Of a stretch of DNA of 64,000 bases, positions 1-64,000 are shown one piece after another (within the stretch, counting starts at the first letter, position 1; each line of letters begins with the position of its first letter). The translations under genes and the position numbers were made by a program. The DNA is taken from assembly GCF_011317445.1 (NCBI RefSeq), contig NZ_JAAAPL010000001.1, positions 1,240,001 to 1,304,000 on the forward strand, read 5' to 3'. The notes under the pieces are model-generated. The model worked only from the letters and a program-made list of their open reading frames with translations. It was not told the DNA's origin and did not search any database. Source of the DNA: Chelativorans multitrophicus. Its GTDB lineage: Bacteria; Pseudomonadota; Alphaproteobacteria; Rhizobiales; Rhizobiaceae.

Positions 1-514
1 CCACGCCTATTTCCTTGGCCTGCTCCGCGAGCTCAAGGCCCGTAGTGCCCTGGCCGGCAATGACCAGCGGCTCGTCGAAGGGCTTGATCAGCGTAAGTCC
101 CCTTTCAGCCGCGAGCTTCACACCGATCGCATCACGGTCCTCTTTCGCGCGATCATAGAGCACCACTTCGGCGCCATAGGCCCGCGTGTTTTCGATCTTC
201 AGCTTCGGCGCGTCGGATGGCATGACTATGGTGGAAGAAATGCCGTGCATTCGCGCGGCGAGCGCCACGGCCTGCGCATGATTGCCCGAGGAAAAGGCGA
301 GCACGCCTTTCGCCCGAACGTCCGGGTCCAGCGCCGATATCGCCGACCAGGCACCGCGGAACTTGAAAGAGCCGGTAAGCTGGAGGGACTCGGTCTTCAC
401 AAGAACACGCCGGCCTGCGATTTCATCGAAAAACGGCGAGAAAAGGAGCGGTGTGCGGCGCACATGGCCCGCAATGCGGCTCCGCGCGGCTTCGATCATG
501 GCAATGTCGGTCAT
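1..514 (-). CDS. Threonine/serine dehydratase family protein (partial, 3' end outside window)
   Basis: This is a PLP-dependent fold-type II enzyme of the serine/threonine dehydratase or serine racemase group, which deaminates L-threonine or L-serine to a 2-oxo acid and ammonia. Reading back from an ATG at 514, the first 171 or so residues contain TGSFKFRGA, where Lys50 would form the Schiff base with PLP, followed by the glycine-rich SSGNHAQA phosphate-binding segment. An AGGAG ribosome site lies about nine bases upstream of the ATG. The C-terminal half runs off the left edge, so an ACT regulatory domain cannot be checked and the choice between IlvA, TdcB and racemase stays open. It lies downstream of, and in the same direction as, the flhB operon, but after a 116-base gap, and it has no flagellar role known to me. 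Confidence 0.85.
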   Translation of the reverse strand, partial: MTDIAMIEAARSRIAGHVRRTPLLFSPFFDEIAGRRVLVKTESLQLTGSFKFRGAWSAISALDPDVRAKGVLAFSSGNHAQAVALAARMHGISSTIVMPSDAPKLKIENTRAYGAEVVLYDRAKEDRDAIGVKLAAERGLTLIKPFDEPLVIAGQGTTGLELAEQAKEIGV

Positions 515-630
515 GGCCGGCGCTCCTGGCTTAAGCAATCGAGGGACGAGAGTTCCAGTCGGGAGATGCCTAACGCGAATGCGCGGCAATGTCATGCTTC
601 GTCTATGTGCTCCGCCTCGCCGCGGGCAGC

Positions 631-1065
631 TCAACCCCTAACGGCCTCCGTCCTGCGGATGCGGGATGCCTCCAGCGCCTTTGCCAAGAAGGCCGTGTTG
701 GCCTCGGGATCATCGGCCGACTTTTCAAAGGCGACATACTTGACGTCGACCGATGCATCGCTGGCCCCCAAGGTGAGCGTGAAATAGACCGTTGCTCCCC
801 TCGGCCGCAATTCCAGGTCGAGCACGATGCGCGGCACCTCCGTCCAGCCCACATGCGCCTCGCAGCCATGCCCGAGCCTCAACGTGCCGGGCGCGAAGTA
901 GAGCTCGGCCGCCGATTCAACGATATCCGCGATGCTCGCCATGCTCTCCAGCCGGATGAAGGCAACGTAGTCGGCAAGCTCTATCAGCCGCAGTTCACTT
1001 GCCATCCCTTCGATGGCCCTCGCCACGATGACCTCGCGTTCTGCGGAATGGGGCTGCCGGTTCAT
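631..1065 (-). CDS. Hypothetical protein coupled to flhB
   Basis: The 144-residue product is not one I recognise. Its ATG at 1065 overlaps the flhB stop codon in an ATGA arrangement, so it is very probably translated from the same message as motA-fliM-fliN-fliG-flhB. The sequence is soluble-looking, with no signal peptide or membrane segment, and starts MNRQPHSAER. The middle is rich in Glu, Ala and hydrophobic beta-prone stretches (VPRIVLDLELRPRG). Its position at the end of a flagellar switch/export operon suggests an accessory motility role, but that is inference from neighbourhood only. Confidence 0.7.
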   Translation of the reverse strand: MNRQPHSAEREVIVARAIEGMASELRLIELADYVAFIRLESMASIADIVESAAELYFAPGTLRLGHGCEAHVGWTEVPRIVLDLELRPRGATVYFTLTLGASDASVDVKYVAFEKSADDPEANTAFLAKALEASRIRRTEAVRG

Positions 1066-2153
1066 GCTGTTGCCTTCATCTTTGTCCTAACGCCCCCAGC
1101 CATGTAGACGCGGCGGACGAGCTCGGCCACCGCCTTGTAGAACTGAGGCGGAATAAGACTATCCACCGAAACTTGTTTGTACATGGAACGGGCGAGCGCC
1201 GGTTCCTCAAAAACCGGGATATTGTGCTCCCGCGCCAATTCGCGGATTCTAAGCGCGACAAGGTCCTGCCCCTTTGCCACGACCACGGGCGCCGCATCCT
1301 TGTCACGCTGGTAGCGCAAGGCGATGGCGTAGTGCGTGGGATTGGCGATCACCAGCGTTGCCTGCGGGATCGCTGACATCATGCGCCGCCGCGCTCTATC
1401 CCGCGCCACGGAGCGCAAGCGGGCCCGCATGAGCGGATCGCCATCCGTCTGCTTTTGCTCGTCCTTCACTTCCTGGCGCGACATGCGCAAATCCTGGCGC
1501 CAGCTGAAGCGCGACCAAACAAGGTCCGCCACGGCTACCAGCGTCATGAACAATGCGATGGCGATGAGGATATTGATCACCAGATCCCGGATCGTGACCG
1601 TGAAGGCCACCGGATGGGTGACCATGCCGGAGAGCAGGCGGGTATCCGCGTGCCGCAGCGTGAAGGCGACGAGAGCGCCCACAACCAGCATCTTGCCGAC
1701 GGATTTGGCGAATTCGACCAGCCCCCGCGTGCCGAAAAGCCGCGACCAGCCTTTGGCGAGCGAGACGCGGGAGAGCTTCGGCTGGATTCGTTCGAGCACG
1801 AAGCGCGGGGTATTCTGCAGGATGGATGCTGAAACACCCGCCGCGACCAGCAGCAGCATGACGATGCCTACCACTTTCCCGATCTGCAGGAAGACGATGC
1901 GGTAAATCGCAATCGCATCCGTTTGAGTTTTCAGCGACCAGCCGTCGGCCCGCTCGATGAAGATTGCGAGAAAGCCGGCAAGCTGCACCGCCCTGTCTTC
2001 CGCGAAGAAGACGACGAAAACGAGGATCGCGAGAAAAGAGGCAAGCACGGGGGCTTCCCTGGAGAAGGGCAATTGACCCTTCTCGACCGTATCCCGGATC
2101 TTCTTCTCCGTGGCTTCTTCGGTCTTGCTTTCCTTGTCGGCTCCCTCGGCCAT
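1062..2153 (-). CDS. flhB: Flagellar type III export protein FlhB
   Basis: FlhB is the inner-membrane component of the flagellar export gate that switches substrate specificity from rod/hook to filament proteins. The 363 residues fit the family: a charged start (MAEGADKESKTEEATEKK) typical of FlhB, four hydrophobic segments, and a cytoplasmic tail containing NPTH at about residue 270, the site of self-cleavage between Asn and Pro. The presence of all other flagellar export genes nearby separates it from virulence-type YscU homologues. It follows fliG by eight bases and its stop overlaps the start of the next hypothetical gene. Confidence 0.97.
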   Translation of the reverse strand: MAEGADKESKTEEATEKKIRDTVEKGQLPFSREAPVLASFLAILVFVVFFAEDRAVQLAGFLAIFIERADGWSLKTQTDAIAIYRIVFLQIGKVVGIVMLLLVAAGVSASILQNTPRFVLERIQPKLSRVSLAKGWSRLFGTRGLVEFAKSVGKMLVVGALVAFTLRHADTRLLSGMVTHPVAFTVTIRDLVINILIAIALFMTLVAVADLVWSRFSWRQDLRMSRQEVKDEQKQTDGDPLMRARLRSVARDRARRRMMSAIPQATLVIANPTHYAIALRYQRDKDAAPVVVAKGQDLVALRIRELAREHNIPVFEEPALARSMYKQVSVDSLIPPQFYKAVAELVRRVYMAGGVRTKMKATA

Positions 2154-2161
2154 GGCCCGGC

Positions 2162-3169
2162 CTAGGAGGTTTTTGCAGCCGACGGAAGTTCAATCGTCCC
2201 CCGCTGCGCGAGCTGTACCGCGGTGGCCGCGATGCGCTTGCGCGCGCCTGCGATCGCTTCCGCCGAGATACCTTCCATGGGTGCCGCAAGCTCAGCTTCG
2301 ATCATGCGGCGCGAGCGCGCGCCAAGGGCGGAGAGCACCGCCTCCACGACATCCGGCGGCGCGTGGCGCAGGGCGAGCGTGACGAGATCCGTCGGGAGTC
2401 CGTCCAGAAGCGCAACGCGCGCCTTCTGGGCAAGATGAACAATCTCCTCGAAGGAGAAGAGACGGGCGCGGATGGCATCCACATCCGGTGTGCCCACTGC
2501 TTCAAGATCTCGGATCACCTCGTCGGCTTCAGTCTTTTCAAGTTCGTTGAGCAGCCGCACCACGAGTGCCTGCCCCGCGGAGGCATCTTTGCCGTTGGCT
2601 TCAGCTTGCAATATTTCGCTGATCCGCCGTTCGACAATAGCGCGCGCTTCCGCGCTCACCTGTCCCAGGGCGGTCATCCGCCGCAGCACCTCGCCCCGCT
2701 GCTGACGGTCGAGCGCCATCGTCACCCTCGATGCGATCTGCGGCGACAGGTTGGCGAGGATGAGGGCTACTGTCTGCGGATGCTCCGGTTCGAGAACCTT
2801 CACAAGCCGCTCGGGCGCGAGCTTCTCCAACCTATTCCAGACGTCCTCCTGTCCCGCGTCGTCTACAGGCGCGTTGCCCAGGAGCAGATTCAGCTCCTCG
2901 GGAGGGAGCGTCTCGCTCAGAATGGTGCTCATGCTGTCGCCCGAATCCACAAGGCCGGCGCCTTCGGTGAATTCCCGCTCAAATTCCTGCACCACCTTTT
3001 CCAGCTCAGCCTGCGGAATGGTGCGCAGACGCCGGGCGGCCTCGATCAGGCCCTTAAGTTCCTCCTGCTTGAAAAATTTGAGCAGCCGGCCCGCGGAGGG
3101 CTTGCCCATCGCCACGAGGATGGCGGCCGCCTTTTCTGCCTGGGTCAGCCTGACGGGTGTGGTCACCAT
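2162..3169 (-). CDS. fliG: Flagellar motor switch protein FliG
   Basis: FliG forms the rotor ring on the cytoplasmic face of the MS ring and meets the MotA stator. The 335-residue protein shows the N-terminal FliF-binding region, the middle domain with the EHPQT motif (binding to FliM), and a C-terminal charged helix region (LEAVGTPDVDAIRARLFSFEEI) that makes the torque contacts. It lies between fliN and flhB in the minus-strand switch operon; the 19-base gap to fliN suggests one transcript. Confidence 0.96.
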   Translation of the reverse strand: MVTTPVRLTQAEKAAAILVAMGKPSAGRLLKFFKQEELKGLIEAARRLRTIPQAELEKVVQEFEREFTEGAGLVDSGDSMSTILSETLPPEELNLLLGNAPVDDAGQEDVWNRLEKLAPERLVKVLEPEHPQTVALILANLSPQIASRVTMALDRQQRGEVLRRMTALGQVSAEARAIVERRISEILQAEANGKDASAGQALVVRLLNELEKTEADEVIRDLEAVGTPDVDAIRARLFSFEEIVHLAQKARVALLDGLPTDLVTLALRHAPPDVVEAVLSALGARSRRMIEAELAAPMEGISAEAIAGARKRIAATAVQLAQRGTIELPSAAKTS

Positions 3170-3188
3170 TCGTCTCCGAAGCGCGCTT

Positions 3189-3554
3189 TCATTCAGCCTT
3201 GATCGAGCCGCCGATCTCCGTCAGACGCACGCCGAAGCGGCTCGGATCGTTCTCCAGGATCGTTATCTCGCCGCGCGCGATCAGCCTGCCATTGACCATG
3301 ATTTCGACCGGTTCGCCGATGCGCCTATCGAGAGAGACGGTGGAGCCACGCTGCAGCGCCATCAACTCAGATACCGTCATTTCCGCACTGCCCAGAACGA
3401 TCTGCAGCTCAACGGGAATGTCAACGAGGAAGCCGGTCTTTTCCGCATCCATGTTCGGCTGTGCCTCTTCATGGAGCGCGCTGCGCATCTCCTCTATCGC
3501 TTTATCAAGCGTCCCGCCTTCGCTTTTGTGGACGGCGGATGGTGTCTTGCTCAT
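3189..3554 (-). CDS. fliN: Flagellar motor switch protein FliN
   Basis: FliN is the C-ring protein that docks the export ATPase complex and helps in switching. The 121 residues contain the SpoA/SURF domain in the second half (FLVDIPVELQIVLGSAEMTV through GRLIARGEITIL), of usual FliN length with a short charged N-terminal extension. It follows fliM by 11 bases. Confidence 0.95.
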   Translation of the reverse strand: MSKTPSAVHKSEGGTLDKAIEEMRSALHEEAQPNMDAEKTGFLVDIPVELQIVLGSAEMTVSELMALQRGSTVSLDRRIGEPVEIMVNGRLIARGEITILENDPSRFGVRLTEIGGSIKAE

Positions 3555-3565
3555 CTCGTTCTCCT

Positions 3566-4501
3566 TCAGTCGCCCAGCAAGCCGTCGAGGACGGCCTGCC
3601 GGTCATCGAAAGGCTGCCTGATACGAACGGTGTAGTTCTGGCCCAAACGGCCGAATTCGCAAACGAAGACGGGACGATTGCGCACGGAAAGGCGCGTTTC
3701 CCTCGGCGCGTTCTCCTGCAGCTCGAGCACCTGGCCTGGCTTGAGATTGGCAAGTGCTCCAAGCGGGAGCTTCGTAAGAGGAATCGTGGCGGTCACCTGT
3801 ACCGTCGAGCGACGAACCTCCTCGCCGAAGCGCTGCTTCCACTGCGTGTGCGCTGGCGAATCATCTTCGGCGGCGGGAGCCCGCGCCTTGAGGATAATCC
3901 GATGGGGTAGCCAGGCGGTCAGGATGCCCGATACCGGACCTGCTCCCAGCGAAAACGCGATGCGTATGCCCGGCCCGTCGCGGACGAGGAATCGTTTGAA
4001 ATCGCCCGGCCCTGCAAGAGGCTGCGGGGCAGGCAGGCGCAAACCGAGGGAGCGGCTTCCCGTACCGTTCAAGGCCTGTGCGAAAGCGCCGAAAACGAGC
4101 CTGGCTACATCCAGCTCGATCCTGGAGGGCGGCCGGTCGAGGGGCGAAGGCGGAATATCCGGATCACCGCCGAGGAGAATGCTCACGAGAAGGGACAGCG
4201 CCTGCGCGTCAAGCCGCATGGTGAGCGCGTCGCGGGAGTCAGTCGCAGGGATGACAACGAGTGCGTCGAAGGAGTCCGGCTCCGGTTTCAGCTCCGCGAG
4301 CCTCACAACCTCGACACCAGCAATATCGAGGACAAGAGGTGCGGAAAACTTCGCCTGGAAGATGTCCTGCAGCACCGGCAAGGACCTCATGGCCGTGGTT
4401 CGCGCGGCCTCAGTGACCTGGCGTAGATCCCCCGTCGCGCCTACCAGCCGTTCAACGACGAGGTCGCGCATCGGTATCGGGTCGCTTTTGGGTGCCTTCA
4501 T
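3566..4501 (-). CDS. fliM: Flagellar motor switch protein FliM
   Basis: FliM is the C-ring component that transmits CheY signals and contacts FliG. I place the start at the ATG at 4501 (MKAPKSDPIPMRDLV), seven bases after the motA stop, giving 311 residues; the frame stays open further upstream, but only across motA coding sequence. The central CheC-like domain and the C-terminal SpoA-type segment (VQVTATIPLTKLPLGALANLKPGQVLEL) support the call. The usual N-terminal LSQDEIDALL-type motif that binds phosphorylated CheY is not recognisable here, so the protein is divergent at that end. The ribosome site (GGCGG) is weak, and coupling to motA translation is likely. Confidence 0.92.
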   Translation of the reverse strand: MKAPKSDPIPMRDLVVERLVGATGDLRQVTEAARTTAMRSLPVLQDIFQAKFSAPLVLDIAGVEVVRLAELKPEPDSFDALVVIPATDSRDALTMRLDAQALSLLVSILLGGDPDIPPSPLDRPPSRIELDVARLVFGAFAQALNGTGSRSLGLRLPAPQPLAGPGDFKRFLVRDGPGIRIAFSLGAGPVSGILTAWLPHRIILKARAPAAEDDSPAHTQWKQRFGEEVRRSTVQVTATIPLTKLPLGALANLKPGQVLELQENAPRETRLSVRNRPVFVCEFGRLGQNYTVRIRQPFDDRQAVLDGLLGD

Positions 4502-4508
4502 CCGCCGC

Positions 4509-5396
4509 TCAAGCCGCCTTCTTTTCTGGTGCAGCACCGGCTGGAGCTTGGCCCAGCGTTTTCTGCTCGACCGCATCGATGGAAGGTCTGTCATAGGCCG
4601 AGATCGTCTTCCGGCCGAATTCCAGCGCCACCTGCGGCAGCGAGCCATTCATGTAGGCGAGCAGCGTCTGCTTCACGATAACGTAGAGCCTGTTCTTCTT
4701 CTCCCGCACGATCTTGACCTTCGTGGCGATGGGCCCGATCACAGCATAAGACAGGAAGATGCCAAGGAAGGTGCCGACCAGTGCCGCGCCGACCAGGGCG
4801 CCCAAGACCTCCGGCGACTGATCGAGCGCGCCCATGGCTTTGATCACGCCGAGCACAGCCGCCACGATTCCGAGCGCCGGCAGGCCATCCGCAACGGCCT
4901 GCAGCGCGTGGTAGGACTTCAGCTTGTCCCGGCGAATCGTCTGGATTTCCTCGTCCATCAGCGCTTCGATCTCGAAAGGCCGTGCATTGCCGATGATGAT
5001 GAGGCGGCAATAGTCGCAGATAAAATGTGTAAGATCGTAGTTCTTGAGGACCGTCGGAAAGGCCTGGAAAATTGCCGACTCCTCCGGATTGTCGATATGC
5101 GCCTCAACCTCGCTGCGGGACTTGGAGCGCAATTCACGCATGAGGCTGTGGAGCACGCCAAGCGTCTCGAGATACTCCGTTTCTTTCGGAACCTGATGCT
5201 TAAAGGCCTCAAGGCACGCCTTGCCCGCGTCCTTTACCGTCGACATGGGGTTAGCAACCAGGAATGTACCTAGGGCGGCCCCGCCAATGATGACGAGTTC
5301 CCAAGGCTGGATCAGCACTTCGAGATGGCCGCCCATGGCCATGAAGCCGCCGATCACGCAGCCAAGGGTGACGACAAGTCCCAGCAGAATGCCCAA
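4509..5396 (-). CDS. motA: Flagellar stator protein MotA (TTG start)
   Basis: MotA forms the proton channel and stator with MotB in the inner membrane. The 295-residue product has four membrane segments, the family start (M)[23 protein letters not shown], and a second pair of helices with the conserved Pro in [14 protein letters not shown] and the [14 protein letters not shown] segment. No ATG fits the conserved N terminus. The best start is a TTG at 5396 with GAAGG seven bases upstream; the frame remains open far upstream but without family similarity. It heads the minus-strand operon and is divergent from the DUF1217 gene. Confidence 0.93.
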
Positions 5397-5537
5397 TTTG
5401 CAACCTTCACCAAGCAATATCCCTTGCCGCAATACCTGCCGTGGCTTGCGTGAGGCTTGAATGGGCGTTTGCCGGGCCAACAGCCTCGCGCAAGGCAGAC
5501 GCGCTAGCGTCTCTGCCAGACTGGCCGGGGGCTCTGC
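5397..5537. promoter_or_regulatory. Divergent control region between motA and the flgF operon, with an inverted repeat
   Basis: This 141-base gap must hold the promoters for both flagellar operons. It contains an imperfect palindrome at 5494-5517 (arms GGCAGACGC and GCGTCTCTGCC, four-base centre, two-base bulge). The sequence looks like either a protein-binding site or a leader hairpin for the rightward transcript. I see no clear sigma-70 boxes and no CtrA motif here. Confidence 0.4.
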
Positions 5538-6314
5538 GTGATCAACACCTATACGAGCTATCAGCTTATCGTGCGCGATATAGAGCGTTCCATCGACCGG
5601 GTGGAACAGCAGCCGATGGTGAGCCGCGAAACGGCCTACTATCAGGAAAATATCGGCAAGGTGAAAAGCATCGAGGAATTCGTCGCCGACGATCGCCTGT
5701 TCCGCTACGCGATGAAAGCGCACGGGCTGGAGGATATGGCCTATGCCAAGGCCTTGATGGTGAAGGCACTCGAAGGCGGCATCGACGACGAGGATAGCTT
5801 CGTCAACAAACTCACCGACAAGCGCTACAAGGATTTCGTCGACACCTTCAATTTTGCCCGTTACGGCGAAAAGACCACCACCTTCCACAGTTCGACCACC
5901 GGCACGGTGGAGAAATATCTGCGCCAGACGCTTGAGGAAGACGCCGGCAACCAGAACGAGGGGGTGCGCCTGGCGCTTTATTTCCAGCGCAAGGCCGGCA
6001 GCCTGAAATCCTACTATGAGATCCTCGCCGACCCCGCGCTTTCGCAGGTCGTGCGCACCGCGCTCGGCTTTCCCGACGCGCTCGCTCAGGCGGACATCGA
6101 CAAGCAGGCCGAGATGATCAAGGAGCGGCTGGATCTTGAGGAGCTGAACGACCCTGAGAAGCTGGAGGAATTCCTGCAGCGTTTCACCACGCTCTGGGAA
6201 ATCGACAATCCCTCTTTCAGCCCGCAAAGCTCGATCGCCGCGCTTTTCAGCCAGCCCGCCGAATTCGGCATCTCCACGGACATCCTGCTCACCATCGCAC
6301 AGATGAGGAAATAG
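5538..6314 (+). CDS. DUF1217 family flagellar-cluster protein
   Basis: The 258-residue protein belongs to the DUF1217 family, which in rhizobial genomes is found next to flgF. It begins [19 protein letters not shown] and has a repeated mostly helical pattern ([32 protein letters not shown], then [18 protein letters not shown]). There is no signal peptide. The start is a GTG at 5538 with a GGGGG ribosome site. It is the first gene of the rightward flagellar operon, two bases from flgF, which implies a flagellar role; its biochemical function is not known to me. Confidence 0.85.
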
Positions 6315-6316
6315 CC

Positions 6317-7036
6317 ATGCAGACGGGACTATACGTGGCGCTTTCTTCCCAGATGGCGCTGGAGCGTCGGCTTGCGACGCTCGCCGACAATGTTGCGAAC
6401 GCGGGAACAGTGGGCTTCCGGGCCGGCGGCATCACCTTTAGCGACGTGATGTCGGGCCTCTCAGAGGAGGCGGTCAGCTTCGTCTCCACCGGCAGCAATT
6501 TCTACGATACGCGCGCGGGAGGGCTGCGGGAGACCGGCAGCCCCTTCGATTTCGCCGTGCAGGGGGATGCATGGTTTGCCGTTGAAACACCCGCCGGGCC
6601 GGTGATGACGCGGGACGGCCGCTTCACCATGCGCGAGACCGGCGAGCTTGTCACGCTCGAAGGTCATGCGGTGCTCGATGCCGGCGGCGCGCCGCTGGTG
6701 CTCGACCCGCAGGCGGGGCCGCCCGAGGCCGGAGCGGACGGAATACTGCGCCAAAATGGACAACTTATTGGGGCGATCGGCCTCTTCTCCTTCACGCCCG
6801 GCCCGAACGCCACCCGGTTCGGCAATTCGGGCTTTCTGCCGGATACACGCCCTCAGCCGGTGGTAGACCAGCCGGATGTGGGCATCGCGCAGGGTTTTCT
6901 GGAAGACTCGAACGTCAATCCGGTGAACGAGATGATGCGGCTGATACAGGTGCAGCGCACCTTCGAGCAGGTGACCGCGCTGATGCGCGATAGCGACACC
7001 TCCATGAAGGACGCTATCCAGGCGATGGGCTCCTGA
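6317..7036 (+). CDS. flgF: Flagellar proximal rod protein FlgF
   Basis: FlgF is one of the four rod proteins that pass torque through the periplasm. The 239-residue sequence has the family N terminus ([36 protein letters not shown]) and the C-terminal helix ending in a rod/hook family heptad pattern ([23 protein letters not shown]). The stop shares a base with the fliI start (TGATG). Confidence 0.95.
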
Positions 7037-8433
7037 TGGAGCAGAGCGCAGCCGAAAACACCGGCCCCGATACAGCCGGGCAGGCCAACGCTCTTGCTGC
7101 GCTGGAATGCGTCTACCAGCGCTTTGGCGATCCGCAACGGATGGTCAGGCATGGCGGACGCATATCGGAGGTCACGCCCATGTATTACCGGGTGCGCGGG
7201 CTCTCGAAGACGGCGCGGCTCGGCCAAATTATTTCCTATCGCAGCCATGGCAGCGAATACCGCGGCGAGGTGGTCCGCATCTCCGAAGACGATGTGATCG
7301 TGGCGCCGTTCGAACATTCCGCCGAAGCCAGCCTTGGCCAGGCCGTCTTCGCCACCGGGACTCTCGAAATCAGGCCTCATGCGAGCTGGCGCGGACGGGT
7401 GATCGATGCACTGGCGCGCGCCCTCGACGATGGCCCGGCGCTCATCCGTTCCGCGCCGCAAGGCCCTGCCGCCATGCCTCGCACACCAGCGGCCCTGCGC
7501 AGGCAGCGTGTCGCAGAGCCCTTTCTTACCGGCGTGCGCGTGGTCGACCTCTTCGCGCCGCTCTGCCTTGGCCAGCGTATCGGGATCTTTGCCGGTTCTG
7601 GCGTTGGAAAGTCGACGCTGCTCGCGATGCTCGCACGGGCCGAAGCATTCGATACCGTGGTGGTCGCCATGGTGGGCGAGCGCGGGCGCGAGGTGCGCGA
7701 GTTTCTGGAAGACACGCTCGGCGAAGCCGGAATGAAAAAGACGGTGGCGGTGGTCGCCACCAGCGACGAAAGCGCGATGATGCGCCGCCGCGCCGCCGAT
7801 ACCGCCATGCGCGTGGCGGAACATTTTCGCGATGCCGGCGAGAAGGTGCTGCTCCTGCTCGATTCCATCACGCGCTACGCCCATGCCACGCGCGAGGTGG
7901 CGACAGGCGCGGGCGAGCCGCCCGTGGCACGCGGCTACCCCGCCTCGGTTTTCACGGATCTGCCTCGCCTGCTCGAAAGGGCCGGGCCGGGCGAGACGGG
8001 GCATGGATCCATCACCGCTGTCTTTTCCGTTCTCGTCGACGGGGACGACCACAATGACCCGGTTGCCGACTGCGTGCGCGGCATCCTCGATGGACATCTG
8101 GTGCTCGACCGGGCGATCGCCGAGCAGGGCCGCTTTCCTGCGGTCAGCCCGCTCGCTTCGATTTCGCGGCTCGCCGACCGTTCCTGGACGGACGACCGAA
8201 AACGCGTGGTGCAGCGCCTTAAAGCAATGATCGCCCGCTTTGAGGAGACACGCGATATCCGGCTGCTGGGCGGTTTTCAGGCGGGGCTCGATCCGGAGCT
8301 CGATCTCGCAGTGCGCCAGGTTCCCCTGATCTATGACATTCTGCGGCAATCGCCGAAGGATCCGCCGGCGATGGATCCCTTCGCAGATCTCGCTGCTCAT
8401 CTGAAGGCGAGGGAGGCCTCTCATGGCGGATAG
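7036..8433 (+). CDS. fliI: Flagellum-specific ATPase FliI
   Basis: FliI is the hexameric ATPase that prepares export substrates at the cytoplasmic face of the type III apparatus. Its 465 residues show the Walker A loop GSGVGKST at about residues 187-194, the GERGREVREF segment, the Walker B LLLLDSITRYA and the catalytic domain of the F1-beta-like family. The start overlaps the flgF stop and the end overlaps the next gene by 11 bases. The usual partners FliH and FliJ are not adjacent; candidates lie at 18909 and 33065. Confidence 0.96.
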   Translation: MEQSAAENTGPDTAGQANALAALECVYQRFGDPQRMVRHGGRISEVTPMYYRVRGLSKTARLGQIISYRSHGSEYRGEVVRISEDDVIVAPFEHSAEASLGQAVFATGTLEIRPHASWRGRVIDALARALDDGPALIRSAPQGPAAMPRTPAALRRQRVAEPFLTGVRVVDLFAPLCLGQRIGIFAGSGVGKSTLLAMLARAEAFDTVVVAMVGERGREVREFLEDTLGEAGMKKTVAVVATSDESAMMRRRAADTAMRVAEHFRDAGEKVLLLLDSITRYAHATREVATGAGEPPVARGYPASVFTDLPRLLERAGPGETGHGSITAVFSVLVDGDDHNDPVADCVRGILDGHLVLDRAIAEQGRFPAVSPLASISRLADRSWTDDRKRVVQRLKAMIARFEETRDIRLLGGFQAGLDPELDLAVRQVPLIYDILRQSPKDPPAMDPFADLAAHLKAREASHGG

Positions 8434-9028
8434 GCTCGCGGGGCTCGTGCTGCCCGATGCAACGCCGGTGGAGAACCCGGCCGATGACGCTCCACCCGAA
8501 AAGCCCAAAGAAAAGCACCGCAGGCCGGATCGAGCTCCAGCTGCCGGTCTTTTCGACACGGTATCCAGGTTTCGCCGAGGTGATTGGCTGCTGGCGGCGG
8601 GTGGCATCGCGCTGGCGGGCATCTGCGCCGTCTTTCCCTGGTATATTTTTTTCAATCAGGAACAGTTCGGCGTTAGACCACTGGCTTTTTCAGGAAGCCA
8701 GCAACCGGATGCTTTGTCGGGTTTGGCGCCTCACCAGCCGCTGGGCCTGGATGCCATGCCGCAGCTCGATTTCGCACCCACCGCAACGGTGCCTGAGACG
8801 CCGGTGCAAGCCAATCTGAGCGAACAGCCGTTTCCAGGCGACCGGCGTCCTTTCCGCTTTATTCATGCCGAGAACGGGCGAGGAATAATCGAGGACGAAG
8901 ACGGCTTCTGGATCGTGCAGAAAGGCTCGCTCCTGCCGGACGGAAGCCGCATGGTCGGGATTGAGCAACGTTCCCAAAACTGGGTTCTTGTCACCAGCAC
9001 GCAAACCGAGATCCCGCTCTCGCGCTGA
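8423..9028 (+). CDS. Hypothetical single-pass membrane protein between fliI and flgB
   Basis: This 201-residue protein is not assigned to a family I recognise. It has a basic, proline-rich cytoplasmic N terminus (about residues 25-42), one membrane helix at about 52-76 (WLLAAGGIALAGICAVFPWYIFF) and a periplasmic part ending in a compact domain (RFIHAENGRGIIEDEDGFWIV onward) that resembles a small beta fold. It overlaps fliI by 11 bases, so it is in the rod/export operon. Its topology suggests an accessory scaffold for export or rod assembly; this is inference. Confidence 0.75.
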   Translation: MADRLAGLVLPDATPVENPADDAPPEKPKEKHRRPDRAPAAGLFDTVSRFRRGDWLLAAGGIALAGICAVFPWYIFFNQEQFGVRPLAFSGSQQPDALSGLAPHQPLGLDAMPQLDFAPTATVPETPVQANLSEQPFPGDRRPFRFIHAENGRGIIEDEDGFWIVQKGSLLPDGSRMVGIEQRSQNWVLVTSTQTEIPLSR

Positions 9029-9095
9029 ACAATGCGCAAGGCCCGCGCAAGACTGGCGGCATAGCATGCAACCAGTCGAATCTTGGATAGAGCCG

Positions 9096-9473
9096 ATGGA
9101 ACCCGTCAACCTGTTCGATCTGGCCACGCAGCAGGCGCGGTGGCTTTCGGTCCGCCAGGCAGCGGTGGCCGGCAACATCGCAAACATCAACACGCCCAGC
9201 TACAAGGCGCTGGACGTGGAGCCCTTCGAGAAAGTGCTGGACGGCACACGTGTCGCCATGCAGGCCACCCACGCTCAGCACCAGCATACCGGGGTTACGC
9301 CTGCCTCCTTCTCGCTCGACGAGAGCGAAAACCCCAAGATGCTGCCGTCCGAGAACAGTGTCGTGCTTGAGGATGAGCTGGTGAAAGCTGGGGAAGTGCG
9401 CCGTGCATTCGAGCTGAACACGGCGATTGTGAAGGCCTTTCACCGCATGATCCTGATGACGGCGAAGGGCTGA
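9096..9473 (+). CDS. flgB: Flagellar basal-body rod protein FlgB
   Basis: FlgB is a proximal rod subunit. The product (125 residues from the ATG at 9096, [21 protein letters not shown]) matches the family in length and in the motif [22 protein letters not shown] second in-frame ATG at 9066 would add ten residues; I prefer 9096 by analogy with rhizobial FlgB N termini. The ribosome site is weak for both. flgC follows after two bases. Confidence 0.93.
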
Positions 9474-9475
9474 CC

Positions 9476-9895
9476 ATGGACCCGTTATCCACCGCCGTAA
9501 AAATTGCAGGATCGGGCCTTGCCGCCCAATCGGAGCGCATGCGCGTGGTCTCGGAAAATCTTGCCAACGCACAATCGACAAGCGAGGTGCCGGGCGGAGA
9601 TCCCTACCGCCGAAAGACGATCAGCTTCGCCGCGGAACTGGGTCGCGGAAACGGCGGCGCCATGGTCGAGGTTTCCGCCATCGCGCGCGACCCGGCCGAA
9701 TTTCCGGTCGAATACATGCCTGGCCATGAGGCCGCAGACGAGTTCGGCTACGTGAAAATGCCCAACGTCAACATGCTGGTCGAGATGGCCGACATGCGCG
9801 AGGCGAACCGCGGGTACGAGGCCAACCTTCAGGTCGTCAAACAGGCGCGTGAACTCATCTCGATGACGATCGACCTTCTGCGGAGCAACGGATGA
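9476..9895 (+). CDS. flgC: Flagellar basal-body rod protein FlgC
   Basis: FlgC is a proximal rod subunit. The 139 residues show the rod family N terminus with [17 protein letters not shown], the [12 protein letters not shown] segment typical of FlgC, and the C-terminal coiled segment [24 protein letters not shown]. It overlaps fliE by four bases (ATGA). Confidence 0.96.
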
Positions 9896-10200
9896 TTTCC
9901 GGAATTGGAAACATAACCAATCTTCCCTCGACCGGCACGGAATCCGTGCTGCAGCAGGCGGAAACGGCCGCTCCGACAGACGGCGACGCCTTCTCGGCCA
10001 TGGTGAGCGAACTGGCCACCAACACCGTCTCTCGCCTTACGAAGGCAGAAAACCTTTCGCTCCAGGCATTGCAGGGGGATGGCGACACGCGCGCCGTCGT
10101 CGATGCGGTCATGGATGCCGAACAATCGCTGCAGGCGGCGATCGCCATTCGCGACAAAATCGTCTCCGCCTATCTGGAAATCAGCCGCATGGCGATCTGA
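9892..10200 (+). CDS. fliE: Flagellar hook-basal body protein FliE
   Basis: FliE joins the MS ring to the rod. The 102-residue product contains the family pattern in the second half ([46 protein letters not shown]). Size, position after flgC and translational overlap agree. Confidence 0.95.
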
Positions 10201-10210
10201 GGAGTAGCCC

Positions 10211-10999
10211 TTGAAAGCCCTTTCCATCGCCGCGACCGGCATGTCCGCCCAGCAAACCAATCTGGAGGTCATCGCCAACAACATCGCCAATATCAACACG
10301 ACCGGCTTCAAGCGGGCGCGGGCGGAGTTCTCCGACCTTCTATACCAGGTCGAGCGCTTGCAGGGCGTGCCGGAGCGGGCCAATCAGAATATCGTGCCCG
10401 AAGGCGCCAATATCGGCCTCGGCGTCAAGACCGCGGCGGTGCGCAACGTGCATGTGCAGGGCTCGCTGACCAACACCGGCAATAAGCTGGATATGGCCCT
10501 TGTGGGCAAGGGCTGGTTCCAGATCGAGGGAGCCGACGGGGAGCCGCTCTACAGCCGCGCGGGCGCCTTCAACACCAATGCCACCGGCCAGCTCGTCACG
10601 GTGGACGGGTTTCCCGTAACGCCTGCAATCACGATCCCAGCCGATGCGGTGGAGGTGATCGTCAACAAGTCTGGCCAGGTTTTCGCCCGCATCGACGGGC
10701 AGGCCGACCTGCAGGAGCTCGGCCAGCTCACCCTCGCGAATTTCTCGAACGAGGCGGGGCTTGCTCCGATCGGAAACAATCTCTTCCGCGAGACACCCGC
10801 TTCAGGTCCAGCCACGATCGGCGTTCCGGGGGATCCCGGCTTTGCCACGGTGGAGCAGGGCTATCTGGAGGCCTCCAACGTAGATCCGGTGAAGGAGATC
10901 ACCGAACTGATCTCGGCGCAGCGCGCATACGAGATGAACTCCAAGGTCATCACCGCGGCCGATGAAATGGCTGCGACCGTGACACAAGCGATGCGATAG
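10211..10999 (+). CDS. flgG: Flagellar distal rod protein FlgG
   Basis: FlgG builds the distal rod. It has the standard 262-residue length, the N terminus [46 protein letters not shown] and the C-terminal segment [34 protein letters not shown]. The ribosome site is GGAG nine bases before the ATG. flgA starts one base after its stop. Confidence 0.97.
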
Positions 11000-11000
11000 A

Positions 11001-11474
11001 ATGCGAAGCGGCGCAGGCACGAGAAGGATTTTCCTGGCGGGGCTGCTTGCCGCGCTACCTCTTTTCGCTATGCCCGCGCATGCGCAGGAGGTGGTCGTGG
11101 TGCCGACGCGGGTGATCTACCCCGGCGAGACTGTCTCCGCGGAAGCGCTTCAGGAGATGATGCTGCGGCAGCCCCCGCGCGGGGCTGCCTCCATCGCACG
11201 GACACCCGGCGACCTGGAAGGCAAGGTTGCGCGCCGCACGCTTTTGCCGGGACGGCTTATTCCCCTCTCCTATGTACGCGAGCCATATCTGGTGGAGCAG
11301 GGTTCGACTGTCACGGCGGTCTTCACCGACGGCCCGCTGACAATCTCGGTCCTGGCAGTGCCGCTGCAGCCGGGCGCCGCAGGCGATTTCATCAAGGTGC
11401 GCAACGTGGACAGCGGCGCGGTCTTCACCGGGATCGTCATGCAGGACGGCACCGTCAAGGTCGGGGCGTCATGA
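11001..11474 (+). CDS. flgA: Flagellar P-ring assembly chaperone FlgA
   Basis: FlgA is the periplasmic chaperone for P-ring protein FlgI. The 157-residue protein has a Sec signal peptide (basic start, hydrophobic core, cleavage near AHA-QE) and an SAF-type domain (VIYPGETVSAEALQEMML, then ARRTLLPGRLIPLSYVRE). It lies directly before flgI with an ATGA overlap, so the chaperone and its client are coupled. Confidence 0.94.
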   Translation: MRSGAGTRRIFLAGLLAALPLFAMPAHAQEVVVVPTRVIYPGETVSAEALQEMMLRQPPRGAASIARTPGDLEGKVARRTLLPGRLIPLSYVREPYLVEQGSTVTAVFTDGPLTISVLAVPLQPGAAGDFIKVRNVDSGAVFTGIVMQDGTVKVGAS

Positions 11475-12580
11475 TCCTCAGAGCGTTCCTATGGGGGCTG
11501 ATGCTTTTCCTTGCCGCAGCACCGGCTGGCGCAGCGAGCAAGACCCAGATCAAGCACATCGCCCAGCTTCAGGCCGCCCGCGACAACCAGCTCGTGGGCT
11601 ATGGTCTGGTTATCGGGTTAAACCGCACCGGCGACAGCTTGCGCAACGCTCCTTTTACGGAACAGTCGATGCGTGCGATGCTCCAGAACCTGGGCATCGC
11701 TTCCGAGGACGGGCGATCCCGTGCGGAGAATGTGGCCGCCGTCATCGTGACGGCCAATCTGCCGCCCTTCGTTCAGTCCGGCGCGCGGATTGATGTCACC
11801 GTCTCCTCGCTTGGCGATGCAAGCTCCCTTGCAGGCGGCACATTGGTGATGACGCCGCTGCGCGCCGCCGATGGCGAAATCTATGCGGTCGCTCAAGGCT
11901 CCGTCATCGTGTCCGGTTTCAATGCCCAGGGACAGGCAGAGACGCTCACACAGGGCGTTCCGACCTCCGGCCGAGTGCCCAATGGAGCCATCATCGAGCG
12001 CAGCGTCACCGCCTCCTTCGACGAACTGCTGGCACTGACGCTACAGCTCAGGAACCCGGACTTTTCAACGGCCGTTCGCGTCGCAGACGTGGTCAATGCC
12101 TATACAAGCCGGCATTTCGGCGCACCGCTCGCCAGTGAACAGGATTCACGGACCGTCATCATCAAGAAGCCGAAAGGTGTCTCAGCCGCCCGCTTTTACG
12201 CGCAAATCGAGAATCTTCCCGTCGAGGTGGATGCGCCGGCGCGCGTTGTCGTGGATGAGCGCACCGGAACGGTGGTGATCGGAAGCGACGTTCGGATCTC
12301 GCGCGTGGCGATCAGCCATGGCGCCCTTACGGTGCGCGTCACCGAGATGCCGCGCGTGGTCCAGCCCGAGCCATTCTCCCGCGGGGAGACCGCGGTGGAG
12401 CCCTACACGGTGATCGACGCCACGCAGCCCGACGCCAGCGTGGCGGTGCTCGACGGGCCGGACCTGCAGACGCTCGTCTCGGGCCTCAACAGGCTCGGCG
12501 TAAAGCCGGATGGTATCATCGCGATCCTGCAAGGCATCAAGTCTGCCGGTGCTTTGCAGGGCGAACTGGTCTTGCAGTAG
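11471..12580 (+). CDS. flgI: Flagellar P-ring protein FlgI
   Basis: FlgI forms the periplasmic P ring around the rod. The 369 residues begin with a signal peptide (MILRAFLWGLMLFLAAAPAGA) and carry the strongly conserved block KHIAQLQAARDNQLVGYGLVIGLNRTGDS, followed by the typical GTLVMTPLRAADGEIYAVAQG segment. Confidence 0.97.
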   Translation: MILRAFLWGLMLFLAAAPAGAASKTQIKHIAQLQAARDNQLVGYGLVIGLNRTGDSLRNAPFTEQSMRAMLQNLGIASEDGRSRAENVAAVIVTANLPPFVQSGARIDVTVSSLGDASSLAGGTLVMTPLRAADGEIYAVAQGSVIVSGFNAQGQAETLTQGVPTSGRVPNGAIIERSVTASFDELLALTLQLRNPDFSTAVRVADVVNAYTSRHFGAPLASEQDSRTVIIKKPKGVSAARFYAQIENLPVEVDAPARVVVDERTGTVVIGSDVRISRVAISHGALTVRVTEMPRVVQPEPFSRGETAVEPYTVIDATQPDASVAVLDGPDLQTLVSGLNRLGVKPDGIIAILQGIKSAGALQGELVLQ

Positions 12581-12596
12581 GAGAATTAAAAAGGCC

Positions 12597-13115
12597 ATGA
12601 GCCTCCTTGGGAATGATAGCCGCCCGCCGGCCTCATGGAAGGCAGCCGCACTGACGGCGGCATTGCTGGCTGCGGGAACAACAGGTCTGCGCGGGGCCGA
12701 AGCAAATTCGGCTACCAGCCAGGATGAGGTGCAACGCTTCTGTACAAATATCGCCGACGAGGCCCGTGACAGGCGCTACATGCTCCAGTCGCAACAGCTC
12801 GAGACGCTAAAGGGCGAAGTGGAGAAGCGGATCGCCGCCCTTGAGGAAAAGCGCCGCGAGTACGAAGATTGGCTTGCACGTCGCGAGGCGTTTCTTGCCA
12901 AGGCCGAGGAAAACCTCGTGCAGATATATTCGAGCATGCGGCCGGACGCAGCCGCCGAACGGCTTGCGGAAGTGCGCATCGACCTTGCAGCCGCCATCCT
13001 GGTGAAGCTCGAGCCGCGCACGGCCGGCATCATCCTCAACGAAATGAACAGCAAAGCGGCCGCTGCGCTGACCGGCATCATGGCGAGCGCGGCACGCCCC
13101 GAGGACCCCTCATGA
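12597..13115 (+). CDS. motE: Motility protein MotE (periplasmic chaperone for MotC)
   Basis: The rhizobial MotE is a periplasmic chaperone for MotC. The 172-residue product starts at the ATG at 12597 (MSLLGNDSRPPASWKAAALT) with a signal-peptide-like helix. A long coiled coil follows (about residues 60-110, VEKRIAALEEKRREYEDWLARREAFLAKAEENL), then the MgtE-N-like end (LAAAILVKLEPRTAGIILNEMNSKAAAAL). It sits between flgI and flgH as in Sinorhizobium, and its stop overlaps the flgH start. Confidence 0.9.
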   Translation: MSLLGNDSRPPASWKAAALTAALLAAGTTGLRGAEANSATSQDEVQRFCTNIADEARDRRYMLQSQQLETLKGEVEKRIAALEEKRREYEDWLARREAFLAKAEENLVQIYSSMRPDAAAERLAEVRIDLAAAILVKLEPRTAGIILNEMNSKAAAALTGIMASAARPEDPS

Positions 13116-13819
13116 ACAAGATCGCAGGAACCCTGTTCCTCCTCGCCGGCCTTGCCATGGCCGGCTGCACGACGACCGAGGAGCTCGGCAAGCCGCCTGC
13201 GCTTTCGCCGGTGGGGTCCGGCGCCGAGCCGACCGCCATGCAAGCCTATCATTACCCGGACAGGCGGCAGGCCCATGTCAGCCGCTATTCGCTCTGGAGC
13301 GACCGGCAGAGCCGTCTGTTCACCGATCCCCGGGCGCTTGAGGTGGGCGATATCCTGACAGTCGTCATATCCATCAACGATAAGGCCAAATTCGAGAATG
13401 AATCGGAACGGTCCCGGCAGGCGACGCGCAATCTCGGCCTAGCCGGTACGTTCGCGATCGGCAGCGCGACCGGTTCGGCGGAAGCCGACGCGGATATCGG
13501 CTCCGGCACATCGACCGTCGGCTCCGGCGCAACGAAACGCTCGGAGGATATGCGGCTGGTCATTGCCGCCATCGTGACGGAGAGGCTTCCAAACGGCAAC
13601 CTGCGCATCTCCGGCACGCAGGAGGTGCGCGTCAACGCCGAACTCAGGGTGCTTACCATCGCAGGGCTCGTGCGGCCCGCCGATATCGGGCCAAACAACA
13701 CGATTTCCTATGAACGGATTGCAGAAGCACGCATTTCCTACGGTGGGCGGGGAAGGCTGACCGAGGTGCAACAGCCGCCATATGGCCAGCAGTTCCTCGA
13801 TACTGTCCTGCCCTTCTGA
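13112..13819 (+). CDS. flgH: Flagellar L-ring lipoprotein FlgH
   Basis: FlgH forms the outer-membrane L ring. From the ATG at 13112 the 235-residue product has a lipoprotein signal with lipobox LAMAGC (Cys19). The body includes SLWSDRQSRLFTDPRALEVGDILTVVISINDKAKFENESER and the C-terminal ISYERIAEARISYGGRG, which are typical of FlgH. It overlaps motE by four bases. Confidence 0.96.
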   Translation: MNKIAGTLFLLAGLAMAGCTTTEELGKPPALSPVGSGAEPTAMQAYHYPDRRQAHVSRYSLWSDRQSRLFTDPRALEVGDILTVVISINDKAKFENESERSRQATRNLGLAGTFAIGSATGSAEADADIGSGTSTVGSGATKRSEDMRLVIAAIVTERLPNGNLRISGTQEVRVNAELRVLTIAGLVRPADIGPNNTISYERIAEARISYGGRGRLTEVQQPPYGQQFLDTVLPF

Positions 13820-13834
13820 TCGACAAGCGCAGCC

Positions 13835-14338
13835 ATGTCCCTCGTCGTTCAAGCAGAAACAACAAAAAAAGGTCCGTCGCTCATCATGCAGGCGGCGGCC
13901 CTGCTGGTTATGACGGCGCTTGCCGGAGGCATGGGATGGCTGACAGGCGCCTATCTGGAAGAGCGCAGCGCCTCCGGCCAATCGGAAAACGCCGGGAAAA
14001 CCGAGGTAGCCGTTCAGGAAGGGCAAGAGGGCAACGAGCCGGATAACGAGTCTCTTTCGAGCATCGTTGCGCTTGATCCCATCACCACCAATCTGGCCGA
14101 ACCGACCAGCATTTGGGTTCGAATGGAGTTGGCGCTTGTCTTCGAGGGGGAAAGCGATCCCACCCTCGCGCGCACCATTCATCAGGACCTATTCGCCTAT
14201 ATCCGTACTTTGCGACTGAAGCAGATCGAGAGCGCCAGCGGCTTTCAGCACCTGAAGTCGGATATTCTCGAGCGCGCGCGCATCCGCAGCGATGACCGCG
14301 TGAAGCAAGTATTGATCATGAGCTTCCTATACGAATGA
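13835..14338 (+). CDS. fliL: Flagellar basal body-associated protein FliL
   Basis: FliL is a single-pass protein that surrounds and supports the stator. The 167 residues have one membrane helix at about 17-40, an acidic linker, and a periplasmic domain with the conserved TNLAEPTSIWVRMELALVFE and DLFAYIRTLRLKQIESASGFQHLKSDI segments. Its last bases overlap the fliP start (ATGA). Confidence 0.94.
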   Translation: MSLVVQAETTKKGPSLIMQAAALLVMTALAGGMGWLTGAYLEERSASGQSENAGKTEVAVQEGQEGNEPDNESLSSIVALDPITTNLAEPTSIWVRMELALVFEGESDPTLARTIHQDLFAYIRTLRLKQIESASGFQHLKSDILERARIRSDDRVKQVLIMSFLYE

Positions 14339-15075
14339 TGCGCCTGCTTCTCGCTCTTCTCTTCGCAATCTTTGCCGGGACCCACCCGGCCGCCGCGCAG
14401 ACGCTCGATCTCGGTGCGCTCGCCGGTCAAGCCAATGGCTCGACAATTGGCTATATCATCCAGATTTTCGGTCTGCTGACGGTGCTCTCGATAGCGCCGG
14501 GCATTCTCATCATGGTGACGAGCTTCACCCGGTTCGTCATAGTGTTCTCGATCCTGCGCACCGGTATCGGCCTGCCCTCCACGCCAGCCAATCTCATCCT
14601 GGTCAGCCTGGCGCTTTTCATGACCTTCTACGTCATGGCGCCCACTTTCGATCGGGCATGGAGCGAGGGCGTGCGTCCGCTCATGGCCAACCAGATCGAC
14701 GAGACCACCGCCGTGGAACGCATCGCTGAGCCGTTTCGCGCGTTCATGAGCGCGAATGTGCGGGAGGAGGATTACACGCTCTTTGCCGATCTCGCCGCTG
14801 AACGCGGCGGAATCCAGCAGACGACGGATCAGGCAGATCTTCGGGTGCTTATCCCGGCATTCATGATCTCGGAAATCAGGCGCGGATTTGAAATTGGCTT
14901 TCTCATTGTGCTGCCCTTTCTCGTCATCGATCTGATCGTGGCGACGATCACCATGGCCATGGGCATGATGATGCTTCCGCCGACAGTCATATCCCTGCCC
15001 TTCAAGATCCTGTTCTTCGTTCTTATCGACGGTTGGAATCTGCTTGTAGGCAGCCTGGTCCGATCTTTCACTTAA
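14335..15075 (+). CDS. fliP: Flagellar export gate protein FliP
   Basis: FliP is the main pore subunit of the flagellar type III export gate. The 246-residue sequence has a cleavable-type signal peptide (MMRLLLALLFAIFAGTHPAAAQ), four membrane segments, the conserved MVTSFTRFVIVFSILRTGIGLPSTPANLILVSLALFMTFYVMAP block and the family ending VDGWNLLVGSL-like motif (IDGWNLLVGSLVRSFT). It ends the long rod operon; 186 noncoding bases then lead to the flagellin gene. Confidence 0.97.
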   Translation: MMRLLLALLFAIFAGTHPAAAQTLDLGALAGQANGSTIGYIIQIFGLLTVLSIAPGILIMVTSFTRFVIVFSILRTGIGLPSTPANLILVSLALFMTFYVMAPTFDRAWSEGVRPLMANQIDETTAVERIAEPFRAFMSANVREEDYTLFADLAAERGGIQQTTDQADLRVLIPAFMISEIRRGFEIGFLIVLPFLVIDLIVATITMAMGMMMLPPTVISLPFKILFFVLIDGWNLLVGSLVRSFT

Positions 15076-15261
15076 ACCGCCTTCCCCCGAAAAATCAGCT
15101 GACCGTCCGCTATTATCCTTTTGGTAGCAATTCGCGGGCATAAACACTGCCATGCATGACGGAGTGAGTTCGCGTCAGGACTCACGGCATGAGGCCTCTC
15201 CGTCATTGCCGGTAATGCCCGGTATGTCCCTCGTCAGTTTTGTTTAAGGGGCGTTTTTCCC
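15076..15261 (+). promoter_or_regulatory. Flagellin upstream region with nested inverted repeats
   Basis: The gap between fliP and the first flagellin gene must hold the flagellin promoter and leader. It contains two nested inverted repeats: outer arms TGACGGA (15157-15163) and TCCGTCA (15199-15205), inner arms GTGAGT (15164-15169) and ACTCAC (15180-15185). A short direct-repeat-like pair, GCCGGTAATG and CCCGGTATG, follows at about 15209-15226. An AAGGGG ribosome site is a dozen bases before the ATG. I cannot tell a DNA-binding operator from an RNA leader structure. Confidence 0.45.
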
Positions 15262-16131
15262 ATGGCTAGCATTAATACGAACGCGTCGGCGATGACGGCG
15301 CTGCAGACCCTCAACACCATTTCCAAGAACATGGCCACCACGCAGTCGCGCATCTCTACCGGCTTGCGCGTGGCCGAAGCTTCTGACAACGCCGCTTACT
15401 GGTCCATCGCGACCTCGATGAAGTCGGACAACAAGGCGCTTTCCAGCGTACAGGACGCGCTGGGTCTAGGCGCCGGCAAGCTGGACACGGCCTATACGGG
15501 CATCAACGAGGTGATCGGCACGGTCGACAAGATCAAGCAGAAGCTGGTGAGCGCGCGTGGCGCCAGCCAGGAAGACCAGCAGAAGATCCAGACCGAGATC
15601 GAAGCTCTCCAGGAACACATCACTTCGGTTGTCGGCAACTCGAACTATGCGGGTTCCAACATCCTGCAAGACGGTACCGATGTAAACATCGTCTCCTCGT
15701 ATAACCGCACGGGCGCGACAGTTGCCATCGATGAGATCACGATCACCGGCTCTTCCGCACAAGTGCTGAGTGACGACGCGTCGGCGGGCATTGTTTCGGG
15801 GATTGTCGCCAGCACGTTCTTCGACGCTTCGGGAGCGGCTATTGACGATACGGCGATCGATACCGCGCTTGGAACCGTCGAAACCGCGCTCGCCTCTCTC
15901 GCAGAGCAGGCGTCGGTGCTGGGTGCCGCCAAGTCGCGCGTAGACCTGCAGAAGGATTTCGTGTCCAAGCTGTCGGATGCGATCGACCGCGGTGTCGGCC
16001 AGCTGGTTGACGCTGACATGAACGAGGAATCGGCTCGTCTTTCGGCGCTCCAGGTCCAGCAGCAGCTTGGCGTGCAGGCGCTCTCGATCGCCAACCAGAA
16101 CACGCAGGGCATTCTCTCGCTGTTCCGCTGA
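15262..16131 (+). CDS. Flagellin (first copy)
   Basis: This is a 289-residue filament subunit. The D0/D1 domains are complete: MASINTNASAMTALQTLNTISKNMATTQSRISTGLRVAEASDNAAYWSIAT at the start, and the mirrored GVGQLVDADMNEESARLSALQVQQQLGVQALSIANQNTQGILSLFR at the end. The central variable part is short (about residues 145-210). The N-terminal region that matches the plant flg22 epitope reads ISTGLRVAEASDNAAYWSIA, as in rhizobial flagellins known not to elicit. A strong terminator follows, so it is probably its own transcript. It resembles the next gene closely at both ends and differs in the middle. Confidence 0.96.
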   Translation: MASINTNASAMTALQTLNTISKNMATTQSRISTGLRVAEASDNAAYWSIATSMKSDNKALSSVQDALGLGAGKLDTAYTGINEVIGTVDKIKQKLVSARGASQEDQQKIQTEIEALQEHITSVVGNSNYAGSNILQDGTDVNIVSSYNRTGATVAIDEITITGSSAQVLSDDASAGIVSGIVASTFFDASGAAIDDTAIDTALGTVETALASLAEQASVLGAAKSRVDLQKDFVSKLSDAIDRGVGQLVDADMNEESARLSALQVQQQLGVQALSIANQNTQGILSLFR

Positions 16132-16160
16132 TCGGCCGAACAGAAGAGACCTGAAAGCCG

Positions 16161-16190
16161 AAGGGCCGCCTTTGAGGCGGCCCTTTTTTT
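16161..16190 (+). terminator. Rho-independent terminator of the first flagellin gene
   Basis: A ten-base-pair GC-rich stem (AAGGGCCGCC and GGCGGCCCTT) with the loop TTTGA is followed at once by a run of seven T. It begins 29 bases after the flagellin stop codon and is the clearest intrinsic terminator in the window. Confidence 0.93.
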
Positions 16191-16204
16191 GTTGCGGTTT
16201 CAGG

Positions 16205-16247
16205 TTAAGCAATCGTTAACCATAAACTTGTACCTATCGTTAACCAT
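16205..16247 (+). promoter_or_regulatory. CtrA-type binding sites upstream of the second flagellin gene
   Basis: The sequence TTAAGCAATCGTTAACC at 16205-16221 is an exact TTAA-N7-TTAACC match to the CtrA consensus known in alphaproteobacteria. It is part of a direct repeat: ATCGTTAACCAT occurs at 16212-16223 and again at 16236-16247, each carrying the CtrA 8-mer TTAACCAT. The second copy is 40 bases from the GTG start. The match is seen directly; CtrA control is inference. Confidence 0.65.
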
Positions 16248-16286
16248 CATGCCCGCAGGGGCGCGGGAAGACGAAGGGGCAAGCGC

Positions 16287-17168
16287 GTGGCAAGCATCAT
16301 GACAAATACCTCTGCGATGGTGGCATTGCAGAGTCTGAAGGCAACCAACAAAGCGCTCGAAACTGTCCAGGGGCGTATTTCCACCGGTTACCGGGTGGCC
16401 GAAGCCAGCGACAATGCGGCTTACTGGTCCATTGCCACCACGATGCGATCGGACAACAAGGCGCTCTCCGCCATCCAGGATTCCCTCGGGCTCGGTGCCG
16501 GACGGATCGACATTGCCTATACCGCGATGGACGACGTCATCGAGGCTGTTGACGCGATCAAAACCAAGCTGATCAATGCGCGCGGCGCAAGCGCGGAAAA
16601 CCAGGAAAAGATCCAGGCCGAGATCGACATCCTTCAGGACCAGATCAAGTCGGCAGCGATCGGCGCCAGCTACGCCGGTACCAACATACTTGCAACCGAT
16701 AGCGCGGGACCGCTGGACATTGCCGCTTCCTACAACCGCGCCTCGGACGGCACGGTCAGTATCGGCACGATCTCCGTCGATCTTGCGGGAATCACTCTGT
16801 TTGCCGCGGACGGCACGACAACCGACGCGACGCAGCATCTTGCGCATGACGTCATGCAGATCGATCTCGTGGCCAACGGAGACGAAGCTTCGATCGACGC
16901 ATATCTGGAAGACATCGAGACCGCGCTTGCCGCAATGTCCACCGCGGCGGCAAACCTGGGATCAGCAAAGAACCGCCTCGACCTGCAAAAGGACTTCGTT
17001 TCCAATCTCATGGATTCGATCGAACGAGGCGTAGGCCAACTCGTCGATGCCGACATGAACGAGGAATCGACCCGCCTTCAGGCTCTTCAGGTTCAGCAAC
17101 AGCTGGGCATTCAGGCTTTGTCCATCGCCAACCAGAACGCCCAAAACATCCTGTCCCTGTTCAAATAA
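16287..17168 (+). CDS. Flagellin (second copy, GTG start)
   Basis: A 293-residue filament subunit with complete conserved ends (MASIMTNTSAMVALQSLKATNKALETVQGRISTGYRVAEASDNAAYWSIATTM; ending LGIQALSIANQNAQNILSLFK) and a different central domain from the first copy. The family N terminus fixes the start at a GTG at 16287, with GAAGGGG upstream. The unusual start codon may keep its output below that of the ATG-initiated first copy. It has its own upstream region with CtrA-type sites, so the two flagellins can be expressed at different times. Confidence 0.95.
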   Translation: MASIMTNTSAMVALQSLKATNKALETVQGRISTGYRVAEASDNAAYWSIATTMRSDNKALSAIQDSLGLGAGRIDIAYTAMDDVIEAVDAIKTKLINARGASAENQEKIQAEIDILQDQIKSAAIGASYAGTNILATDSAGPLDIAASYNRASDGTVSIGTISVDLAGITLFAADGTTTDATQHLAHDVMQIDLVANGDEASIDAYLEDIETALAAMSTAAANLGSAKNRLDLQKDFVSNLMDSIERGVGQLVDADMNEESTRLQALQVQQQLGIQALSIANQNAQNILSLFK

Positions 17169-17178
17169 AACAGCCTTC

Positions 17179-17206
17179 CTCCTGAGACGGCCCGCCCGCG
17201 CAGGAG
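17179..17206 (+). other. Weak stem-loop after the second flagellin gene
   Basis: Arms CTCCTG (17179-17184) and CAGGAG (17201-17206) flank a GC-rich 16-base interior. There is no T run, so it is at best a weak terminator or an RNA-stability element in the 79-base gap before fliF. Confidence 0.3.
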
Positions 17207-17247
17207 CTCGAATGGTTCGCACAAGCTTCACCTCCTAGGCTGGAATC

Positions 17248-18909
17248 GTGTTCCGCCTGGGAGCGAGTGCATTGCCTGAGCAGCTTCGAACCATTGTCGA
17301 AAACCTGAGGGCGCTTGGCCCTCGCCGGCTCGCCATGATGGGTGGAGTTCTCGCGCTCACCTTGGCGGTGGTGACAGGGGGCGCGATCTACCTCAACCGC
17401 CCGGCCTATGAGACGCTCTATGTCGGGCTGGAAAGGTCGGACGTAAATCAGATCGGCCTTGTTCTGGGCGAGGCGGGAATCCGATTCGATGTCGTATCGG
17501 ATGGAACGGCGGTGCTGGTGCCGACCGGGAAGACCGCGGAGGCACGCATGCTTCTCGCGGAAAAGGGCCTGCCCTCCAGCGCCAATGCCGGCTATGAGCT
17601 ATTCGACACCGTGGGCTCGCTTGGGCTCACCACTTTCATGCAAGAGGTCACCCGGGTTCGCGCGCTCGAAGGCGAGATCGCACGCACGATCCGCTCCATC
17701 GCCGGCATCAGGGCCGCCCGCGTGCATATCGTCATGCCTGAGCGCGGCAACTTCCGCCGCGAAGGACAGGAGCCTTCCGCCTCTGTCGTCATCCGCACAT
17801 CCGGCATCGACGGGGCCGCGAAAGCTGCAAGCATCCGCTATCTGGTCGCGGCTGCGGTGCCGGGCCTTAGTGCGGAGAAAGTGACCGTCCTCGACTCCTC
17901 AGGCATGCTGCTTGCGGCAGGCGACGACCCGGCAAACAACACTGCCCAGCGCTCCATCGGCATCGAACGCACGGTTGAAGCACAGGTGGAAGAGAATATC
18001 CGCCGCGCACTGGCACCCTATCTTGGCCCCGACAATTTCCGCGCAAGCGTGAAAGCGGAGGTCAATACCGACACACGGCAGGTGGAGGAAGTGATCTTCG
18101 ATCCGGATTCCCGCGTGGAGCGTTCGGTTCAGATCGTGCGCACGGCAGACAGTGCAACGCGGGAGACCGCGGCGACACCCACCACCGTGTTGCAGAACCT
18201 GCCGCAGGAAGAACCAGCCCCGGCCGAACTGCCCCGCTCCTCGGAAGAGAGCGAGCGGCGAGAGGAAACGACCAATTACGAGCTCAATACGAAGCGCATC
18301 GCCACCTCCAGCAACGGCTATCAGGTCACACGGCTGTCCATTGCTGTCGTGGTAAACGAGGGGCGTCTTGCCGCCATTCTCGGCGACAACGCAGCGCCGG
18401 ATGCTCTGCAGACTCGCATCAGGGAGATTGAGACGGTCGTTGCTTCTGCCGCTGGCCTTAACGAGACGCGCGGAGACGTGCTGAATGTGGCAGCCGTCGA
18501 GTTCGTCGACGGGCTGGATGGCGTCGAAATGGCGGAGCCTGGCCCATTGGCCGCATTGGGCAGGCATTCCGGGACGATGATCAATGCACTGGCCTTCGTG
18601 CTCGCCGCCTTTTTCATCACCTGGTTTGGGCTTAGGCCACTTGCCACTGCACTCACGCGCGGCCCAGAAATCGAAGCATCCGCTGCAGGAGAAGAAATTC
18701 AGGCACTTTCGCAGGAAGGGGCTGACGAGCGGCTGGCGCTGACCGCCGGGAATGGCGTCCAAAGTTCGGAAGAGGCGAACGATGAGCCGCAGTTGAAGAT
18801 AAAGCCGGCGCCGCAGGCCCTGCTCGCACGCATGGTCGACCTCAATGAGGAACGGACCGCGGACATCCTCCGCAAATGGGCGAGAGCGGAAGTGGAGGCC
18901 GCGGGCTGA
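17248..18909 (+). CDS. fliF: Flagellar MS-ring protein FliF
   Basis: FliF forms the MS ring in the inner membrane, the base on which the rod, C ring and export gate assemble. The product is 553 residues from the GTG at 17248, with two membrane segments (about residues 30-50 and 445-465), the ring-building YscJ-type domain (LERSDVNQIGLVLGEAGIRFDV, EGEIARTIRSIAGIRAARVHIVMPER) and a C-terminal FliG-binding end. A TTG at 17272 (MPEQLRTIVENLRAL) has a better ribosome site (GGGAGCG, about eight bases away) and may be the real start, giving 545 residues. In many rhizobia fliF lies at the far side of the switch operon; here it follows the flagellins. Confidence 0.95.
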   Translation: MFRLGASALPEQLRTIVENLRALGPRRLAMMGGVLALTLAVVTGGAIYLNRPAYETLYVGLERSDVNQIGLVLGEAGIRFDVVSDGTAVLVPTGKTAEARMLLAEKGLPSSANAGYELFDTVGSLGLTTFMQEVTRVRALEGEIARTIRSIAGIRAARVHIVMPERGNFRREGQEPSASVVIRTSGIDGAAKAASIRYLVAAAVPGLSAEKVTVLDSSGMLLAAGDDPANNTAQRSIGIERTVEAQVEENIRRALAPYLGPDNFRASVKAEVNTDTRQVEEVIFDPDSRVERSVQIVRTADSATRETAATPTTVLQNLPQEEPAPAELPRSSEESERREETTNYELNTKRIATSSNGYQVTRLSIAVVVNEGRLAAILGDNAAPDALQTRIREIETVVASAAGLNETRGDVLNVAAVEFVDGLDGVEMAEPGPLAALGRHSGTMINALAFVLAAFFITWFGLRPLATALTRGPEIEASAAGEEIQALSQEGADERLALTAGNGVQSSEEANDEPQLKIKPAPQALLARMVDLNEERTADILRKWARAEVEAAG

Positions 18910-19532
18910 TGCCGGCAATCGCTCTCGCGGATCTGCTGCCCGATTTCGGTGTGCAAACATCGGCTGTCCGCAATCCGGCACCCGCTTTTGCCGCGGAGGA
19001 GAACCCGAAAAAGTCCTCTGAGGAGTCGGTCGAAGATCTCGTTGCGCAAAGGGTTTCCCAGGCTGAAGTAGAAATCGCAGAGCGCCTCGCACGCGAATAT
19101 GAGGCAAAGCTTAAGGCCGAACGGCAACGGCACGCCGTTGAATTGGAAACCGTGGTTGCCCGCCTTACACACGAAACCGCCGAGGCGATGGCGGTCCGCT
19201 TTTCCGAATCGGAACGGGAGATCGAAGCGAAAATCGCCGCGGTTACTGCACGCATCCTTAGTGCGGCGTTGACGGAAAATTTGTGCAAGCGAGCGATTGA
19301 CGAACTCGTTGGGGTCATTGGCGAGGCAATGCGTGATCGCCAAGCCCTGCGCATTCGCGTGCGCGGCCCCGAAGTTCTCGAAGCGGTCCTCAGGGAAAAG
19401 CTCGGGGAACGCGCTGCCCAGATGGACTTCAGCGAGGCCCCCGGTATCGACCTTACAGCGGAGATCGAAGACAGCCTGTTTGAGACTCGCATTGCGGAAT
19501 GGGCTGCGGCGCTGTCGGAGGTGTTATCGTGA
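18909..19532 (+). CDS. FliH-like export ATPase regulator (candidate)
   Basis: The 207-residue protein fits a divergent FliH, the stator of the FliI ATPase. It has a variable N terminus, a long charged helix at about residues 40-110 (VEDLVAQRVSQAEVEIAERLAREYEAKLKAERQRHAVELE), and a C-terminal globular part resembling the E/H-type end of FliH (ALTENLCKRAIDELVGVIGE, then LRIRVRGPEVLEAVLREKLGERAAQ). The ATG at 18909 overlaps the fliF stop (TGATG) and its end overlaps the motB GTG start. Identification rests on architecture and context, not on a diagnostic motif. Confidence 0.65.
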   Translation: MPAIALADLLPDFGVQTSAVRNPAPAFAAEENPKKSSEESVEDLVAQRVSQAEVEIAERLAREYEAKLKAERQRHAVELETVVARLTHETAEAMAVRFSESEREIEAKIAAVTARILSAALTENLCKRAIDELVGVIGEAMRDRQALRIRVRGPEVLEAVLREKLGERAAQMDFSEAPGIDLTAEIEDSLFETRIAEWAAALSEVLS

Positions 19533-20887
19533 CACTTGCCACGGAGGATGAGCGCCAACCCGAGATCATCATTGTGCGCCGCGGTGGCGACGACGAGGAT
19601 AGCGAACACCACGGCGGCGTATGGAAGATCGCCTTTGCCGATTTCATGACCGCAATGATGTGCTTCTTCCTCGTCATGTGGCTCATCAACGCCGCCAACG
19701 AGCAGACGCGCGCCGCTCTCGCAAGCTATTTCAACCCGGTAAAACTCATCGACCGGAATACCAACCGCAAGGGACTGGAGGAAGTTGGCCAGGGCCCTCA
19801 AGTCTCCACCGAAGCGGACCAAAGCGAAAAGTCGACCGATCAGCCTTCGGGGGAAAACGACAAAACTTCCGGTCCCGCTGATTTTCAGAACGCAACCGAT
19901 CTTGCGGATACACGTAAATATTCCGACCAGAATTTCTTCTCAAATCCCTATGCCGTGCTGGCGGAGATTGCCGCGGATGTCGGCCAAGACCAGAACGTGT
20001 CCAGGAAGGGAGAAGGCGGAGTACAGATAGCAGGCCCGTCTTCCGGAGCTTCGGGCGGCGAAGCCTATCGTGATCCGTTCGCACCCGATTTCTGGTCGCA
20101 GCAGGTGGCTATGCCGCGCATCGGCGTGGAAGGCGATCCCGACGAGGCACGGGAGCAGCCCTCGGGCGCCGACATCAAAGCGGAGCAGACAGGCCAGCAT
20201 CAGCTCGCAGGGATCGAACCGGAGCAGGAAACGAGCGACGCGCTCAGCCTGAAGCGCGTACCCCAGGTGGAGCCGCTTGCCCCGGAGGAGAAAAATGAAC
20301 CGGCTACAGAAGGCGTACCTGAAGATGGCGTTCAAAGTGCCTCCCCCGGAAACGAGAGCGCTTCTGAAGAAGTAAGCGCGACTGCCGGCGAACCCGATGC
20401 TCCGGCGAACGAAAAAGCAAACGAGGCTCATGAGAATGCCGCGGCAGGCATCCGCGCTGCCCTGGCCCAAGCGCTCAATGGGGAAGGGCTCGCCAGTTCC
20501 GTTACAGTGTCAGCCGGCGAGGAAGGCGTGCTAATATCCGTGACCGACGATATCCGAAACGGAATGTTCCCGGTCGGCTCGGCAGTACCGGAGCGGGCGC
20601 TCGTGGGCGCAATGGAGAAAATCGGGAAGACCCTGGCCGGGCAGCCGGGAACGATTCGTATTCATGGCCACACCGATGCCCGCCCGTTCCGAAGCGACAC
20701 ATACGATAATTGGCGGCTTTCCACCGCACGTGCGCATGCGGCGCAGTACATGCTGATAAGGGGAGGATTGGACGAAACCCGGATAACGGAGGTCGCCGGA
20801 TTTGCCGACCGAAAGCTGAAGGAGCCGGAGAGTCCTCTCGCGGACGCCAATCGGCGCATAGAGATTCTTCTTGAGGTGCCGCAATGA
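19529..20887 (+). CDS. motB: Flagellar stator protein MotB (GTG start)
   Basis: MotB anchors the stator to peptidoglycan and carries the proton-binding aspartate. The 452-residue product starts at the GTG at 19529, which overlaps the preceding stop (GTGA). The single membrane helix (about residues 36-55) contains the key Asp38 in FADFMTAMMCFFLVMW. A long, acidic, low-complexity periplasmic linker (about residues 75-305) is much longer than in enteric MotB. The OmpA-like peptidoglycan-binding domain is at the C terminus (IRIHGHTDARPFRSDTYDNWRLSTARAHAA). The long linker fits a rhizobial MotB that works with MotC. Confidence 0.96.
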   Translation: MTLATEDERQPEIIIVRRGGDDEDSEHHGGVWKIAFADFMTAMMCFFLVMWLINAANEQTRAALASYFNPVKLIDRNTNRKGLEEVGQGPQVSTEADQSEKSTDQPSGENDKTSGPADFQNATDLADTRKYSDQNFFSNPYAVLAEIAADVGQDQNVSRKGEGGVQIAGPSSGASGGEAYRDPFAPDFWSQQVAMPRIGVEGDPDEAREQPSGADIKAEQTGQHQLAGIEPEQETSDALSLKRVPQVEPLAPEEKNEPATEGVPEDGVQSASPGNESASEEVSATAGEPDAPANEKANEAHENAAAGIRAALAQALNGEGLASSVTVSAGEEGVLISVTDDIRNGMFPVGSAVPERALVGAMEKIGKTLAGQPGTIRIHGHTDARPFRSDTYDNWRLSTARAHAAQYMLIRGGLDETRITEVAGFADRKLKEPESPLADANRRIEILLEVPQ

Positions 20888-22059
20888 GGCGGTGTTTCGG
20901 CGCAGCCATGCTTGCGGCCTGCGTCAGCCTTACGGCTTCAGCGAATGCGGAAGGGCTGGAGCCCTACCAAATGATACGTTCCCTGCAGCTGGTGCAGGAC
21001 CGGATTGCTGATGGCGATCACGCTGCGCTGCCTATACAGCGCCGGCTGCTAGCCATTATCGACGAACGGCTACACACGGCCGATTTCGAGAATCCGCACA
21101 ATTTCCGCGCGCTCCTCATTTACAGTGCCAGCGGTGGCAATCCAGCCACGCTCGATGCGGTCATTTCCAGATTGAAGCTTGACGAGGACCAAAGCAGGCT
21201 AAGCAATGGCCTCACTCAGTATGCGCGGGGAGATCTTCGCGCCGCGCGTGAGATGCTGAGCGCTACCGAGCTTTCCACGCTGGACCCCGAGCTTGCAGCC
21301 CCTCTCGCGCTCGTCATCGGCTCCCTGCTTGCCCAGCAGGCCCCTACTGAAGCACTCAGATTTTTTGATCAGGCGCGGCTTATAAGCCCCGGCACCCTCA
21401 TTGAGGAGGCCGCTCTGCGGCGTTCGCTAACGCTCAGCGCCGAGTTGCGCGATCCGGAGCGTTTTGCCCTCGCCTCCAGGCAATATGCATGGCGGTTCCT
21501 GCGCTCTCCCTATGCGAGCCAGTTCGCGGAGGCTTTCGTTTCCGGCGTCGTCGCTCTTCGTGGTGAGATCGACCTGGCATTGGTGGAGGAAATCGTGGCC
21601 AACATGCGCCGTGACCAAGCGCATGTGATCTACCTTCGCATAGCTCGCCAGAGTGCAATCGAGGGCTATGATAATCTTCTTACCTTCGCCTCACGCAATG
21701 CCGACAAATATGCGGATTCCGGCGGCGGCCTGGATCCGCGGAGCGTCCTTTACGGAAATATGGCCTTGGTGGCATCGGAAGATGTCAAGGACGTTCTCCA
21801 TACGCTCGAGCATATCGACGCAAAGAGGCTTTCCCCGAACGACCGCAAGCTTCTGAATGCCGCACGCGAGGTGGCACGGAATATTCTCTCGCGTCCCGCC
21901 GCTGGATCAGAGGCTTCCGCCCGGCAGGGTTCGTTTCCGCAGGGCGAGGCCGTGGTGGCACAGGAAGGCGAGGACGAACAGCTCAACGGAGCTTTCGTCG
22001 CAGACACGCTTAAGACGCTCCAATCCATAGATGTGCTCATTGCGGAGGCTCGCCGGTGA
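20884..22059 (+). CDS. motC: Periplasmic motility protein MotC
   Basis: MotC is a periplasmic protein of rhizobia that binds MotB and is needed for motor energising. The 391-residue product starts with a signal peptide (MRRCFGAAMLAACVSLTASANA) and is otherwise helical with repeat-like segments (ATLDAVISRLKLDEDQSRLSNGLTQYARGDLRAAREML). Order motB-motC-motD is the Sinorhizobium arrangement. Its ATG overlaps the motB stop and its own stop overlaps the next GTG. Confidence 0.93.
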   Translation: MRRCFGAAMLAACVSLTASANAEGLEPYQMIRSLQLVQDRIADGDHAALPIQRRLLAIIDERLHTADFENPHNFRALLIYSASGGNPATLDAVISRLKLDEDQSRLSNGLTQYARGDLRAAREMLSATELSTLDPELAAPLALVIGSLLAQQAPTEALRFFDQARLISPGTLIEEAALRRSLTLSAELRDPERFALASRQYAWRFLRSPYASQFAEAFVSGVVALRGEIDLALVEEIVANMRRDQAHVIYLRIARQSAIEGYDNLLTFASRNADKYADSGGGLDPRSVLYGNMALVASEDVKDVLHTLEHIDAKRLSPNDRKLLNAAREVARNILSRPAAGSEASARQGSFPQGEAVVAQEGEDEQLNGAFVADTLKTLQSIDVLIAEARR

Positions 22060-23321
22060 CACAATCCATCACGCCGGGCTTTCCGTCCTTACAGAGCGCA
22101 CTTGAACCTGGCCGTGAGCGCAGGGCCGCTTCGTCTCAAACAATGTTTGAGGACGGGTTAGGGCGAGATGAGGCAGAAACGCCCCTAAAGCTGGCCGTGC
22201 AGGCGCCCGTCTCGGATGAGCAGCCGAGATGGCGCCTTGCAGAGAGGGTGTTGGAGTTTTTCCTTCCGCAGAGCGTGCCTCCCCAAAGGAGAACAGATCA
22301 GCTGGACAACGAGGATATCGCCGCCGTCGTGCCGCCAATGCCCGCCAGAATACCGGCTGAGCCGTCGGAAGATATGGGCGAGGCATCGCCCCCCGAAGCG
22401 GAAGCGCATATGGCAGGGCAAGGGATATCGGGAATTTTGAAACAGTCGATTCCCGCCTCGGTTCAGCAAGAAGCCGAGACGATATGGCGATCGCAGGATA
22501 CACCATCCGGCGGTTCGGAAATCCACCACAATAAACCGGATGGGCCTTCAGATGCAGCAGACTTGCGGGCGCGCGACCTAAACATGCAGTTGGAGGGCAG
22601 ACCCAACGCGGGCGATCCGGAGCAGCAAAAAAGGCCTGACGGTAAAAAGTCTTCATCTCCAACAAGCTCCTCGCCTATCGACAAAACCGCCGCCGACGGG
22701 TTTGACGAAGCCTTCAGTGGGCGAGCTTCCTCGGGCGAAGCATCGATGCCGGTTCGTGTGATAAGCGCACAGAGCATCCCCGCGCCTGCTCTCTCCTGGC
22801 AGGGTTACGATACTGCCACTGCGAGCCTTCTCGCAGCCTTCCAGGCCGATCCTGCGCTCAAAACTGCATATGCCGATGCAACGCAAACACTCGCTATGGC
22901 CCATGCAGGTAAAGACCGGACGCTCCACACCCTTAAAATACAGCTACATCCGGTTCAGCTCGGCAGCGTTACTGCCCAACTCACTATTTCGGGAGATCAA
23001 CTAAAGGTTGAAATTCAAGTAGAGAGCTCCGACGCGCGACAGAGGCTCCAGGCCGACGGTGACGACATCCTCCATGCTCTTCGCGCTATGGGATATGATG
23101 TTGATCGCATCACGATCCAGCAGGCTGCTACCGGCACCTCCCCGCAGTCCGGCGCCGGTTCCGGCAACCGGGATTCCTCTTTTCAGACCGGAGCCAACCA
23201 GGGCCAGCAGGGAGACTCCGGCGGCTCCCGAGGGCAGGACGCAAACACGCATGCCGCCCCGCCGGAAATGACTGAAAGGCGGCAGGATGATGCTGCGGCA
23301 AATAACGGCCTCTATATCTAG
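22056..23321 (+). CDS. fliK: Hook-length control protein FliK (MotD)
   Basis: The gene once called motD in rhizobia encodes the hook-length ruler FliK. The 421-residue protein has a long low-complexity, Pro/Ser/Glu-rich N-terminal two thirds and the Flg_hook domain at about 275-355 (LHTLKIQLHPVQLGSVTAQLTISGDQLKVEIQVESSDARQRL). A Gly/Gln/Ser-rich tail ends the protein. The start is a GTG at 22056 overlapping the motC stop. The first 35 bases of the next gene lie inside its 3' end. Confidence 0.9.
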   Translation: MTQSITPGFPSLQSALEPGRERRAASSQTMFEDGLGRDEAETPLKLAVQAPVSDEQPRWRLAERVLEFFLPQSVPPQRRTDQLDNEDIAAVVPPMPARIPAEPSEDMGEASPPEAEAHMAGQGISGILKQSIPASVQQEAETIWRSQDTPSGGSEIHHNKPDGPSDAADLRARDLNMQLEGRPNAGDPEQQKRPDGKKSSSPTSSSPIDKTAADGFDEAFSGRASSGEASMPVRVISAQSIPAPALSWQGYDTATASLLAAFQADPALKTAYADATQTLAMAHAGKDRTLHTLKIQLHPVQLGSVTAQLTISGDQLKVEIQVESSDARQRLQADGDDILHALRAMGYDVDRITIQQAATGTSPQSGAGSGNRDSSFQTGANQGQQGDSGGSRGQDANTHAAPPEMTERRQDDAAANNGLYI

Positions 23322-23838
23322 TCTCCTTCTCTCAACGGTCATCGCCGCCGCGAACCCATGCGAAGCGCAAATCCTGCGGGCTTCGCAGAAATATCATATC
23401 CCGGTCGGCATTCTCTACGCGGTAGGCCTTACGGAAACGGGCATAAGAGGCAGCCTGCAGCCCTACGCTCTCAATATCGAAGGCAAGGCAATCTTCGCGC
23501 GCAGCGCTGCCGACGCAATGGCGGAATTCAGGAAGGCGCAACAGCGCGGCGCGAAGCTTATCGATCTCGGCTGCATGCAGATCAACCACCATTACCATAG
23601 AGACCAGTTCCGCAGCTTGGCGGATATGCTCGATCCACGGCAGAATGTCGACTATGCCGCACGCTTTCTGGCGCAATTAAAAGGACGGCACGAGACCTGG
23701 TCCCTGGCGGTTGCTCGTTATCACGCCGGCCCAAACAATGATCCGGCACAGAAACGCTATCTATGCCGCGTAATCACAAACATGGTGGCAACCGGCTTCG
23801 GATCATGGACACCGGCAGCTCGCAAGTTTTGCAACTAA
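23287..23838 (+). CDS. Lytic transglycosylase of the flagellar cluster
   Basis: This 183-residue protein has a signal peptide (MMLRQITASISSLLLSTVIAAA) and a single SLT-type lysozyme fold: the catalytic Glu is probably Glu50 in YAVGLTETGIRG, followed by IDLGCMQINHHYH and the ending VARYHAGPNND, which are soluble lytic transglycosylase motifs. It would cut peptidoglycan to let the rod through. The FlgJ-type gene of this cluster at 33521 lacks a muramidase domain, so a separate enzyme of this kind is expected, as with SltF of Rhodobacter. Other, non-flagellar transglycosylases have the same fold, so the role is inferred from position. Confidence 0.85.
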   Translation: MMLRQITASISSLLLSTVIAAANPCEAQILRASQKYHIPVGILYAVGLTETGIRGSLQPYALNIEGKAIFARSAADAMAEFRKAQQRGAKLIDLGCMQINHHYHRDQFRSLADMLDPRQNVDYAARFLAQLKGRHETWSLAVARYHAGPNNDPAQKRYLCRVITNMVATGFGSWTPAARKFCN

Positions 23839-23891
23839 AAGTAGAAATATCGCTTCGCCAATTTCCGCCCCGGAAGGGCCTCAGAAAAAAC

Positions 23892-23906
23892 TTAACGTTT
23901 TATTAA
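23892..23906 (+). promoter_or_regulatory. TTAA-N7-TTAA motif (CtrA-like box) before ftcR
   Basis: The sequence TTAACGTTTTATTAA has two TTAA halves seven bases apart, the spacing of CtrA boxes, inside an AT-rich stretch 70 bases before the ftcR start. I recall that CtrA control of ftcR has been described in Brucella, which would fit. The second half lacks the usual following C on either strand, so it is an imperfect match. Confidence 0.5.
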
Positions 23907-23976
23907 AAAAATATGTTGTCTGTGATTCCGTCCACCATGTACCTCTTAGGTGGACAACTGATTCGGGGCGGGGCCG

Positions 23977-24648
23977 ATGATAGTGGTAGTCGACGAGCGA
24001 GAGCTTGTCACTAAGGGGTTTACTTCGCTTTTCAATCGCGAAGGCGTGGCAACAGCGGGCTTCAGGCCCAGCGAATTCAATGATTGGGTCGAGTCGGCGC
24101 CCGATGAGGATTTGAGTTCCGTCAGCGCCTTTCTTCTCGGCCGGTGTAGAACGCCCGAGACGCCGGCGCGGCGTATACGGGACCGGACCCGTGCACCGCT
24201 CATTGCACTCGCTGAGCAGCACTCCCTTGAGGATACGCTGAGACTCTTCGAGTGCGGCGTGGACGATGTCGTGCGAAAGCCGGTACATGTACTGGAGATT
24301 CTTGCACGTATCAGCGCGATCAGCCGGCGGGCCAAGCAACAGGACCAAAGGTCAACCGAGATCGGCCGGCTGCGCATCTTCAGCGATGGCCGAGATCCGG
24401 AAATTGACGGTGAGCCGTTTCCGTTGCCGCGCCGCGAGCGCCGTATTCTGGAGTATCTGGCAAGTAACTCTTCACGCCGGGTAACCAAGACGCAGATCTT
24501 CAACGCCATCTACGGCATCTTCGACGAGGAGGTTGAGGAGAACGTAGTGGAAAGCCACATCAGCAAATTACGCAAGAAGCTGCGCGTCAAACTTGGCTTC
24601 GATCCGATCGATTCCAAACGGTATCTCGGTTACCAGCTCATGACCTAA
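23977..24648 (+). CDS. ftcR: Flagellar transcriptional regulator FtcR/Rem
   Basis: FtcR (Rem in Sinorhizobium) is the OmpR-type activator of later flagellar genes in Rhizobiales. The 223 residues form an atypical receiver domain ([19 protein letters not shown] through [14 protein letters not shown]) and a winged-helix output domain ([55 protein letters not shown]). The receiver has no clear phospho-accepting Asp in the normal place (the segment around residue 54 reads LLGRCRTPE), so it may act without phosphorylation. It has its own upstream region with a CtrA-like box and lies before the hook genes. Confidence 0.93.
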
Positions 24649-24725
24649 GCCTCGCAAGGGCACAGGACAGTTTCGTGCAAGCCCCGGCTGCTATGCTGCC
24701 GACAGGAGAGCGATAGGAGAACCTG

Positions 24726-25994
24726 ATGAGCCTCTACGGGATGATGAAAACCGGCGTGTCCGGCATGAATGCCCAGGCCAACCGGCTGTCGACTGTTGCC
24801 GACAATATCGCCAACTCCAGCACCAACGGCTACAAACGAGCCACCACCGAATTCTCGACATTAGTCGTGCCGGGCACCCAGGGCTCTTACAATTCGGGCG
24901 GCGTGACATCAACGGTGCGGAACGCCGTCTCGGCTCAGGGCGTGCTGCAGTATACTACCTCTATTACCGATCTTGCCGTCAATGGAAGCGGCTTCTTCAT
25001 CGTACAAGGATCGAACGGCCAGCCATATCTGACAAGGGCCGGCTCCTTTGTGCTCGATGGCGATGGGCGTCTGGTCAATTCCTCCGGCTATCAGCTCATG
25101 GGCTACAGCTATGCTAACGGCACGCCTTCGGCCACGGCCAATGGCTATGCGGGGCTGGAGCCGATCACCATCAAGCAGCCGGAACTGGTGGCGACGCCCT
25201 CGCGCAATGGTGTGTTCTCCGCCAACTTGCCGCTGGACGCGGAAATCGTCGATACGGGAGCGGGACAATCCACGGCAGGGGACAATACGAGCACATCCGA
25301 ATACTCGGTCAAAACTTCCCTGGTGGCCTATGGCAACCGCGGCGAGCAGGTGCTTCTCGACGTCTACTTTACAAAGACCGGCGACGATGAATGGGAAGTC
25401 GCTGTGTTTGACCGTGCTGACGCCACGCCCGACACCGGCTTTCCCTACGCTTCAGGACCGCTTGCGACGGACCAGCTTACCTTTGATCCGACCACCGGGA
25501 AATTGACCGGAACAAGCGTGACAGGGGTTACTATTCCCGTTCCCGGCGGCGACGATCTTGAACTCGACCTTTCTCAACTTTCGCAGCTCGATTCCGGCTT
25601 TCAGGTCTACGACGCGGAAGTGGACGGCACGCCGCCGACTTCGATCGACAGCATCGAAATCAGCGCGGAGGGCATCGTTTATGCGCAATATGCCGATGGC
25701 TCGTTCAAGCCCCTCTACCGTATCCCACTTGCGAATGTAACGAGCCCGGATCAGTTGGAAGTGCTGTCCGGAAACGCTTTCGCCGAAACCGCCGCATCCG
25801 GCGCGGTGCGTATCGGCTTTGCCGGTTCGGACGGATTGGGCGATATCGCGTCAGGCGCTCTGGAGAGCTCCAACGTCGACATCGCCGAAGAGTTGACGAG
25901 CATGATCGAGTCGCAACGCAGCTATACTGCCAACTCCAAGGTGTTTCAAACCGGCTCCGACCTGATGGAGCTTCTGGTGAACCTGAAGAGATAG
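24726..25994 (+). CDS. flgE: Flagellar hook protein FlgE
   Basis: FlgE polymerises into the hook. The 422-residue protein has the family N terminus (MSLYGMMKTGVSGMNAQANRLSTVADNIANSSTNGYKRATTEFSTLV), the hook body and the C-terminal segment SGALESSNVDIAEELTSMIESQRSYTANSKVFQTGSDLM. The ribosome site is AGGAG about six bases upstream. The 77-base gap after ftcR has no obvious terminator, so read-through from ftcR is possible. Confidence 0.97.
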   Translation: MSLYGMMKTGVSGMNAQANRLSTVADNIANSSTNGYKRATTEFSTLVVPGTQGSYNSGGVTSTVRNAVSAQGVLQYTTSITDLAVNGSGFFIVQGSNGQPYLTRAGSFVLDGDGRLVNSSGYQLMGYSYANGTPSATANGYAGLEPITIKQPELVATPSRNGVFSANLPLDAEIVDTGAGQSTAGDNTSTSEYSVKTSLVAYGNRGEQVLLDVYFTKTGDDEWEVAVFDRADATPDTGFPYASGPLATDQLTFDPTTGKLTGTSVTGVTIPVPGGDDLELDLSQLSQLDSGFQVYDAEVDGTPPTSIDSIEISAEGIVYAQYADGSFKPLYRIPLANVTSPDQLEVLSGNAFAETAASGAVRIGFAGSDGLGDIASGALESSNVDIAEELTSMIESQRSYTANSKVFQTGSDLMELLVNLKR

Positions 25995-26040
25995 CAAAGT
26001 ACCAAGGAAGCTGGCGTGATCCGCGCCAGAAAGAGGAGAG

Positions 26041-27504
26041 ATGTCGCTTACAAGTGCTCTGAATATCGCCCAGTCGGCGCTGTTCAATACGTCACGTCAG
26101 ACGAGCATCGTTTCGCGCAACATCTCCGAGGCCTCAAACCCAGACTATGCCCGGCGCGCAGCGAGCCTGGTCAGCACCAATTCAGGCGCACAGATCGGTG
26201 ACATCCGCCGCGCGACCGATGAGGTGCTCTTTCGGCAGAATCTCGCAGCCCAATCCAGCTGGAACGGGCAATCCTTTCTTTCTCGGGGCCTCGACAGGCT
26301 TCAAATCAACGTAAACGGGGTCGACAACGCCTCATCGCCCGCCACAGCATTAAGCAAGCTGCGGGAGGCGCTGCAGACTTACGCTGCCACGCCATCCAAC
26401 CGCACTTTGGCGGAAAATGCCGTTGAGGCCGCACGGCAGATGGTGCTCTCACTGAACAGCGGTACAGCCGCTATCCAGTCTTTCCGCACCGACATCGACC
26501 AGGAAATCTCGGCCTCTGTCGATGATCTGAACAGGCTTTTGGCGGAATTCGAAACCGTCAATACGCAAATCGTGTCCGGTACGCGCACCGGCCGGGACGT
26601 ATCCGATATGCTCGACCGGCGCGATGCCCTGCTCAAGCAGATTTCTGCCTATCTGCCAGTCTCCACCATAACGCGCGCCAACAACGATATGGTGCTTACG
26701 ACCACCGGAGGCGTTACCCTTTTCGAGACCGTCCCGCGGCCGGTCAGCTTCACGGCAAACAATGCCTATGCCGCCGGGACGCTGGGCAACGCGGTTTATG
26801 TGGATGGCGTGCCGCTTTCGCCGGGAGCAGGCGGCGGCAACACCACCGCGTCAGGAAGCCTTGCAGCCAATCTGCAGTTGCGCGACGAGATCGCCGTACA
26901 GATGCAGCGGCAGCTCGATGAGATCGCACGCGGGCTCGTCTCAGTCTTTGCGGAGTCGGATCCGAGCGGGACGCTTAGCGATGCCGCAGGGCTGTTTACC
27001 TGGCCGGGCGGTCCGGCCTTGCCTGCCGACGGCATTCTGGTGGACGGACTCGCCGGTAGAATCAGCGTCAATCCGGCGATGGATTCGAGAGCGGGCGGCG
27101 ATCCGGAGCTTCTGCGCGATGGTGGAGCGAATGGCACCGCCTATCTTCACAACACGACCGGCGCCGCTTCATACTCCGGCCTTCTCAACAGCTTCGTGGA
27201 AAGACTGGAGACGCCGCAGCTTTTCGACCCCGCGACCGGACTCGGCAGTTCGCAAAGCCTCTTTTCCTTCTCGGTGGAGACCATCGGCTGGCTTGAGGGA
27301 CTTCGGCAGCAGTCTGCAAGCGGCATGGCCGCAAAGGAAGCTCTGGCAAGCCACACTGCCACCGCGCTTGCGAACACAACGGGCGTGAATATCGACGAGG
27401 AGATGGCACTGCTTCTTGAGCTGGAGCATTCATATCAGGCATCGGCCCGCCTCATGTCCGTGATTGACGAGATGCTTGCCAATCTGATGGAGGTGGCGCG
27501 CTAG
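26041..27504 (+). CDS. flgK: Hook-filament junction protein FlgK
   Basis: FlgK (HAP1) joins hook to filament. The 487 residues have the conserved ends (MSLTSALNIAQSALFNTSRQTSIVSRNISEASNPDYARR; ending GVNIDEEMALLLELEHSYQASARLMSVIDEMLANLM). It is followed one base later by flgL. The rhizobial FlgK is shorter than the enteric one (about 550). Confidence 0.95.
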   Translation: MSLTSALNIAQSALFNTSRQTSIVSRNISEASNPDYARRAASLVSTNSGAQIGDIRRATDEVLFRQNLAAQSSWNGQSFLSRGLDRLQINVNGVDNASSPATALSKLREALQTYAATPSNRTLAENAVEAARQMVLSLNSGTAAIQSFRTDIDQEISASVDDLNRLLAEFETVNTQIVSGTRTGRDVSDMLDRRDALLKQISAYLPVSTITRANNDMVLTTTGGVTLFETVPRPVSFTANNAYAAGTLGNAVYVDGVPLSPGAGGGNTTASGSLAANLQLRDEIAVQMQRQLDEIARGLVSVFAESDPSGTLSDAAGLFTWPGGPALPADGILVDGLAGRISVNPAMDSRAGGDPELLRDGGANGTAYLHNTTGAASYSGLLNSFVERLETPQLFDPATGLGSSQSLFSFSVETIGWLEGLRQQSASGMAAKEALASHTATALANTTGVNIDEEMALLLELEHSYQASARLMSVIDEMLANLMEVAR

Positions 27505-27505
27505 G

Positions 27506-28555
27506 ATGAAAGTGTCTTTCGTCTCCACCAGCGCGATCTCGCAGACGCTCCGCTACCAGATGATGCGGATGCAGGCCGACCTGGTGAAAAACCAGAAAGA
27601 GCTCGACAGCGGACGATTGGCGGACCCCGGCGCTACGCTCGGCGCCCGCGCCGGTTTCAGCTTCTCCATGGACCGCGAGATCTCGCGATTGGAGAACGTG
27701 ATCGACGCCAACAGCCTTGCCGCCAACAGGCTTACCGCCACTCAGAATAACCTTACGCAGCTGACCGACATCAGCCAGGAACTGCTCGCCACACTGTCGG
27801 CAGCCCTGTCCGGCGTGAACGATACCTCGATCGTGAAAAGCGGAGCGACGCGCGCCCTGGAGTCCATGACCAGCGTGCTCAACAGCAATTTCAATGGCGA
27901 GTATTTGTTTGCCGGCATCAACACCGATGTGAAACCCATCAATGATTTCACCGATCCTGCTTCGCCCAACAAAGCGCAGTTCGACGCTCAGTTCCTGGCA
28001 TTCTTCGGCTTTGCCCAGAACGATCCGGCCGCAAGCGGCATAACCGCGTCTCAAATCGAGGATTTTCTGGACACGGTCATCGAGCCCGCCTTCATGGGGA
28101 CCGGCTGGAGCGACGCCTGGTCTGGTGCATCCGATGAGAAGATTACCAGCCGTATCGCCGCCAATGAAACGGCCGAGACATCCACCACCGCCAACGGCGC
28201 CGGGATGCGCAAGCTCGCCATGGCCTCCGCCGTGCTATCTGAGTTTCTGGAGATACCGTTGGGCGATGAGGCGCGCCAAACGCTTTATCAGCGCACCACC
28301 AGCCTTGTCGGCGAGGCCATTCCGGCCATCGCATCCGTTCAAGCGGAGGTCGGTCTGGCCGAGACGCGCCTTCAGGATGCGACCGACCGAATCTCGTCAC
28401 AGATCGACCTTTTCAAGACATTCATCCGTGATCTGGAGGGTGTCGATCCTTACGAGGCGTCGACCCGCGTGAACGAGATCCTGACGCAGATCGAGCTCTC
28501 CTACGCGCTCACCTCGCGCATCCAGCAACTCAGCCTCCTCCGGTATCTGCCGTAG
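27506..28555 (+). CDS. flgL: Hook-filament junction protein FlgL
   Basis: FlgL (HAP3) is the second hook-filament adapter and is a flagellin-like protein. The 349 residues have the N-terminal helix MKVSFVSTSAISQTLRYQMMRMQADLVKNQKELDSGRLADPG and the C-terminal repeat of flagellin D0 character. The segment NFNGEYLFAGINTDVKPI is typical of FlgL. It starts one base after flgK. Confidence 0.94.
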   Translation: MKVSFVSTSAISQTLRYQMMRMQADLVKNQKELDSGRLADPGATLGARAGFSFSMDREISRLENVIDANSLAANRLTATQNNLTQLTDISQELLATLSAALSGVNDTSIVKSGATRALESMTSVLNSNFNGEYLFAGINTDVKPINDFTDPASPNKAQFDAQFLAFFGFAQNDPAASGITASQIEDFLDTVIEPAFMGTGWSDAWSGASDEKITSRIAANETAETSTTANGAGMRKLAMASAVLSEFLEIPLGDEARQTLYQRTTSLVGEAIPAIASVQAEVGLAETRLQDATDRISSQIDLFKTFIRDLEGVDPYEASTRVNEILTQIELSYALTSRIQQLSLLRYLP

Positions 28556-28576
28556 CCAAGCGAGACGAAAGAAACG

Positions 28577-28924
28577 ATGTACCAATTTTCATACAGCGAA
28601 GTTCTGTCCGACTCGGTGGCCGATGCAAAGGATCGCGAGCGGCAGTTGCTGACGAGGTCGATCGATCTCCTGACGCAGGCGCGCGAGGCAGGGCCACGTT
28701 CCCGCGAGGCGATCGAAGCCATCCTCTTCATGAACAGGGTATGGACGTCGCTGGTCGAAGATCTCGGTGATCCGGGAAACGCGCTGCCGAAGGAGCTGCG
28801 CGCAAACCTAATCTCCATCGGTCTTTGGCTCCTACGTGAGGGCGAAGAGGTGCGGCAGGGCCGCTCCGACAATTTCGACGGGCTCATCGAAATTTCGCAA
28901 ATCATACGCGACGGCTTGCGATGA
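28577..28924 (+). CDS. flaF: Flagellin assembly/regulatory protein FlaF
   Basis: FlaF is a small alphaproteobacterial protein needed for flagellin production and secretion, acting as flagellin chaperone together with FlbT. The 115 residues include the family pattern [27 protein letters not shown] and [23 protein letters not shown]. The stop overlaps flbT (ATGA). Confidence 0.94.
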
Positions 28925-29358
28925 AAAACACGTTCAGGATTTCGCTCAAGGCAGGCGAAAAGATCTATGTGAACGGGGCGGTGATCAAGGTCGACCGCAA
29001 GGTCTCGCTGGAGTTCCTTAACGACGTCCAGTTCTTGCTCCAGCAGCACGTGCTCCAGCCGGAGGATGCCAACACTCCGCTGCGCCAGCTTTACTTCATC
29101 GTGCAGGTGATGCTGATGGGCCCCGAAGGCGCGGATAAGACGAGGCCGCTCCTCAAGGACATGCTGGACAACCTGCTTGCCACCTTCCGTAACGAGCGGA
29201 TTCTTGCTGGCCTCAAGCATGTCGACTCGCTTGTCTGTGAAGGCCAGATTTATGAGGCGCTGAAGGCGATCCGGGCGCTCTATCCGATTGAGGAAGAGAT
29301 TCTCTCGGCAGGGCGCCAGCAGGAACAAGCCATATTCGCCAAGGCCGTGGGAGAATAA
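28921..29358 (+). CDS. flbT: Flagellin post-transcriptional regulator FlbT
   Basis: FlbT binds the 5' leader of flagellin mRNA in Caulobacter and limits its translation before hook completion. The 145 residues match the family: [62 protein letters not shown]. Its likely targets here are the two flagellin leaders; the first contains a nested hairpin. Confidence 0.95.
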
Positions 29359-29360
29359 AG

Positions 29361-29750
29361 ATGAATGTCTCGACCGTGACGTCAACTCCGCAAAACCAGC
29401 AGACGGCGTTGGCCCCGCAGACGGTGGACTATCAGTCTTTCCTTCGGCTGCTCGTCGCACAAATGAAGAATCAGGACCCGACCAGCCCGATGGAATCCAC
29501 GGATTACGTGGCCCAGCTTGCGACCTTCTCCCAGGTGGAACAGTCGGTGCAGATGAATTCGAAGCTGGAGCAGATCCTTGCTGCCTCGGCGCTTTCCCAA
29601 GCAGGCGGCGTGATCGGCCGTGAGATAACCTCGGCGGACGGGAGCGTGACGGGGATAGTCAAGGAGGTAAAGCTTTATAGCGACGGGGTCATCGCAAAGC
29701 TTGAGAGCGGACAAGAAGTGGTCGTCGGCCCCGGTGTCGTGATAAGCTGA
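29361..29750 (+). CDS. flgD: Hook cap/scaffold protein FlgD (short form)
   Basis: FlgD forms the cap that guides hook assembly. The 129-residue sequence has the conserved N-terminal segment (VDYQSFLRLLVAQMKNQDPTSPMESTDYVAQLATFSQVEQSVQMNSKLEQIL). It lacks most of the C-terminal FlgD-like Ig/tudor domains of enteric FlgD (about 230 residues), as is common in rhizobia. It begins three bases after flbT and ends one base before fliQ. Confidence 0.94.
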   Translation: MNVSTVTSTPQNQQTALAPQTVDYQSFLRLLVAQMKNQDPTSPMESTDYVAQLATFSQVEQSVQMNSKLEQILAASALSQAGGVIGREITSADGSVTGIVKEVKLYSDGVIAKLESGQEVVVGPGVVIS

Positions 29751-29751
29751 A

Positions 29752-30018
29752 ATGAACGAGGCGGACGCTCTCGATATTGTCCAATATGCGATTTGGACAG
29801 TGCTTCTGGCGTCCGGCCCGGCCGTGATCGTCGCCATGGTCGTCGGTGTCGGAATAGCGCTGGTCCAGGCTCTTACGCAGGTTCAGGAAATCACCCTCAC
29901 TTTCGTGCCGAAGATTGTCGCCATCATGCTCGCAATCGCCCTGTCGGGCCCGTTCGTCGGCACGCAGATCTCCTCCTTCACGAATGTGATCTTTCAGCGG
30001 ATCGAGAACGGATTTTAA
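29752..30018 (+). CDS. fliQ: Flagellar export gate protein FliQ
   Basis: FliQ is a small export gate subunit. The 88 residues give two membrane helices, with the conserved end LTQVQEITLTFVPKIVAIMLAIALSGPFVG. Here fliQ is apart from fliP and next to flhA and fliR, as in Sinorhizobium. Confidence 0.95.
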   Translation: MNEADALDIVQYAIWTVLLASGPAVIVAMVVGVGIALVQALTQVQEITLTFVPKIVAIMLAIALSGPFVGTQISSFTNVIFQRIENGF

Positions 30019-30100
30019 ACTTTCGGCCTGCCGATTCAGGCATTGTTTCCGCCCTCGCACAAGCTTCAGCCGCTAAGTTCATGCTTCGATGGAGGCATGA

Positions 30101-32188
30101 ATGGCTGCAACCGAGAGCATACTTATCCCGCAACCGGCGAAGCATGGCCGCGATATCGGCTTCGCCCTCGGCGTGGTTATCATCCTCTCAGTCCTTTTCC
30201 TGCCGATCCCGGCCTTCCTGATCGATATCGGGCTCGCATTCTCCATCGCTTTTTCCGTTCTCATCCTGATGGTGGCGCTCTGGATACAGCGGCCCCTCGA
30301 CTTCTCGTCCTTTCCAACCATCCTCCTCATTTCCACCATGCTGCGCCTGTCGCTCAACATTGCCACGACGCGCATGATCCTTTCGGAAGGGAATGAGGGA
30401 ACGAACGCAGCCGGGTATGTGATCGGCGGCTTTGCCCAACTCGTGATGGGCGGCGATTTCGTTATCGGACTAATCATCTTCCTCATCCTGATCGTGGTGA
30501 ACTTCGTCGTCATCACAAAAGGCTCCACCCGTATCGCCGAAGTCGGCGCGCGCTTTACGCTCGATGCCATTCCCGGCAAACAGATGTCGATCGACGCCGA
30601 TCTTTCAGCAGGCCTTATCGACGAGAAGGAAGCGCAGAACCGCCGGCGGGAACTGGAGGAGGAAAGCGCATTTTTCGGCGCGATGGACGGCGCGTCGAAG
30701 TTCGTGCGCGGGGATGCGATCGCCGGCCTCATCATCACCGCCATCAATATCGTCGGCGGCATCGCCATTGGCTATGCCAGGCACGGGATGGAGCTCGGCG
30801 ACGCGGCAGACGTCTTCACCAAGCTCTCGGTGGGCGACGGGCTTGTCTCGCAGATCCCGGCCCTCATCGTCTCCCTCGCGGCGGGTCTTCTGGTCTCCAA
30901 GGGCGGCACGCGAGGCTCCGCCGAACAGGCGGTCTTCGGCCAGCTCGGCGCCTATCCGCGTGCGCTCTTCGTTGCGGCCATGCTTCTGGCGCTGCTGGCC
31001 CTGATGCCGGGCCTGCCTGCCCTGCCCTTCCTTGCGCTCGGCGGTGTCATGGCCGGCCTTGCTTATCTGTTACCGCAGCAAGAAAGGGAGCGAGCGGCAG
31101 AGGCCGAAGAAGCAAAGCGGCAACAGCAGGCCGCGGCCACGGAAGAAGAGCAGAACTCCGTCAAATCCTCGCTCAAGACGGCCGAGATCGAGCTTCTCAT
31201 CGGCAAGCAGCTCTCCACGCGCCTGATTGCCTCGCATCAGGAGCTTGCATACCGCATGAACAAGATGCGGAAGAAATTCGCGACGCAGTACGGCTTCGTC
31301 GTTCCCGAGGTGCGCCTTGCGGACGAATTCTCCATTCCGCCCAAAAGCTACCAGATCAAGATTCACGGCACGGTCGTGTCGGAACACCAGTTACGCGTGG
31401 GCGAACTGATGGTGCTTCTCGGCAACAAGCCCGCGCCATCCCTCCCCGGCGAGGAGGTGAAGGAACCTGCATTCGGCATGCGCGCTTATTCCGTCCCCGA
31501 GATGTTTGCCGAGGACCTGAAGAATGAACGGCTTGCCTATGCGGACAATATGGCGGTCCTGCTCACGCATCTCTCGGAGGTCATTCGCAACAATCTACCG
31601 CAACTGCTTTCCTATAAGGACATGAAGGCGCTGATCGAGCGGCTGGACCCCGAATACCGGAAGCTTTGCGATGAGATCTGCTCGTCTCACATCACTTATC
31701 CGGGCTTGCAGGCAGTGCTGAAATTGCTGCTTGCCGAACGCATTTCGATCCGCAACCTGCACCTGATCATCGAAGCCATCGCAGAGATCGCGCCGCATAT
31801 CCGCCGCACGGAGCAGATCGTCGAGCATGTGCGCATCCGCATGGCGCAGCAGATCTGCGGTGATCTCAGCGACGGCGGAGTGCTCAAAGTGCTGCGGCTC
31901 GGCAGCCGCTGGGATCTCGCCTTCCACCAGGCGCTGAAGCGCGACCCGAAAGGCGAGGTGCGCGAATTCGATATCGACCCGCGCCAACTTGAGGAATTCG
32001 GCCAGGAGGCGGCAAAAGCCGTCAAGACTCATCTCGACGCCGGTGAACGCTTCGTGCTGGTGACCGCGCCCGAAGCCAGGCCCTATGTGCGCATGATCAT
32101 CGAACGACTATTCCCGACCCTGCCGGTGCTCAGCCATGTGGAGATCGCAAAGGGCGTGGAGATCCAGGTGCTGGGGAGCGTGTCCTAA
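30101..32188 (+). CDS. flhA: Flagellar export gate protein FlhA
   Basis: FlhA is the large gate subunit whose cytoplasmic ring receives chaperone-substrate complexes and drives proton-coupled export. The 695-residue protein has eight membrane segments in the first 330 residues, the FHIPEP loop ([48 protein letters not shown]) and the cytoplasmic domain after the linker. The ATG at 30101 has GGAGG five bases upstream. Confidence 0.97.
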
Positions 32189-32315
32189 ATCAAAGATGCT
32201 TTGCTCTTTCGCACCTCTCTCTGGCCTGCCGGCCATCATCCGCCGCAAGAGCGGGGATTGCGGAAGCTCCTGCTCCCCTTCCGTCGCCGCGACCTGCTGG
32301 ACGGAGCGATAACGC

Positions 32316-33062
32316 ATGCCCGAGACCGCGATTCTCGCAGCCTTCCTCGCCTTTTGCCGTGTGGGGGCATGCTTCATGCTGATGCCGGGCCTGGGGAGCG
32401 CGCGCGTTCCCATGCAGGTAAGATTGTTCGTGGCCGTCGGTGCATCACTCGCGCTTCTCGCGCATCTATGGGACGTGATTGCGCCTCATGCGTCGGATCG
32501 CCCGGACATCCTCCTCCTGCTCATCGGATCGGAAATTCTGATCGGATCGTTGATTGGGCTCGTGGCACGGCTTTACGTTCTGGCCCTGCAATTCATCGGC
32601 TCGGCAATCGCGTTGATGACGGGCTTCGGGATGGCAGCGGGCGGAGTGGCGATCGAGGAAAACGAACCGCAGCCTGCCGTCGCCGCGCTCATCTCCTTCT
32701 CCGCGCTCATGTTGCTGTTCGTGCTCAACTTTCACCACGCCATCATAGAAGCGTTGGTTGCCTCCTACCGGCTGGCGCCGATCGAAGCGCTGTTCGACCC
32801 GCGAGCCGCGCTCACGGACATTGCCGATACGCTTTCGGAAGCATTCTTTGTGATGATCCGGCTGGGCAGCCCGTTTGTGGCCTATGCGATCCTGATAAAT
32901 CTCGCTTTCGGCTTCATCAACAAGCTGACACCGCAGATTCCCATCTATTTCATATCGCTGCCCTTCGTCATTGCGGGCGGGCTACTGCTTCTTTATTTCG
33001 GCATCGGCACTTTTCTTTCCTTGTTTGCCGATGGGTTCTTTCCCACAACGCTCGGCAGGTGA
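32316..33062 (+). CDS. fliR: Flagellar export gate protein FliR
   Basis: FliR completes the FliP/Q/R pore. It has 248 residues with about six membrane segments, the start MPETAILAAFLAFCRVGACFMLMPGLGSARVPMQVRLFVA, and the conserved SEAFFVMIRLGSPFVAYAILINLAFGFINKLTPQIPIYF. A 127-base gap separates it from flhA and the next gene starts two bases after its stop. Confidence 0.95.
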   Translation: MPETAILAAFLAFCRVGACFMLMPGLGSARVPMQVRLFVAVGASLALLAHLWDVIAPHASDRPDILLLLIGSEILIGSLIGLVARLYVLALQFIGSAIALMTGFGMAAGGVAIEENEPQPAVAALISFSALMLLFVLNFHHAIIEALVASYRLAPIEALFDPRAALTDIADTLSEAFFVMIRLGSPFVAYAILINLAFGFINKLTPQIPIYFISLPFVIAGGLLLLYFGIGTFLSLFADGFFPTTLGR

Positions 33063-33064
33063 GG

Positions 33065-33445
33065 ATGGCAACGCCCCAAAAGCTGGCAAGGCTTCTGCTT
33101 CTGCAACAGCGCCTGAAAAAGCTTCATGAAGCCAAGCAGGCGGCATTCCTGAGGGAAGCGTCCGCGGCTGAAAGGGAAGCGGCGGAAATCGCCGAACAGC
33201 TTCAGAACCCTGCCGGCCTCTCAGCCCTTTTTCCGGACCTTTATCACAACCGGATCGGGCGCGCGCTCGCCCGCTGCGACAGCAACCGTGAAAAAGCTGC
33301 GCAGGAATCAACAAAGATCCTGGAGGCCGATGCACGGGCAAAGATGGTGGAGAACGCCCATCGCGAAGCCCTGCGCAAAAGTGAGCGGGCCGACGAGGAA
33401 AAAGCGATTCTGGAGCTTCTACAGGCCGTCAAAGCCGGCAACTGA
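33065..33445 (+). CDS. FliJ-like coiled-coil protein (candidate)
   Basis: The 126-residue product, from the ATG at 33065, is almost entirely helical and charged, with heptad patterns at about 6-50 (LARLLLLQQRLKKLHEAKQAAFLREASAAEREAAEIAEQL) and 80-122. Size, coiled-coil character and lack of a signal peptide suit FliJ, the export-gate activator that binds FliI and FlhA. No FliJ gene is otherwise evident in this cluster. Short helical proteins have little family signal, so other export chaperones are possible. It follows fliR by two bases. Confidence 0.55.
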   Translation: MATPQKLARLLLLQQRLKKLHEAKQAAFLREASAAEREAAEIAEQLQNPAGLSALFPDLYHNRIGRALARCDSNREKAAQESTKILEADARAKMVENAHREALRKSERADEEKAILELLQAVKAGN

Positions 33446-33520
33446 TGGCCATGCGCACGGGAGCAAGTCTGCGGCAAGCTTCCCCTGTCATATAGGTGGT
33501 GTTGGAGGACTGAAAGAACC

Positions 33521-34057
33521 GTGGCGATATCCCCCCCTGGCGATATTCTTCTTGAGGTGGCCCGCGCCGCCGTGCCTGAACAGGCTGAGGCAGCCCGTGC
33601 GCGGCTCCAATCCTTGGCAAAGCCGGATACGCCTTTCGAAGACCCAGCCGTTGAACGCACTGCGGCAGTGCGTGCAGAACCCGCTGGCACAGGAGTGCCG
33701 GAGTCCTTCATGCGCTTCGAGGCGCTGGTGCTTGAAAGCTTCATGCAGAGCATGCTGCCCGCGGAAAACGATGCGGTTTTCGGCGGGGGCCTCTCGGGGG
33801 AAATGTGGCGCGGCCTCCTGGCGCAACAATTGGGTGAGACCCTGGCCAAGCGCGGAGGCATCGGGATCGCCGAGCGTATCCTGGGCGACCATTACCTCGT
33901 CGACGGGCGGAAAGTGCCGCTGGCCGGTGTTTCATCTGGCCCGGAGGCCGAGCACGCGGCCGAACAGGCAACACTCTCCACTGCTCTCGTTCAGGACATC
34001 GAGCGCGGGGCTTTCAAAGCTCTGGTTGGCGATAGGTCGGCCGAAGAAGCGAAATAA
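33521..34057 (+). CDS. FlgJ-type rod-binding domain protein without muramidase domain (GTG start)
   Basis: This 178-residue protein corresponds to the N-terminal rod-capping domain of FlgJ: FEALVLESFMQSMLPAENDAVFGGGLSGEMWRGLLAQQLGETLAKRGGIGIAERIL. The C-terminal muramidase domain of enteric FlgJ is absent; the transglycosylase at 23287 may supply that activity. The start is a GTG at 33521 with GGAGG about 12 bases upstream, a rather long spacing. It begins a small group with the FlgN-like and anchored hypothetical genes. Confidence 0.85.
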   Translation: MAISPPGDILLEVARAAVPEQAEAARARLQSLAKPDTPFEDPAVERTAAVRAEPAGTGVPESFMRFEALVLESFMQSMLPAENDAVFGGGLSGEMWRGLLAQQLGETLAKRGGIGIAERILGDHYLVDGRKVPLAGVSSGPEAEHAAEQATLSTALVQDIERGAFKALVGDRSAEEAK

Positions 34058-34075
34058 CAACAACGCGGAACTGTT

Positions 34076-34474
34076 ATGTACGATCTGATCCCCCAAACTG
34101 CTCTGGCCTCCGGCAATTCACCCGACCAACGCAGCGCCGGCCTGTTGAGCCTCATCACAAGGATCGAGGAGAGCATTGAAGCCGAAACGGTCGCACTCCG
34201 CGCCAATCCGCGTTTCGATATCAAGGCATCGAATGCCCGCAAGAGCCGTTACCTGCATGAGCTCAGCATGGTGGTCAGAACCATCCGCGAGGGAGATCTT
34301 GGTGCCGATCACCGCGAGGCCCTGGTGCGGCTGCGTACCAAGCTTACGCAAAATGAAGCGGCGCTGCGGGCTCATCTCAGTGCGGTGGGCGAGGTTGCGA
34401 CCCTGCTTCAGGACGCCATCCGCCAAGCACAGGCCGACGGGACTTACTCCGTGCGGGAATTCGGCGGGAAATAG
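34076..34474 (+). CDS. FlgN-like flagellar chaperone (candidate)
   Basis: The 132-residue acidic/helical protein resembles FlgN-type chaperones of FlgK and FlgL in size and in its two helices (LLSLITRIEESIEAETVALRANPRF; then KLTQNEAALRAHLSAVGEVATLLQDAIRQAQADGTYS). Genes of this type lie next to flgJ-like genes in several rhizobia. There is no decisive motif, so the call is tentative. It lies 18 bases after the FlgJ-type gene. Confidence 0.6.
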   Translation: MYDLIPQTALASGNSPDQRSAGLLSLITRIEESIEAETVALRANPRFDIKASNARKSRYLHELSMVVRTIREGDLGADHREALVRLRTKLTQNEAALRAHLSAVGEVATLLQDAIRQAQADGTYSVREFGGK

Positions 34475-34479
34475 CTGCC

Positions 34480-34965
34480 ATGTTCAAGTTTCTCCTAGCA
34501 GCCGTATGGATCAGCGCCGCCACATTGGCTGCCGTGTTCTACTCCTTTCAAGCCTCCCAGGCTCGTAGCAATGCCGCGCCACCGCCGCCATTCTTCGGGG
34601 GCCTCGATTATGTGCGCACGAATGTCATGTCCGTGCCGGTTGTCAAGGAAGGGGGAGTCGGCGGCTATTTTCTCGTGCGCCTGGTCTACACGGTGGAACC
34701 CGAACGGCTGAAGGCACTTTCGATTCCCACAGACGTCCTGCTCATCGACCAACTGCACTCCTATCTCTATGGAAACCCGCAGATCGATTTTTCCGCAAAG
34801 GAGAGCGTTGATCTCGACGCACTGCGAAACGGCATCCGTGACAGCATCAATGCGCGTGTAGGCGAGCAACTCATACATGAGGTGCTGGTTGAGCAGGTCG
34901 ATTATCTTTCCAAGGCCGACATCCGCGACAACGCGATTCGCCGGCGTATCGGCCCAGATTCCTGA
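34480..34965 (+). CDS. Membrane-anchored hypothetical protein at end of flagellar cluster
   Basis: The 161-residue product begins with one hydrophobic segment (MFKFLLAAVWISAATLAAVFY) acting as anchor or signal, a proline-rich linker, and a periplasmic domain of about 120 residues (YFLVRLVYTVEPERLKALSIPTDVLLIDQLHSYLYG ending EVLVEQVDYLSKADIRDN). Topology and the end segment recall FliL-type proteins, but I cannot show homology. It starts five bases after the FlgN-like gene, so it is probably in the flagellar operon. Confidence 0.65.
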   Translation: MFKFLLAAVWISAATLAAVFYSFQASQARSNAAPPPPFFGGLDYVRTNVMSVPVVKEGGVGGYFLVRLVYTVEPERLKALSIPTDVLLIDQLHSYLYGNPQIDFSAKESVDLDALRNGIRDSINARVGEQLIHEVLVEQVDYLSKADIRDNAIRRRIGPDS

Positions 34966-35080
34966 TCGGAAGGATGACAATGCGTCATCCTGCACACCTG
35001 CCTGCCCGCATCTCCGATTAATTCACATCGAAGCCGACGCTCTGGATCAGAGCCGCGACATCTGATAGACATTCTCAAAT

Positions 35081-35094
35081 TGAAATCGATTTCA
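35081..35094. promoter_or_regulatory. Palindromic operator TGAAATCGATTTCA (probable LacI-family site)
   Basis: A perfect 14-base palindrome with a central CG lies 20 bases upstream of the start of the binding-protein gene. Central-CG palindromes of this size are typical operators of LacI/GalR regulators, and the operon itself encodes such a regulator at 39679. Repression of the operon and autoregulation are therefore likely; binding is inferred. Confidence 0.75.
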
Positions 35095-35114
35095 TCGGTT
35101 CAGTGGAGGAGAGA

Positions 35115-36140
35115 ATGATCAGAACGTCCGGAACTCTCGTGGCTGCGGCCGCAGCTTTGATGCTTACTGCCGTTGGTTCCAACGCGCAGGATTTCACCAT
35201 CGGCCTGTCTAACGGCTGGGTGGGAAGCGAATGGCGCACGCAGATGATCGAGGAAGCCCAGGAAGCCGCTCAAAAGTGGGCCGACAAGGGCGTGAATGTC
35301 GAAGTGGTGGTGCAGAGCGCCAATGTTGACGTGCCCGGCCAGATCGCCCATGTGCGCAACTTCATCAATCAGGGCGTCGACGCCATCATCATCAATCCAA
35401 ACAGCCCGACCGCCTTCGACCCGGTCTTCGCGCAGGCCAAGGAAGCGGGAATCCTCGTGATCTCGACCGATGCCGAGGTTTCTTCGCCGGATGCTATCTA
35501 TGTGGGCATCGACCAGACCGCCTGGGGCGCGGCCGGCGCCAAGTGGCTGGCTGAGACACTGGGCGGCAAGGGCGAGGTGGTCGCGATCAACGGCGTGGCC
35601 GGCCATCCGGCCAACGAGATGCGCGTCGCGGGCTACCGCAGCGTGTTCAAGGATTACCCGGACATCAAGGTGGTGAACGAGGTCAACGCCAACTGGGACC
35701 AGGCGCAGGGTCAGCAGGCCATGCAGAACATCCTCGCCACCTATCCCAACATCAACGGCGTGTGGGTGCAGGACGGCATGGCTGCAGGCGCATGGCGCTC
35801 TATCATGGATGCCGGCAAGACCGACCAGATCGCCGCCACGGGGGAGATCCGCAAGGACTTCCTCGACCTTTGGGTGGAGAACAACCTGAACTCCGGCGCC
35901 TCGGTGAACCCTCCCGGCGTGATGGCCAGCGCGCTCAATGTGGCCGTGCTCATGCTGCAGGGCAAAGAGCTCAAGACGCCGGCGACCGCCGGCCAATACG
36001 GCAACGCCATGTATCTGCCGATCCCCTTCATCGACAAGGACAACGTGAAGGAAATCCACGCGCAGCTGGAAGGCAAGCCGGGCCACTATTCTTACACGAG
36101 CTCGCTTTCCATCGAAGAGGCCGAAGCTCTCTTTCAGTAA
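35115..36140 (+). CDS. Sugar ABC transporter periplasmic binding protein
   Basis: This is a Peripla_BP_4 family protein (ribose/xylose/galactose-binding type) that captures a sugar in the periplasm. The 341 residues begin at the ATG at 35115 behind GGAGGAGAG, with a signal peptide ending near SNA-QDF. Motifs include WVGSEWRTQMIEEAQEAAQ and NQGVDAIIINPNSPTAFDP. The partner genes for ATPase and permeases follow. The real substrate cannot be read; the neighbouring KduD-like and Gfo/Idh/MocA enzymes suggest a sugar, sugar acid or polyol. Confidence 0.93.
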   Translation: MIRTSGTLVAAAAALMLTAVGSNAQDFTIGLSNGWVGSEWRTQMIEEAQEAAQKWADKGVNVEVVVQSANVDVPGQIAHVRNFINQGVDAIIINPNSPTAFDPVFAQAKEAGILVISTDAEVSSPDAIYVGIDQTAWGAAGAKWLAETLGGKGEVVAINGVAGHPANEMRVAGYRSVFKDYPDIKVVNEVNANWDQAQGQQAMQNILATYPNINGVWVQDGMAAGAWRSIMDAGKTDQIAATGEIRKDFLDLWVENNLNSGASVNPPGVMASALNVAVLMLQGKELKTPATAGQYGNAMYLPIPFIDKDNVKEIHAQLEGKPGHYSYTSSLSIEEAEALFQ

Positions 36141-36155
36141 GCTCCTCCGCAGCGG

Positions 36156-36185
36156 GAGCGTGCCTGCCTTTGGGCGGGCGCGCTC
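36156..36185 (+). other. Intergenic stem-loop between binding-protein and ATPase genes
   Basis: A 13-base stem (GAGCGTGCCTGCC with GGCGGGCGCGCTC, two G-U pairs, TTTG loop) begins 16 bases after the binding-protein stop. No T run follows, so it is not a terminator. Such hairpins often protect the upstream mRNA, allowing more binding protein than membrane components. Confidence 0.7.
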
Positions 36186-36204
36186 TTGCGCCCAAGGTGT
36201 TGCC

Positions 36205-37707
36205 ATGTCCAATCTGACCATCCGGGGAGCGCGAAAGGCTTACGGCGCGACGGTAGCCCTCAGGCGCGGCGACTTGGACCTCAGGGAAGGCGAGGTTCAT
36301 GTGCTCATCGGCTCGAACGGATCGGGCAAGAGCACGCTGTGCAAGATCGTCTCGGGCAGCGTGCGGCCCGATGCGGGAGAGGTGCTGATCGACGGCAAAA
36401 CCGTTTCGATCGACGGGCCGCGCGCCGCGCGCGCTCTGGGATTGGCGACCTTCTATCAGGAACTGAGCCTTGCTGCCCACCGCACTGTGGCGGAAAATAT
36501 CAGCCTGCCGGAATTGCCGGGGAAGGGCGGCTTCTTCGTTGACCGCGAGAGGCTGAACGGGATCGCCGAGCGATATATCCGGCGCTTCGCCGATGTGGCC
36601 GGCGAGGGCTTTTCGGCGGATGCTCGGGTGGAGCACCTGCGCGAAGACCAGCGGCAGTTGGTCGAGATCATGAAGACGCTGGCGACCGAGGCTCCGATAC
36701 TCATCTTCGACGAGCCGACCTCCTCCCTCGACCGCTCGCAGGTCGAAAGGTTTTTCGAGGTGCTGCGCGAGCTGAAGGCGCAAGGCCGCGCAATCATCTT
36801 CATCTCCCACCGCATGGACGAGATTTTCGCGATTGGCGACCGCGTAACCGTGATCCGCGACGGCGAGACCGTGGGCACGTCGCTGATCTCAGAGACGAAA
36901 CCCGCAAGCATCATCCACCAGATGGTGGGGGAATCGGAACTGGCCGTTACCAACGGCGCGCCGCCCGCCGCCGCGGAGGTGAAGACCGAAGCCGTGCTCT
37001 CCGTCGCCGGCCTGAGCGCCAAGGGTTTCGTCAATGTGAGTTTCGAGGTGCGGCGCGGCGAGATCTTGGGCTTCGGCGGCCTGCACGGTCAAGGACAATC
37101 AGCCGTGCTGCGCTCGATCTTCGGCGTCAATCCCACTGACCAGGGCACGATCCATATCAAAGGCGAAAAGCGGACGATCCGCTCCCCGCGCGAAGCGATC
37201 CGCTGCGGGCTTGCTTATATTTCCGGCGACCGCGGGCGTGACGGGGTGGTGCATGGGCGGCCGATCCTGGAAAATGTGACGCCTATCCACTTCCTGCGCA
37301 ACAAGCTCTCGCTGGTGCGCCCGGGCAGCCTGCGCGAACGCGCGGCGAAGCCGCTTTCGGCACTGAAAACGCGCTTTGCAGGCTATGACCAGCCGGTCAA
37401 TGCGCTTTCCGGCGGCAATCAGCAGAAGATCGTGATCGCGCGCTGGCTGATCGACCGGCCGGATGTGCTTTTGCTGGACGATCCCACCAAGGGCATCGAC
37501 CTGCAGGCAAAGACAGACCTCTTCGCCCTCATCCGCTCGCTGGCCGCCGAGGGCATGGGAATTGTGCTCTATTCATCTGAAGACGCGGAGCTGCTCGCCA
37601 ATGCTGACCGCATCCTCGTCTTCAACAGCGGCTCGGTGAGCCGGGAGCTTACCGGCGCAGACCGCACCCGCTACAACCTCTATCACGCCGCATACGAGGC
37701 CGCCTGA
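36205..37707 (+). CDS. Sugar ABC transporter ATP-binding protein (two fused nucleotide-binding domains)
   Basis: The 500-residue protein has the RbsA/XylG/MglA layout of two ABC domains in one chain. Domain 1 has Walker A GSNGSGKST at about residues 36-44 and Walker B ILIFDEPTSSLD, but a degenerate signature (LREDQRQLVEI). Domain 2 has an intact signature LSGGNQQK near residue 400 and Walker B LLLDDPTKGID, but a weak Walker A (GGLHGQGQSAV). One degenerate site per domain is usual for this subfamily. The start is the ATG at 36205; its stop overlaps the next gene (TGATG). Confidence 0.95.
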   Translation: MSNLTIRGARKAYGATVALRRGDLDLREGEVHVLIGSNGSGKSTLCKIVSGSVRPDAGEVLIDGKTVSIDGPRAARALGLATFYQELSLAAHRTVAENISLPELPGKGGFFVDRERLNGIAERYIRRFADVAGEGFSADARVEHLREDQRQLVEIMKTLATEAPILIFDEPTSSLDRSQVERFFEVLRELKAQGRAIIFISHRMDEIFAIGDRVTVIRDGETVGTSLISETKPASIIHQMVGESELAVTNGAPPAAAEVKTEAVLSVAGLSAKGFVNVSFEVRRGEILGFGGLHGQGQSAVLRSIFGVNPTDQGTIHIKGEKRTIRSPREAIRCGLAYISGDRGRDGVVHGRPILENVTPIHFLRNKLSLVRPGSLRERAAKPLSALKTRFAGYDQPVNALSGGNQQKIVIARWLIDRPDVLLLDDPTKGIDLQAKTDLFALIRSLAAEGMGIVLYSSEDAELLANADRILVFNSGSVSRELTGADRTRYNLYHAAYEAA

Positions 37708-38693
37708 TGAGTGCGATCGAGACAGGAACTTCGCAGCGCCCGGGCTTAGCCGCGCTGGTGGAACGTTTCCCCTTCCTGCCGGCGCTCGTCATCCTCTTGG
37801 CGCTCCTGGCGCTCAACGGATGGTTCCAGCCGAACAGCCTCGGCTTCCGCGCCATCACGGGGCTGATCAGCACTTATCTGGCGCTGATGATGCTTTCGGT
37901 CGCCCAGACCTATGTAGTCTATGCGGGCGACGTGGACCTCTCGGTGGGAGCGATCCTCTCGCTTGTCAATTGCGTCATCATCGTGCTCATGGAGCGCTGG
38001 GGCGGCGGCGGAATTGCCGTGCTCATGGCCTGCGCCCTGGGCATTCTGACCGGGCTTGCCTGCGGTCTCCTTAACGGCTTCGTAGTTGCGGTGCTGCGGC
38101 TGCAGGCCATCGTAGCCACCTTTGCGACCAGCATCTTCTTCACTGGAATAGCTCTCTATGTGCTTCCGGTGGCAGGCACGCCAGCGCCCACGATCTACTG
38201 GCGCACCTATGGCGGCCGTTTCTTCGAAATCCCGTTCGTCTTCTATGTGGTGGCTGCGCTCGCAATCGTACTCGTGATGGCCACACGCGCCCGGTTAACC
38301 ACGCAGATGCTTGCCGTGGGCGACGATGCCTTCAAGGCGTTTCAGGGCGGTCTGCCGGTAACGGCGATCCGGTTGAAGGGCTATATGCTCTGCGGCGTTT
38401 TCTCGGCTCTTGCCGCCCTTTGCATCACCGGCGATACGGCGAGCGGCGATCCGCTGGTGGGAGGCGCGATGACGCTCTATTCGGTGGCCGCCGTGGTACT
38501 GGGCGGTACGGCGCTTTCCGGCGGGCGTGGCTCGGTCGTGGGCTCCGTTCTGGGCGCGCTCATCATTGGTCTCATCAGCTCGCTCGTCTTCTATGTCGGC
38601 ACGCCCTCGCAGTGGCAGAACCTCGTGCAGGGCCTCGCGATTCTCCTCGCGCTGATGCTCGGCGTCATGGTCACCCGGAGGGTCCAGCGATGA
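37707..38693 (+). CDS. Sugar ABC transporter permease (first)
   Basis: A 328-residue BPD_transp_2 family permease with eight to ten hydrophobic segments and the family hallmarks GDVDLSVGAILSL and AVVLGGTALSGGRGSVVGSVLGALIIG. It pairs with the following permease to form the membrane channel. It overlaps the ATPase gene and the next gene. Confidence 0.95.
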   Translation: MSAIETGTSQRPGLAALVERFPFLPALVILLALLALNGWFQPNSLGFRAITGLISTYLALMMLSVAQTYVVYAGDVDLSVGAILSLVNCVIIVLMERWGGGGIAVLMACALGILTGLACGLLNGFVVAVLRLQAIVATFATSIFFTGIALYVLPVAGTPAPTIYWRTYGGRFFEIPFVFYVVAALAIVLVMATRARLTTQMLAVGDDAFKAFQGGLPVTAIRLKGYMLCGVFSALAALCITGDTASGDPLVGGAMTLYSVAAVVLGGTALSGGRGSVVGSVLGALIIGLISSLVFYVGTPSQWQNLVQGLAILLALMLGVMVTRRVQR

Positions 38694-39682
38694 GCGTGGA
38701 GGCCGCAGGCAAGGCGGAAGCCTCGCGCTTCTCCCTTACGAACCTGATCAGGCAGCCGCTCCTGGTGGCGCTGGTCCTAATCGTGCTCCTGCTTGCGCTG
38801 GGCGAGATGCTGTCGCCGGGATTTGCCTCGCCGCAGCAGATCCTGCGGCTGCTGATCGTGGCAGCTCTTCTCGGCATCGTCGCAGCCGGCCAGAACCTCG
38901 TTATTCTCGGCGGGCGCGAGGGCATCGATCTTTCGGTCGGCGGAATCGTCTCGTTGAGCGCGATCATTGCCGGCAATGTGATGAACGGCGCGGACAGCGG
39001 CATCCTTCCCGCCATCCTCGCCTGCGTGGCGGCGGGCGCGCTCTTCGGCACCTTCAACGGTATCGGCGTCACGCTGCTGCGCATTCCGCCGCTGGTGATG
39101 ACGCTGGGCATGCTTGGCGTCCTGCAGGGCCTGCTGGTCGTCATTCGCCAGGGCGTTCCCTCGGGAAGGGCTGCGCCCGCGCTGTCGGAATTCGTCACCC
39201 GACCATTCCTCCTCGGCCTGCCGGGCATCATCTGGCTGTGGGTCCTGATCGGCCTTCTGATGGCCTTCCTGCTCAGGCGCACCGTTTTCGGATATCGTGT
39301 CTACGCCATCGGCTCCAACGAGCAGGCAGCGTTCCTTGCGGGCGTGCCCGTGCGGCTCATCCGCATCTCGCTTTTCACGCTTTCCGGCGCCTTTGCCGGC
39401 CTTGCCGGCTTATGCCTCATCGGCTATGCGGGCAGCTCCTTCGCCAATGTGGGCGAACTTTACATGCTGCCATCGATCATCGCTGTCGTACTGGGCGGTA
39501 CGCCCCTGTCCGGCGGCAAAGGCGGCTATACGGGCACGATGGCGGGCGCCGTCCTGCTCGTTATCCTGCAGAGCATCCTCACCACCATAAATATCGACGA
39601 ATCCGGCCGGCAGATGATCTTCGGCGCGACGCTGCTCGTGCTGATGCTCTTCTATGGCCGCGGGCGGGCCATGCGCGCATGA
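38690..39682 (+). CDS. Sugar ABC transporter permease (second)
   Basis: A 330-residue BPD_transp_2 permease, similar but not identical to the first, with REGIDLSVGGIVSLSAIIAG and IIAVVLGGTPLSGGKGGYTGTMAG. The ATG at 38690 overlaps the previous stop (ATGA), so I do not use the longer upstream open frame. Two different permease genes suggest a heterodimeric channel. Confidence 0.95.
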   Translation: MSVEAAGKAEASRFSLTNLIRQPLLVALVLIVLLLALGEMLSPGFASPQQILRLLIVAALLGIVAAGQNLVILGGREGIDLSVGGIVSLSAIIAGNVMNGADSGILPAILACVAAGALFGTFNGIGVTLLRIPPLVMTLGMLGVLQGLLVVIRQGVPSGRAAPALSEFVTRPFLLGLPGIIWLWVLIGLLMAFLLRRTVFGYRVYAIGSNEQAAFLAGVPVRLIRISLFTLSGAFAGLAGLCLIGYAGSSFANVGELYMLPSIIAVVLGGTPLSGGKGGYTGTMAGAVLLVILQSILTTINIDESGRQMIFGATLLVLMLFYGRGRAMRA

Positions 39683-40713
39683 GCCGAGCCCGCATCAAGG
39701 ATATCGCAGCGGAACTCGGCCTTTCGCCAGCCACGGTCTCCCGCGCCCTGAGCCATTCGCCGCTGGTGGCGGAGCCCACACGCAGCCGCGTGCGGGAGGC
39801 GGCGCTGCGCCTCAACTACCGGCCCAATGTGAGCGCACGCAACTTGCGCACCCAGCGCTCCATGGCCGTGCTGATGGTGGTGCGCGACATCGGCAACCCC
39901 TTCTATCTCGACATCGTCAAGGGAGTGGAGGCCGCTGCCCGCGAGGCCGGATATGTCGTGCTGATGGGCAATACGGAAAACAACCCCGAACGCGAGATCG
40001 AATATTTCGACATGCTGCGCGATGGTCACGCCGACGGCATGATTCTGATCACGGGCAAGCTGCCGGGAGGAGAAAGCCTCTTTCAGCAATTGAAGGATCT
40101 GCCGGTGGTCGTCGCGCTGGAGCCCATAGAGAAAAGCGGGTTTCCACATGTGATGATCGATAATACGGGTGCCGCGAGCGAAGCGGTGAAGCATCTCATC
40201 TCACTCGGCCACAGGCGCATCGCGCATATTGCCGGCCCGGTTCCCGAGCCCATGGCAACGCGTCGCCGAGAGGGCTACCGGCAAGCGATAAAGGCAGCGG
40301 GGCTGGAGCTGAGGCCGGAATATGAGGGTATCGGCGATTACCTGCTTTCCTCGGGCGAACGGATCTGCCGGCAGTTCTTTTCGCTCCCCGAGCCGCCCAG
40401 CGCCATTTTCGCGGCAAATGACGAGATGGCCTTCGGCGCCATCAATGAATTGAGGCGTATGGCCCTTTGCGTGCCGAATGACGTTTCCGTCGTCGGCTTC
40501 GACGACATTTTCCTGAGCCAGGCCTTTTATCCGCCGCTCACGACGGTGAGCCAGCCGCGCGCGGCGATCGGCCGCGAGGCCATGCGCCTGCTGCTCGAAG
40601 TGATGCATGGCGAAGGTCACACCGGAGAGACAATCATGATGCCGACGACATTTCAGACACGGGCTTCCACAGCGCCGGCACGCAGCCGCAGGCCTCACCG
40701 AAGATCAGCATGA
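39679..40713 (+). CDS. LacI family transcriptional regulator
   Basis: The 344-residue protein has the LacI helix-turn-helix at residues 4-26 (ARIKDIAAELGLSPATVSRALSHSP), the hinge helix (YRPNVSARNLRTQRS), and a periplasmic-binding-like effector domain (VVRDIGNPFYLDIVKGVEAAAREAGY; PSAIFAANDEMAFGAINELRR; DVSVVGFDDI). It overlaps both neighbours and is thus co-transcribed with the operon it most likely represses through the palindrome at 35081. The effector is probably the sugar taken up or a derivative. Confidence 0.95.
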   Translation: MSRARIKDIAAELGLSPATVSRALSHSPLVAEPTRSRVREAALRLNYRPNVSARNLRTQRSMAVLMVVRDIGNPFYLDIVKGVEAAAREAGYVVLMGNTENNPEREIEYFDMLRDGHADGMILITGKLPGGESLFQQLKDLPVVVALEPIEKSGFPHVMIDNTGAASEAVKHLISLGHRRIAHIAGPVPEPMATRRREGYRQAIKAAGLELRPEYEGIGDYLLSSGERICRQFFSLPEPPSAIFAANDEMAFGAINELRRMALCVPNDVSVVGFDDIFLSQAFYPPLTTVSQPRAAIGREAMRLLLEVMHGEGHTGETIMMPTTFQTRASTAPARSRRPHRRSA

Positions 40714-40724
40714 AGGAGGAGAAA

Positions 40725-41969
40725 ATGAACGGCCTTCCGAAGGAAAAGCTCAGGATCGGACTTGTCGGCTCCGGCTTCATCGCACAGTTTCACCTGCGCT
40801 CGATGCTAGGCGTGCGCAATGTGGAGGTGACTGGCGTTTTCAGCCGCAGCGCCGAGAAGCGCAACCGTATCGTCTCCCTGGTTGAGGAACTTGAACTCGG
40901 AAGGTGCAGGGCTCACGACAGCCTTGAGGGTCTTTTTCAGGCGGGGGATGTAGACGCGATCTGGATCCTTTCGCCCAATTACACCCGCCTCGAAGTCATG
41001 CGCCGGTTGCATCAAGAGGTGAAAGCGGGCCGCAGCCATGTCTTCGCCGTTGCCTGCGAGAAACCCCTCGCCCGCACGGTGGCCGAGGCGCGGGAGATGC
41101 TGCGGCTGGCCGAAGATGCCGGGCTCAATCACGGCTATCTGGAAAACCAGGTTTTCTGCACGCCCGTGCTGCGCGGCAAGGAGATCATCTGGCGCCGCGC
41201 CGCTTCCACCACCGGCCGGCCCTATCTCGCGCGTGCGGCGGAGGAGCATTCGGGCCCGCATGAGGCCTGGTTCTGGCAAGGAGAGCAGCAGGGGGGCGGT
41301 GTGTTGTCCGACATGATGTGCCACAGCGTGGAAGTCGCGCGCCATCTCCTGACCGCGCCCGGCGCGCCGCGCAATTCGCTCAAGGTGAAGGCGGTCAACG
41401 GCACAGTCGCCACGCTCAAATGGAGCCGGCCGCATTATGCCGATGTGCTGCGCCAGCGCTATGGGGCCGAAGTCGATTATCGCAACCGCCCCTCGGAGGA
41501 TTTCGCGCGCGGCGTGGTCGAGCTGGAGGACGAGAACGGCAACGAACTGATGATCGAGGCCACCACCTCCTGGGCCTATGTGGGCGCGGGCCTGCGCATC
41601 CAGCTCGAGCTGCTGGGGCCTGAATATGCCATGGAGTTCAACTCGCTCGGCACGGGCCTCAAGGTTTTCATGTCCCGCGCCGTCACCGGTTCGGAAGGCG
41701 AGGACTTGGTGGAAAAGCAGAACGCCGAGCAGGGCCTGATGCCGGTGTTGGAAGACGAGGCCGGCGTCTACGGCTACACGGACGAGAACCGGCACATGGT
41801 CGAATGCTTCCGCAAGGGTGAGGCGCCGCTCGAAACCTTCCATGACGGCGTGGCGGTGGTGGAGATCCTGATGGGTCTCTACCGCTCGGCCGAACTCGGC
41901 GAGACGGTGCGCTTCCCGGCGCCGGAACTGGAGGACTATGTTCCGCCGGTGGCCCGCCCGCGCGGGTAA
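40725..41969 (+). CDS. Gfo/Idh/MocA family oxidoreductase
   Basis: This is a NAD(P)-dependent dehydrogenase of sugar or cyclitol metabolism, 414 residues. It has the Rossmann nucleotide loop GLVGSGFIAQFH, the motif ACEKPLARTVAEA containing the conserved EKP lysine, and a C-terminal alpha/beta domain. I choose the ATG at 40725 because AAGGAGGAG lies just before it; an ATG at 40710 overlaps the regulator stop and would add five residues. It would oxidise the transported compound or an intermediate; the substrate is not known. Confidence 0.9.
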   Translation: MNGLPKEKLRIGLVGSGFIAQFHLRSMLGVRNVEVTGVFSRSAEKRNRIVSLVEELELGRCRAHDSLEGLFQAGDVDAIWILSPNYTRLEVMRRLHQEVKAGRSHVFAVACEKPLARTVAEAREMLRLAEDAGLNHGYLENQVFCTPVLRGKEIIWRRAASTTGRPYLARAAEEHSGPHEAWFWQGEQQGGGVLSDMMCHSVEVARHLLTAPGAPRNSLKVKAVNGTVATLKWSRPHYADVLRQRYGAEVDYRNRPSEDFARGVVELEDENGNELMIEATTSWAYVGAGLRIQLELLGPEYAMEFNSLGTGLKVFMSRAVTGSEGEDLVEKQNAEQGLMPVLEDEAGVYGYTDENRHMVECFRKGEAPLETFHDGVAVVEILMGLYRSAELGETVRFPAPELEDYVPPVARPRG

Positions 41970-42161
41970 TCGCTGGGCAAAAGCGCAGACCGCTCCGCTG
42001 CGTGCATCACGCCGCGCAATCCCGCCAGGCCTTTCAGGCGGTGATCTCACCGCCCGGTCGATCCATTCGGGTTGCGGCAGGGCAGTTATGCCTCTATCTG
42101 GGCGACTGTCGGCGATTAGTCACTACACGGATGCCGGCCGGGTACTACGGGAGACAATGCG
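41970..42161 (+). other. Intergenic region before the SDR gene
   Basis: The 192 bases contain a plausible ribosome site (GGGAGA) before the SDR start and a short inverted repeat around 42031-42047 (CCGCC and GGCGG). I see no clear promoter or terminator, so the SDR gene may be read through from the sugar operon. Confidence 0.4.
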
Positions 42162-42920
42162 ATGACCTCCACCTTCAGCCTCGAAAGCCGGAGGATCATG
42201 GTTACGGGTGCCAATACGGGCATCGGCCAGGGCATCGCCGTGGCCGCAGCGCGCGCCGGAGCCGAAGTACTGGGCGTCGGCCGTTCGTCCATGGACGAGA
42301 GCGAGAAGCTCGTGGAGGCGCAGGGGACCAGCTTCACCGCGATTTCGTGCGACCTAGCAGATCCGGCCGCCTCCAGCGCCATGTTCGATCGGGCTTGGGA
42401 GGAACATGGGCCCATCGACGGGCTCGTCAACAATGCCGGCATCATCCGCCGAGTGGATGCCGTCGACCTCACCGAGGCCGACTGGGACGACGTGATGGAC
42501 ATTAATCTCAAGACGCTCTTCACGCTCTGCCAAGCCTTCGGCCGCAAGCTGATTGCCGGCGGGCGGCGTGGCAAAATCGTCAACGTCGCCTCGGTGCTTT
42601 CCTTTCAGGGCGGGATACGCGTTGCCTCCTACACGGCTTCCAAACACGGGGTGCTGGGTTTGACGCGGGTGCTGGCCTGCGAGTGGGCGGGAAAAGGCAT
42701 TAACGTCAACGCCGTGGCGCCCGGCTATATCGAGACGAACAACACCGAGGCCCTGCGCAACGACCCGGACCGCAGCGACTCAATCCTTGCGCGCATCCCG
42801 GCCGGGCGCTGGGGCCGCCCCGAGGACATCGGCGACGCGGCCGTTTTCCTGCTCGCGCCCGCCTCGGACTATATGCATGGTGCCGTTATCCCCGTCGATG
42901 GCGGCTGGCTCGCACGCTAG
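42162..42920 (+). CDS. Short-chain dehydrogenase, KduD-like (2-deoxy-D-gluconate 3-dehydrogenase type)
   Basis: A classical SDR of 252 residues: TGANTGIGQGIA nucleotide loop at about 15-26, NNAGII, catalytic Ser in VNVASVLSFQGG, and the YTASK catalytic tyrosine-lysine motif. NNAGIIRR and the sequence around VAPGYIETNNTEALRND recall KduD, which works in uronate and deoxyketo-acid breakdown. With the upstream transporter it suggests use of a sugar acid. SDR specificity cannot be fixed from sequence reading alone. Confidence 0.85.
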   Translation: MTSTFSLESRRIMVTGANTGIGQGIAVAAARAGAEVLGVGRSSMDESEKLVEAQGTSFTAISCDLADPAASSAMFDRAWEEHGPIDGLVNNAGIIRRVDAVDLTEADWDDVMDINLKTLFTLCQAFGRKLIAGGRRGKIVNVASVLSFQGGIRVASYTASKHGVLGLTRVLACEWAGKGINVNAVAPGYIETNNTEALRNDPDRSDSILARIPAGRWGRPEDIGDAAVFLLAPASDYMHGAVIPVDGGWLAR

Positions 42921-43196
42921 GCAAACCAAACGGCCGAGGCGAATTCTTCAGGCGGAAAATGAGGGCGAGGAGACCACCTTTTTTGCGGGCGGTTCCTCCA
43001 TCGTGCCGTCCCAAAACCGTGCATGAAAGCCGGGGCGCTCCAGGCCGGTCGCCTTGTGAATAGTTTTATAACAAAACGCACGAGTTTTCTGTAAAGCGAT
43101 TTTGCCATCTCTCGTCCGCCTGCCCGGCGGCGTTGACACGGCTTCGTAAAGCTGGACCAATATACTCCACGACGCATCCGGGGTCGGAGAAATTTC
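42921..43196. other. Intergenic region before the alpha-2-macroglobulin gene
   Basis: These 276 bases hold the promoter region of the large gene that follows. An AT-rich stretch lies at about 43060-43080 (TAGTTTTATAACAAAAC). TTGACA occurs at 43133 and TATACT at 43161, but the 22-base spacing is too long for a standard promoter. A ribosome site GGAG lies about nine bases before the ATG. Confidence 0.4.
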
Positions 43197-46100
43197 ATGC
43201 GCGCGACTGCCCTCTTTTGTGTTTTCGTTTTCGCCTTTTCTTCTCTCATGGCCTCCGCAACGGCTCAGGAGACAAGGCGGATCGTTACCTCCGAGAACAG
43301 CGACTATTTCGGCTTCGACCTCAGGAGCGAGCAGGACGTTTCCCTCGATCAATGCAAATCCGCCTGTCTGGGCGACCCGCAGTGCCGGGCCTTCACCTAT
43401 AACACCAAGGCGCGCTGGTGCTTCCTGAAGTCGGATTTCGCGACGCTCAATGCTTTTCCCGGCGCGGTGGCCGGAAAAGTGGTGACGGCCAGCGCCGGGC
43501 AGGATATCGGCGCGCCGCCGCCACTGAGATTCGTGCCGAGCCATGTTCTGCAGGAAGCCGAGCAGTACCGCCGCACGCTGCTACAGAGAAGGGCAACGCC
43601 CGGCCAAGAAGGCCTCGAGGCACTGACCGCGGCGGCATCAAAGGCCATGGCGAGCGGCGATGCCAAGAGCGCGATGGATAGCTTCGCGGCGGCCGCGGCA
43701 GTTGAACCGGAGAAATCAGAGCTTTGGACGGAGCTTGCCCGCGCGGCGGCAGCGGCGCAGCCGGATGAAAACCAGAGCGCTTACGATCTCCAGAGCACGG
43801 CCACCTCCGCCGGCGTGATCGCGTATAACCTGTCGCGCACCGCACGCCAGCGCGCCGATGCGCTTGCAGCCCTTGCCTCGGCACTTCAGAGTCGCAGTCT
43901 CTTCCGCCCCGCCATCAGCGCCTATGAGGCAAGCCTTGCGCTTGAAACCTCGCCCGAGGTGGAGGCGGCCTACAATCAGCTCAAGAGCACGCATGGTTTC
44001 CGCGTGGTCGACCACTCGGTCGATTCCGACAGCGTGACACCCAGAGTGTGCGTGCAGTTCTCGGAAGAGCTGGTCAAAAGCGGCGTGGACTACTCGCAGT
44101 ACATGACCGTCGACAACAACCGCACCGCCGCGATCGACCGAAGCGATAAGGAACTCTGCGTTACTGGGCTGCAGCATGGGCAGCAATACCGCATCGTGGT
44201 CCGCCAAGGGCTGCCCTCGGCCATCGGCGAGGTGATCGAAAAGCCGGTGCCGCTTGCGATCTACATCCGCGACCGTTCCCCGTCGGTGCGCTTTACCGGC
44301 GAGAATTTCGTGCTGCCGACGAGCGCGCGGCAAGGGATTCCCATCGTTTCGGTGAACACGTCGAGCGCGAAGCTCTCCCTTTATCGCGTGGGAGACCGCT
44401 CGCTCACCCAGCTCCTCACCCAATCGACATTCCTGCGCCAGCTCAACACCTACGAAATCGGCCAGGTGGCGAGCGATCTGGGCGAGGCAGTCTGGGAAGG
44501 CAGCATCGAGATCGCGTCGGAGCTCAACAAGGACGTGGTAACCAGCATTGCGGTGGACGAGGTGGTGCTTGAGCGCAAGCCCGGCATCTATATGCTCGCC
44601 GCCACGCCCGAAGAAGATACGGATGACGACTGGAGCAGCAAAGCCACCCAGTGGTTCCTGGTTTCCGATATCGGACTTTCAACCTTTACCGGCGAGGACG
44701 GGATCACCGTCTTCGCGCGTTCGCTTGCAAGTGCCGAGCCCATCACGGACTTGCGCGTGCGGCTGCTTGCCCGCAACAATGAGGTTCTGGGCGAGGCGAC
44801 GAGCGACGATCAGGGTGAGGTGCATTTCGCGCCTGGCCTCGCGCGCGGCGACGCCGGACTCGCGGCCGCCGCCATCATCGCGCAGAAGGGTGAGGAGGAT
44901 TTCGTTTTCCTCGACATGACCCGCGCGGGCTTTGATCTTTCCGACCGCGGCGTTACCGGCCGCCCCTCCCCCGGTCCGCTTGACGTTTTTGCCTGGACGG
45001 AGCGCGGCATCTATCGCGCCGGCGAGACGGTGCATGCGGCCGCCCTGCTGCGCAACCCCTCGGCCGAGGCGGTTGACGACCTGCCGCTTACCTTCATCTT
45101 CCAGCGCCCCGATGGCGTGGAGGATCGCCGCATCGTGTCGCAAGACGCCGGTCTTGGCGGCCACGCAGTTGATCTGGCTCTCCCGGAAAACGCCATGCGC
45201 GGCACATGGATGCTCCGAATCCATACGGACCCGAAGCAGCCCGCGATCGCGGAAGAGATGTTCCTGGTGGAAGATTTCGTGCCCGACCGGACGGAATTCG
45301 AGCTTACGGCGGGCCAAGACACGGTGCCGGTCGGTTCTTCCGTGCAGGTGTCGCTCGACGGGCGCTATCTCTACGGCGCTCCGGCCGATGGGCTCAAGCT
45401 CCAGGGACAGCTTACCATCGGCACCAAACGCGACTGGGCAACGTTCCCCGGCTATGTGTTCGGCCTGGAGGACGAGGACGATGCGGAGACGGTGCGCGTG
45501 CCGCTCACCGGCCTGCCCGATACCGATGCCGAAGGCAAGGCGACGTTCGACGTCTTCATCGACAGCGTGCCGTCCACCACGCGCCTGCTCAATGCCAATG
45601 TCAGCGTGCAGATGAGTGAGGCGGGCGGCCGGGCGGTGGAACGGTCGATCGACATCGGAATCGAGCCCGAGGGCGATATGATCGGGCTCAAGCCCGAATT
45701 TTCCGGCGGCCAGGTGCCGGAAGGCGGGACGGCGAGCTTCCGCGTCATCGCCGCGGACGCTTCGGGCAGCCGCATTGCGATGAACGGTCTCAAATGGTCG
45801 CTCTACAAGATCGAGCGCAATTACCAGTGGTACCGCAGCGACGGCTCCTGGAATTACGAGCCCATCGATTCAACCAGCCTTGTCCAGGAGGGGACGGTTT
45901 CCGCCACGACTGACGCAGAGCCGCAGATCAGCGTGCCGGTGGACTGGGGGCGCTACCGCCTGGAGGTGGAGAGCGCGGATGCCGGAGGTCCCATAAGCAG
46001 CGGCGAGTTCGACGCAGGCTGGTATGTGGAGGCGGCCTCCACCGAAACACCTGATGGACTCGAAGTCGCCTTGGACCGTGAGGCCTATCAGGTCGGCGAT

Positions 46101-48665
46101 ACGGCGAAGCTCAAGATCTCCCCGCGCTTTGCGGGCGAAGCTCTGGTAACGCTCGGAGACGAAAGCCTCAGGAACACCTTCACCGCGCATGTGCCTGAGG
46201 AAGGCACGACGATTGATATTCCTGTGACTGAGGATCTCGGCGCCGGCACCTATGTGACCGCAACCCTGATCCGGCCCGGCGACGCGGCGGAAAACCGCTT
46301 GCCCATGCGGGCGATCGGCGTGCGGTGGCTGAAGGTAGACCCTGGCCAGCGCAGCCTCAGTATCGATCTCGACCTGCCGGAGAAGGTGCTGCCCAACGAA
46401 ACGCTGACGATCCCGGTCTCCGTCGCCGGGCTTGCCGCGGGCGAGGAAGCCTACGTGACGGTCGCGGCGGTCGATGTCGGGATCCTCAATCTCACGCGCT
46501 ATGAAGCACCCGATCCCGCCGGCTGGTATTTCGGGCAGCGGATGCTGGGGCTTGAAATGCGCGATATCTATGGGCGGCTAATCGATGGCTCGCTGGGCGC
46601 AACGGGAAGGCTGCGCACCGGCGGTGACGGCGGCAGCATGACTACCTCCGGCAGCCCGCCCACGGAAAAGCTGCTCGCCCTCTTCTCCGGGATCGTGCGG
46701 CTGGACGATGAAGGCAAAGCCGAGGTTTCCTTCGACCTGCCGCAGTTCAACGGCACAGCGCGCGTTATGGCCGTTGCCTGGTCAAAGAGCGGCGTGGGCG
46801 GTGCTTCGAAGGATGTCATCATCCGCGATCCCGTGGTGCTGACAACAAGCCTGCCGCGCTTCATGGCGCCTGGAGACCAGTCGCGCCTGCTGCTCGAAAT
46901 CGCCAATACAGACGGGCCGGCCGGCGATTACAGAGTCACGGTCTCCGGCAATGATGCGGTGGAGGTCGATACGCAGTCTCTCCCGCAGAGCGTCACGCTC
47001 GCAGCCGGTGGCAGGACGAGCATTTCCATCCCGCTTTCGGCCGAAGAGCCGGGTACAGGCGGCGTCGCGGTTTCGCTCGCCCATGAATCCGGGCTGACGG
47101 TGGACAAATCGGTCGAGCTGCCGGTGCGGCCCGGCACGGCGCCCGTTACCACACAGCAGAAGATTCCGCTCGCCGCCAACGGCGGCAGCCTGCGGATCGA
47201 CGGCGGACTTTTGGGCGACAGTTTCCTGGAAGGCGCGTCGGTGTCCGTGAATATCTCGCGGGCGGAGGCCTTCGACATTCCGGCGCTGCTCATGTCGCTC
47301 GACCGCTATCCCTATGGCTGCGCCGAGCAGATCACCAGCCGTGCGCTCCCGCTCCTTTATGTGAGCGAGCTATCCCGAGTGTCCGGCCTGGAGGACGACC
47401 CTGCCGTCGAGGGCCGGATCGCGGATGCCATCACGAGTGTTCTTTCCTACCAATCCTCGTCAGGCAGCTTCGGGCTCTGGGGTCCGGGTTCCGGCGATCT
47501 CTGGCTCGACGCCTATGTGACGGATTTCCTTACCCGGGCGCGCGAACAGGGCTTTATCGTTCCGCCGCTTGCGATGGAGCAGGCGCTGGAAAACCTTCAA
47601 AACACGCTTGCTTATGACACGGATGTGGCCAGCAACGGCAACGAAATCGCTTATGCGCTCTATGTGCTCGCGCGCAACCGCAGGGCATCGGCGGGCGATC
47701 TGCGATACTATGTCGACACGCGGCTCACCGAGTTCGCGACGCCGATGGCGCGGGCGCAACTCGCGGCAGCACTTGCGCTCTATGGCGACGGGCAGCGGGC
47801 GGAAACCGCCTTCGCCTCGGCACTGCAGCTGGCGCAGTCGTCCGAGAGCAAATTGAGCGCGCGTGCAGACTATGGCTCGGCGCTGCGCGACGGGGCCGCA
47901 ATGCTGGCGCTTGCCGCCGAAAGCCGGCCGGAACCCGCCTTTATGCCCCAGATGATCAGCCTCGTCTCAGATCTTCGGGATCGCACCAACTTCATGAGCA
48001 CGCAGGATGAAGCCTGGATGCTGCTTGCCGCCCGCGCGCTCGAAGGCGCTAGCAGCGACATCCGGCTATCAGTGGATGGCACGACTCATTCCGGCGCCTT
48101 CGCCCGCCGGCTCTCGGGCGAGGCGATTGCGGCCACGCCTTTGACGATAGCCAACACCGGAGCCGATCCTGTCGACGCGGTGGTGACGACAGTGGCGGCA
48201 CCCCAGGTGCCCCTGCCCGCCGGCGGCCAGGGCTTCACTACCAAGCGCACCTATTACCGGCTGGACGGCACCGAGGCGAATGTCTCCGAGGCACAGCAGA
48301 ACGACCGTTTCGTGGTGGTGCTTGAGATCACTGAAGACAATGCGTGGCCGTCGCGCGTGCTCGTGTCGGACCTCCTGCCCGCGGGCTTCGAGATCGACAA
48401 CCCGCAACTCGTCGACAGCGCGCAGCTGCAGAACTTCGCCTGGCTCGGGCAGACGGACGCGGTGCACACCGAATTTCGCGACGACCGTTTCATCGCGGCC
48501 TTCGACCGGAGCGCCGACAGCGAACGCTCGTTCCGGCTGGCTTATGTGGTCCGCGCGGTGACGCCGGGCGTCTATATCCACCCCGCTGCCAGCGTGGAGG
48601 ACATGTACCGCCCGCAGCTTTCCGCTCGCACCGCGACGGGCTTTATGGAAATCAAGGGGAATTAG
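43197..48665 (+). CDS. Alpha-2-macroglobulin-like protein with N-terminal PAN/Apple-like domain
   Basis: The 1822-residue product has a signal peptide (cleavage near ATA-QE) and a Cys-rich PAN/Apple-like domain at about 25-95 (CKSACLGDPQCRAFTYNTKARWCFL). A helical segment follows, then the MG domains, a bait-region/MG7 stretch, and the thioester domain with YPYGCAEQ (Cys1375) matching the CxEQ thioester motif. Family members trap attacking proteases by a conformational change and covalent bonding in the periplasm. The gene is followed by pbpC, the usual partner, which would repair peptidoglycan during attack. The signal peptide lacks a lipobox, so this is not the lipoprotein form of E. coli type. 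Confidence 0.92.
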   Translation: MRATALFCVFVFAFSSLMASATAQETRRIVTSENSDYFGFDLRSEQDVSLDQCKSACLGDPQCRAFTYNTKARWCFLKSDFATLNAFPGAVAGKVVTASAGQDIGAPPPLRFVPSHVLQEAEQYRRTLLQRRATPGQEGLEALTAAASKAMASGDAKSAMDSFAAAAAVEPEKSELWTELARAAAAAQPDENQSAYDLQSTATSAGVIAYNLSRTARQRADALAALASALQSRSLFRPAISAYEASLALETSPEVEAAYNQLKSTHGFRVVDHSVDSDSVTPRVCVQFSEELVKSGVDYSQYMTVDNNRTAAIDRSDKELCVTGLQHGQQYRIVVRQGLPSAIGEVIEKPVPLAIYIRDRSPSVRFTGENFVLPTSARQGIPIVSVNTSSAKLSLYRVGDRSLTQLLTQSTFLRQLNTYEIGQVASDLGEAVWEGSIEIASELNKDVVTSIAVDEVVLERKPGIYMLAATPEEDTDDDWSSKATQWFLVSDIGLSTFTGEDGITVFARSLASAEPITDLRVRLLARNNEVLGEATSDDQGEVHFAPGLARGDAGLAAAAIIAQKGEEDFVFLDMTRAGFDLSDRGVTGRPSPGPLDVFAWTERGIYRAGETVHAAALLRNPSAEAVDDLPLTFIFQRPDGVEDRRIVSQDAGLGGHAVDLALPENAMRGTWMLRIHTDPKQPAIAEEMFLVEDFVPDRTEFELTAGQDTVPVGSSVQVSLDGRYLYGAPADGLKLQGQLTIGTKRDWATFPGYVFGLEDEDDAETVRVPLTGLPDTDAEGKATFDVFIDSVPSTTRLLNANVSVQMSEAGGRAVERSIDIGIEPEGDMIGLKPEFSGGQVPEGGTASFRVIAADASGSRIAMNGLKWSLYKIERNYQWYRSDGSWNYEPIDSTSLVQEGTVSATTDAEPQISVPVDWGRYRLEVESADAGGPISSGEFDAGWYVEAASTETPDGLEVALDREAYQVGDTAKLKISPRFAGEALVTLGDESLRNTFTAHVPEEGTTIDIPVTEDLGAGTYVTATLIRPGDAAENRLPMRAIGVRWLKVDPGQRSLSIDLDLPEKVLPNETLTIPVSVAGLAAGEEAYVTVAAVDVGILNLTRYEAPDPAGWYFGQRMLGLEMRDIYGRLIDGSLGATGRLRTGGDGGSMTTSGSPPTEKLLALFSGIVRLDDEGKAEVSFDLPQFNGTARVMAVAWSKSGVGGASKDVIIRDPVVLTTSLPRFMAPGDQSRLLLEIANTDGPAGDYRVTVSGNDAVEVDTQSLPQSVTLAAGGRTSISIPLSAEEPGTGGVAVSLAHESGLTVDKSVELPVRPGTAPVTTQQKIPLAANGGSLRIDGGLLGDSFLEGASVSVNISRAEAFDIPALLMSLDRYPYGCAEQITSRALPLLYVSELSRVSGLEDDPAVEGRIADAITSVLSYQSSSGSFGLWGPGSGDLWLDAYVTDFLTRAREQGFIVPPLAMEQALENLQNTLAYDTDVASNGNEIAYALYVLARNRRASAGDLRYYVDTRLTEFATPMARAQLAAALALYGDGQRAETAFASALQLAQSSESKLSARADYGSALRDGAAMLALAAESRPEPAFMPQMISLVSDLRDRTNFMSTQDEAWMLLAARALEGASSDIRLSVDGTTHSGAFARRLSGEAIAATPLTIANTGADPVDAVVTTVAAPQVPLPAGGQGFTTKRTYYRLDGTEANVSEAQQNDRFVVVLEITEDNAWPSRVLVSDLLPAGFEIDNPQLVDSAQLQNFAWLGQTDAVHTEFRDDRFIAAFDRSADSERSFRLAYVVRAVTPGVYIHPAASVEDMYRPQLSARTATGFMEIKGN

Positions 48666-48708
48666 GGGCATTTTGATAGTCATGCTTGGAAATCTCCAGG
48701 CCCGCCTA

Positions 48709-48775
48709 CCCCCCTCTGCCCTGCCGGAGCAATCTCCCCCCTTGAGGGGGAGATGCCCGGCAGGGCAGAGGGGGG
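48709..48775. repeat. Large bipartite palindromic intergenic element
   Basis: A perfect 19-base arm pair (CCCCCCTCTGCCCTGCCGG at 48709-48727 and its complement at 48757-48775) encloses a second 9-base hairpin (ATCTCCCCC at 48732-48740, GGGGGAGAT at 48746-48754). Sequences of this composition are a dispersed palindromic family in Mesorhizobium-like genomes, as I remember them. It may end the macroglobulin transcript or merely be a parasitic repeat. No coding potential is evident in the 153-base gap. Confidence 0.85.
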
Positions 48776-48818
48776 TGCGGAAGGACGCCAACGTCTTTAA
48801 CCCGGTCCAAAGCGCTCC

Positions 48819-50927
48819 GTGGCCGCCATGTTGATGAAATCAACTTGGCGGGTATGGGCAAGGCGGGCAGGCATTACTGCTGCCGTTATGACCGCGGCCA
48901 CGATCGCCGGCGCCTTCACCCTCCATCACCTCGATCAAGCCTATCCGCCCCCGCTTGAAAACACCGGCGCGCTTTCACAGGAAGTGGTGGACCGGAAAGG
49001 AGCGCTCTTGCGTGTCTATGCAGCGCCCGATGGGCGCTGGCGGCTGAAGGCGGAGATCGAACAGCTCGACCCGCAATTCATCAAGATGCTGGTCGCCTAT
49101 GAGGACCGGCGCTTCTGGTCGCATTCCGGCGTTGATCCAATCGCCCTTGCTCGCGCGGCCATGCAGCTGGTGCTCAACGGCCGCGTCGTCTCCGGTGGCT
49201 CCACATTATCCATGCAGCTTGCACGGCTGATCGAGCCGCGGGAGGAGCGCAGCTTTTCAGCAAAATTCCGCCAGATCGCCCGAGCGCTACAGATCGAGTG
49301 GCGACTGTCAAAACGCGAGATCCTGAACCGCTATCTGACGCTCGCGCCCTATGGGGGCAACCTGGAGGGCGTGCGCGCCGCGAGCCTTGCCTGGTTTGGC
49401 AAGGAGCCGCAGAAACTCACACTTTCCGAGGCTGCCCTGCTTGTCGCCCTGCCGCAATCGCCCGAGGCGCGGCGGCCCGACCGCCATCCAGATACCGCGA
49501 AATCGGCGCGCGACCGGGTGCTGGCCCGCATGGCCAAGGCCGGCATTATTGCCGAGGGAGAGGTGGAGCGCGCCTCGCGCGGGAAGGTGGCGGCGCAGCG
49601 CCTGCCCATGCCCGCCTTTGCCGCGCATCTTGCCGACACCGTGATCCGTGCAACACCCGGGGAGCTGCGCCGGCCGCTGCTGCTTGACCGCGGTGTGCAG
49701 GCCGCGCTGGAGGAAGTGGCGCGTGAAGGCGCGCGGCGGCTCGGCCGCAAGGTGTCAGTGGCGATGGTCATGGCCGACGCCCGAACGGGCGACGTGCTCG
49801 CGCGCGTCGGATCGGCCGGTTATTTCGATTCAAGCCGGGCAGGCTGGATCGATATGAGCGTGGCCGAGCGGTCCCCCGGCTCGACGCTAAAGCCTTTTAT
49901 CTACGCGCTTGCGATCGAAGACGGCCTCGTCATGCAGGAGACGATGATCGAGGACCGCCCAGGCAATTTCCACGGCTACCGCCCGCGCAATTTCGACATG
50001 GAGTATCAGGGCGATGTCACGGTCCGGCAGGCATTGCAGATGTCGCTCAATGTGCCGGCGATCCGGCTGCTTGATGCGGTTGGCACCGCCCGGCTTATCT
50101 CCCGGCTCAAGCGCGCCGGCGTGCAACTTGCGCTTCCAAAGGGGCAGGCGCCGGGGCTCGCCATCGGACTTGGAGGCGCAGGGCTGACGCTCGAGAAGCT
50201 GGTGCAAGCCTACACCGCGCTTGCCAATCGCGGCGAGGCCAGGATGCTGCGCTATTCGACCGAGGACGAAGAGACGGCCTCTACGGAGGTGCTGACACCA
50301 GCGGCCGCCTGGCAGATTGCCGATATGCTCTCGGGCGTGGTCCCGCCGCAAGGCGCGCCGCGCCTCGGCATCGCCTATAAGACCGGCACCTCCTACGGCT
50401 ATCGCGACGCCTGGGCGGTGGGTTACGATGGCCGACACGTGCTGGGCGTGTGGGTTGGAAGGCCGGACGGAGGATCGGTGCCGGGTCTTACCGGCTATCT
50501 TGCCGCGGCGCCGATCCTGTTTGAAGCTTTCTCCCGCTCCGGTGTCGGGATTACGCCGTTTCCGCCCCGGCCTGCAGGGGCGGTACGGCTTACCGCGGCA
50601 GAATTGCCGATGCCGCTTCGCCGGTTCTCCTCCACGTTTTCAGCGGCGCAGACGGGAGCCCCCACGGAACCCGCACCGGAAATCGTCTTTCCGCCAGAAG
50701 GCGCACGCATCGATGTCGGTCTTTCCGAGAACCGCAATGCGGGAATCCTTGCCCTCAAAATCATTGGAGGGCGGGCGCCGTTCAGGTGGCTTGCCAATGG
50801 CAAGCCGCTTGCGGAAACCTTTCGCCGGCGCACCGCCTCATGGGCGCCTGATGGGGGCGGCGCTTCCACGCTCACCGTCATCGACGCGGCAGGGCGCACC
50901 GCCAGCGTCAGCGTTTTCCTGGAGTAG
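48819..50927 (+). CDS. pbpC: Penicillin-binding protein 1C
   Basis: PbpC is a bifunctional class A-type peptidoglycan synthase in the inner membrane. The 702 residues comprise a membrane anchor (about 15-35), a GT51 glycosyltransferase with catalytic Glu95 in AYEDRRFWSHSGVD, and a transpeptidase with STLK (Ser355), SLNVP and KTGTSYG (Lys521). The BiPBP C-terminal domain (about 620-700, VFPPEGARIDV) marks the 1C type. The start is uncertain: GTG 48819, ATG 48828 and ATG 48834 are all possible, with no good ribosome site. Pairing with the upstream macroglobulin is conserved in many bacteria. Confidence 0.94.
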   Translation: MAAMLMKSTWRVWARRAGITAAVMTAATIAGAFTLHHLDQAYPPPLENTGALSQEVVDRKGALLRVYAAPDGRWRLKAEIEQLDPQFIKMLVAYEDRRFWSHSGVDPIALARAAMQLVLNGRVVSGGSTLSMQLARLIEPREERSFSAKFRQIARALQIEWRLSKREILNRYLTLAPYGGNLEGVRAASLAWFGKEPQKLTLSEAALLVALPQSPEARRPDRHPDTAKSARDRVLARMAKAGIIAEGEVERASRGKVAAQRLPMPAFAAHLADTVIRATPGELRRPLLLDRGVQAALEEVAREGARRLGRKVSVAMVMADARTGDVLARVGSAGYFDSSRAGWIDMSVAERSPGSTLKPFIYALAIEDGLVMQETMIEDRPGNFHGYRPRNFDMEYQGDVTVRQALQMSLNVPAIRLLDAVGTARLISRLKRAGVQLALPKGQAPGLAIGLGGAGLTLEKLVQAYTALANRGEARMLRYSTEDEETASTEVLTPAAAWQIADMLSGVVPPQGAPRLGIAYKTGTSYGYRDAWAVGYDGRHVLGVWVGRPDGGSVPGLTGYLAAAPILFEAFSRSGVGITPFPPRPAGAVRLTAAELPMPLRRFSSTFSAAQTGAPTEPAPEIVFPPEGARIDVGLSENRNAGILALKIIGGRAPFRWLANGKPLAETFRRRTASWAPDGGGASTLTVIDAAGRTASVSVFLE

Positions 50928-50936
50928 CAGCTCCGG

Positions 50937-52487
50937 TCAGCCTGCAGTGGCCGAGGTCTCGTAAAGCCTTGACTCTGTTTCCGCGTCCACGCCCGCAAGG
51001 CTTACATTATAGCCCCAGAGGCGGCAGACGTGCCGCAGCGTTGAATCGCGGCTTTCCTCGTCCAAAAGCACGCCGTTCTTCACATTGTGCTGCAGGCGCA
51101 GATGGCGGTCCCCCAAAAGGTCCACATCGACCACCTGGATATCCGGCTGACTCACCCCAATGTCGTAGCTGCGGGCTAGTGCCGCCCGGATAGCCTCGTA
51201 TCCCCGCTCGTTGTGAATGGAGGCCACTTCGCAATAGGGGTCGCTCGACTTGTCCTTGAGCAGGAACAGCCTGAAATTGCGGATGAGCGTGGGGCTCAGA
51301 TACTGCAATATAAAAGATTCGTCGCGATGGTTCGCCCAGGCATCGAGCAGCGTTTCGCGCCAGTTGCCCGTGCCGGCGATGTCGGGGAACCACTCACGAT
51401 CCTCCGGCGTGGGTTCGTTGCAGATGCGCTGGATGTCCTGCATCAGCGCGAAACCCAGCGCGTAAGGGTTGATTCCGGGGAAGCGCGGATCATCGAAATC
51501 GGGCTGGAAGACGACGTTCGTATGGCTCTGGAGGATTTCCAGCATCGCGCCTTCGGAGATCTTCTCCTGATCGTAGAGCCGGTTCATGATGTAGTAGTGG
51601 ACGAAGGTGGCACAACCTTCGTTCATCACCTTGGTCTGCCGCTGCGGATAAAAATACTGCGCAATCACGCGCACGATACGCAGGAGTTCCCGCTGCCAAG
51701 GCTGCAGGATGAGGCTGTTCTTCTCGAGAAAATAGAGGAGATTCTCTTCAGGCAGGTTCAGCTTTTTCTTGCGCTCGGCAACTTCCTGCTCAACCTCGTC
51801 CGCGTCGTCTTCCGAGGTGCGCGGCGGCAGTGTCCTCCAGAGATCGCTGAATGTTTGCTCTTCGTATTCCAGACGCTCGCGTGCGCGCTCCCGTTCCTTT
51901 TCGGAAGAAAGGCGCGGCGGACGACGATAGCGGAAAACGCCTTGGTCCATCAGCGCATGCGCGGAATCAAGGATCACTTCCACCGCCGGCGTCCCGTAAC
52001 GCTCCTCGCATCTGGCGATATACTTCTTGGCGAACTCCATGTAGCTCAGAATGGCACTCGCATCGGTCCACTGCTGGAACAGATAATTGTTCTTGAAGAA
52101 ATGGTTGTGGCCGAAGGAGGCATGCGCGGTCACCAGGGCCTGCATCGCCATGGTGTTCTCTTCCATCAGATAGGCGATGCAGGGATTGGAGTTGATCACC
52201 AGCTCATAGGCAAGGCCCCGCCGCCCCGAGCGATACAAATGGTCCTCGAAAACGAAGCGCTTGCCGAAGGACCAGTGCTGGTACATCAACGGCATGCCGA
52301 CCGAGGAATAGGCGTCAAGCATCTGCTCTGAGGAGATTATCTCGAGCTGGTTGGGGTAGACATCCAGATGCAACTCTTCGAGTGCGATCTTCTCGATCGC
52401 ATCGTAAGTTCGCGACAAAGTCGCAAAGTTCCAGTCCGAGCCGGCGAAGAGAAGTTTCGACCCTGCAGCAGATTTCGAGCCTGGCAT
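50937..52487 (-). CDS. SpoVR family protein
   Basis: SpoVR proteins (YcgB in E. coli) are of unclear biochemical function and are linked to YeaG/YeaH in stress or stationary phase. The 516-residue product starts at the ATG at 52487, five bases after the yeaH-type stop. Typical segments are DWNFATLSRTYDAIEKIALEELHLDVYPNQLEIISSEQMLDAYSSVGMP, HHH-type FGHNHFFKNN and MNEGCATFVHYYIMNRLYD. It ends nine bases from the convergent pbpC stop, with no room for an ordinary terminator. Confidence 0.92.
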   Translation of the reverse strand: MPGSKSAAGSKLLFAGSDWNFATLSRTYDAIEKIALEELHLDVYPNQLEIISSEQMLDAYSSVGMPLMYQHWSFGKRFVFEDHLYRSGRRGLAYELVINSNPCIAYLMEENTMAMQALVTAHASFGHNHFFKNNYLFQQWTDASAILSYMEFAKKYIARCEERYGTPAVEVILDSAHALMDQGVFRYRRPPRLSSEKERERARERLEYEEQTFSDLWRTLPPRTSEDDADEVEQEVAERKKKLNLPEENLLYFLEKNSLILQPWQRELLRIVRVIAQYFYPQRQTKVMNEGCATFVHYYIMNRLYDQEKISEGAMLEILQSHTNVVFQPDFDDPRFPGINPYALGFALMQDIQRICNEPTPEDREWFPDIAGTGNWRETLLDAWANHRDESFILQYLSPTLIRNFRLFLLKDKSSDPYCEVASIHNERGYEAIRAALARSYDIGVSQPDIQVVDVDLLGDRHLRLQHNVKNGVLLDEESRDSTLRHVCRLWGYNVSLAGVDAETESRLYETSATAG

Positions 52488-52492
52488 TCCTG

Positions 52493-53803
52493 TCACCTGC
52501 GCGTCGGGGAGGCCGATTGTCGGGCAAAGAGCTTTCGGAAGACAGGGTAGATATCCGCCGGCCGCGCTATCCGCGTCATCTGAAAGTTTGGCCACTGGTC
52601 GCCGACGGTGCGATAGGCACGCCAGAGCGAAGTACCATTGTCAGTTGCCCCGAATATCTCCGTCTCCCGCTCATCGATGATTTCCACATAGGCGTAGTAT
52701 TGGCAGAGCTGCATCAGCTCGTCGCGCAGCATCGAAGCGCAGCGCTCCGAATCCCCCGCGATATTGTCGCCGTCGGATGCCTGGGCAGCATAGATGTTCC
52801 ACTCCCGCGACGGATATCGTTCGGCGATGATCCGCTGCATTTCCTCAAGCGCTGTGGAAACGACCGTGCCGCCGCTCTGGGTGGAATAGAAGAAAGTCTC
52901 CTCATCCACTTCCCGCGCCTCGTGGGTGTGGCGGATGAAGACGATGTCGATGCGCTCGTAGCGTCGCTTCAGGAAGAGGTGGAGCAGCACGAAAAAGCGC
53001 TTGGCGAGGTCCTTCTCCCGTTCACCCATGGAACTCGACACGTCCATGAGGCAGAACATGACAGCGCTGGCATTGGGCAGCGGTTGCTGTTCAAAGCGGT
53101 TGAAGCGGATGTCGATGGGGTCCACATAGGGAATGCGCCGACGCTTGCGCTCCAGCGACTCCAGCTCGGCGCGCAGCGCCTCCAGCTGCTTGCCCCCGAG
53201 CTTATCGGATTCCACCTCCAGCCGGGCAATTTCTGCCTCAAGACGCTCCACCTCCTGCCGCTTGGGCCGGTGAAGGGCGATGCGGCGGCCATAGCTGTTG
53301 CGCATGGTACGGCCGACATTGATGTTGGTCGGTGAGCCGCTGGTGGCAAAACCCGCACGGCGCGGCCTATAGGCCACCGCCTCCTTGAGATTGAGCTTCA
53401 CCATATCCGGCAATTCGAGGTCCTCGAAAAAGAGGTCGAGAACCTCTTCACGCGAAAGCACGAACTGAAAGTCGTCGTCCGAGCCTCCCCGGCCGGCGCC
53501 AGTGCCGCCCTCGCCGCCGGAAGCTCCCGGCTTCGGCAGCCGGTCACCCGGCGCGAACTCCTTGTTGCCAGGCAGGATATAGCCCCGTTCGCCGCTGGAC
53601 CGGTCAGGCCTGAAGGTCGGCTCGCTGGTGCCGCGCGCGGGCATCGGCACACGATGCTCCGCGTCCACATCGGTGATCTTGCCGGCCCTGACCTGCTCCT
53701 TGATCGTCCGCTTCAGTTCCTCCCTGGCCCGCTTGAGGAAGCGTTGCCTGTTGCCCAGGCTCTTGTCCTTGGGATTAAGCCGGCGATCGATATAAATCGG
53801 CAT
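52493..53803 (-). CDS. YeaH/YhbH family protein (DUF444, vWA domain)
   Basis: This protein is the partner of the PrkA/YeaG kinase. The 436 residues have the family start MPIYIDRRLNPKDKSLGNRQRFLKRAREELK, a Gly-rich linker at about 92-107, a basic coiled region at about 180-225 and a von Willebrand A-type domain with the MIDAS sequence DVSSSMG at 254-260. The operon order prkA-yeaH-spoVR is conserved in many proteobacteria. It begins 18 bases after prkA. Confidence 0.94.
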   Translation of the reverse strand: MPIYIDRRLNPKDKSLGNRQRFLKRAREELKRTIKEQVRAGKITDVDAEHRVPMPARGTSEPTFRPDRSSGERGYILPGNKEFAPGDRLPKPGASGGEGGTGAGRGGSDDDFQFVLSREEVLDLFFEDLELPDMVKLNLKEAVAYRPRRAGFATSGSPTNINVGRTMRNSYGRRIALHRPKRQEVERLEAEIARLEVESDKLGGKQLEALRAELESLERKRRRIPYVDPIDIRFNRFEQQPLPNASAVMFCLMDVSSSMGEREKDLAKRFFVLLHLFLKRRYERIDIVFIRHTHEAREVDEETFFYSTQSGGTVVSTALEEMQRIIAERYPSREWNIYAAQASDGDNIAGDSERCASMLRDELMQLCQYYAYVEIIDERETEIFGATDNGTSLWRAYRTVGDQWPNFQMTRIARPADIYPVFRKLFARQSASPTRR

Positions 53804-53821
53804 CAGGGAACCCGCGCATCG

Positions 53822-55771
53822 TTAGCCTGCCTTGTTGACACGCATATACCAGTCGACCAGGCGCCGAACCTGACGTTCGGTATAACCGCGTTCGACCATG
53901 CGCTGAACGAATTCCGCATGCTGCTTCTCAGTTTGGGAATCCTTTTTAGAACCGAAGCTGATTACCGGCAACAGGTCCTCAACCTGGCCGAACATCCGTT
54001 TTTCTATGACTTCCCGCAATTTTTCGTAGCTGGTCCACGACGGGTTGCGCCCGTTGTTCTTAGCGCGCGCCCTCAGCGTGAACTTCACCACCTCGTTGCG
54101 GAAATCCTTCGGATTTGCGATTCCAGCCGGCTTTTCGATCTGCGACAGCTCGCTATCGAGCACCTGCCGGTTGAGGATCTGCCCCGTGTCCGGATCTTTG
54201 AAGTCCTGGTCCTCCAGCCATGCATCCGCATAGGCGATATAGCGATCGAACAGGTTCTGCCCGTATTCGCTATAGGACTCCAGATACGCCTTCTGGATTT
54301 CGTGTCCTATGAATTCGGCGTAGCGCGTGGCGAGTTCCGATTTGATGAAATCAAGGAACGCCGTTTCCTTCTCCTTCGGGAACTGCTCGCGCCGGATCGC
54401 CTGCTCCAAGATGTACATGAGGTGTACCGGATCGGCGGCGACCTCCTTCGTATCGTAGTTAAAGGTCTCCGAAAGCACCTTGAAGGCAAACCGTGTGCTC
54501 ACCCCCGTCATGCCTTCGTCCACGCCGGCAGCGTCACGGTACTCCTGGACGGACTTCGCCTTCGGATCGACATCCTTCAGGTTCTCGCCGTCGTAGACCC
54601 GCATCTTGGTGTAGAGGGACGAGTTTTCATGCTCGGTAAGACGCGTGGCAACCGTGAAGCGGCTCAAGATTTCCAGCACCTCTGGAGCGCAGGGCGCGCT
54701 TTTCAGCTCGCTCTCACGGAGAAGCTTGTCATAGATCATCTTCTCCTCGGTCACACGGAGGCAGTAGGGCACCTTCACCACAAGGATGCGGTCGAGGAAG
54801 GCTTCATTGTTCTTGTTGTTTTTGAATTGCAGCCATTCCGATTCGTTCGAGTGAGCGACCACGATGCCCTGATAGGGGAAGGCACCGAAGTTTTCGGTGC
54901 CGTTGTAGTTGCCTTCCTGTGTCGCGGTGAGCAGCGGATGCAACACCTTGATCGGCGCCTTGAACATCTCGACGAACTCAAGCAAGCCCTGGGTGGTCCG
55001 GTTCAGGCCGCCGCTATAGGAATAGGCGTCGGGATCGTGCTGGCTGAAATTTTCGAGCTGGCGGATATCGACCTTGCCCACGAGCGAGGAAACATCCTGA
55101 TTGTTCTCGTCGCCTGGCTCGGTCTTCGCAATAGCGACCTGCCGGAGGCGCGAAGGCGTCAGCTTCACGACACTGAACTTGGAGATATCCCCGCCCACTT
55201 CCTCGAGGCGCTTGGCCGCCCATGGCGAGATCAGCCCTGTGAGCCGCCGCCGGGCTATGCCGTATTTGTCTTCCAGCAAGTCCGCCATGCGGTCGGGATG
55301 GAAAAGCCCCAGGGGAGACTCAAAGATCGGGCTGACCTTTCCGCCAACGGAAAGCGTATAGATCGGCCGCTGCTCCATCAATTTCTTCAGCCGCTCGGCA
55401 AGCGACGATTTGCCCCCGCCGACGGGCCCAAGGAGATAGAGGATCTGCTTGCGTTCTTCGAGACCCTGCGCGGCATAGCGGAAGTAGCCGACGATCCTTT
55501 CGATCGTGTCTTCCATGCCGTAGAAGTCCGAGAAGGCAGGGTAGATCTTTATCGTCCTATTGGCGAAGATTCGGCCCAGCCTTTCGTCGGTACTGGTATC
55601 GATCAAGGTAGGCTCGCCAATCGCATCCACCATCCTTTCGGCGGCGGTGGCATACATGGTTTTGTCATCCCGGCAAGCGAGGAGATATTCCTGGAGACTC
55701 ATCTCTTCCCGCGCCGCGCTGCTGTAAATCTCAGAAAAGAGATCAAAGACGTCAGATTCGCTCCTGTGCAT
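53822..55771 (-). CDS. prkA: PrkA family serine protein kinase (YeaG-like)
   Basis: PrkA/YeaG is an AAA+ fold protein with a C-terminal kinase-like domain, involved in adaptation to starvation and stress. The product has 649 residues from the ATG at 55771 (MHRSESDVFDLF), close to YeaG's length. The Walker A is GPVGGGKSS at about 115-123; WYMRVNKAG ends the protein. I reject the longer open frame upstream because it has no family likeness and an AGAAGG ribosome site lies before 55771. It heads the prkA-yeaH-spoVR operon and has an EcfG-type promoter upstream. Confidence 0.95.
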   Translation of the reverse strand: MHRSESDVFDLFSEIYSSAAREEMSLQEYLLACRDDKTMYATAAERMVDAIGEPTLIDTSTDERLGRIFANRTIKIYPAFSDFYGMEDTIERIVGYFRYAAQGLEERKQILYLLGPVGGGKSSLAERLKKLMEQRPIYTLSVGGKVSPIFESPLGLFHPDRMADLLEDKYGIARRRLTGLISPWAAKRLEEVGGDISKFSVVKLTPSRLRQVAIAKTEPGDENNQDVSSLVGKVDIRQLENFSQHDPDAYSYSGGLNRTTQGLLEFVEMFKAPIKVLHPLLTATQEGNYNGTENFGAFPYQGIVVAHSNESEWLQFKNNKNNEAFLDRILVVKVPYCLRVTEEKMIYDKLLRESELKSAPCAPEVLEILSRFTVATRLTEHENSSLYTKMRVYDGENLKDVDPKAKSVQEYRDAAGVDEGMTGVSTRFAFKVLSETFNYDTKEVAADPVHLMYILEQAIRREQFPKEKETAFLDFIKSELATRYAEFIGHEIQKAYLESYSEYGQNLFDRYIAYADAWLEDQDFKDPDTGQILNRQVLDSELSQIEKPAGIANPKDFRNEVVKFTLRARAKNNGRNPSWTSYEKLREVIEKRMFGQVEDLLPVISFGSKKDSQTEKQHAEFVQRMVERGYTERQVRRLVDWYMRVNKAG

Positions 55772-55782
55772 CGCACCTTCTC

Positions 55783-55824
55783 CCGACAGGCCGGTTGGTT
55801 GCAACGGAGATCGCTGCCTGTCGG
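55783..55824 (-). promoter_or_regulatory. Leader hairpin of the prkA mRNA
   Basis: Nine-base perfect arms (GCCTGTCGG/CCGACAGGC at 55783-55791 and 55816-55824) lie between the predicted transcription start and the prkA ATG, ending 11 bases from the start codon. The structure could affect ribosome access, since the AGAAGG site is just downstream of it. Function is inferred. Confidence 0.5.
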
Positions 55825-55839
55825 CTCCTGCTTGGAGTG

Positions 55840-55864
55840 AACGGTTTCCCCCACCCAAAGTTCC
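55840..55864 (-). promoter_or_regulatory. EcfG-type (general stress sigma factor) promoter of prkA
   Basis: On the minus strand GGAAC (55864-55860) is followed after exactly 16 bases by CGTT (55843-55840). This equals the consensus of EcfG/sigma-EcfG promoters of alphaproteobacteria (GGAAC-N16/17-CGTT). It is about 69 bases upstream of the prkA start. A stress operon downstream makes the match credible; the palindrome around GGAAC is an additional feature. Confidence 0.75.
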
Positions 55865-56111
55865 TTACGGAACTCCCCGAAGCCAGCTTCCCGTGCATCG
55901 CCGTGCGCATGATCACCATCGAAGCCAAACGATAACACGAGCGGATGATTCAGGCTCCACTATTAAGGTGGTATGCTACTGCACGGCCTAGTTGTCCCCC
56001 ATATTATGCCCAGTTCTGTGACATGAATGGGGCTGGGAAGGGACAAACTCGCTTTTTTTGCGTCGGGAGCAAATCGGGACGCGGTCCTGACGAATCAGGC
56101 GGGCGAGAAGC

Positions 56112-56984
56112 CTATCGCGACGCCTTCCTTGCGGCGACGACGCAGGAGATGACGCCGAAGGTAACCGCGACCATCGGCAGGCTCACCACCTCTCCCAGGA
56201 GCAGCCCCGCCATGGCGAGCCCGAAGAAGGGCTGGAGGAGCTGAAGCTGGCCAACGGCGGCAATGCCTCCCTGCGCAAGTCCGCGATACCAGAAGATAAA
56301 GCCGACAAGCATGCTGAAAACCGACACATAGGCCAGCCCAACCCAGGCTGGCCCGCGCACCTCTTCCAGATCGGGCGGAAAGGTGAACGCCGTCAGAAAC
56401 AGCATCAGCGGCAGAGAGAGAACGAGCGCCCATGAGATCACTTGCCAGCCCCCGAGCCTGCGGGCGAGCTTGGCGCCTTCCGCGTAGCCTAACCCGCAAA
56501 TGATGATGGCGGCGAGCATCAGGAGATCGCTCTCCGGCTCGGCGGAAAATCCGTGCGACAGTGCAAAGCCTGTTACGAGCATGGTGCCCAGCGCGGAAAA
56601 GAGCCAGAAGGAAAATCGCGGCCGCTCTCCCGCGCAAAGAACGCCAAAGAACGCCGTGGCGAGAGGCAGGAGCCCGATAAACATGATGGAGTGAGCCGAG
56701 GTGATTTGCCTCAAGGCAAGCGCCGTCAGAAGCGGAAAGCCAACGACGACCCCGAGCGCCACGACCAGCAGGGAACGCAAATCGCGTCTTTCCGGCCGCT
56801 CCTGGCGAAACAGGCAAAGCAGCGCCAGGGCAAGGAGGCCCGCAATGGAAGCCCGGGCTACCGTCAGGAACAAGGGATCAAAACCCGCCACCGCGGCACG
56901 CGTGGCTGGAAGCGAACCACTGAAGATCAGAACTCCGGCAAATCCGTTGATCCAGCCGTTCGCCCGTTGCATCGACATCTCCAT
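56112..56984 (-). CDS. EamA/DMT family transporter (ten membrane segments)
   Basis: A drug/metabolite transporter of 290 residues with two EamA repeats of five helices each (first repeat from GFAGVLIFSGSLPATRAAVAG; second from LLMLAAIIICGLGYAEGAKLARRLGG). Possible starts are ATGs at 56984, 56978 and 56972; the GGAG six bases before 56972 favours the last, giving 286 residues. It is divergent from the MocR-type regulator, which likely controls it. Substrates of EamA proteins (amino acids, metabolites) cannot be guessed from sequence. Confidence 0.9.
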   Translation of the reverse strand: MEMSMQRANGWINGFAGVLIFSGSLPATRAAVAGFDPLFLTVARASIAGLLALALLCLFRQERPERRDLRSLLVVALGVVVGFPLLTALALRQITSAHSIMFIGLLPLATAFFGVLCAGERPRFSFWLFSALGTMLVTGFALSHGFSAEPESDLLMLAAIIICGLGYAEGAKLARRLGGWQVISWALVLSLPLMLFLTAFTFPPDLEEVRGPAWVGLAYVSVFSMLVGFIFWYRGLAQGGIAAVGQLQLLQPFFGLAMAGLLLGEVVSLPMVAVTFGVISCVVAARKASR

Positions 56985-57075
56985 TTTGCCCCTTGCATCC
57001 GAAACGGGCACGAACTTTTCCAGAGACAGGGCGGTACAATTTGCTAAAACTGTTCTCTCACGGGAGCAGTACAGT
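56985..57075. promoter_or_regulatory. Divergent promoter region between EamA gene and MocR regulator
   Basis: The 91 bases contain two related hexamers, GGTACAA and AGTACAG, at about 57033 and 57069, and an imperfect repeat ACTGTTCTC/GGGAGCAGT at about 57050-57071. Such repeats are typical places for MocR regulators to bind. This is a visual inference only. Confidence 0.35.
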
Positions 57076-58527
57076 ATGGAACAGCGTCTCGACCGAACGG
57101 CGAATGGCGGCAGGCTGGTCGACATGGTGATGGACGCAGTCCGGAACCGCATCGCCTCACGCAGCCTGTCGCCCGGCGCACGCCTTCCCTCGGTTCGGGC
57201 CTGCGCGAAAACGCTGCAGGTTTCGAGTTCGACGGTTGTTGAAGCCTATGAACGGCTGGTGGCCGAAGGCATCATTCGTTCGCGCCCCGGCTCCGGATTC
57301 TATGTCACCGCACCGCTCGCGCCGCTCTCGCTTGCCGAAATCGGACCCAAGCTCGACCGAGAGATCGACCCCCTATGGATATCGCGCCAATCATTGGCCA
57401 GCGGGGAGGACGTGCTGAAACCAGGCTGCGGCTGGCTCCCCGCATCCTGGATGCCGGAGGAAGCATTGCGCAAGGCGCTGCGCGCGCTTTCCCGCGCCGA
57501 CACTTCCACCTTGGCGGATTACGGCACGCCGTTCGGCCTGCCTGCGCTGCGTGTGCTGCTTGCCCGCCGAATGGCGGATCACGGAATAGAAGCTGCGCCA
57601 GAGCAGATCATCCTCACCGAGTCGGGAACCCACGCTATCGACCTTCTCTGCCGTTTTCTCTTAGAGCCCGGTGATGCGGTGATCGTGGACGACCCCTGCT
57701 ACTTCAATTTTCATGCTCTCTTGCGGGCGCATCGCGCCAAGCCGGTCGGAGTGCCCTATACGCCGAACGGCCCCGACATTGCTCAGTTCGCCAAAGCCCT
57801 GGAGGAACACCGGCCACGGCTCTACATCACCAATTCCGCTCTGCAGAACCCGACCGGCGTAACGCTTTCACCCGTGACAGCCCACAAGATCCTGAAGCTT
57901 GCGGAAGATAGCGGGCTCACCATCATCGAGGACGATATCTTCGCCGATTTCGAGTGGAAGCACGCGCCGCGGCTCGCGGCCTTCGACGGCCTGGAACGGG
58001 TGGTGCATATCGGGAGCTTCTCCAAGACCCTTTCGGCCTCGATTCGGTGCGGCTTTATCGCGGCGCCCCGCCGGTGGATCGAAGATCTCGCCGACCTGAA
58101 AGTAGCTACCAGTTTTGGCGGAGGGCGTCTCTCGGCCGAGCTCGTCTTGATGTTGCTCAAAGACGGAACCTACCGCCGACACCTTGAAGCCCTGCGTACC
58201 CGCCTGGCAAGCGCGATGGAGGAAACGATCACACGGCTTAAGCCCCTCGGCATAGAGCCATGGGTAAAACCTGAAGGTGGCCTTTTTCTCTGGTGCAGGC
58301 TTCCGGAAGGAATCGACGCAGCAGCGGTCGCGCGACGTGCCCTCTCCGAAAATGTCGTGCTGGCACCCGGAAACGCCTTCAGCCTCTCACATTCGGCGAA
58401 CGGTTTCCTGCGCTTCAATGTCGCTCAGTCAAAGGACGAGCGGATCTATCGCGTGCTTGAGATGGCCATGCGCGATTACGGCGGGCTTATGGGGCAAAGA
58501 CCGAGATCGCCTTGGGATGCACTTTGA
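57076..58527 (+). CDS. MocR/PdxR-type transcriptional regulator (GntR HTH plus aminotransferase domain)
   Basis: The 483-residue protein combines a GntR winged helix (about 10-75: RIASRSLSPGARLPSVRACAKTLQVSSSTVVEAYERLVAEGIIRSRPGSGFYV) with a fold-type I aminotransferase domain. The PLP lysine is Lys317 in GSFSKTLSASIRCGF, with NSALQNPTGV and DDIFADFEW. MocR proteins use PLP as effector cofactor and often control a divergent transporter, here the EamA gene. Its last 41 bases overlap the convergent lipid kinase gene. Confidence 0.94.
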   Translation: MEQRLDRTANGGRLVDMVMDAVRNRIASRSLSPGARLPSVRACAKTLQVSSSTVVEAYERLVAEGIIRSRPGSGFYVTAPLAPLSLAEIGPKLDREIDPLWISRQSLASGEDVLKPGCGWLPASWMPEEALRKALRALSRADTSTLADYGTPFGLPALRVLLARRMADHGIEAAPEQIILTESGTHAIDLLCRFLLEPGDAVIVDDPCYFNFHALLRAHRAKPVGVPYTPNGPDIAQFAKALEEHRPRLYITNSALQNPTGVTLSPVTAHKILKLAEDSGLTIIEDDIFADFEWKHAPRLAAFDGLERVVHIGSFSKTLSASIRCGFIAAPRRWIEDLADLKVATSFGGGRLSAELVLMLLKDGTYRRHLEALRTRLASAMEETITRLKPLGIEPWVKPEGGLFLWCRLPEGIDAAAVARRALSENVVLAPGNAFSLSHSANGFLRFNVAQSKDERIYRVLEMAMRDYGGLMGQRPRSPWDAL

Positions 58528-59368
58528 AATGCGCTGGCGTGGAGGTCACGATTTCGCCGTCGGCATTGACGGGCATGGGTGCCTCCGTCTCGATATCGAA
58601 TTCCACGCATTTCGCCGTCCGCACCTCATTCCACGCACCATGTTTGCCCGTGCGGAAGGAGCGCAACATCAATGCGAGCTTCCAGAGATTTTTCATCTCG
58701 AGGCTGTAAAGATCGAGATGGCCGTCGTCGATCTCGGCGTCTTCCTGTACGACATTGCCGCCACCGTAATGGACGCCGTTGCCTACCGCTATCTGATAGG
58801 TATCGACCTCGATCGCCTGGCCCTTCTCCACGATACGGGCCTTGAAGTGTCCCGACTTCGCCAGAACGCGCAGTGCGGCAATTGCATAGCCGAGCCGGCC
58901 GAAACGCTTTTTCAATGCCGGATCCAACCCCTTGGCCAGTTCACTGCTGAGCCCGATGCTGGCTACATTGAAGAAGGCGTGCCCATTGACGGTGCCAACG
59001 TCGACCCGCCGCTCCTTGCCCTTGACGATCACATCGGCGGCCGCCGTCAAGTCCATGGGTATGTCGAGAGTGCGAGCCAGATCGTTGGCCGTCCCCAGCG
59101 GAATAATGCCCATCGGGAGGCCACTTTCCATCACAGCGAGCGCCGCCGAGGAGACGGAGCCGTCACCACCGCCCACGACGATAAGATCAGCCCGCTTACG
59201 CAGGCGCATGATATCGCGCGCGATCTCGGGGAGCGCTTCGAATGGCTCGAAGGCGACCGACAGACCGCCCTGCTGAAGGCGCTGCATGACCGGCTCGATC
59301 GCTTCCTGGCCACGGCGGGCTTTGTTGTTGACGAGGAGGAGTGCGCGCCTTTGTTGTGCTTCGGTCAT
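58487..59368 (-). CDS. Diacylglycerol/lipid kinase family protein (YegS-like)
   Basis: A 293-residue DAGK catalytic-domain protein: VVGGGDGSVS at about 65-73 (the phosphate-binding loop), PLGTANDLARTL at 90-101, and the C-terminal conserved YGGGNVVQEDAEIDDGHLDLYSL. Such enzymes phosphorylate diacylglycerol, phosphatidylglycerol or sphingolipid-like lipids. The 41-base tail overlap with the MocR gene is between converging genes. Confidence 0.9.
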   Translation of the reverse strand: MTEAQQRRALLLVNNKARRGQEAIEPVMQRLQQGGLSVAFEPFEALPEIARDIMRLRKRADLIVVGGGDGSVSSAALAVMESGLPMGIIPLGTANDLARTLDIPMDLTAAADVIVKGKERRVDVGTVNGHAFFNVASIGLSSELAKGLDPALKKRFGRLGYAIAALRVLAKSGHFKARIVEKGQAIEVDTYQIAVGNGVHYGGGNVVQEDAEIDDGHLDLYSLEMKNLWKLALMLRSFRTGKHGAWNEVRTAKCVEFDIETEAPMPVNADGEIVTSTPAHFKVHPKAISVFAP

Positions 59369-59452
59369 ATCTGTCCCAAGGTTTCGATGCAGCTCAAATA
59401 GGAACTCCCTCTTGGAAATTCGACAGCAGCCCGGCTGGTTGGAGGTAAGTGT

Positions 59453-59512
59453 ATGAAAGTGAACCTGCCGAAGAGGCGCTCTCCGCGCACTGCAGAAGCA
59501 GCGCGATTATAA
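59453..59512 (+). CDS. Possible 19-residue leader peptide
   Basis: An ATG with a strong GGAGG ribosome site eight bases upstream opens a 19-codon frame (MKVNLPKRRSPRTAEAARL) ending in TAA. It is basic and has no known relative that I can name. The good ribosome site is the main evidence; chance remains likely. Confidence 0.25.
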   Translation: MKVNLPKRRSPRTAEAARL

Positions 59513-59902
59513 TCGATTCCGGCGTGAAAATTTTTTCAAGTTATAGTTGTGGGCTATTTAAATATAAGCGGTGAATCGGGCCATAAGGGGTGCGTCAGAT
59601 CGAACTGCCGCAACTCAAGGCGATCAAGATGCACCAAGAAGACAACAATGCACCAGGGCAACGAAAGAAGTCGTTTCTTTGGTGGCATGACTTCAGCCAA
59701 GCACGGAGCGATGCTCGAAGGGCAAAAATGACTCTGTACGGGCGTTCCCACGTGAAGAGGTGCAGACAACGCCTGCTCGAGCGGTATGAAGAAAGCTGGC
59801 CCACTCGAGCTCCGGGCCGGCTTACCCTGCCTCCTCGGCTTGGCATCTCAGGTACCAGGAAGAGGAAGCTTGGCAGCCCTTAGCGCTGCGCATGAGCGAT
59901 AG

Positions 59903-60199
59903 CCGGTCCTCCCGCCCCCCGGACTGGCTTGGTCCAAGGCCCCGTTCGGGCAAGCAATTGTCTGAAAACGGGGCCTTGGAACCCCTGATAGTGCCGCACG
60001 CCTGCGGCAAGCAATGTCGGTCCTCCCGCCCCCCGGACCGACTCTTACCAAGGTCCTGCTCCAAGCGACTGGCTGGAGCGGGACCTTGGAACCCTGATAA
60101 TGCCGCACGCCTGCGGCAAGCAATGTCGGTCCTCCCGCCCCCCGGACCGGCTTACCCAAGGCCCTGCTCCGGCAAGCGATTGTGGGAGCGGGGCCTTGG
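59903..60199. repeat. Tandem array of three hairpin units (possible small-RNA array)
   Basis: Three units spaced 114 and 109 bases share the core GGTCCTCCCGCCCCCCGGAC. Each core folds (arms GGTCC and GGACC, or GGAC-TGG in unit one) with an 11-base C-rich loop (TCCCGCCCCCC). Each unit then has a long stem: CCAAGG...CCTTGG (59934-59979, 60048-60089, 60156-60199). Between units lies GCCGCA-CGCC-TGCGGC (59993-60008 and 60102-60117). Pairing survives sequence change: the second stem is GGTCC/GGACC where the first and third have GGCCC/GGGCC-type pairs. The motif GGCAAGCAATTGT or close forms recur in loops and joints. No T run follows the stems. Confidence 0.8.
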
Positions 60200-60279
60200 A
60201 ATAGCAAAGCGCGCATCCTCCCTATCCACCGATGGGAGGTCCCGTTATTTTCAGCCATCCCGCATGAAATGGATGGCCC

Positions 60280-60612
60280 ATGTCCCCCACAAGCTTTGCG
60301 CTTCTAACACTCTCCACGATGATCTTCATCGCAGCTGCCAGCTCAGCCAAGAACTGGGCCATTTCAAACGACAACTTCGTCTGGCTCATACTCACGCTGG
60401 TGCTCTATACGATCGGCAACCTCATTATGCTGAGGCTGATCCGCGATGTTGGAATGGCAATCGCGCTCAGCCTCTCGGCCGTCGTGCAGCTTGTTGCGGT
60501 GAACGCGGTGGCGCTTTTCTTCTTCGGCGAGCGAATTACCCTGTTTCAGGGAGCCGGCCTTCTTCTTGCCGTCATCGCCGTCACGTTGATCACTCTGCCG
60601 CTGGGGGAATAA
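60280..60612 (+). CDS. Small DMT/SMR-like membrane protein
   Basis: The 110-residue product has four hydrophobic helices and resembles one EamA/SMR domain (VLYTIGNLIMLRLIRDVGMAIALSLSAVVQLVAVNAVALFFFGERITLFQGAGLLLAVIAVTLI). The FFGERIT...G segment is the usual end of a DMT repeat. It would work as a dimer in the inner membrane. It stands alone between the repeat array and the tRNA gene. Confidence 0.8.
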   Translation: MSPTSFALLTLSTMIFIAAASSAKNWAISNDNFVWLILTLVLYTIGNLIMLRLIRDVGMAIALSLSAVVQLVAVNAVALFFFGERITLFQGAGLLLAVIAVTLITLPLGE

Positions 60613-60828
60613 AGGCGCTCATCTTCGACGCCTGGTCGCGAGGAGAATCGTCAGCTCCGGAAGCTGGAAATCAGCCCCGCCTTAACGGCGGTATCTTATT
60701 TGGCATCAATTCGGCTGCACTAGTTTTGCACCAGCAGAGCCGAGGATTCGTTTGATTTGGCACGTTGAAAAGCCCGGTGCCGGTTAGGCCCGCGTTCCGT
60801 AAGAGCTTAATTGGTAGAGGAAAAATGG
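60613..60828. other. Intergenic region left of tRNA-Thr
   Basis: The 216 bases contain a small hairpin (CCGCC-TTAAC-GGCGG, about 60677-60691) and, just 3' of the tRNA gene on the minus strand, a run of five T that may help end its transcript. I found no duplicate of the tRNA 3' end that would mark an attachment site. Confidence 0.4.
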
Positions 60829-60900
<72 letters not shown>

Positions 60901-61059
60901 GATGGGCGGCTTTTCGGGCATTTCTGCACATTCGTCAAGCCATCCCCTTGCAGGTTTTTGCAGAACATCACAGGAACAGGTAAGGTGGTGTGGCCCACCA
61001 GTGGCCCAAAATCCAATGAAGACGTTCCGGGTGTGTTCCTTATGGCTGGAGAATAGAGA

Positions 61060-61464
61060 ATGAGTGAGACGATACCGGAAGACGTGATGAAGGCGGCACG
61101 CAAGGCTGCAAATTTCGCGCTTGCTGGCCTACCCCTCGGAGCCAGCGTGGATGCCGCTCGTGAAGTTGTTGAGACGAGTGCGGGCTACATCGCCCGCGCC
61201 ATTATGGCAGAGAGGGAGAGGTTCACCGATGCCCTGCGCGAGGCAGATAGGCACGCGGTCAAGGTGGAGGGTCTATTGGACGGCCATATCGCGTGGGAAG
61301 AGGAGCGGCCCCCGATAGCATGCATCGAGGCGGTCAAGAACTACCTTGACCGGGAGTGGATATCAAAAGGGTGCGAAACGGAGCATGCATTTGGCTGCGC
61401 ATCGTGCCAAGCTGTCTTTCTCAAGAAGCAACTGGACAGTCTAATAGACCGCTCGGAGGACTAG
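61060..61464 (+). CDS. Phage-like hypothetical protein
   Basis: A 134-residue soluble protein that I do not recognise. It has a helical N-terminal half with many Ala, Glu and Arg (residues 5-75) and a C-terminal segment with two cysteines close together (GCETEHAFGCASC) that could bind a metal. A GGAG ribosome site lies about nine bases before the ATG. It is the first gene of the phage-like block. Confidence 0.6.
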   Translation: MSETIPEDVMKAARKAANFALAGLPLGASVDAAREVVETSAGYIARAIMAERERFTDALREADRHAVKVEGLLDGHIAWEEERPPIACIEAVKNYLDREWISKGCETEHAFGCASCQAVFLKKQLDSLIDRSED

Positions 61465-61466
61465 CC

Positions 61467-61547
61467 GTGCGCCCCACCGAACGCAACATAGGCTATCTTC
61501 TAGCAGCCGCTATTATCCTGGCTGTGGTGATTTGGATGGTGGGGTGA
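61467..61547 (+). CDS. 26-residue single-helix membrane microprotein (GTG start)
   Basis: A GTG two bases after the preceding stop, with GGAGG seven bases upstream, opens 26 codons. The product has a charged N terminus (MRPTERN) and one hydrophobic helix (IGYLLAAAIILAVVIWMVG). The ribosome site and the tight spacing to both neighbours argue for real translation. Short phage membrane proteins of this kind include holin-like and spanin-like forms, but no function is shown. Confidence 0.5.
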   Translation: MRPTERNIGYLLAAAIILAVVIWMVG

Positions 61548-61548
61548 G

Positions 61549-61776
61549 ATGAAGAAAGAACTGCTTACAGAGGACGAACTGAAACAGGCATTGCGCACTG
61601 CGGTAGAGGCTGCGGGTGGCGCGAAGAAGTGGCTCCGAGCCAATAAGATCACAGGGAAGGATCATATCCTTCACATGGTATCAGATGGACGAGCGGCCAC
61701 TTTACCGGACATTTTGAGGGTGTTGGGATACAGGCCCGTCACTCTGTTCGAGTGCGTCCCAGAGAGTGGGAAGTGA
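61549..61776 (+). CDS. Small phage-type helix-turn-helix protein
   Basis: The 75-residue protein has the pattern of short phage DNA-binding proteins: LKQALRTAVEAAGGAKKWLRANKITGKDHILHMVSDGRAATLPDILRVLGYRPVTLFE, in which AAGG.KKWLRANKIT..HILHMVSDGR corresponds to a Cro/C1-like helix-turn-helix. It may be a repressor or activator of the element. An AGGAACATATTCCT sequence lies 24 bases after its stop. Confidence 0.6.
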   Translation: MKKELLTEDELKQALRTAVEAAGGAKKWLRANKITGKDHILHMVSDGRAATLPDILRVLGYRPVTLFECVPESGK

Positions 61777-61841
61777 CGGATTGACTCCCGGAACAGAATA
61801 GGAACATATTCCTGCCATGCGCCGCAACAGGAGAGCATGGA

Positions 61842-62120
61842 ATGTCTCTGCGCTTAGTCTGGCGGAGAACATGGGATGATCGGCCTCAGGATTTCATCTG
61901 CTTCGCACCGGGCTTGGATGAATCGGTTGGCCGTATCTACAGCACCCTAAAGCCGGGAACGCTCGTCAAGCAGTGGAGATGGGCCGCCAACGGGTACATA
62001 CCTGACCGGCGCATGTGGTTGAGCCAGGGCGGCTTTGCTGACACAAAGATGGAAGCAGCCAAGGCCGTAGAGGAAGTGTATTTCAGGGTGATGGGGGAGA
62101 AATGCGCGTCCCAAGAATAA
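61842..62120 (+). CDS. Phage-like hypothetical protein
   Basis: A 92-residue protein, unrecognised, with a tryptophan-rich sequence (VWRRTWDDRPQDFICF; VKQWRWAANGYIPDRRMWLSQGG). An ATG five bases earlier is out of frame; AGGAGAG precedes the start. Its end overlaps the next gene by 19 bases. Confidence 0.55.
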   Translation: MSLRLVWRRTWDDRPQDFICFAPGLDESVGRIYSTLKPGTLVKQWRWAANGYIPDRRMWLSQGGFADTKMEAAKAVEEVYFRVMGEKCASQE

Positions 62121-62299
62121 AGCCGCCGTCTCAGGAGGAGATCGTTCGCAATCTCGTCTGCGAAATTGAATTAGGCGTTCAGTGGGAAGACGCTACCGAA
62201 GATGAGCGGGAGTGCGTGCGCTTGAGAATGGAAGAGATAGCCGCATTTCCTGAAATGAATGTGTGGCCTACTCACCTGCCGGGGAAGACGAGGCAGTAA
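62102..62299 (+). CDS. Phage-like hypothetical protein
   Basis: A 65-residue acidic protein (PPSQEEIVRNLVCEIELGVQWEDATEDERECVRLRMEEI) with no recognised family. It overlaps the previous gene and meets the next, minus-strand gene tail to tail at 62299/62300. Confidence 0.5.
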   Translation: MRVPRIKPPSQEEIVRNLVCEIELGVQWEDATEDERECVRLRMEEIAAFPEMNVWPTHLPGKTRQ

Positions 62300-62464
62300 C
62301 TAATCCAGCTTCCGGGGTATCCAGCGCAGGCTGCTTGTGGCCTGCATGGCAAGCTCCAGCACTTCAATGAATGACAGTTCGGTGATCTTCAGGCCGTCAT
62401 GCATCAGTTCCCATTTGGGCTGATTGCCTTCCATCGATACGCGGATATGGACGCGGTTAGTCAT
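62300..62464 (-). CDS. Small hypothetical protein coupled to the metallophosphoesterase gene
   Basis: A 54-residue protein (MTNRVHIRVSMEGNQPKWEL onward) whose ATG at 62464 shares its first base with the preceding TAA stop (TAATG). It is therefore probably translated with the metallophosphoesterase. No function is known to me. Confidence 0.5.
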   Translation of the reverse strand: MTNRVHIRVSMEGNQPKWELMHDGLKITELSFIEVLELAMQATSSLRWIPRKLD

Positions 62465-63453
62465 TAGGAAAATCGCTCCTGCAAGTCGAGCATTGAGATA
62501 AAGCTGGCGCTTTCGACGCGGCCTCCCCGCAACCGCAAATCTGCGATGCCGTAGGAGTAACCCGTTGTGCAGCCATCGGCGTAGTTGGGGATGTAGCCGT
62601 AGGGCATTGCACAACCCACGTTCGTCACGGTGATCGAATTGTTGATCCCGATCTTCGGCACGGTGACGTGGTTGTACCGGTGGGTATGGCCGAAGACGAC
62701 AGAATGCGTGGATTGGTTGCCGATGGTGTTTTCCGGGTATCTGCCGCCCACCGGCTTTCCCATGATGCTCAGGGGAACGTGGGTGAAGCCGACGCCTTCA
62801 AGGAACATCCAGTGCTTGTAGGGGGTAATGGCCCACCTGTAGCGGGAGAAAAGCTGATCGATCTGGATAGTGACTGTGCCGGTCAGATTGGGGGCAAGCT
62901 CCTCAAGGCGATTGGCGCGAAACTCATGGTTCCCCAGCGTTACGTGGTGCGGAATTTCCCCTACCCCGACTTCCTTATGGTACTCGCTCAGGGATTCATC
63001 GCCGTGGTCGATCTCATCCAGAACGCAGGGCCGCTGCATTTGCGCAGCAGAGCCGGGAGCGCTGTGAAATTCGCAGCTCTCCATGTCTAAAAAGTCGCCA
63101 ATCTGAATGACATTATCGGGGCGCGTCTCAGCCACATACCGGCCAATGAAGCGCATGATTTCTATCGGTTGTCCCGGCTTGCGGTGCATGTCACCGATGC
63201 AGATCACACGCCGCGCCTGCAGTTCCCGCGTCATATTGGGGTTGTAGGCCCTGACGCGAATGCGCGGCTTACCGGTGCCAAGGTCGCCCAGGTCCGGAGT
63301 GTATTGGACTTCCTCACGCGCCTTCTTCACATACTTACGTACGCTGCTTTCCGCTACGCCGTGAATCCTGCCTGTCTCTCTGAAATTTCCTGTCTCCCTA
63401 TAGGTCTGGATGATCTTCTGGATCGTCTCATCATCGAGAGAGGGGATTTTCAT
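62464..63453 (-). CDS. Phage-type metallophosphoesterase with N-terminal HTH
   Basis: The 329 residues comprise a helix-turn-helix-like start (about 8-45: ETIQKIIQTYRETGNFRETGRIHGVAESSVRKYV) and a calcineurin-like phosphoesterase domain with the metal motifs GDMH (87-90), GDFLD (119-123), GNHE (174-177) and GHTHR near 255. Such proteins in phages may act as nucleases or phosphatases. The start overlaps the protease stop (ATGA). Confidence 0.85.
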   Translation of the reverse strand: MKIPSLDDETIQKIIQTYRETGNFRETGRIHGVAESSVRKYVKKAREEVQYTPDLGDLGTGKPRIRVRAYNPNMTRELQARRVICIGDMHRKPGQPIEIMRFIGRYVAETRPDNVIQIGDFLDMESCEFHSAPGSAAQMQRPCVLDEIDHGDESLSEYHKEVGVGEIPHHVTLGNHEFRANRLEELAPNLTGTVTIQIDQLFSRYRWAITPYKHWMFLEGVGFTHVPLSIMGKPVGGRYPENTIGNQSTHSVVFGHTHRYNHVTVPKIGINNSITVTNVGCAMPYGYIPNYADGCTTGYSYGIADLRLRGGRVESASFISMLDLQERFS

Positions 63454-63995
63454 CAGGCACCCCGCGCAAGGAGGTCACAAACAACGCGGCCTGGTACAAC
63501 GTAGCCCACACCCACCAGCGAGGCCGAGAAACCAACCGGCGCGACCATGACGCCAACGGTGATTCCGATTAGACGCCCTTGGGTGTCGAAAACACCGCCG
63601 CCGCTCTGACCCGGCACTGTTGCAATGTCCGTTATAACCACGGACTTCCACGGCCCAGCCTCACGGACGGAATCGGCTATGCGGCCCCACACAGTGATGA
63701 ACTCGGCATTGATGGGGTTGCCCTTGGCAATCACCTCATCGCCCACGGAAGGGACGGTGCAGGCGAGCCGGGACATTCCTAACCCAGACCGATCCGAGAC
63801 ACGCAAGAGCGCGATGTCGTAAGCCTTGTTGGCCCACAGCACGACTGCTTCGGCCTCGCCCCCGGATGATGTCTTTAGCTCAACCTTCTCGGCAGTACCC
63901 ACCACATGGGATGCGCTGATGATATAGCCGTCCCCGATGTGAACGCCTGAGCCGTGGCCTGCGCCAACGATGATCTTCACCACGGAATCAGCCAT
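63453..63995 (-). CDS. Trypsin-like serine protease
   Basis: A 180-residue chymotrypsin-fold peptidase with the full triad: His30 (IISASHVVG), Asp60 (AYDIALLRV) and Ser131 (PGQSGGGVFD). It has no signal peptide and no PDZ domain, so it is a cytosolic single-domain enzyme, unlike DegP. It is coupled to the metallophosphoesterase gene by an ATGA overlap. Phage-encoded proteases of this type might process virion or host proteins; the target is unknown. Confidence 0.85.
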   Translation of the reverse strand: MADSVVKIIVGAGHGSGVHIGDGYIISASHVVGTAEKVELKTSSGGEAEAVVLWANKAYDIALLRVSDRSGLGMSRLACTVPSVGDEVIAKGNPINAEFITVWGRIADSVREAGPWKSVVITDIATVPGQSGGGVFDTQGRLIGITVGVMVAPVGFSASLVGVGYVVPGRVVCDLLARGA

Positions 63996-64000
63996 GGCGG

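Follow-up and report, generated by a model that had tools for sequence, protein, structure and literature searches.

The window analysed here, a 64,000-nucleotide stretch of the Chelativorans multitrophicus genome, carries three tandem two-hairpin units on its forward strand at positions 59899-60202, with start spacings of 114 and 109 nt (Table 1). Each unit is composed of a first hairpin of the form GCCGGTCC - TCCCGCCCCCC - GGACCGGC, or a near form of it, followed a few bases on by a second stem (CCAAGG...CCTTGG) of approximately 16-24 pairs when units from several loci are folded singly, leaving out a unit of locus L022 that is cut short. TRF called the array at 59904-60201 (period 109, 2.7 copies, 80 % matches), the other of its two rows in the window being a 15-nt unit present in 2.3 copies at 27706-27740. 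Folding of the 306-nt array strand gave -187.9 kcal/mol vs -125.5 ± 6.1 in shuffles (z -10.2, 0/100). TRF, repeat spacing and folding uphold the three-copy tandem array of C-rich-loop hairpins and long stems described in the original prediction, as does the pairing-preserving change it pointed out, stem 2 reading AAGGTCC/GGACCTT in unit 2 but AAGGCCC/GGGCCTT in the other two. Its placing of CCTCCC in the loop stands in part: the unpaired C-rich loop is TCCCGCCCCCC, but the CC of CCTCCC lies within the stem, leaving the anti-Shine-Dalgarno (anti-SD)-like string partly in the loop.

The array is preceded by a promoter-like box and a leader frame and followed by a small transporter-like gene, which is possibly co-transcribed with it. 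A search of 59300-60400, around the array, identified neither an intrinsic terminator nor a sigma-70 consensus promoter. A tRNA-Thr(GGT) lies no more than 7 kb from the RNA in 10 of the 14 loci of the genus, the window included. Beyond the tRNA-Thr of the window, positions 61842-64000 hold phage-like genes (a metallo-phosphoesterase, phrog_221, a protease, phrog_9683, and phrog_12188), which may belong to the margin of a prophage or island.

Table 1 Features of the array locus, and the ar14 genes of the same genome
Feature	Position	Strand	Details
Conserved promoter-like box CTATTTAAATATAAG, core ATTYNNNNATAA	59554..59568	+	Shared upstream of 24/24 loci
Leader frame, 84 aa, basic (20 R+K, 7 D+E)	59629..59883	+	Same length in G002
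Possible decayed fourth unit	59792..59861	+	Stem 1 kept, loop lost; overlaps leader frame; CM R1 23.7 bits, weak
Unit 1	59899..59982	+	Hairpin 1 59901-59929, loop 59910-59920; stem 2 about 59933-59980; CM R1 86.3 bits, folding
Spacer hairpin 1, GCCGCA-CGCC-TGCGGC	59993..60008	+	Read from sequence; like spacer in G002
Unit 2	60013..60092	+	Hairpin 1 60016-60042, loop 60024-60034; stem 2 60048-60089; GGTCC/GGACC compensatory change; CM R1 77.5 bits
Spacer hairpin 2	60102..60117	+	Read from sequence
Unit 3	60122..60202	+	Hairpin 1 60125-60151, loop 60133-60143; stem 2 about 60156-60199; CM R1 80.7 bits
Small transporter gene, EamA/DMT-like, 110 aa	60280..60612	+	Pfam EamA E 1.7e-5, 25.5 bits, below the 28.2 cut-off
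ar14 (RF02344) genes, same genome	L144 (G000:C8:658500-660700), L145, L147		T-runs at all three

To search for relatives we built a covariance model, R1, from 21 of the 23 units then known, leaving out two of other loop length (L027 and the first unit of L031), both of which the model later found. BLAST of the array matched 14 of 61 genomes, all from one genus, while the covariance search located the RNA in 14 of 16 genomes of the window's genus (the Chelativorans/Nitratireductor group) and in all ten genomes of a sister genus. In a sample of the family the covariance search found it in 14 of 394 genomes and two of 109 genera. The hairpin pattern GRYCYTCCCGCCCCCCGGRYC occurred in 14 of 394 family genomes and in one of 397 order genomes, the window's own, with 0 for the reversed control among the matches listed; a second model matched one of 385 class genomes, again the window's own. 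The RNA was not found outside the two genera in these family, order and class samples, where few candidates were scored under strict filters or the exact pattern, which misses unit 1 of the window, was needed, so that distant ones could have been overlooked. G011 and G012, which belong to the genus but are without the RNA, returned nothing at E up to 5, an empty answer that alone shows nothing. The homologues expected in other Rhizobiales do exist, although they are limited to two genera of one family.

All units matched at E up to 1e-6 were fitted to the covariance model, giving an alignment of 33 units from which five weak matches were excluded (four antisense to the array, the fifth being the decayed unit of G002). 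Of 791 paired cells 96.0 % pair, and in 15 of the 24 pairs both partners change in one or more sequences (69 such cells), values reached in 0 of 500 shuffles. The covariation score was likewise reached in 0/500 shuffles and the number of pair types in 3/500; kin sequences can beat such shuffles without structure, the measures that count pairs or types being safer. Pairing in slid registers was at most 58.9 %. A MAFFT alignment of 21 units gave 95.0 % pairing with 14 of 24 pairs changed on both sides (0/500 shuffles). The check by covariance model that the original prediction had named thus returned both matched-pair changes and homologues in related genomes. G-U cells outnumber A-C cells by 70 to 16 among the 33 units, counts that would swap on the other strand, and the plus strand is therefore the RNA. 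The 11-nt loop, UCCCGCCCCCC, is exact in 32 of the 33 units (in one of them it is preceded by an extra T), with G009 alone differing. A protein-coding repeat was rejected: the plus frame shifts phase between units (VLPPPG in unit 3 against RSSRPPD in the first two) and in relatives (GPPAPRTG in L019). Selection on structure as opposed to protein, as had been proposed, agrees with this shift and with the RNA-level covariation over relatives, and we are highly confident that the array is a selected RNA element.

Every matching genome has a single locus (24 loci in total). There are five units in G002, three in the window and in G015, two in G014 and one in the other 20 loci. In a tree of the 33 units the eight units of the window and G002 share one fork (94/84) within which their later units group together (98/95), and part of the expansion therefore precedes the split of the two. 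Three of the G002 units are 96-99 % identical. The two units of G014 pair (84/73) and the three of G015 fall in an unresolved fork, the pattern suggesting that copy number was likely gained separately in each of these genomes. A possible decayed fourth unit lies upstream of the window array (23.7 bits with R1, E 1.9e-4 in 821 bases with filters off), a call that is weak because antisense stem 2 matches score as much (28.8 and 23.3 bits). The direct repeat at 59798-59827 is 77 % like unit 3, and a weak match similar to the candidate occurs in G002 (L020:8301-8385).

The core of the upstream box, ATTYNNNNATAA, is present once in the 420 nt before the first hairpin, 141-352 nt upstream of it, in each of the 24 loci. 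One such core was present in 96 of 12000 mononucleotide-shuffled regions, the pattern having been drawn from the same loci, and the rest of these loci, searched on both strands over 428954 bases, has seven. The longer form CTATTTNNNNATAAG has 14 occurrences, spread over ten of the 16 genus genomes, nine of which have one at the array; the window's own genome has two occurrences, one of which is at the array. We infer from this conservation that the box may be the promoter of the array RNA.

Between box and array, the leader frame showed a dN/dS of 0.37 between the window and G002, against 0.62 and 1.46 for the other two plus frames and 0.44-1.01 for the other strand; in a longer reading the two leaders share 49 % identity across 91 residues. 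Leader frames at the same place in G001, G003 and G007 gave 0.39-0.43. The other plus frames of these leader pairs gave 0.62-2.26, and the leader frame was the lowest of the three plus frames each time. The 21-aa leader frames at four sister-genus loci (0.45-0.79) gave no clear signal. The leader frame of the window has no match in Pfam or NCBIfam. As its dN/dS is the lowest of the plus frames, the leader may encode a small protein under weak constraint in some members of the genus.

A small gene on the same strand follows the RNA in 21 of the 24 loci, at a distance of 53-64 nt in 16 of them. An EamA-like gene lies 77-125 nt 3′ of the last unit in five of the 14 loci of the genus, the window among them. 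Six of the 14 and all ten sister-genus loci have a 69-79-aa protein with the motif DLDLLxECKxxHP, here termed DLDLL-type, 53-64 nt past the unit (L053:1238-1447 on the minus strand, with homologues in L019, L021-L023, L025, L029, L054-L058 and L064-L067). This protein has no Pfam match where scanned (L053; G237), and for the G237 copy NCBIfam gives only a sub-threshold RecX match. Neither type of gene was found downstream in G009 and G010; in G009 a tRNA-Thr lies on the other strand ~55 nt downstream of the RNA. In G008 an EamA-like gene is located upstream of the RNA on the other strand.

At gathering level the tRNA-Thr was the sole Rfam match in the window and the array went unmatched, while the relaxed mode returned seven sub-threshold matches around the array. 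A ZTP riboswitch match at 60055-60124 scored 23.2 bits vs a gathering level of 39 and was taken as chance. Clusters of CCTCCTCCC in the same genome led to three RF02344 ar14 genes (90.0, 88.3 and 65.2 bits; Table 1), and the array's lack of an RF02344 match is informative because the same search finds the family at these three other loci. The ar14 gene of L144 directly follows a DUF1127 frame (Pfam E 4.4e-18), as in the CIN1/cuckoo layout. Two CCTCCTCCC motifs and a hairpin with a T-run are present in L146, which gave no Rfam match. Both L146 and L147 carry ATTGTGCATTGCAATATC ahead of their CCTCCTCCC motifs, and this may be the conserved promoter motif of ar14 RNAs that has been reported for NfeR1.

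In design the array resembles the ar14 (RF02344; NfeR1/Smr14C2) and cuckoo RNAs of the Alphaproteobacteria, in which hairpins with one fixed C-rich loop and variable stems are arranged as modules in series. RNAs with three and four hairpins bearing CCUCCUCCC have been described, with blocking of the ribosome binding site (RBS) proposed (PMC3927594), and the ar14 sRNA NfeR1 silences mRNAs at the RBS (PMC10746234). The shared loop on variable stems is present here, but more than one unit is found in just four of the 24 loci. Unlike these RNAs the array has the loop UCCCGCCCCCC and not CCUCCUCCC, the second stem of its unit is without such a loop, its last hairpin lacks a U-tract terminator whereas the ar14 loci have T-runs, and it gives no RF02344 match, the ar14 loci being separate in the same genome.

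The tandem homologous units and the small basic frame ahead of the window array recall CcsR1-4/CcaF1 at the CIN1 locus of Rhodobacter sphaeroides, where the CcsR RNAs are cut from a precursor shared with the DUF1127 gene ccaF1, with an RpoHI/HII promoter and a terminator at the end (PMC10253847). However, no terminator was found here and the window leader frame has no DUF1127 match; among the proteins scanned, DUF1127 was absent from this frame, the window downstream gene and the G237 downstream protein. AbcR1/2 (ar15) share with the array anti-SD-like unpaired motifs and tandem genes (PMC7143759), but theirs are CU-rich motifs in 114-120-nt Hfq-binding RNAs, and the array is without an Rfam match. 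The tandem modular layout noted in the original prediction is borne out, whereas the suggested link to the ar14/cuckoo families is not: the array is without a gathering-level Rfam match, CCUCCUCCC, a terminator or DUF1127, and genuine ar14 loci lie elsewhere in the genome. A literature search by loop string gave no title on this RNA family among the matches listed, and one on sRNAs in the two genera yielded no sRNA study of the group, its single match being on Paracoccus. The array thus represents a new RNA family, restricted to its lineage, that shares the ar14/cuckoo design without belonging to that group.

Our first choice for its function, which we put at just short of an even chance, is a trans-acting, RBS-blocking sRNA with a C-rich loop, cut from a precursor. 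Transcription from the conserved box would yield a single precursor with one to five copies of the ~80-nt two-hairpin module. The strong second stem, which lacks a U-tract, would insulate each module and mark its 3′ end, the modules being released by processing and not by intrinsic termination. The 11-nt loop of each module could then pair in trans with G-rich RBSs of the GGGAGG type and block translation, more copies giving a higher dosage. In favour of this reading are the covariation, the strand signal, the fixed loop, the box at 24/24 loci, the presence in 14/16 and 10/10 genomes, the copy number of 1-5 and the RBS silencing described for sRNAs of like design such as NfeR1. Against it, the 13-base loop complement GGGGGCGGGAGGA, allowing at most one mismatch, had 208 matches in the 16 genomes of the genus (array antisense included) vs 277 for the reversed control, and with no enrichment only a short seed is left for trans pairing. 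The partial base-pairing of the anti-SD-like string and the same-strand small gene at 21/24 loci are further points against an sRNA.

That small gene is central to the main rival of the trans-acting sRNA, in which the hairpins form a cis-acting leader, controlling the downstream gene from its 5′ UTR, with Rho-dependent attenuation at the C-rich loops they expose as one conceivable mechanism. Its presence in 21 of 24 loci, the near-constant 53-64 nt in 16 of them (the whole sister genus included) and the EamA-like protein 77-125 nt past the last unit in five of the 14 genus loci are what such a leader would predict. There is also a precedent in S. meliloti, where a C-rich, uORF-dependent attenuator precedes a DUF1127 gene (PMC12218461), a C-rich leader ahead of a small gene as here, although that C-rich element lies inside a translated uORF while in the array it is a hairpin loop past the leader frame. 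Yet the downstream gene differs between lineages when the RNA does not, and G009 has an opposite-strand tRNA-Thr ~55 nt downstream. Across the 24 loci the loop had no overall pairing to its own leader (mean z -0.29) or to the 150 nt downstream (+0.21), though five single values are near -2 to -3. A loop conserved to the base exceeds what Rho would be expected to need. We regard the cis-acting leader as a possible but doubtful account.

An identical loop on changing stems with variable copy number would be expected of a protein-binding site no less than of a pairing seed, and the copies could act as a decoy that titrates a sequence-specific binding protein, as CsrB-type RNAs titrate CsrA. A single unit in 20 of the 24 loci is poor for titration, and CsrA sites need a GGA that the loop does not contain; we consider such a decoy improbable. 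The tandem palindromic units could also be read at the DNA level, as an array of binding sites or a REP-like mobile repeat, an explanation that is largely refuted and to which we give very little weight. Each genome has one locus, the array has no match among plasmid and phage sequences, the G-U wobbles are strand-specific, and the loop is kept where the stems are not. In the window's own genome the motif, with up to two mismatches allowed, occurs five times, and its three exact occurrences all lie in the array. The scattered mobile repeat that the original prediction had named as its refuting case was accordingly not seen.

Returning to the trans-acting sRNA, we tentatively propose, as a fuller and more speculative picture, a lineage-born regulatory RNA with a near-invariant 11-nt loop on free stems, whose module count of one to five would be tuned by tandem duplication between species and whose regulon would be reached through short G-rich RBSs, independently of the ar14 RNAs of the same cell. 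Where a small basic leader protein precedes it, as may be so in some members of the genus, the layout would be CcaF1-CcsR-like without a DUF1127 protein. The array adds an RNA family with clear covariation that is unmatched in Rfam 15, and places a C-rich-loop RNA, apparently not derived from ar14, beside the ar14 type. Its countable copy number (1, 2, 3 or 5 units) means that near relatives could be compared to test why tandem sibling sRNAs exist, whether for dosage or for division of labour.
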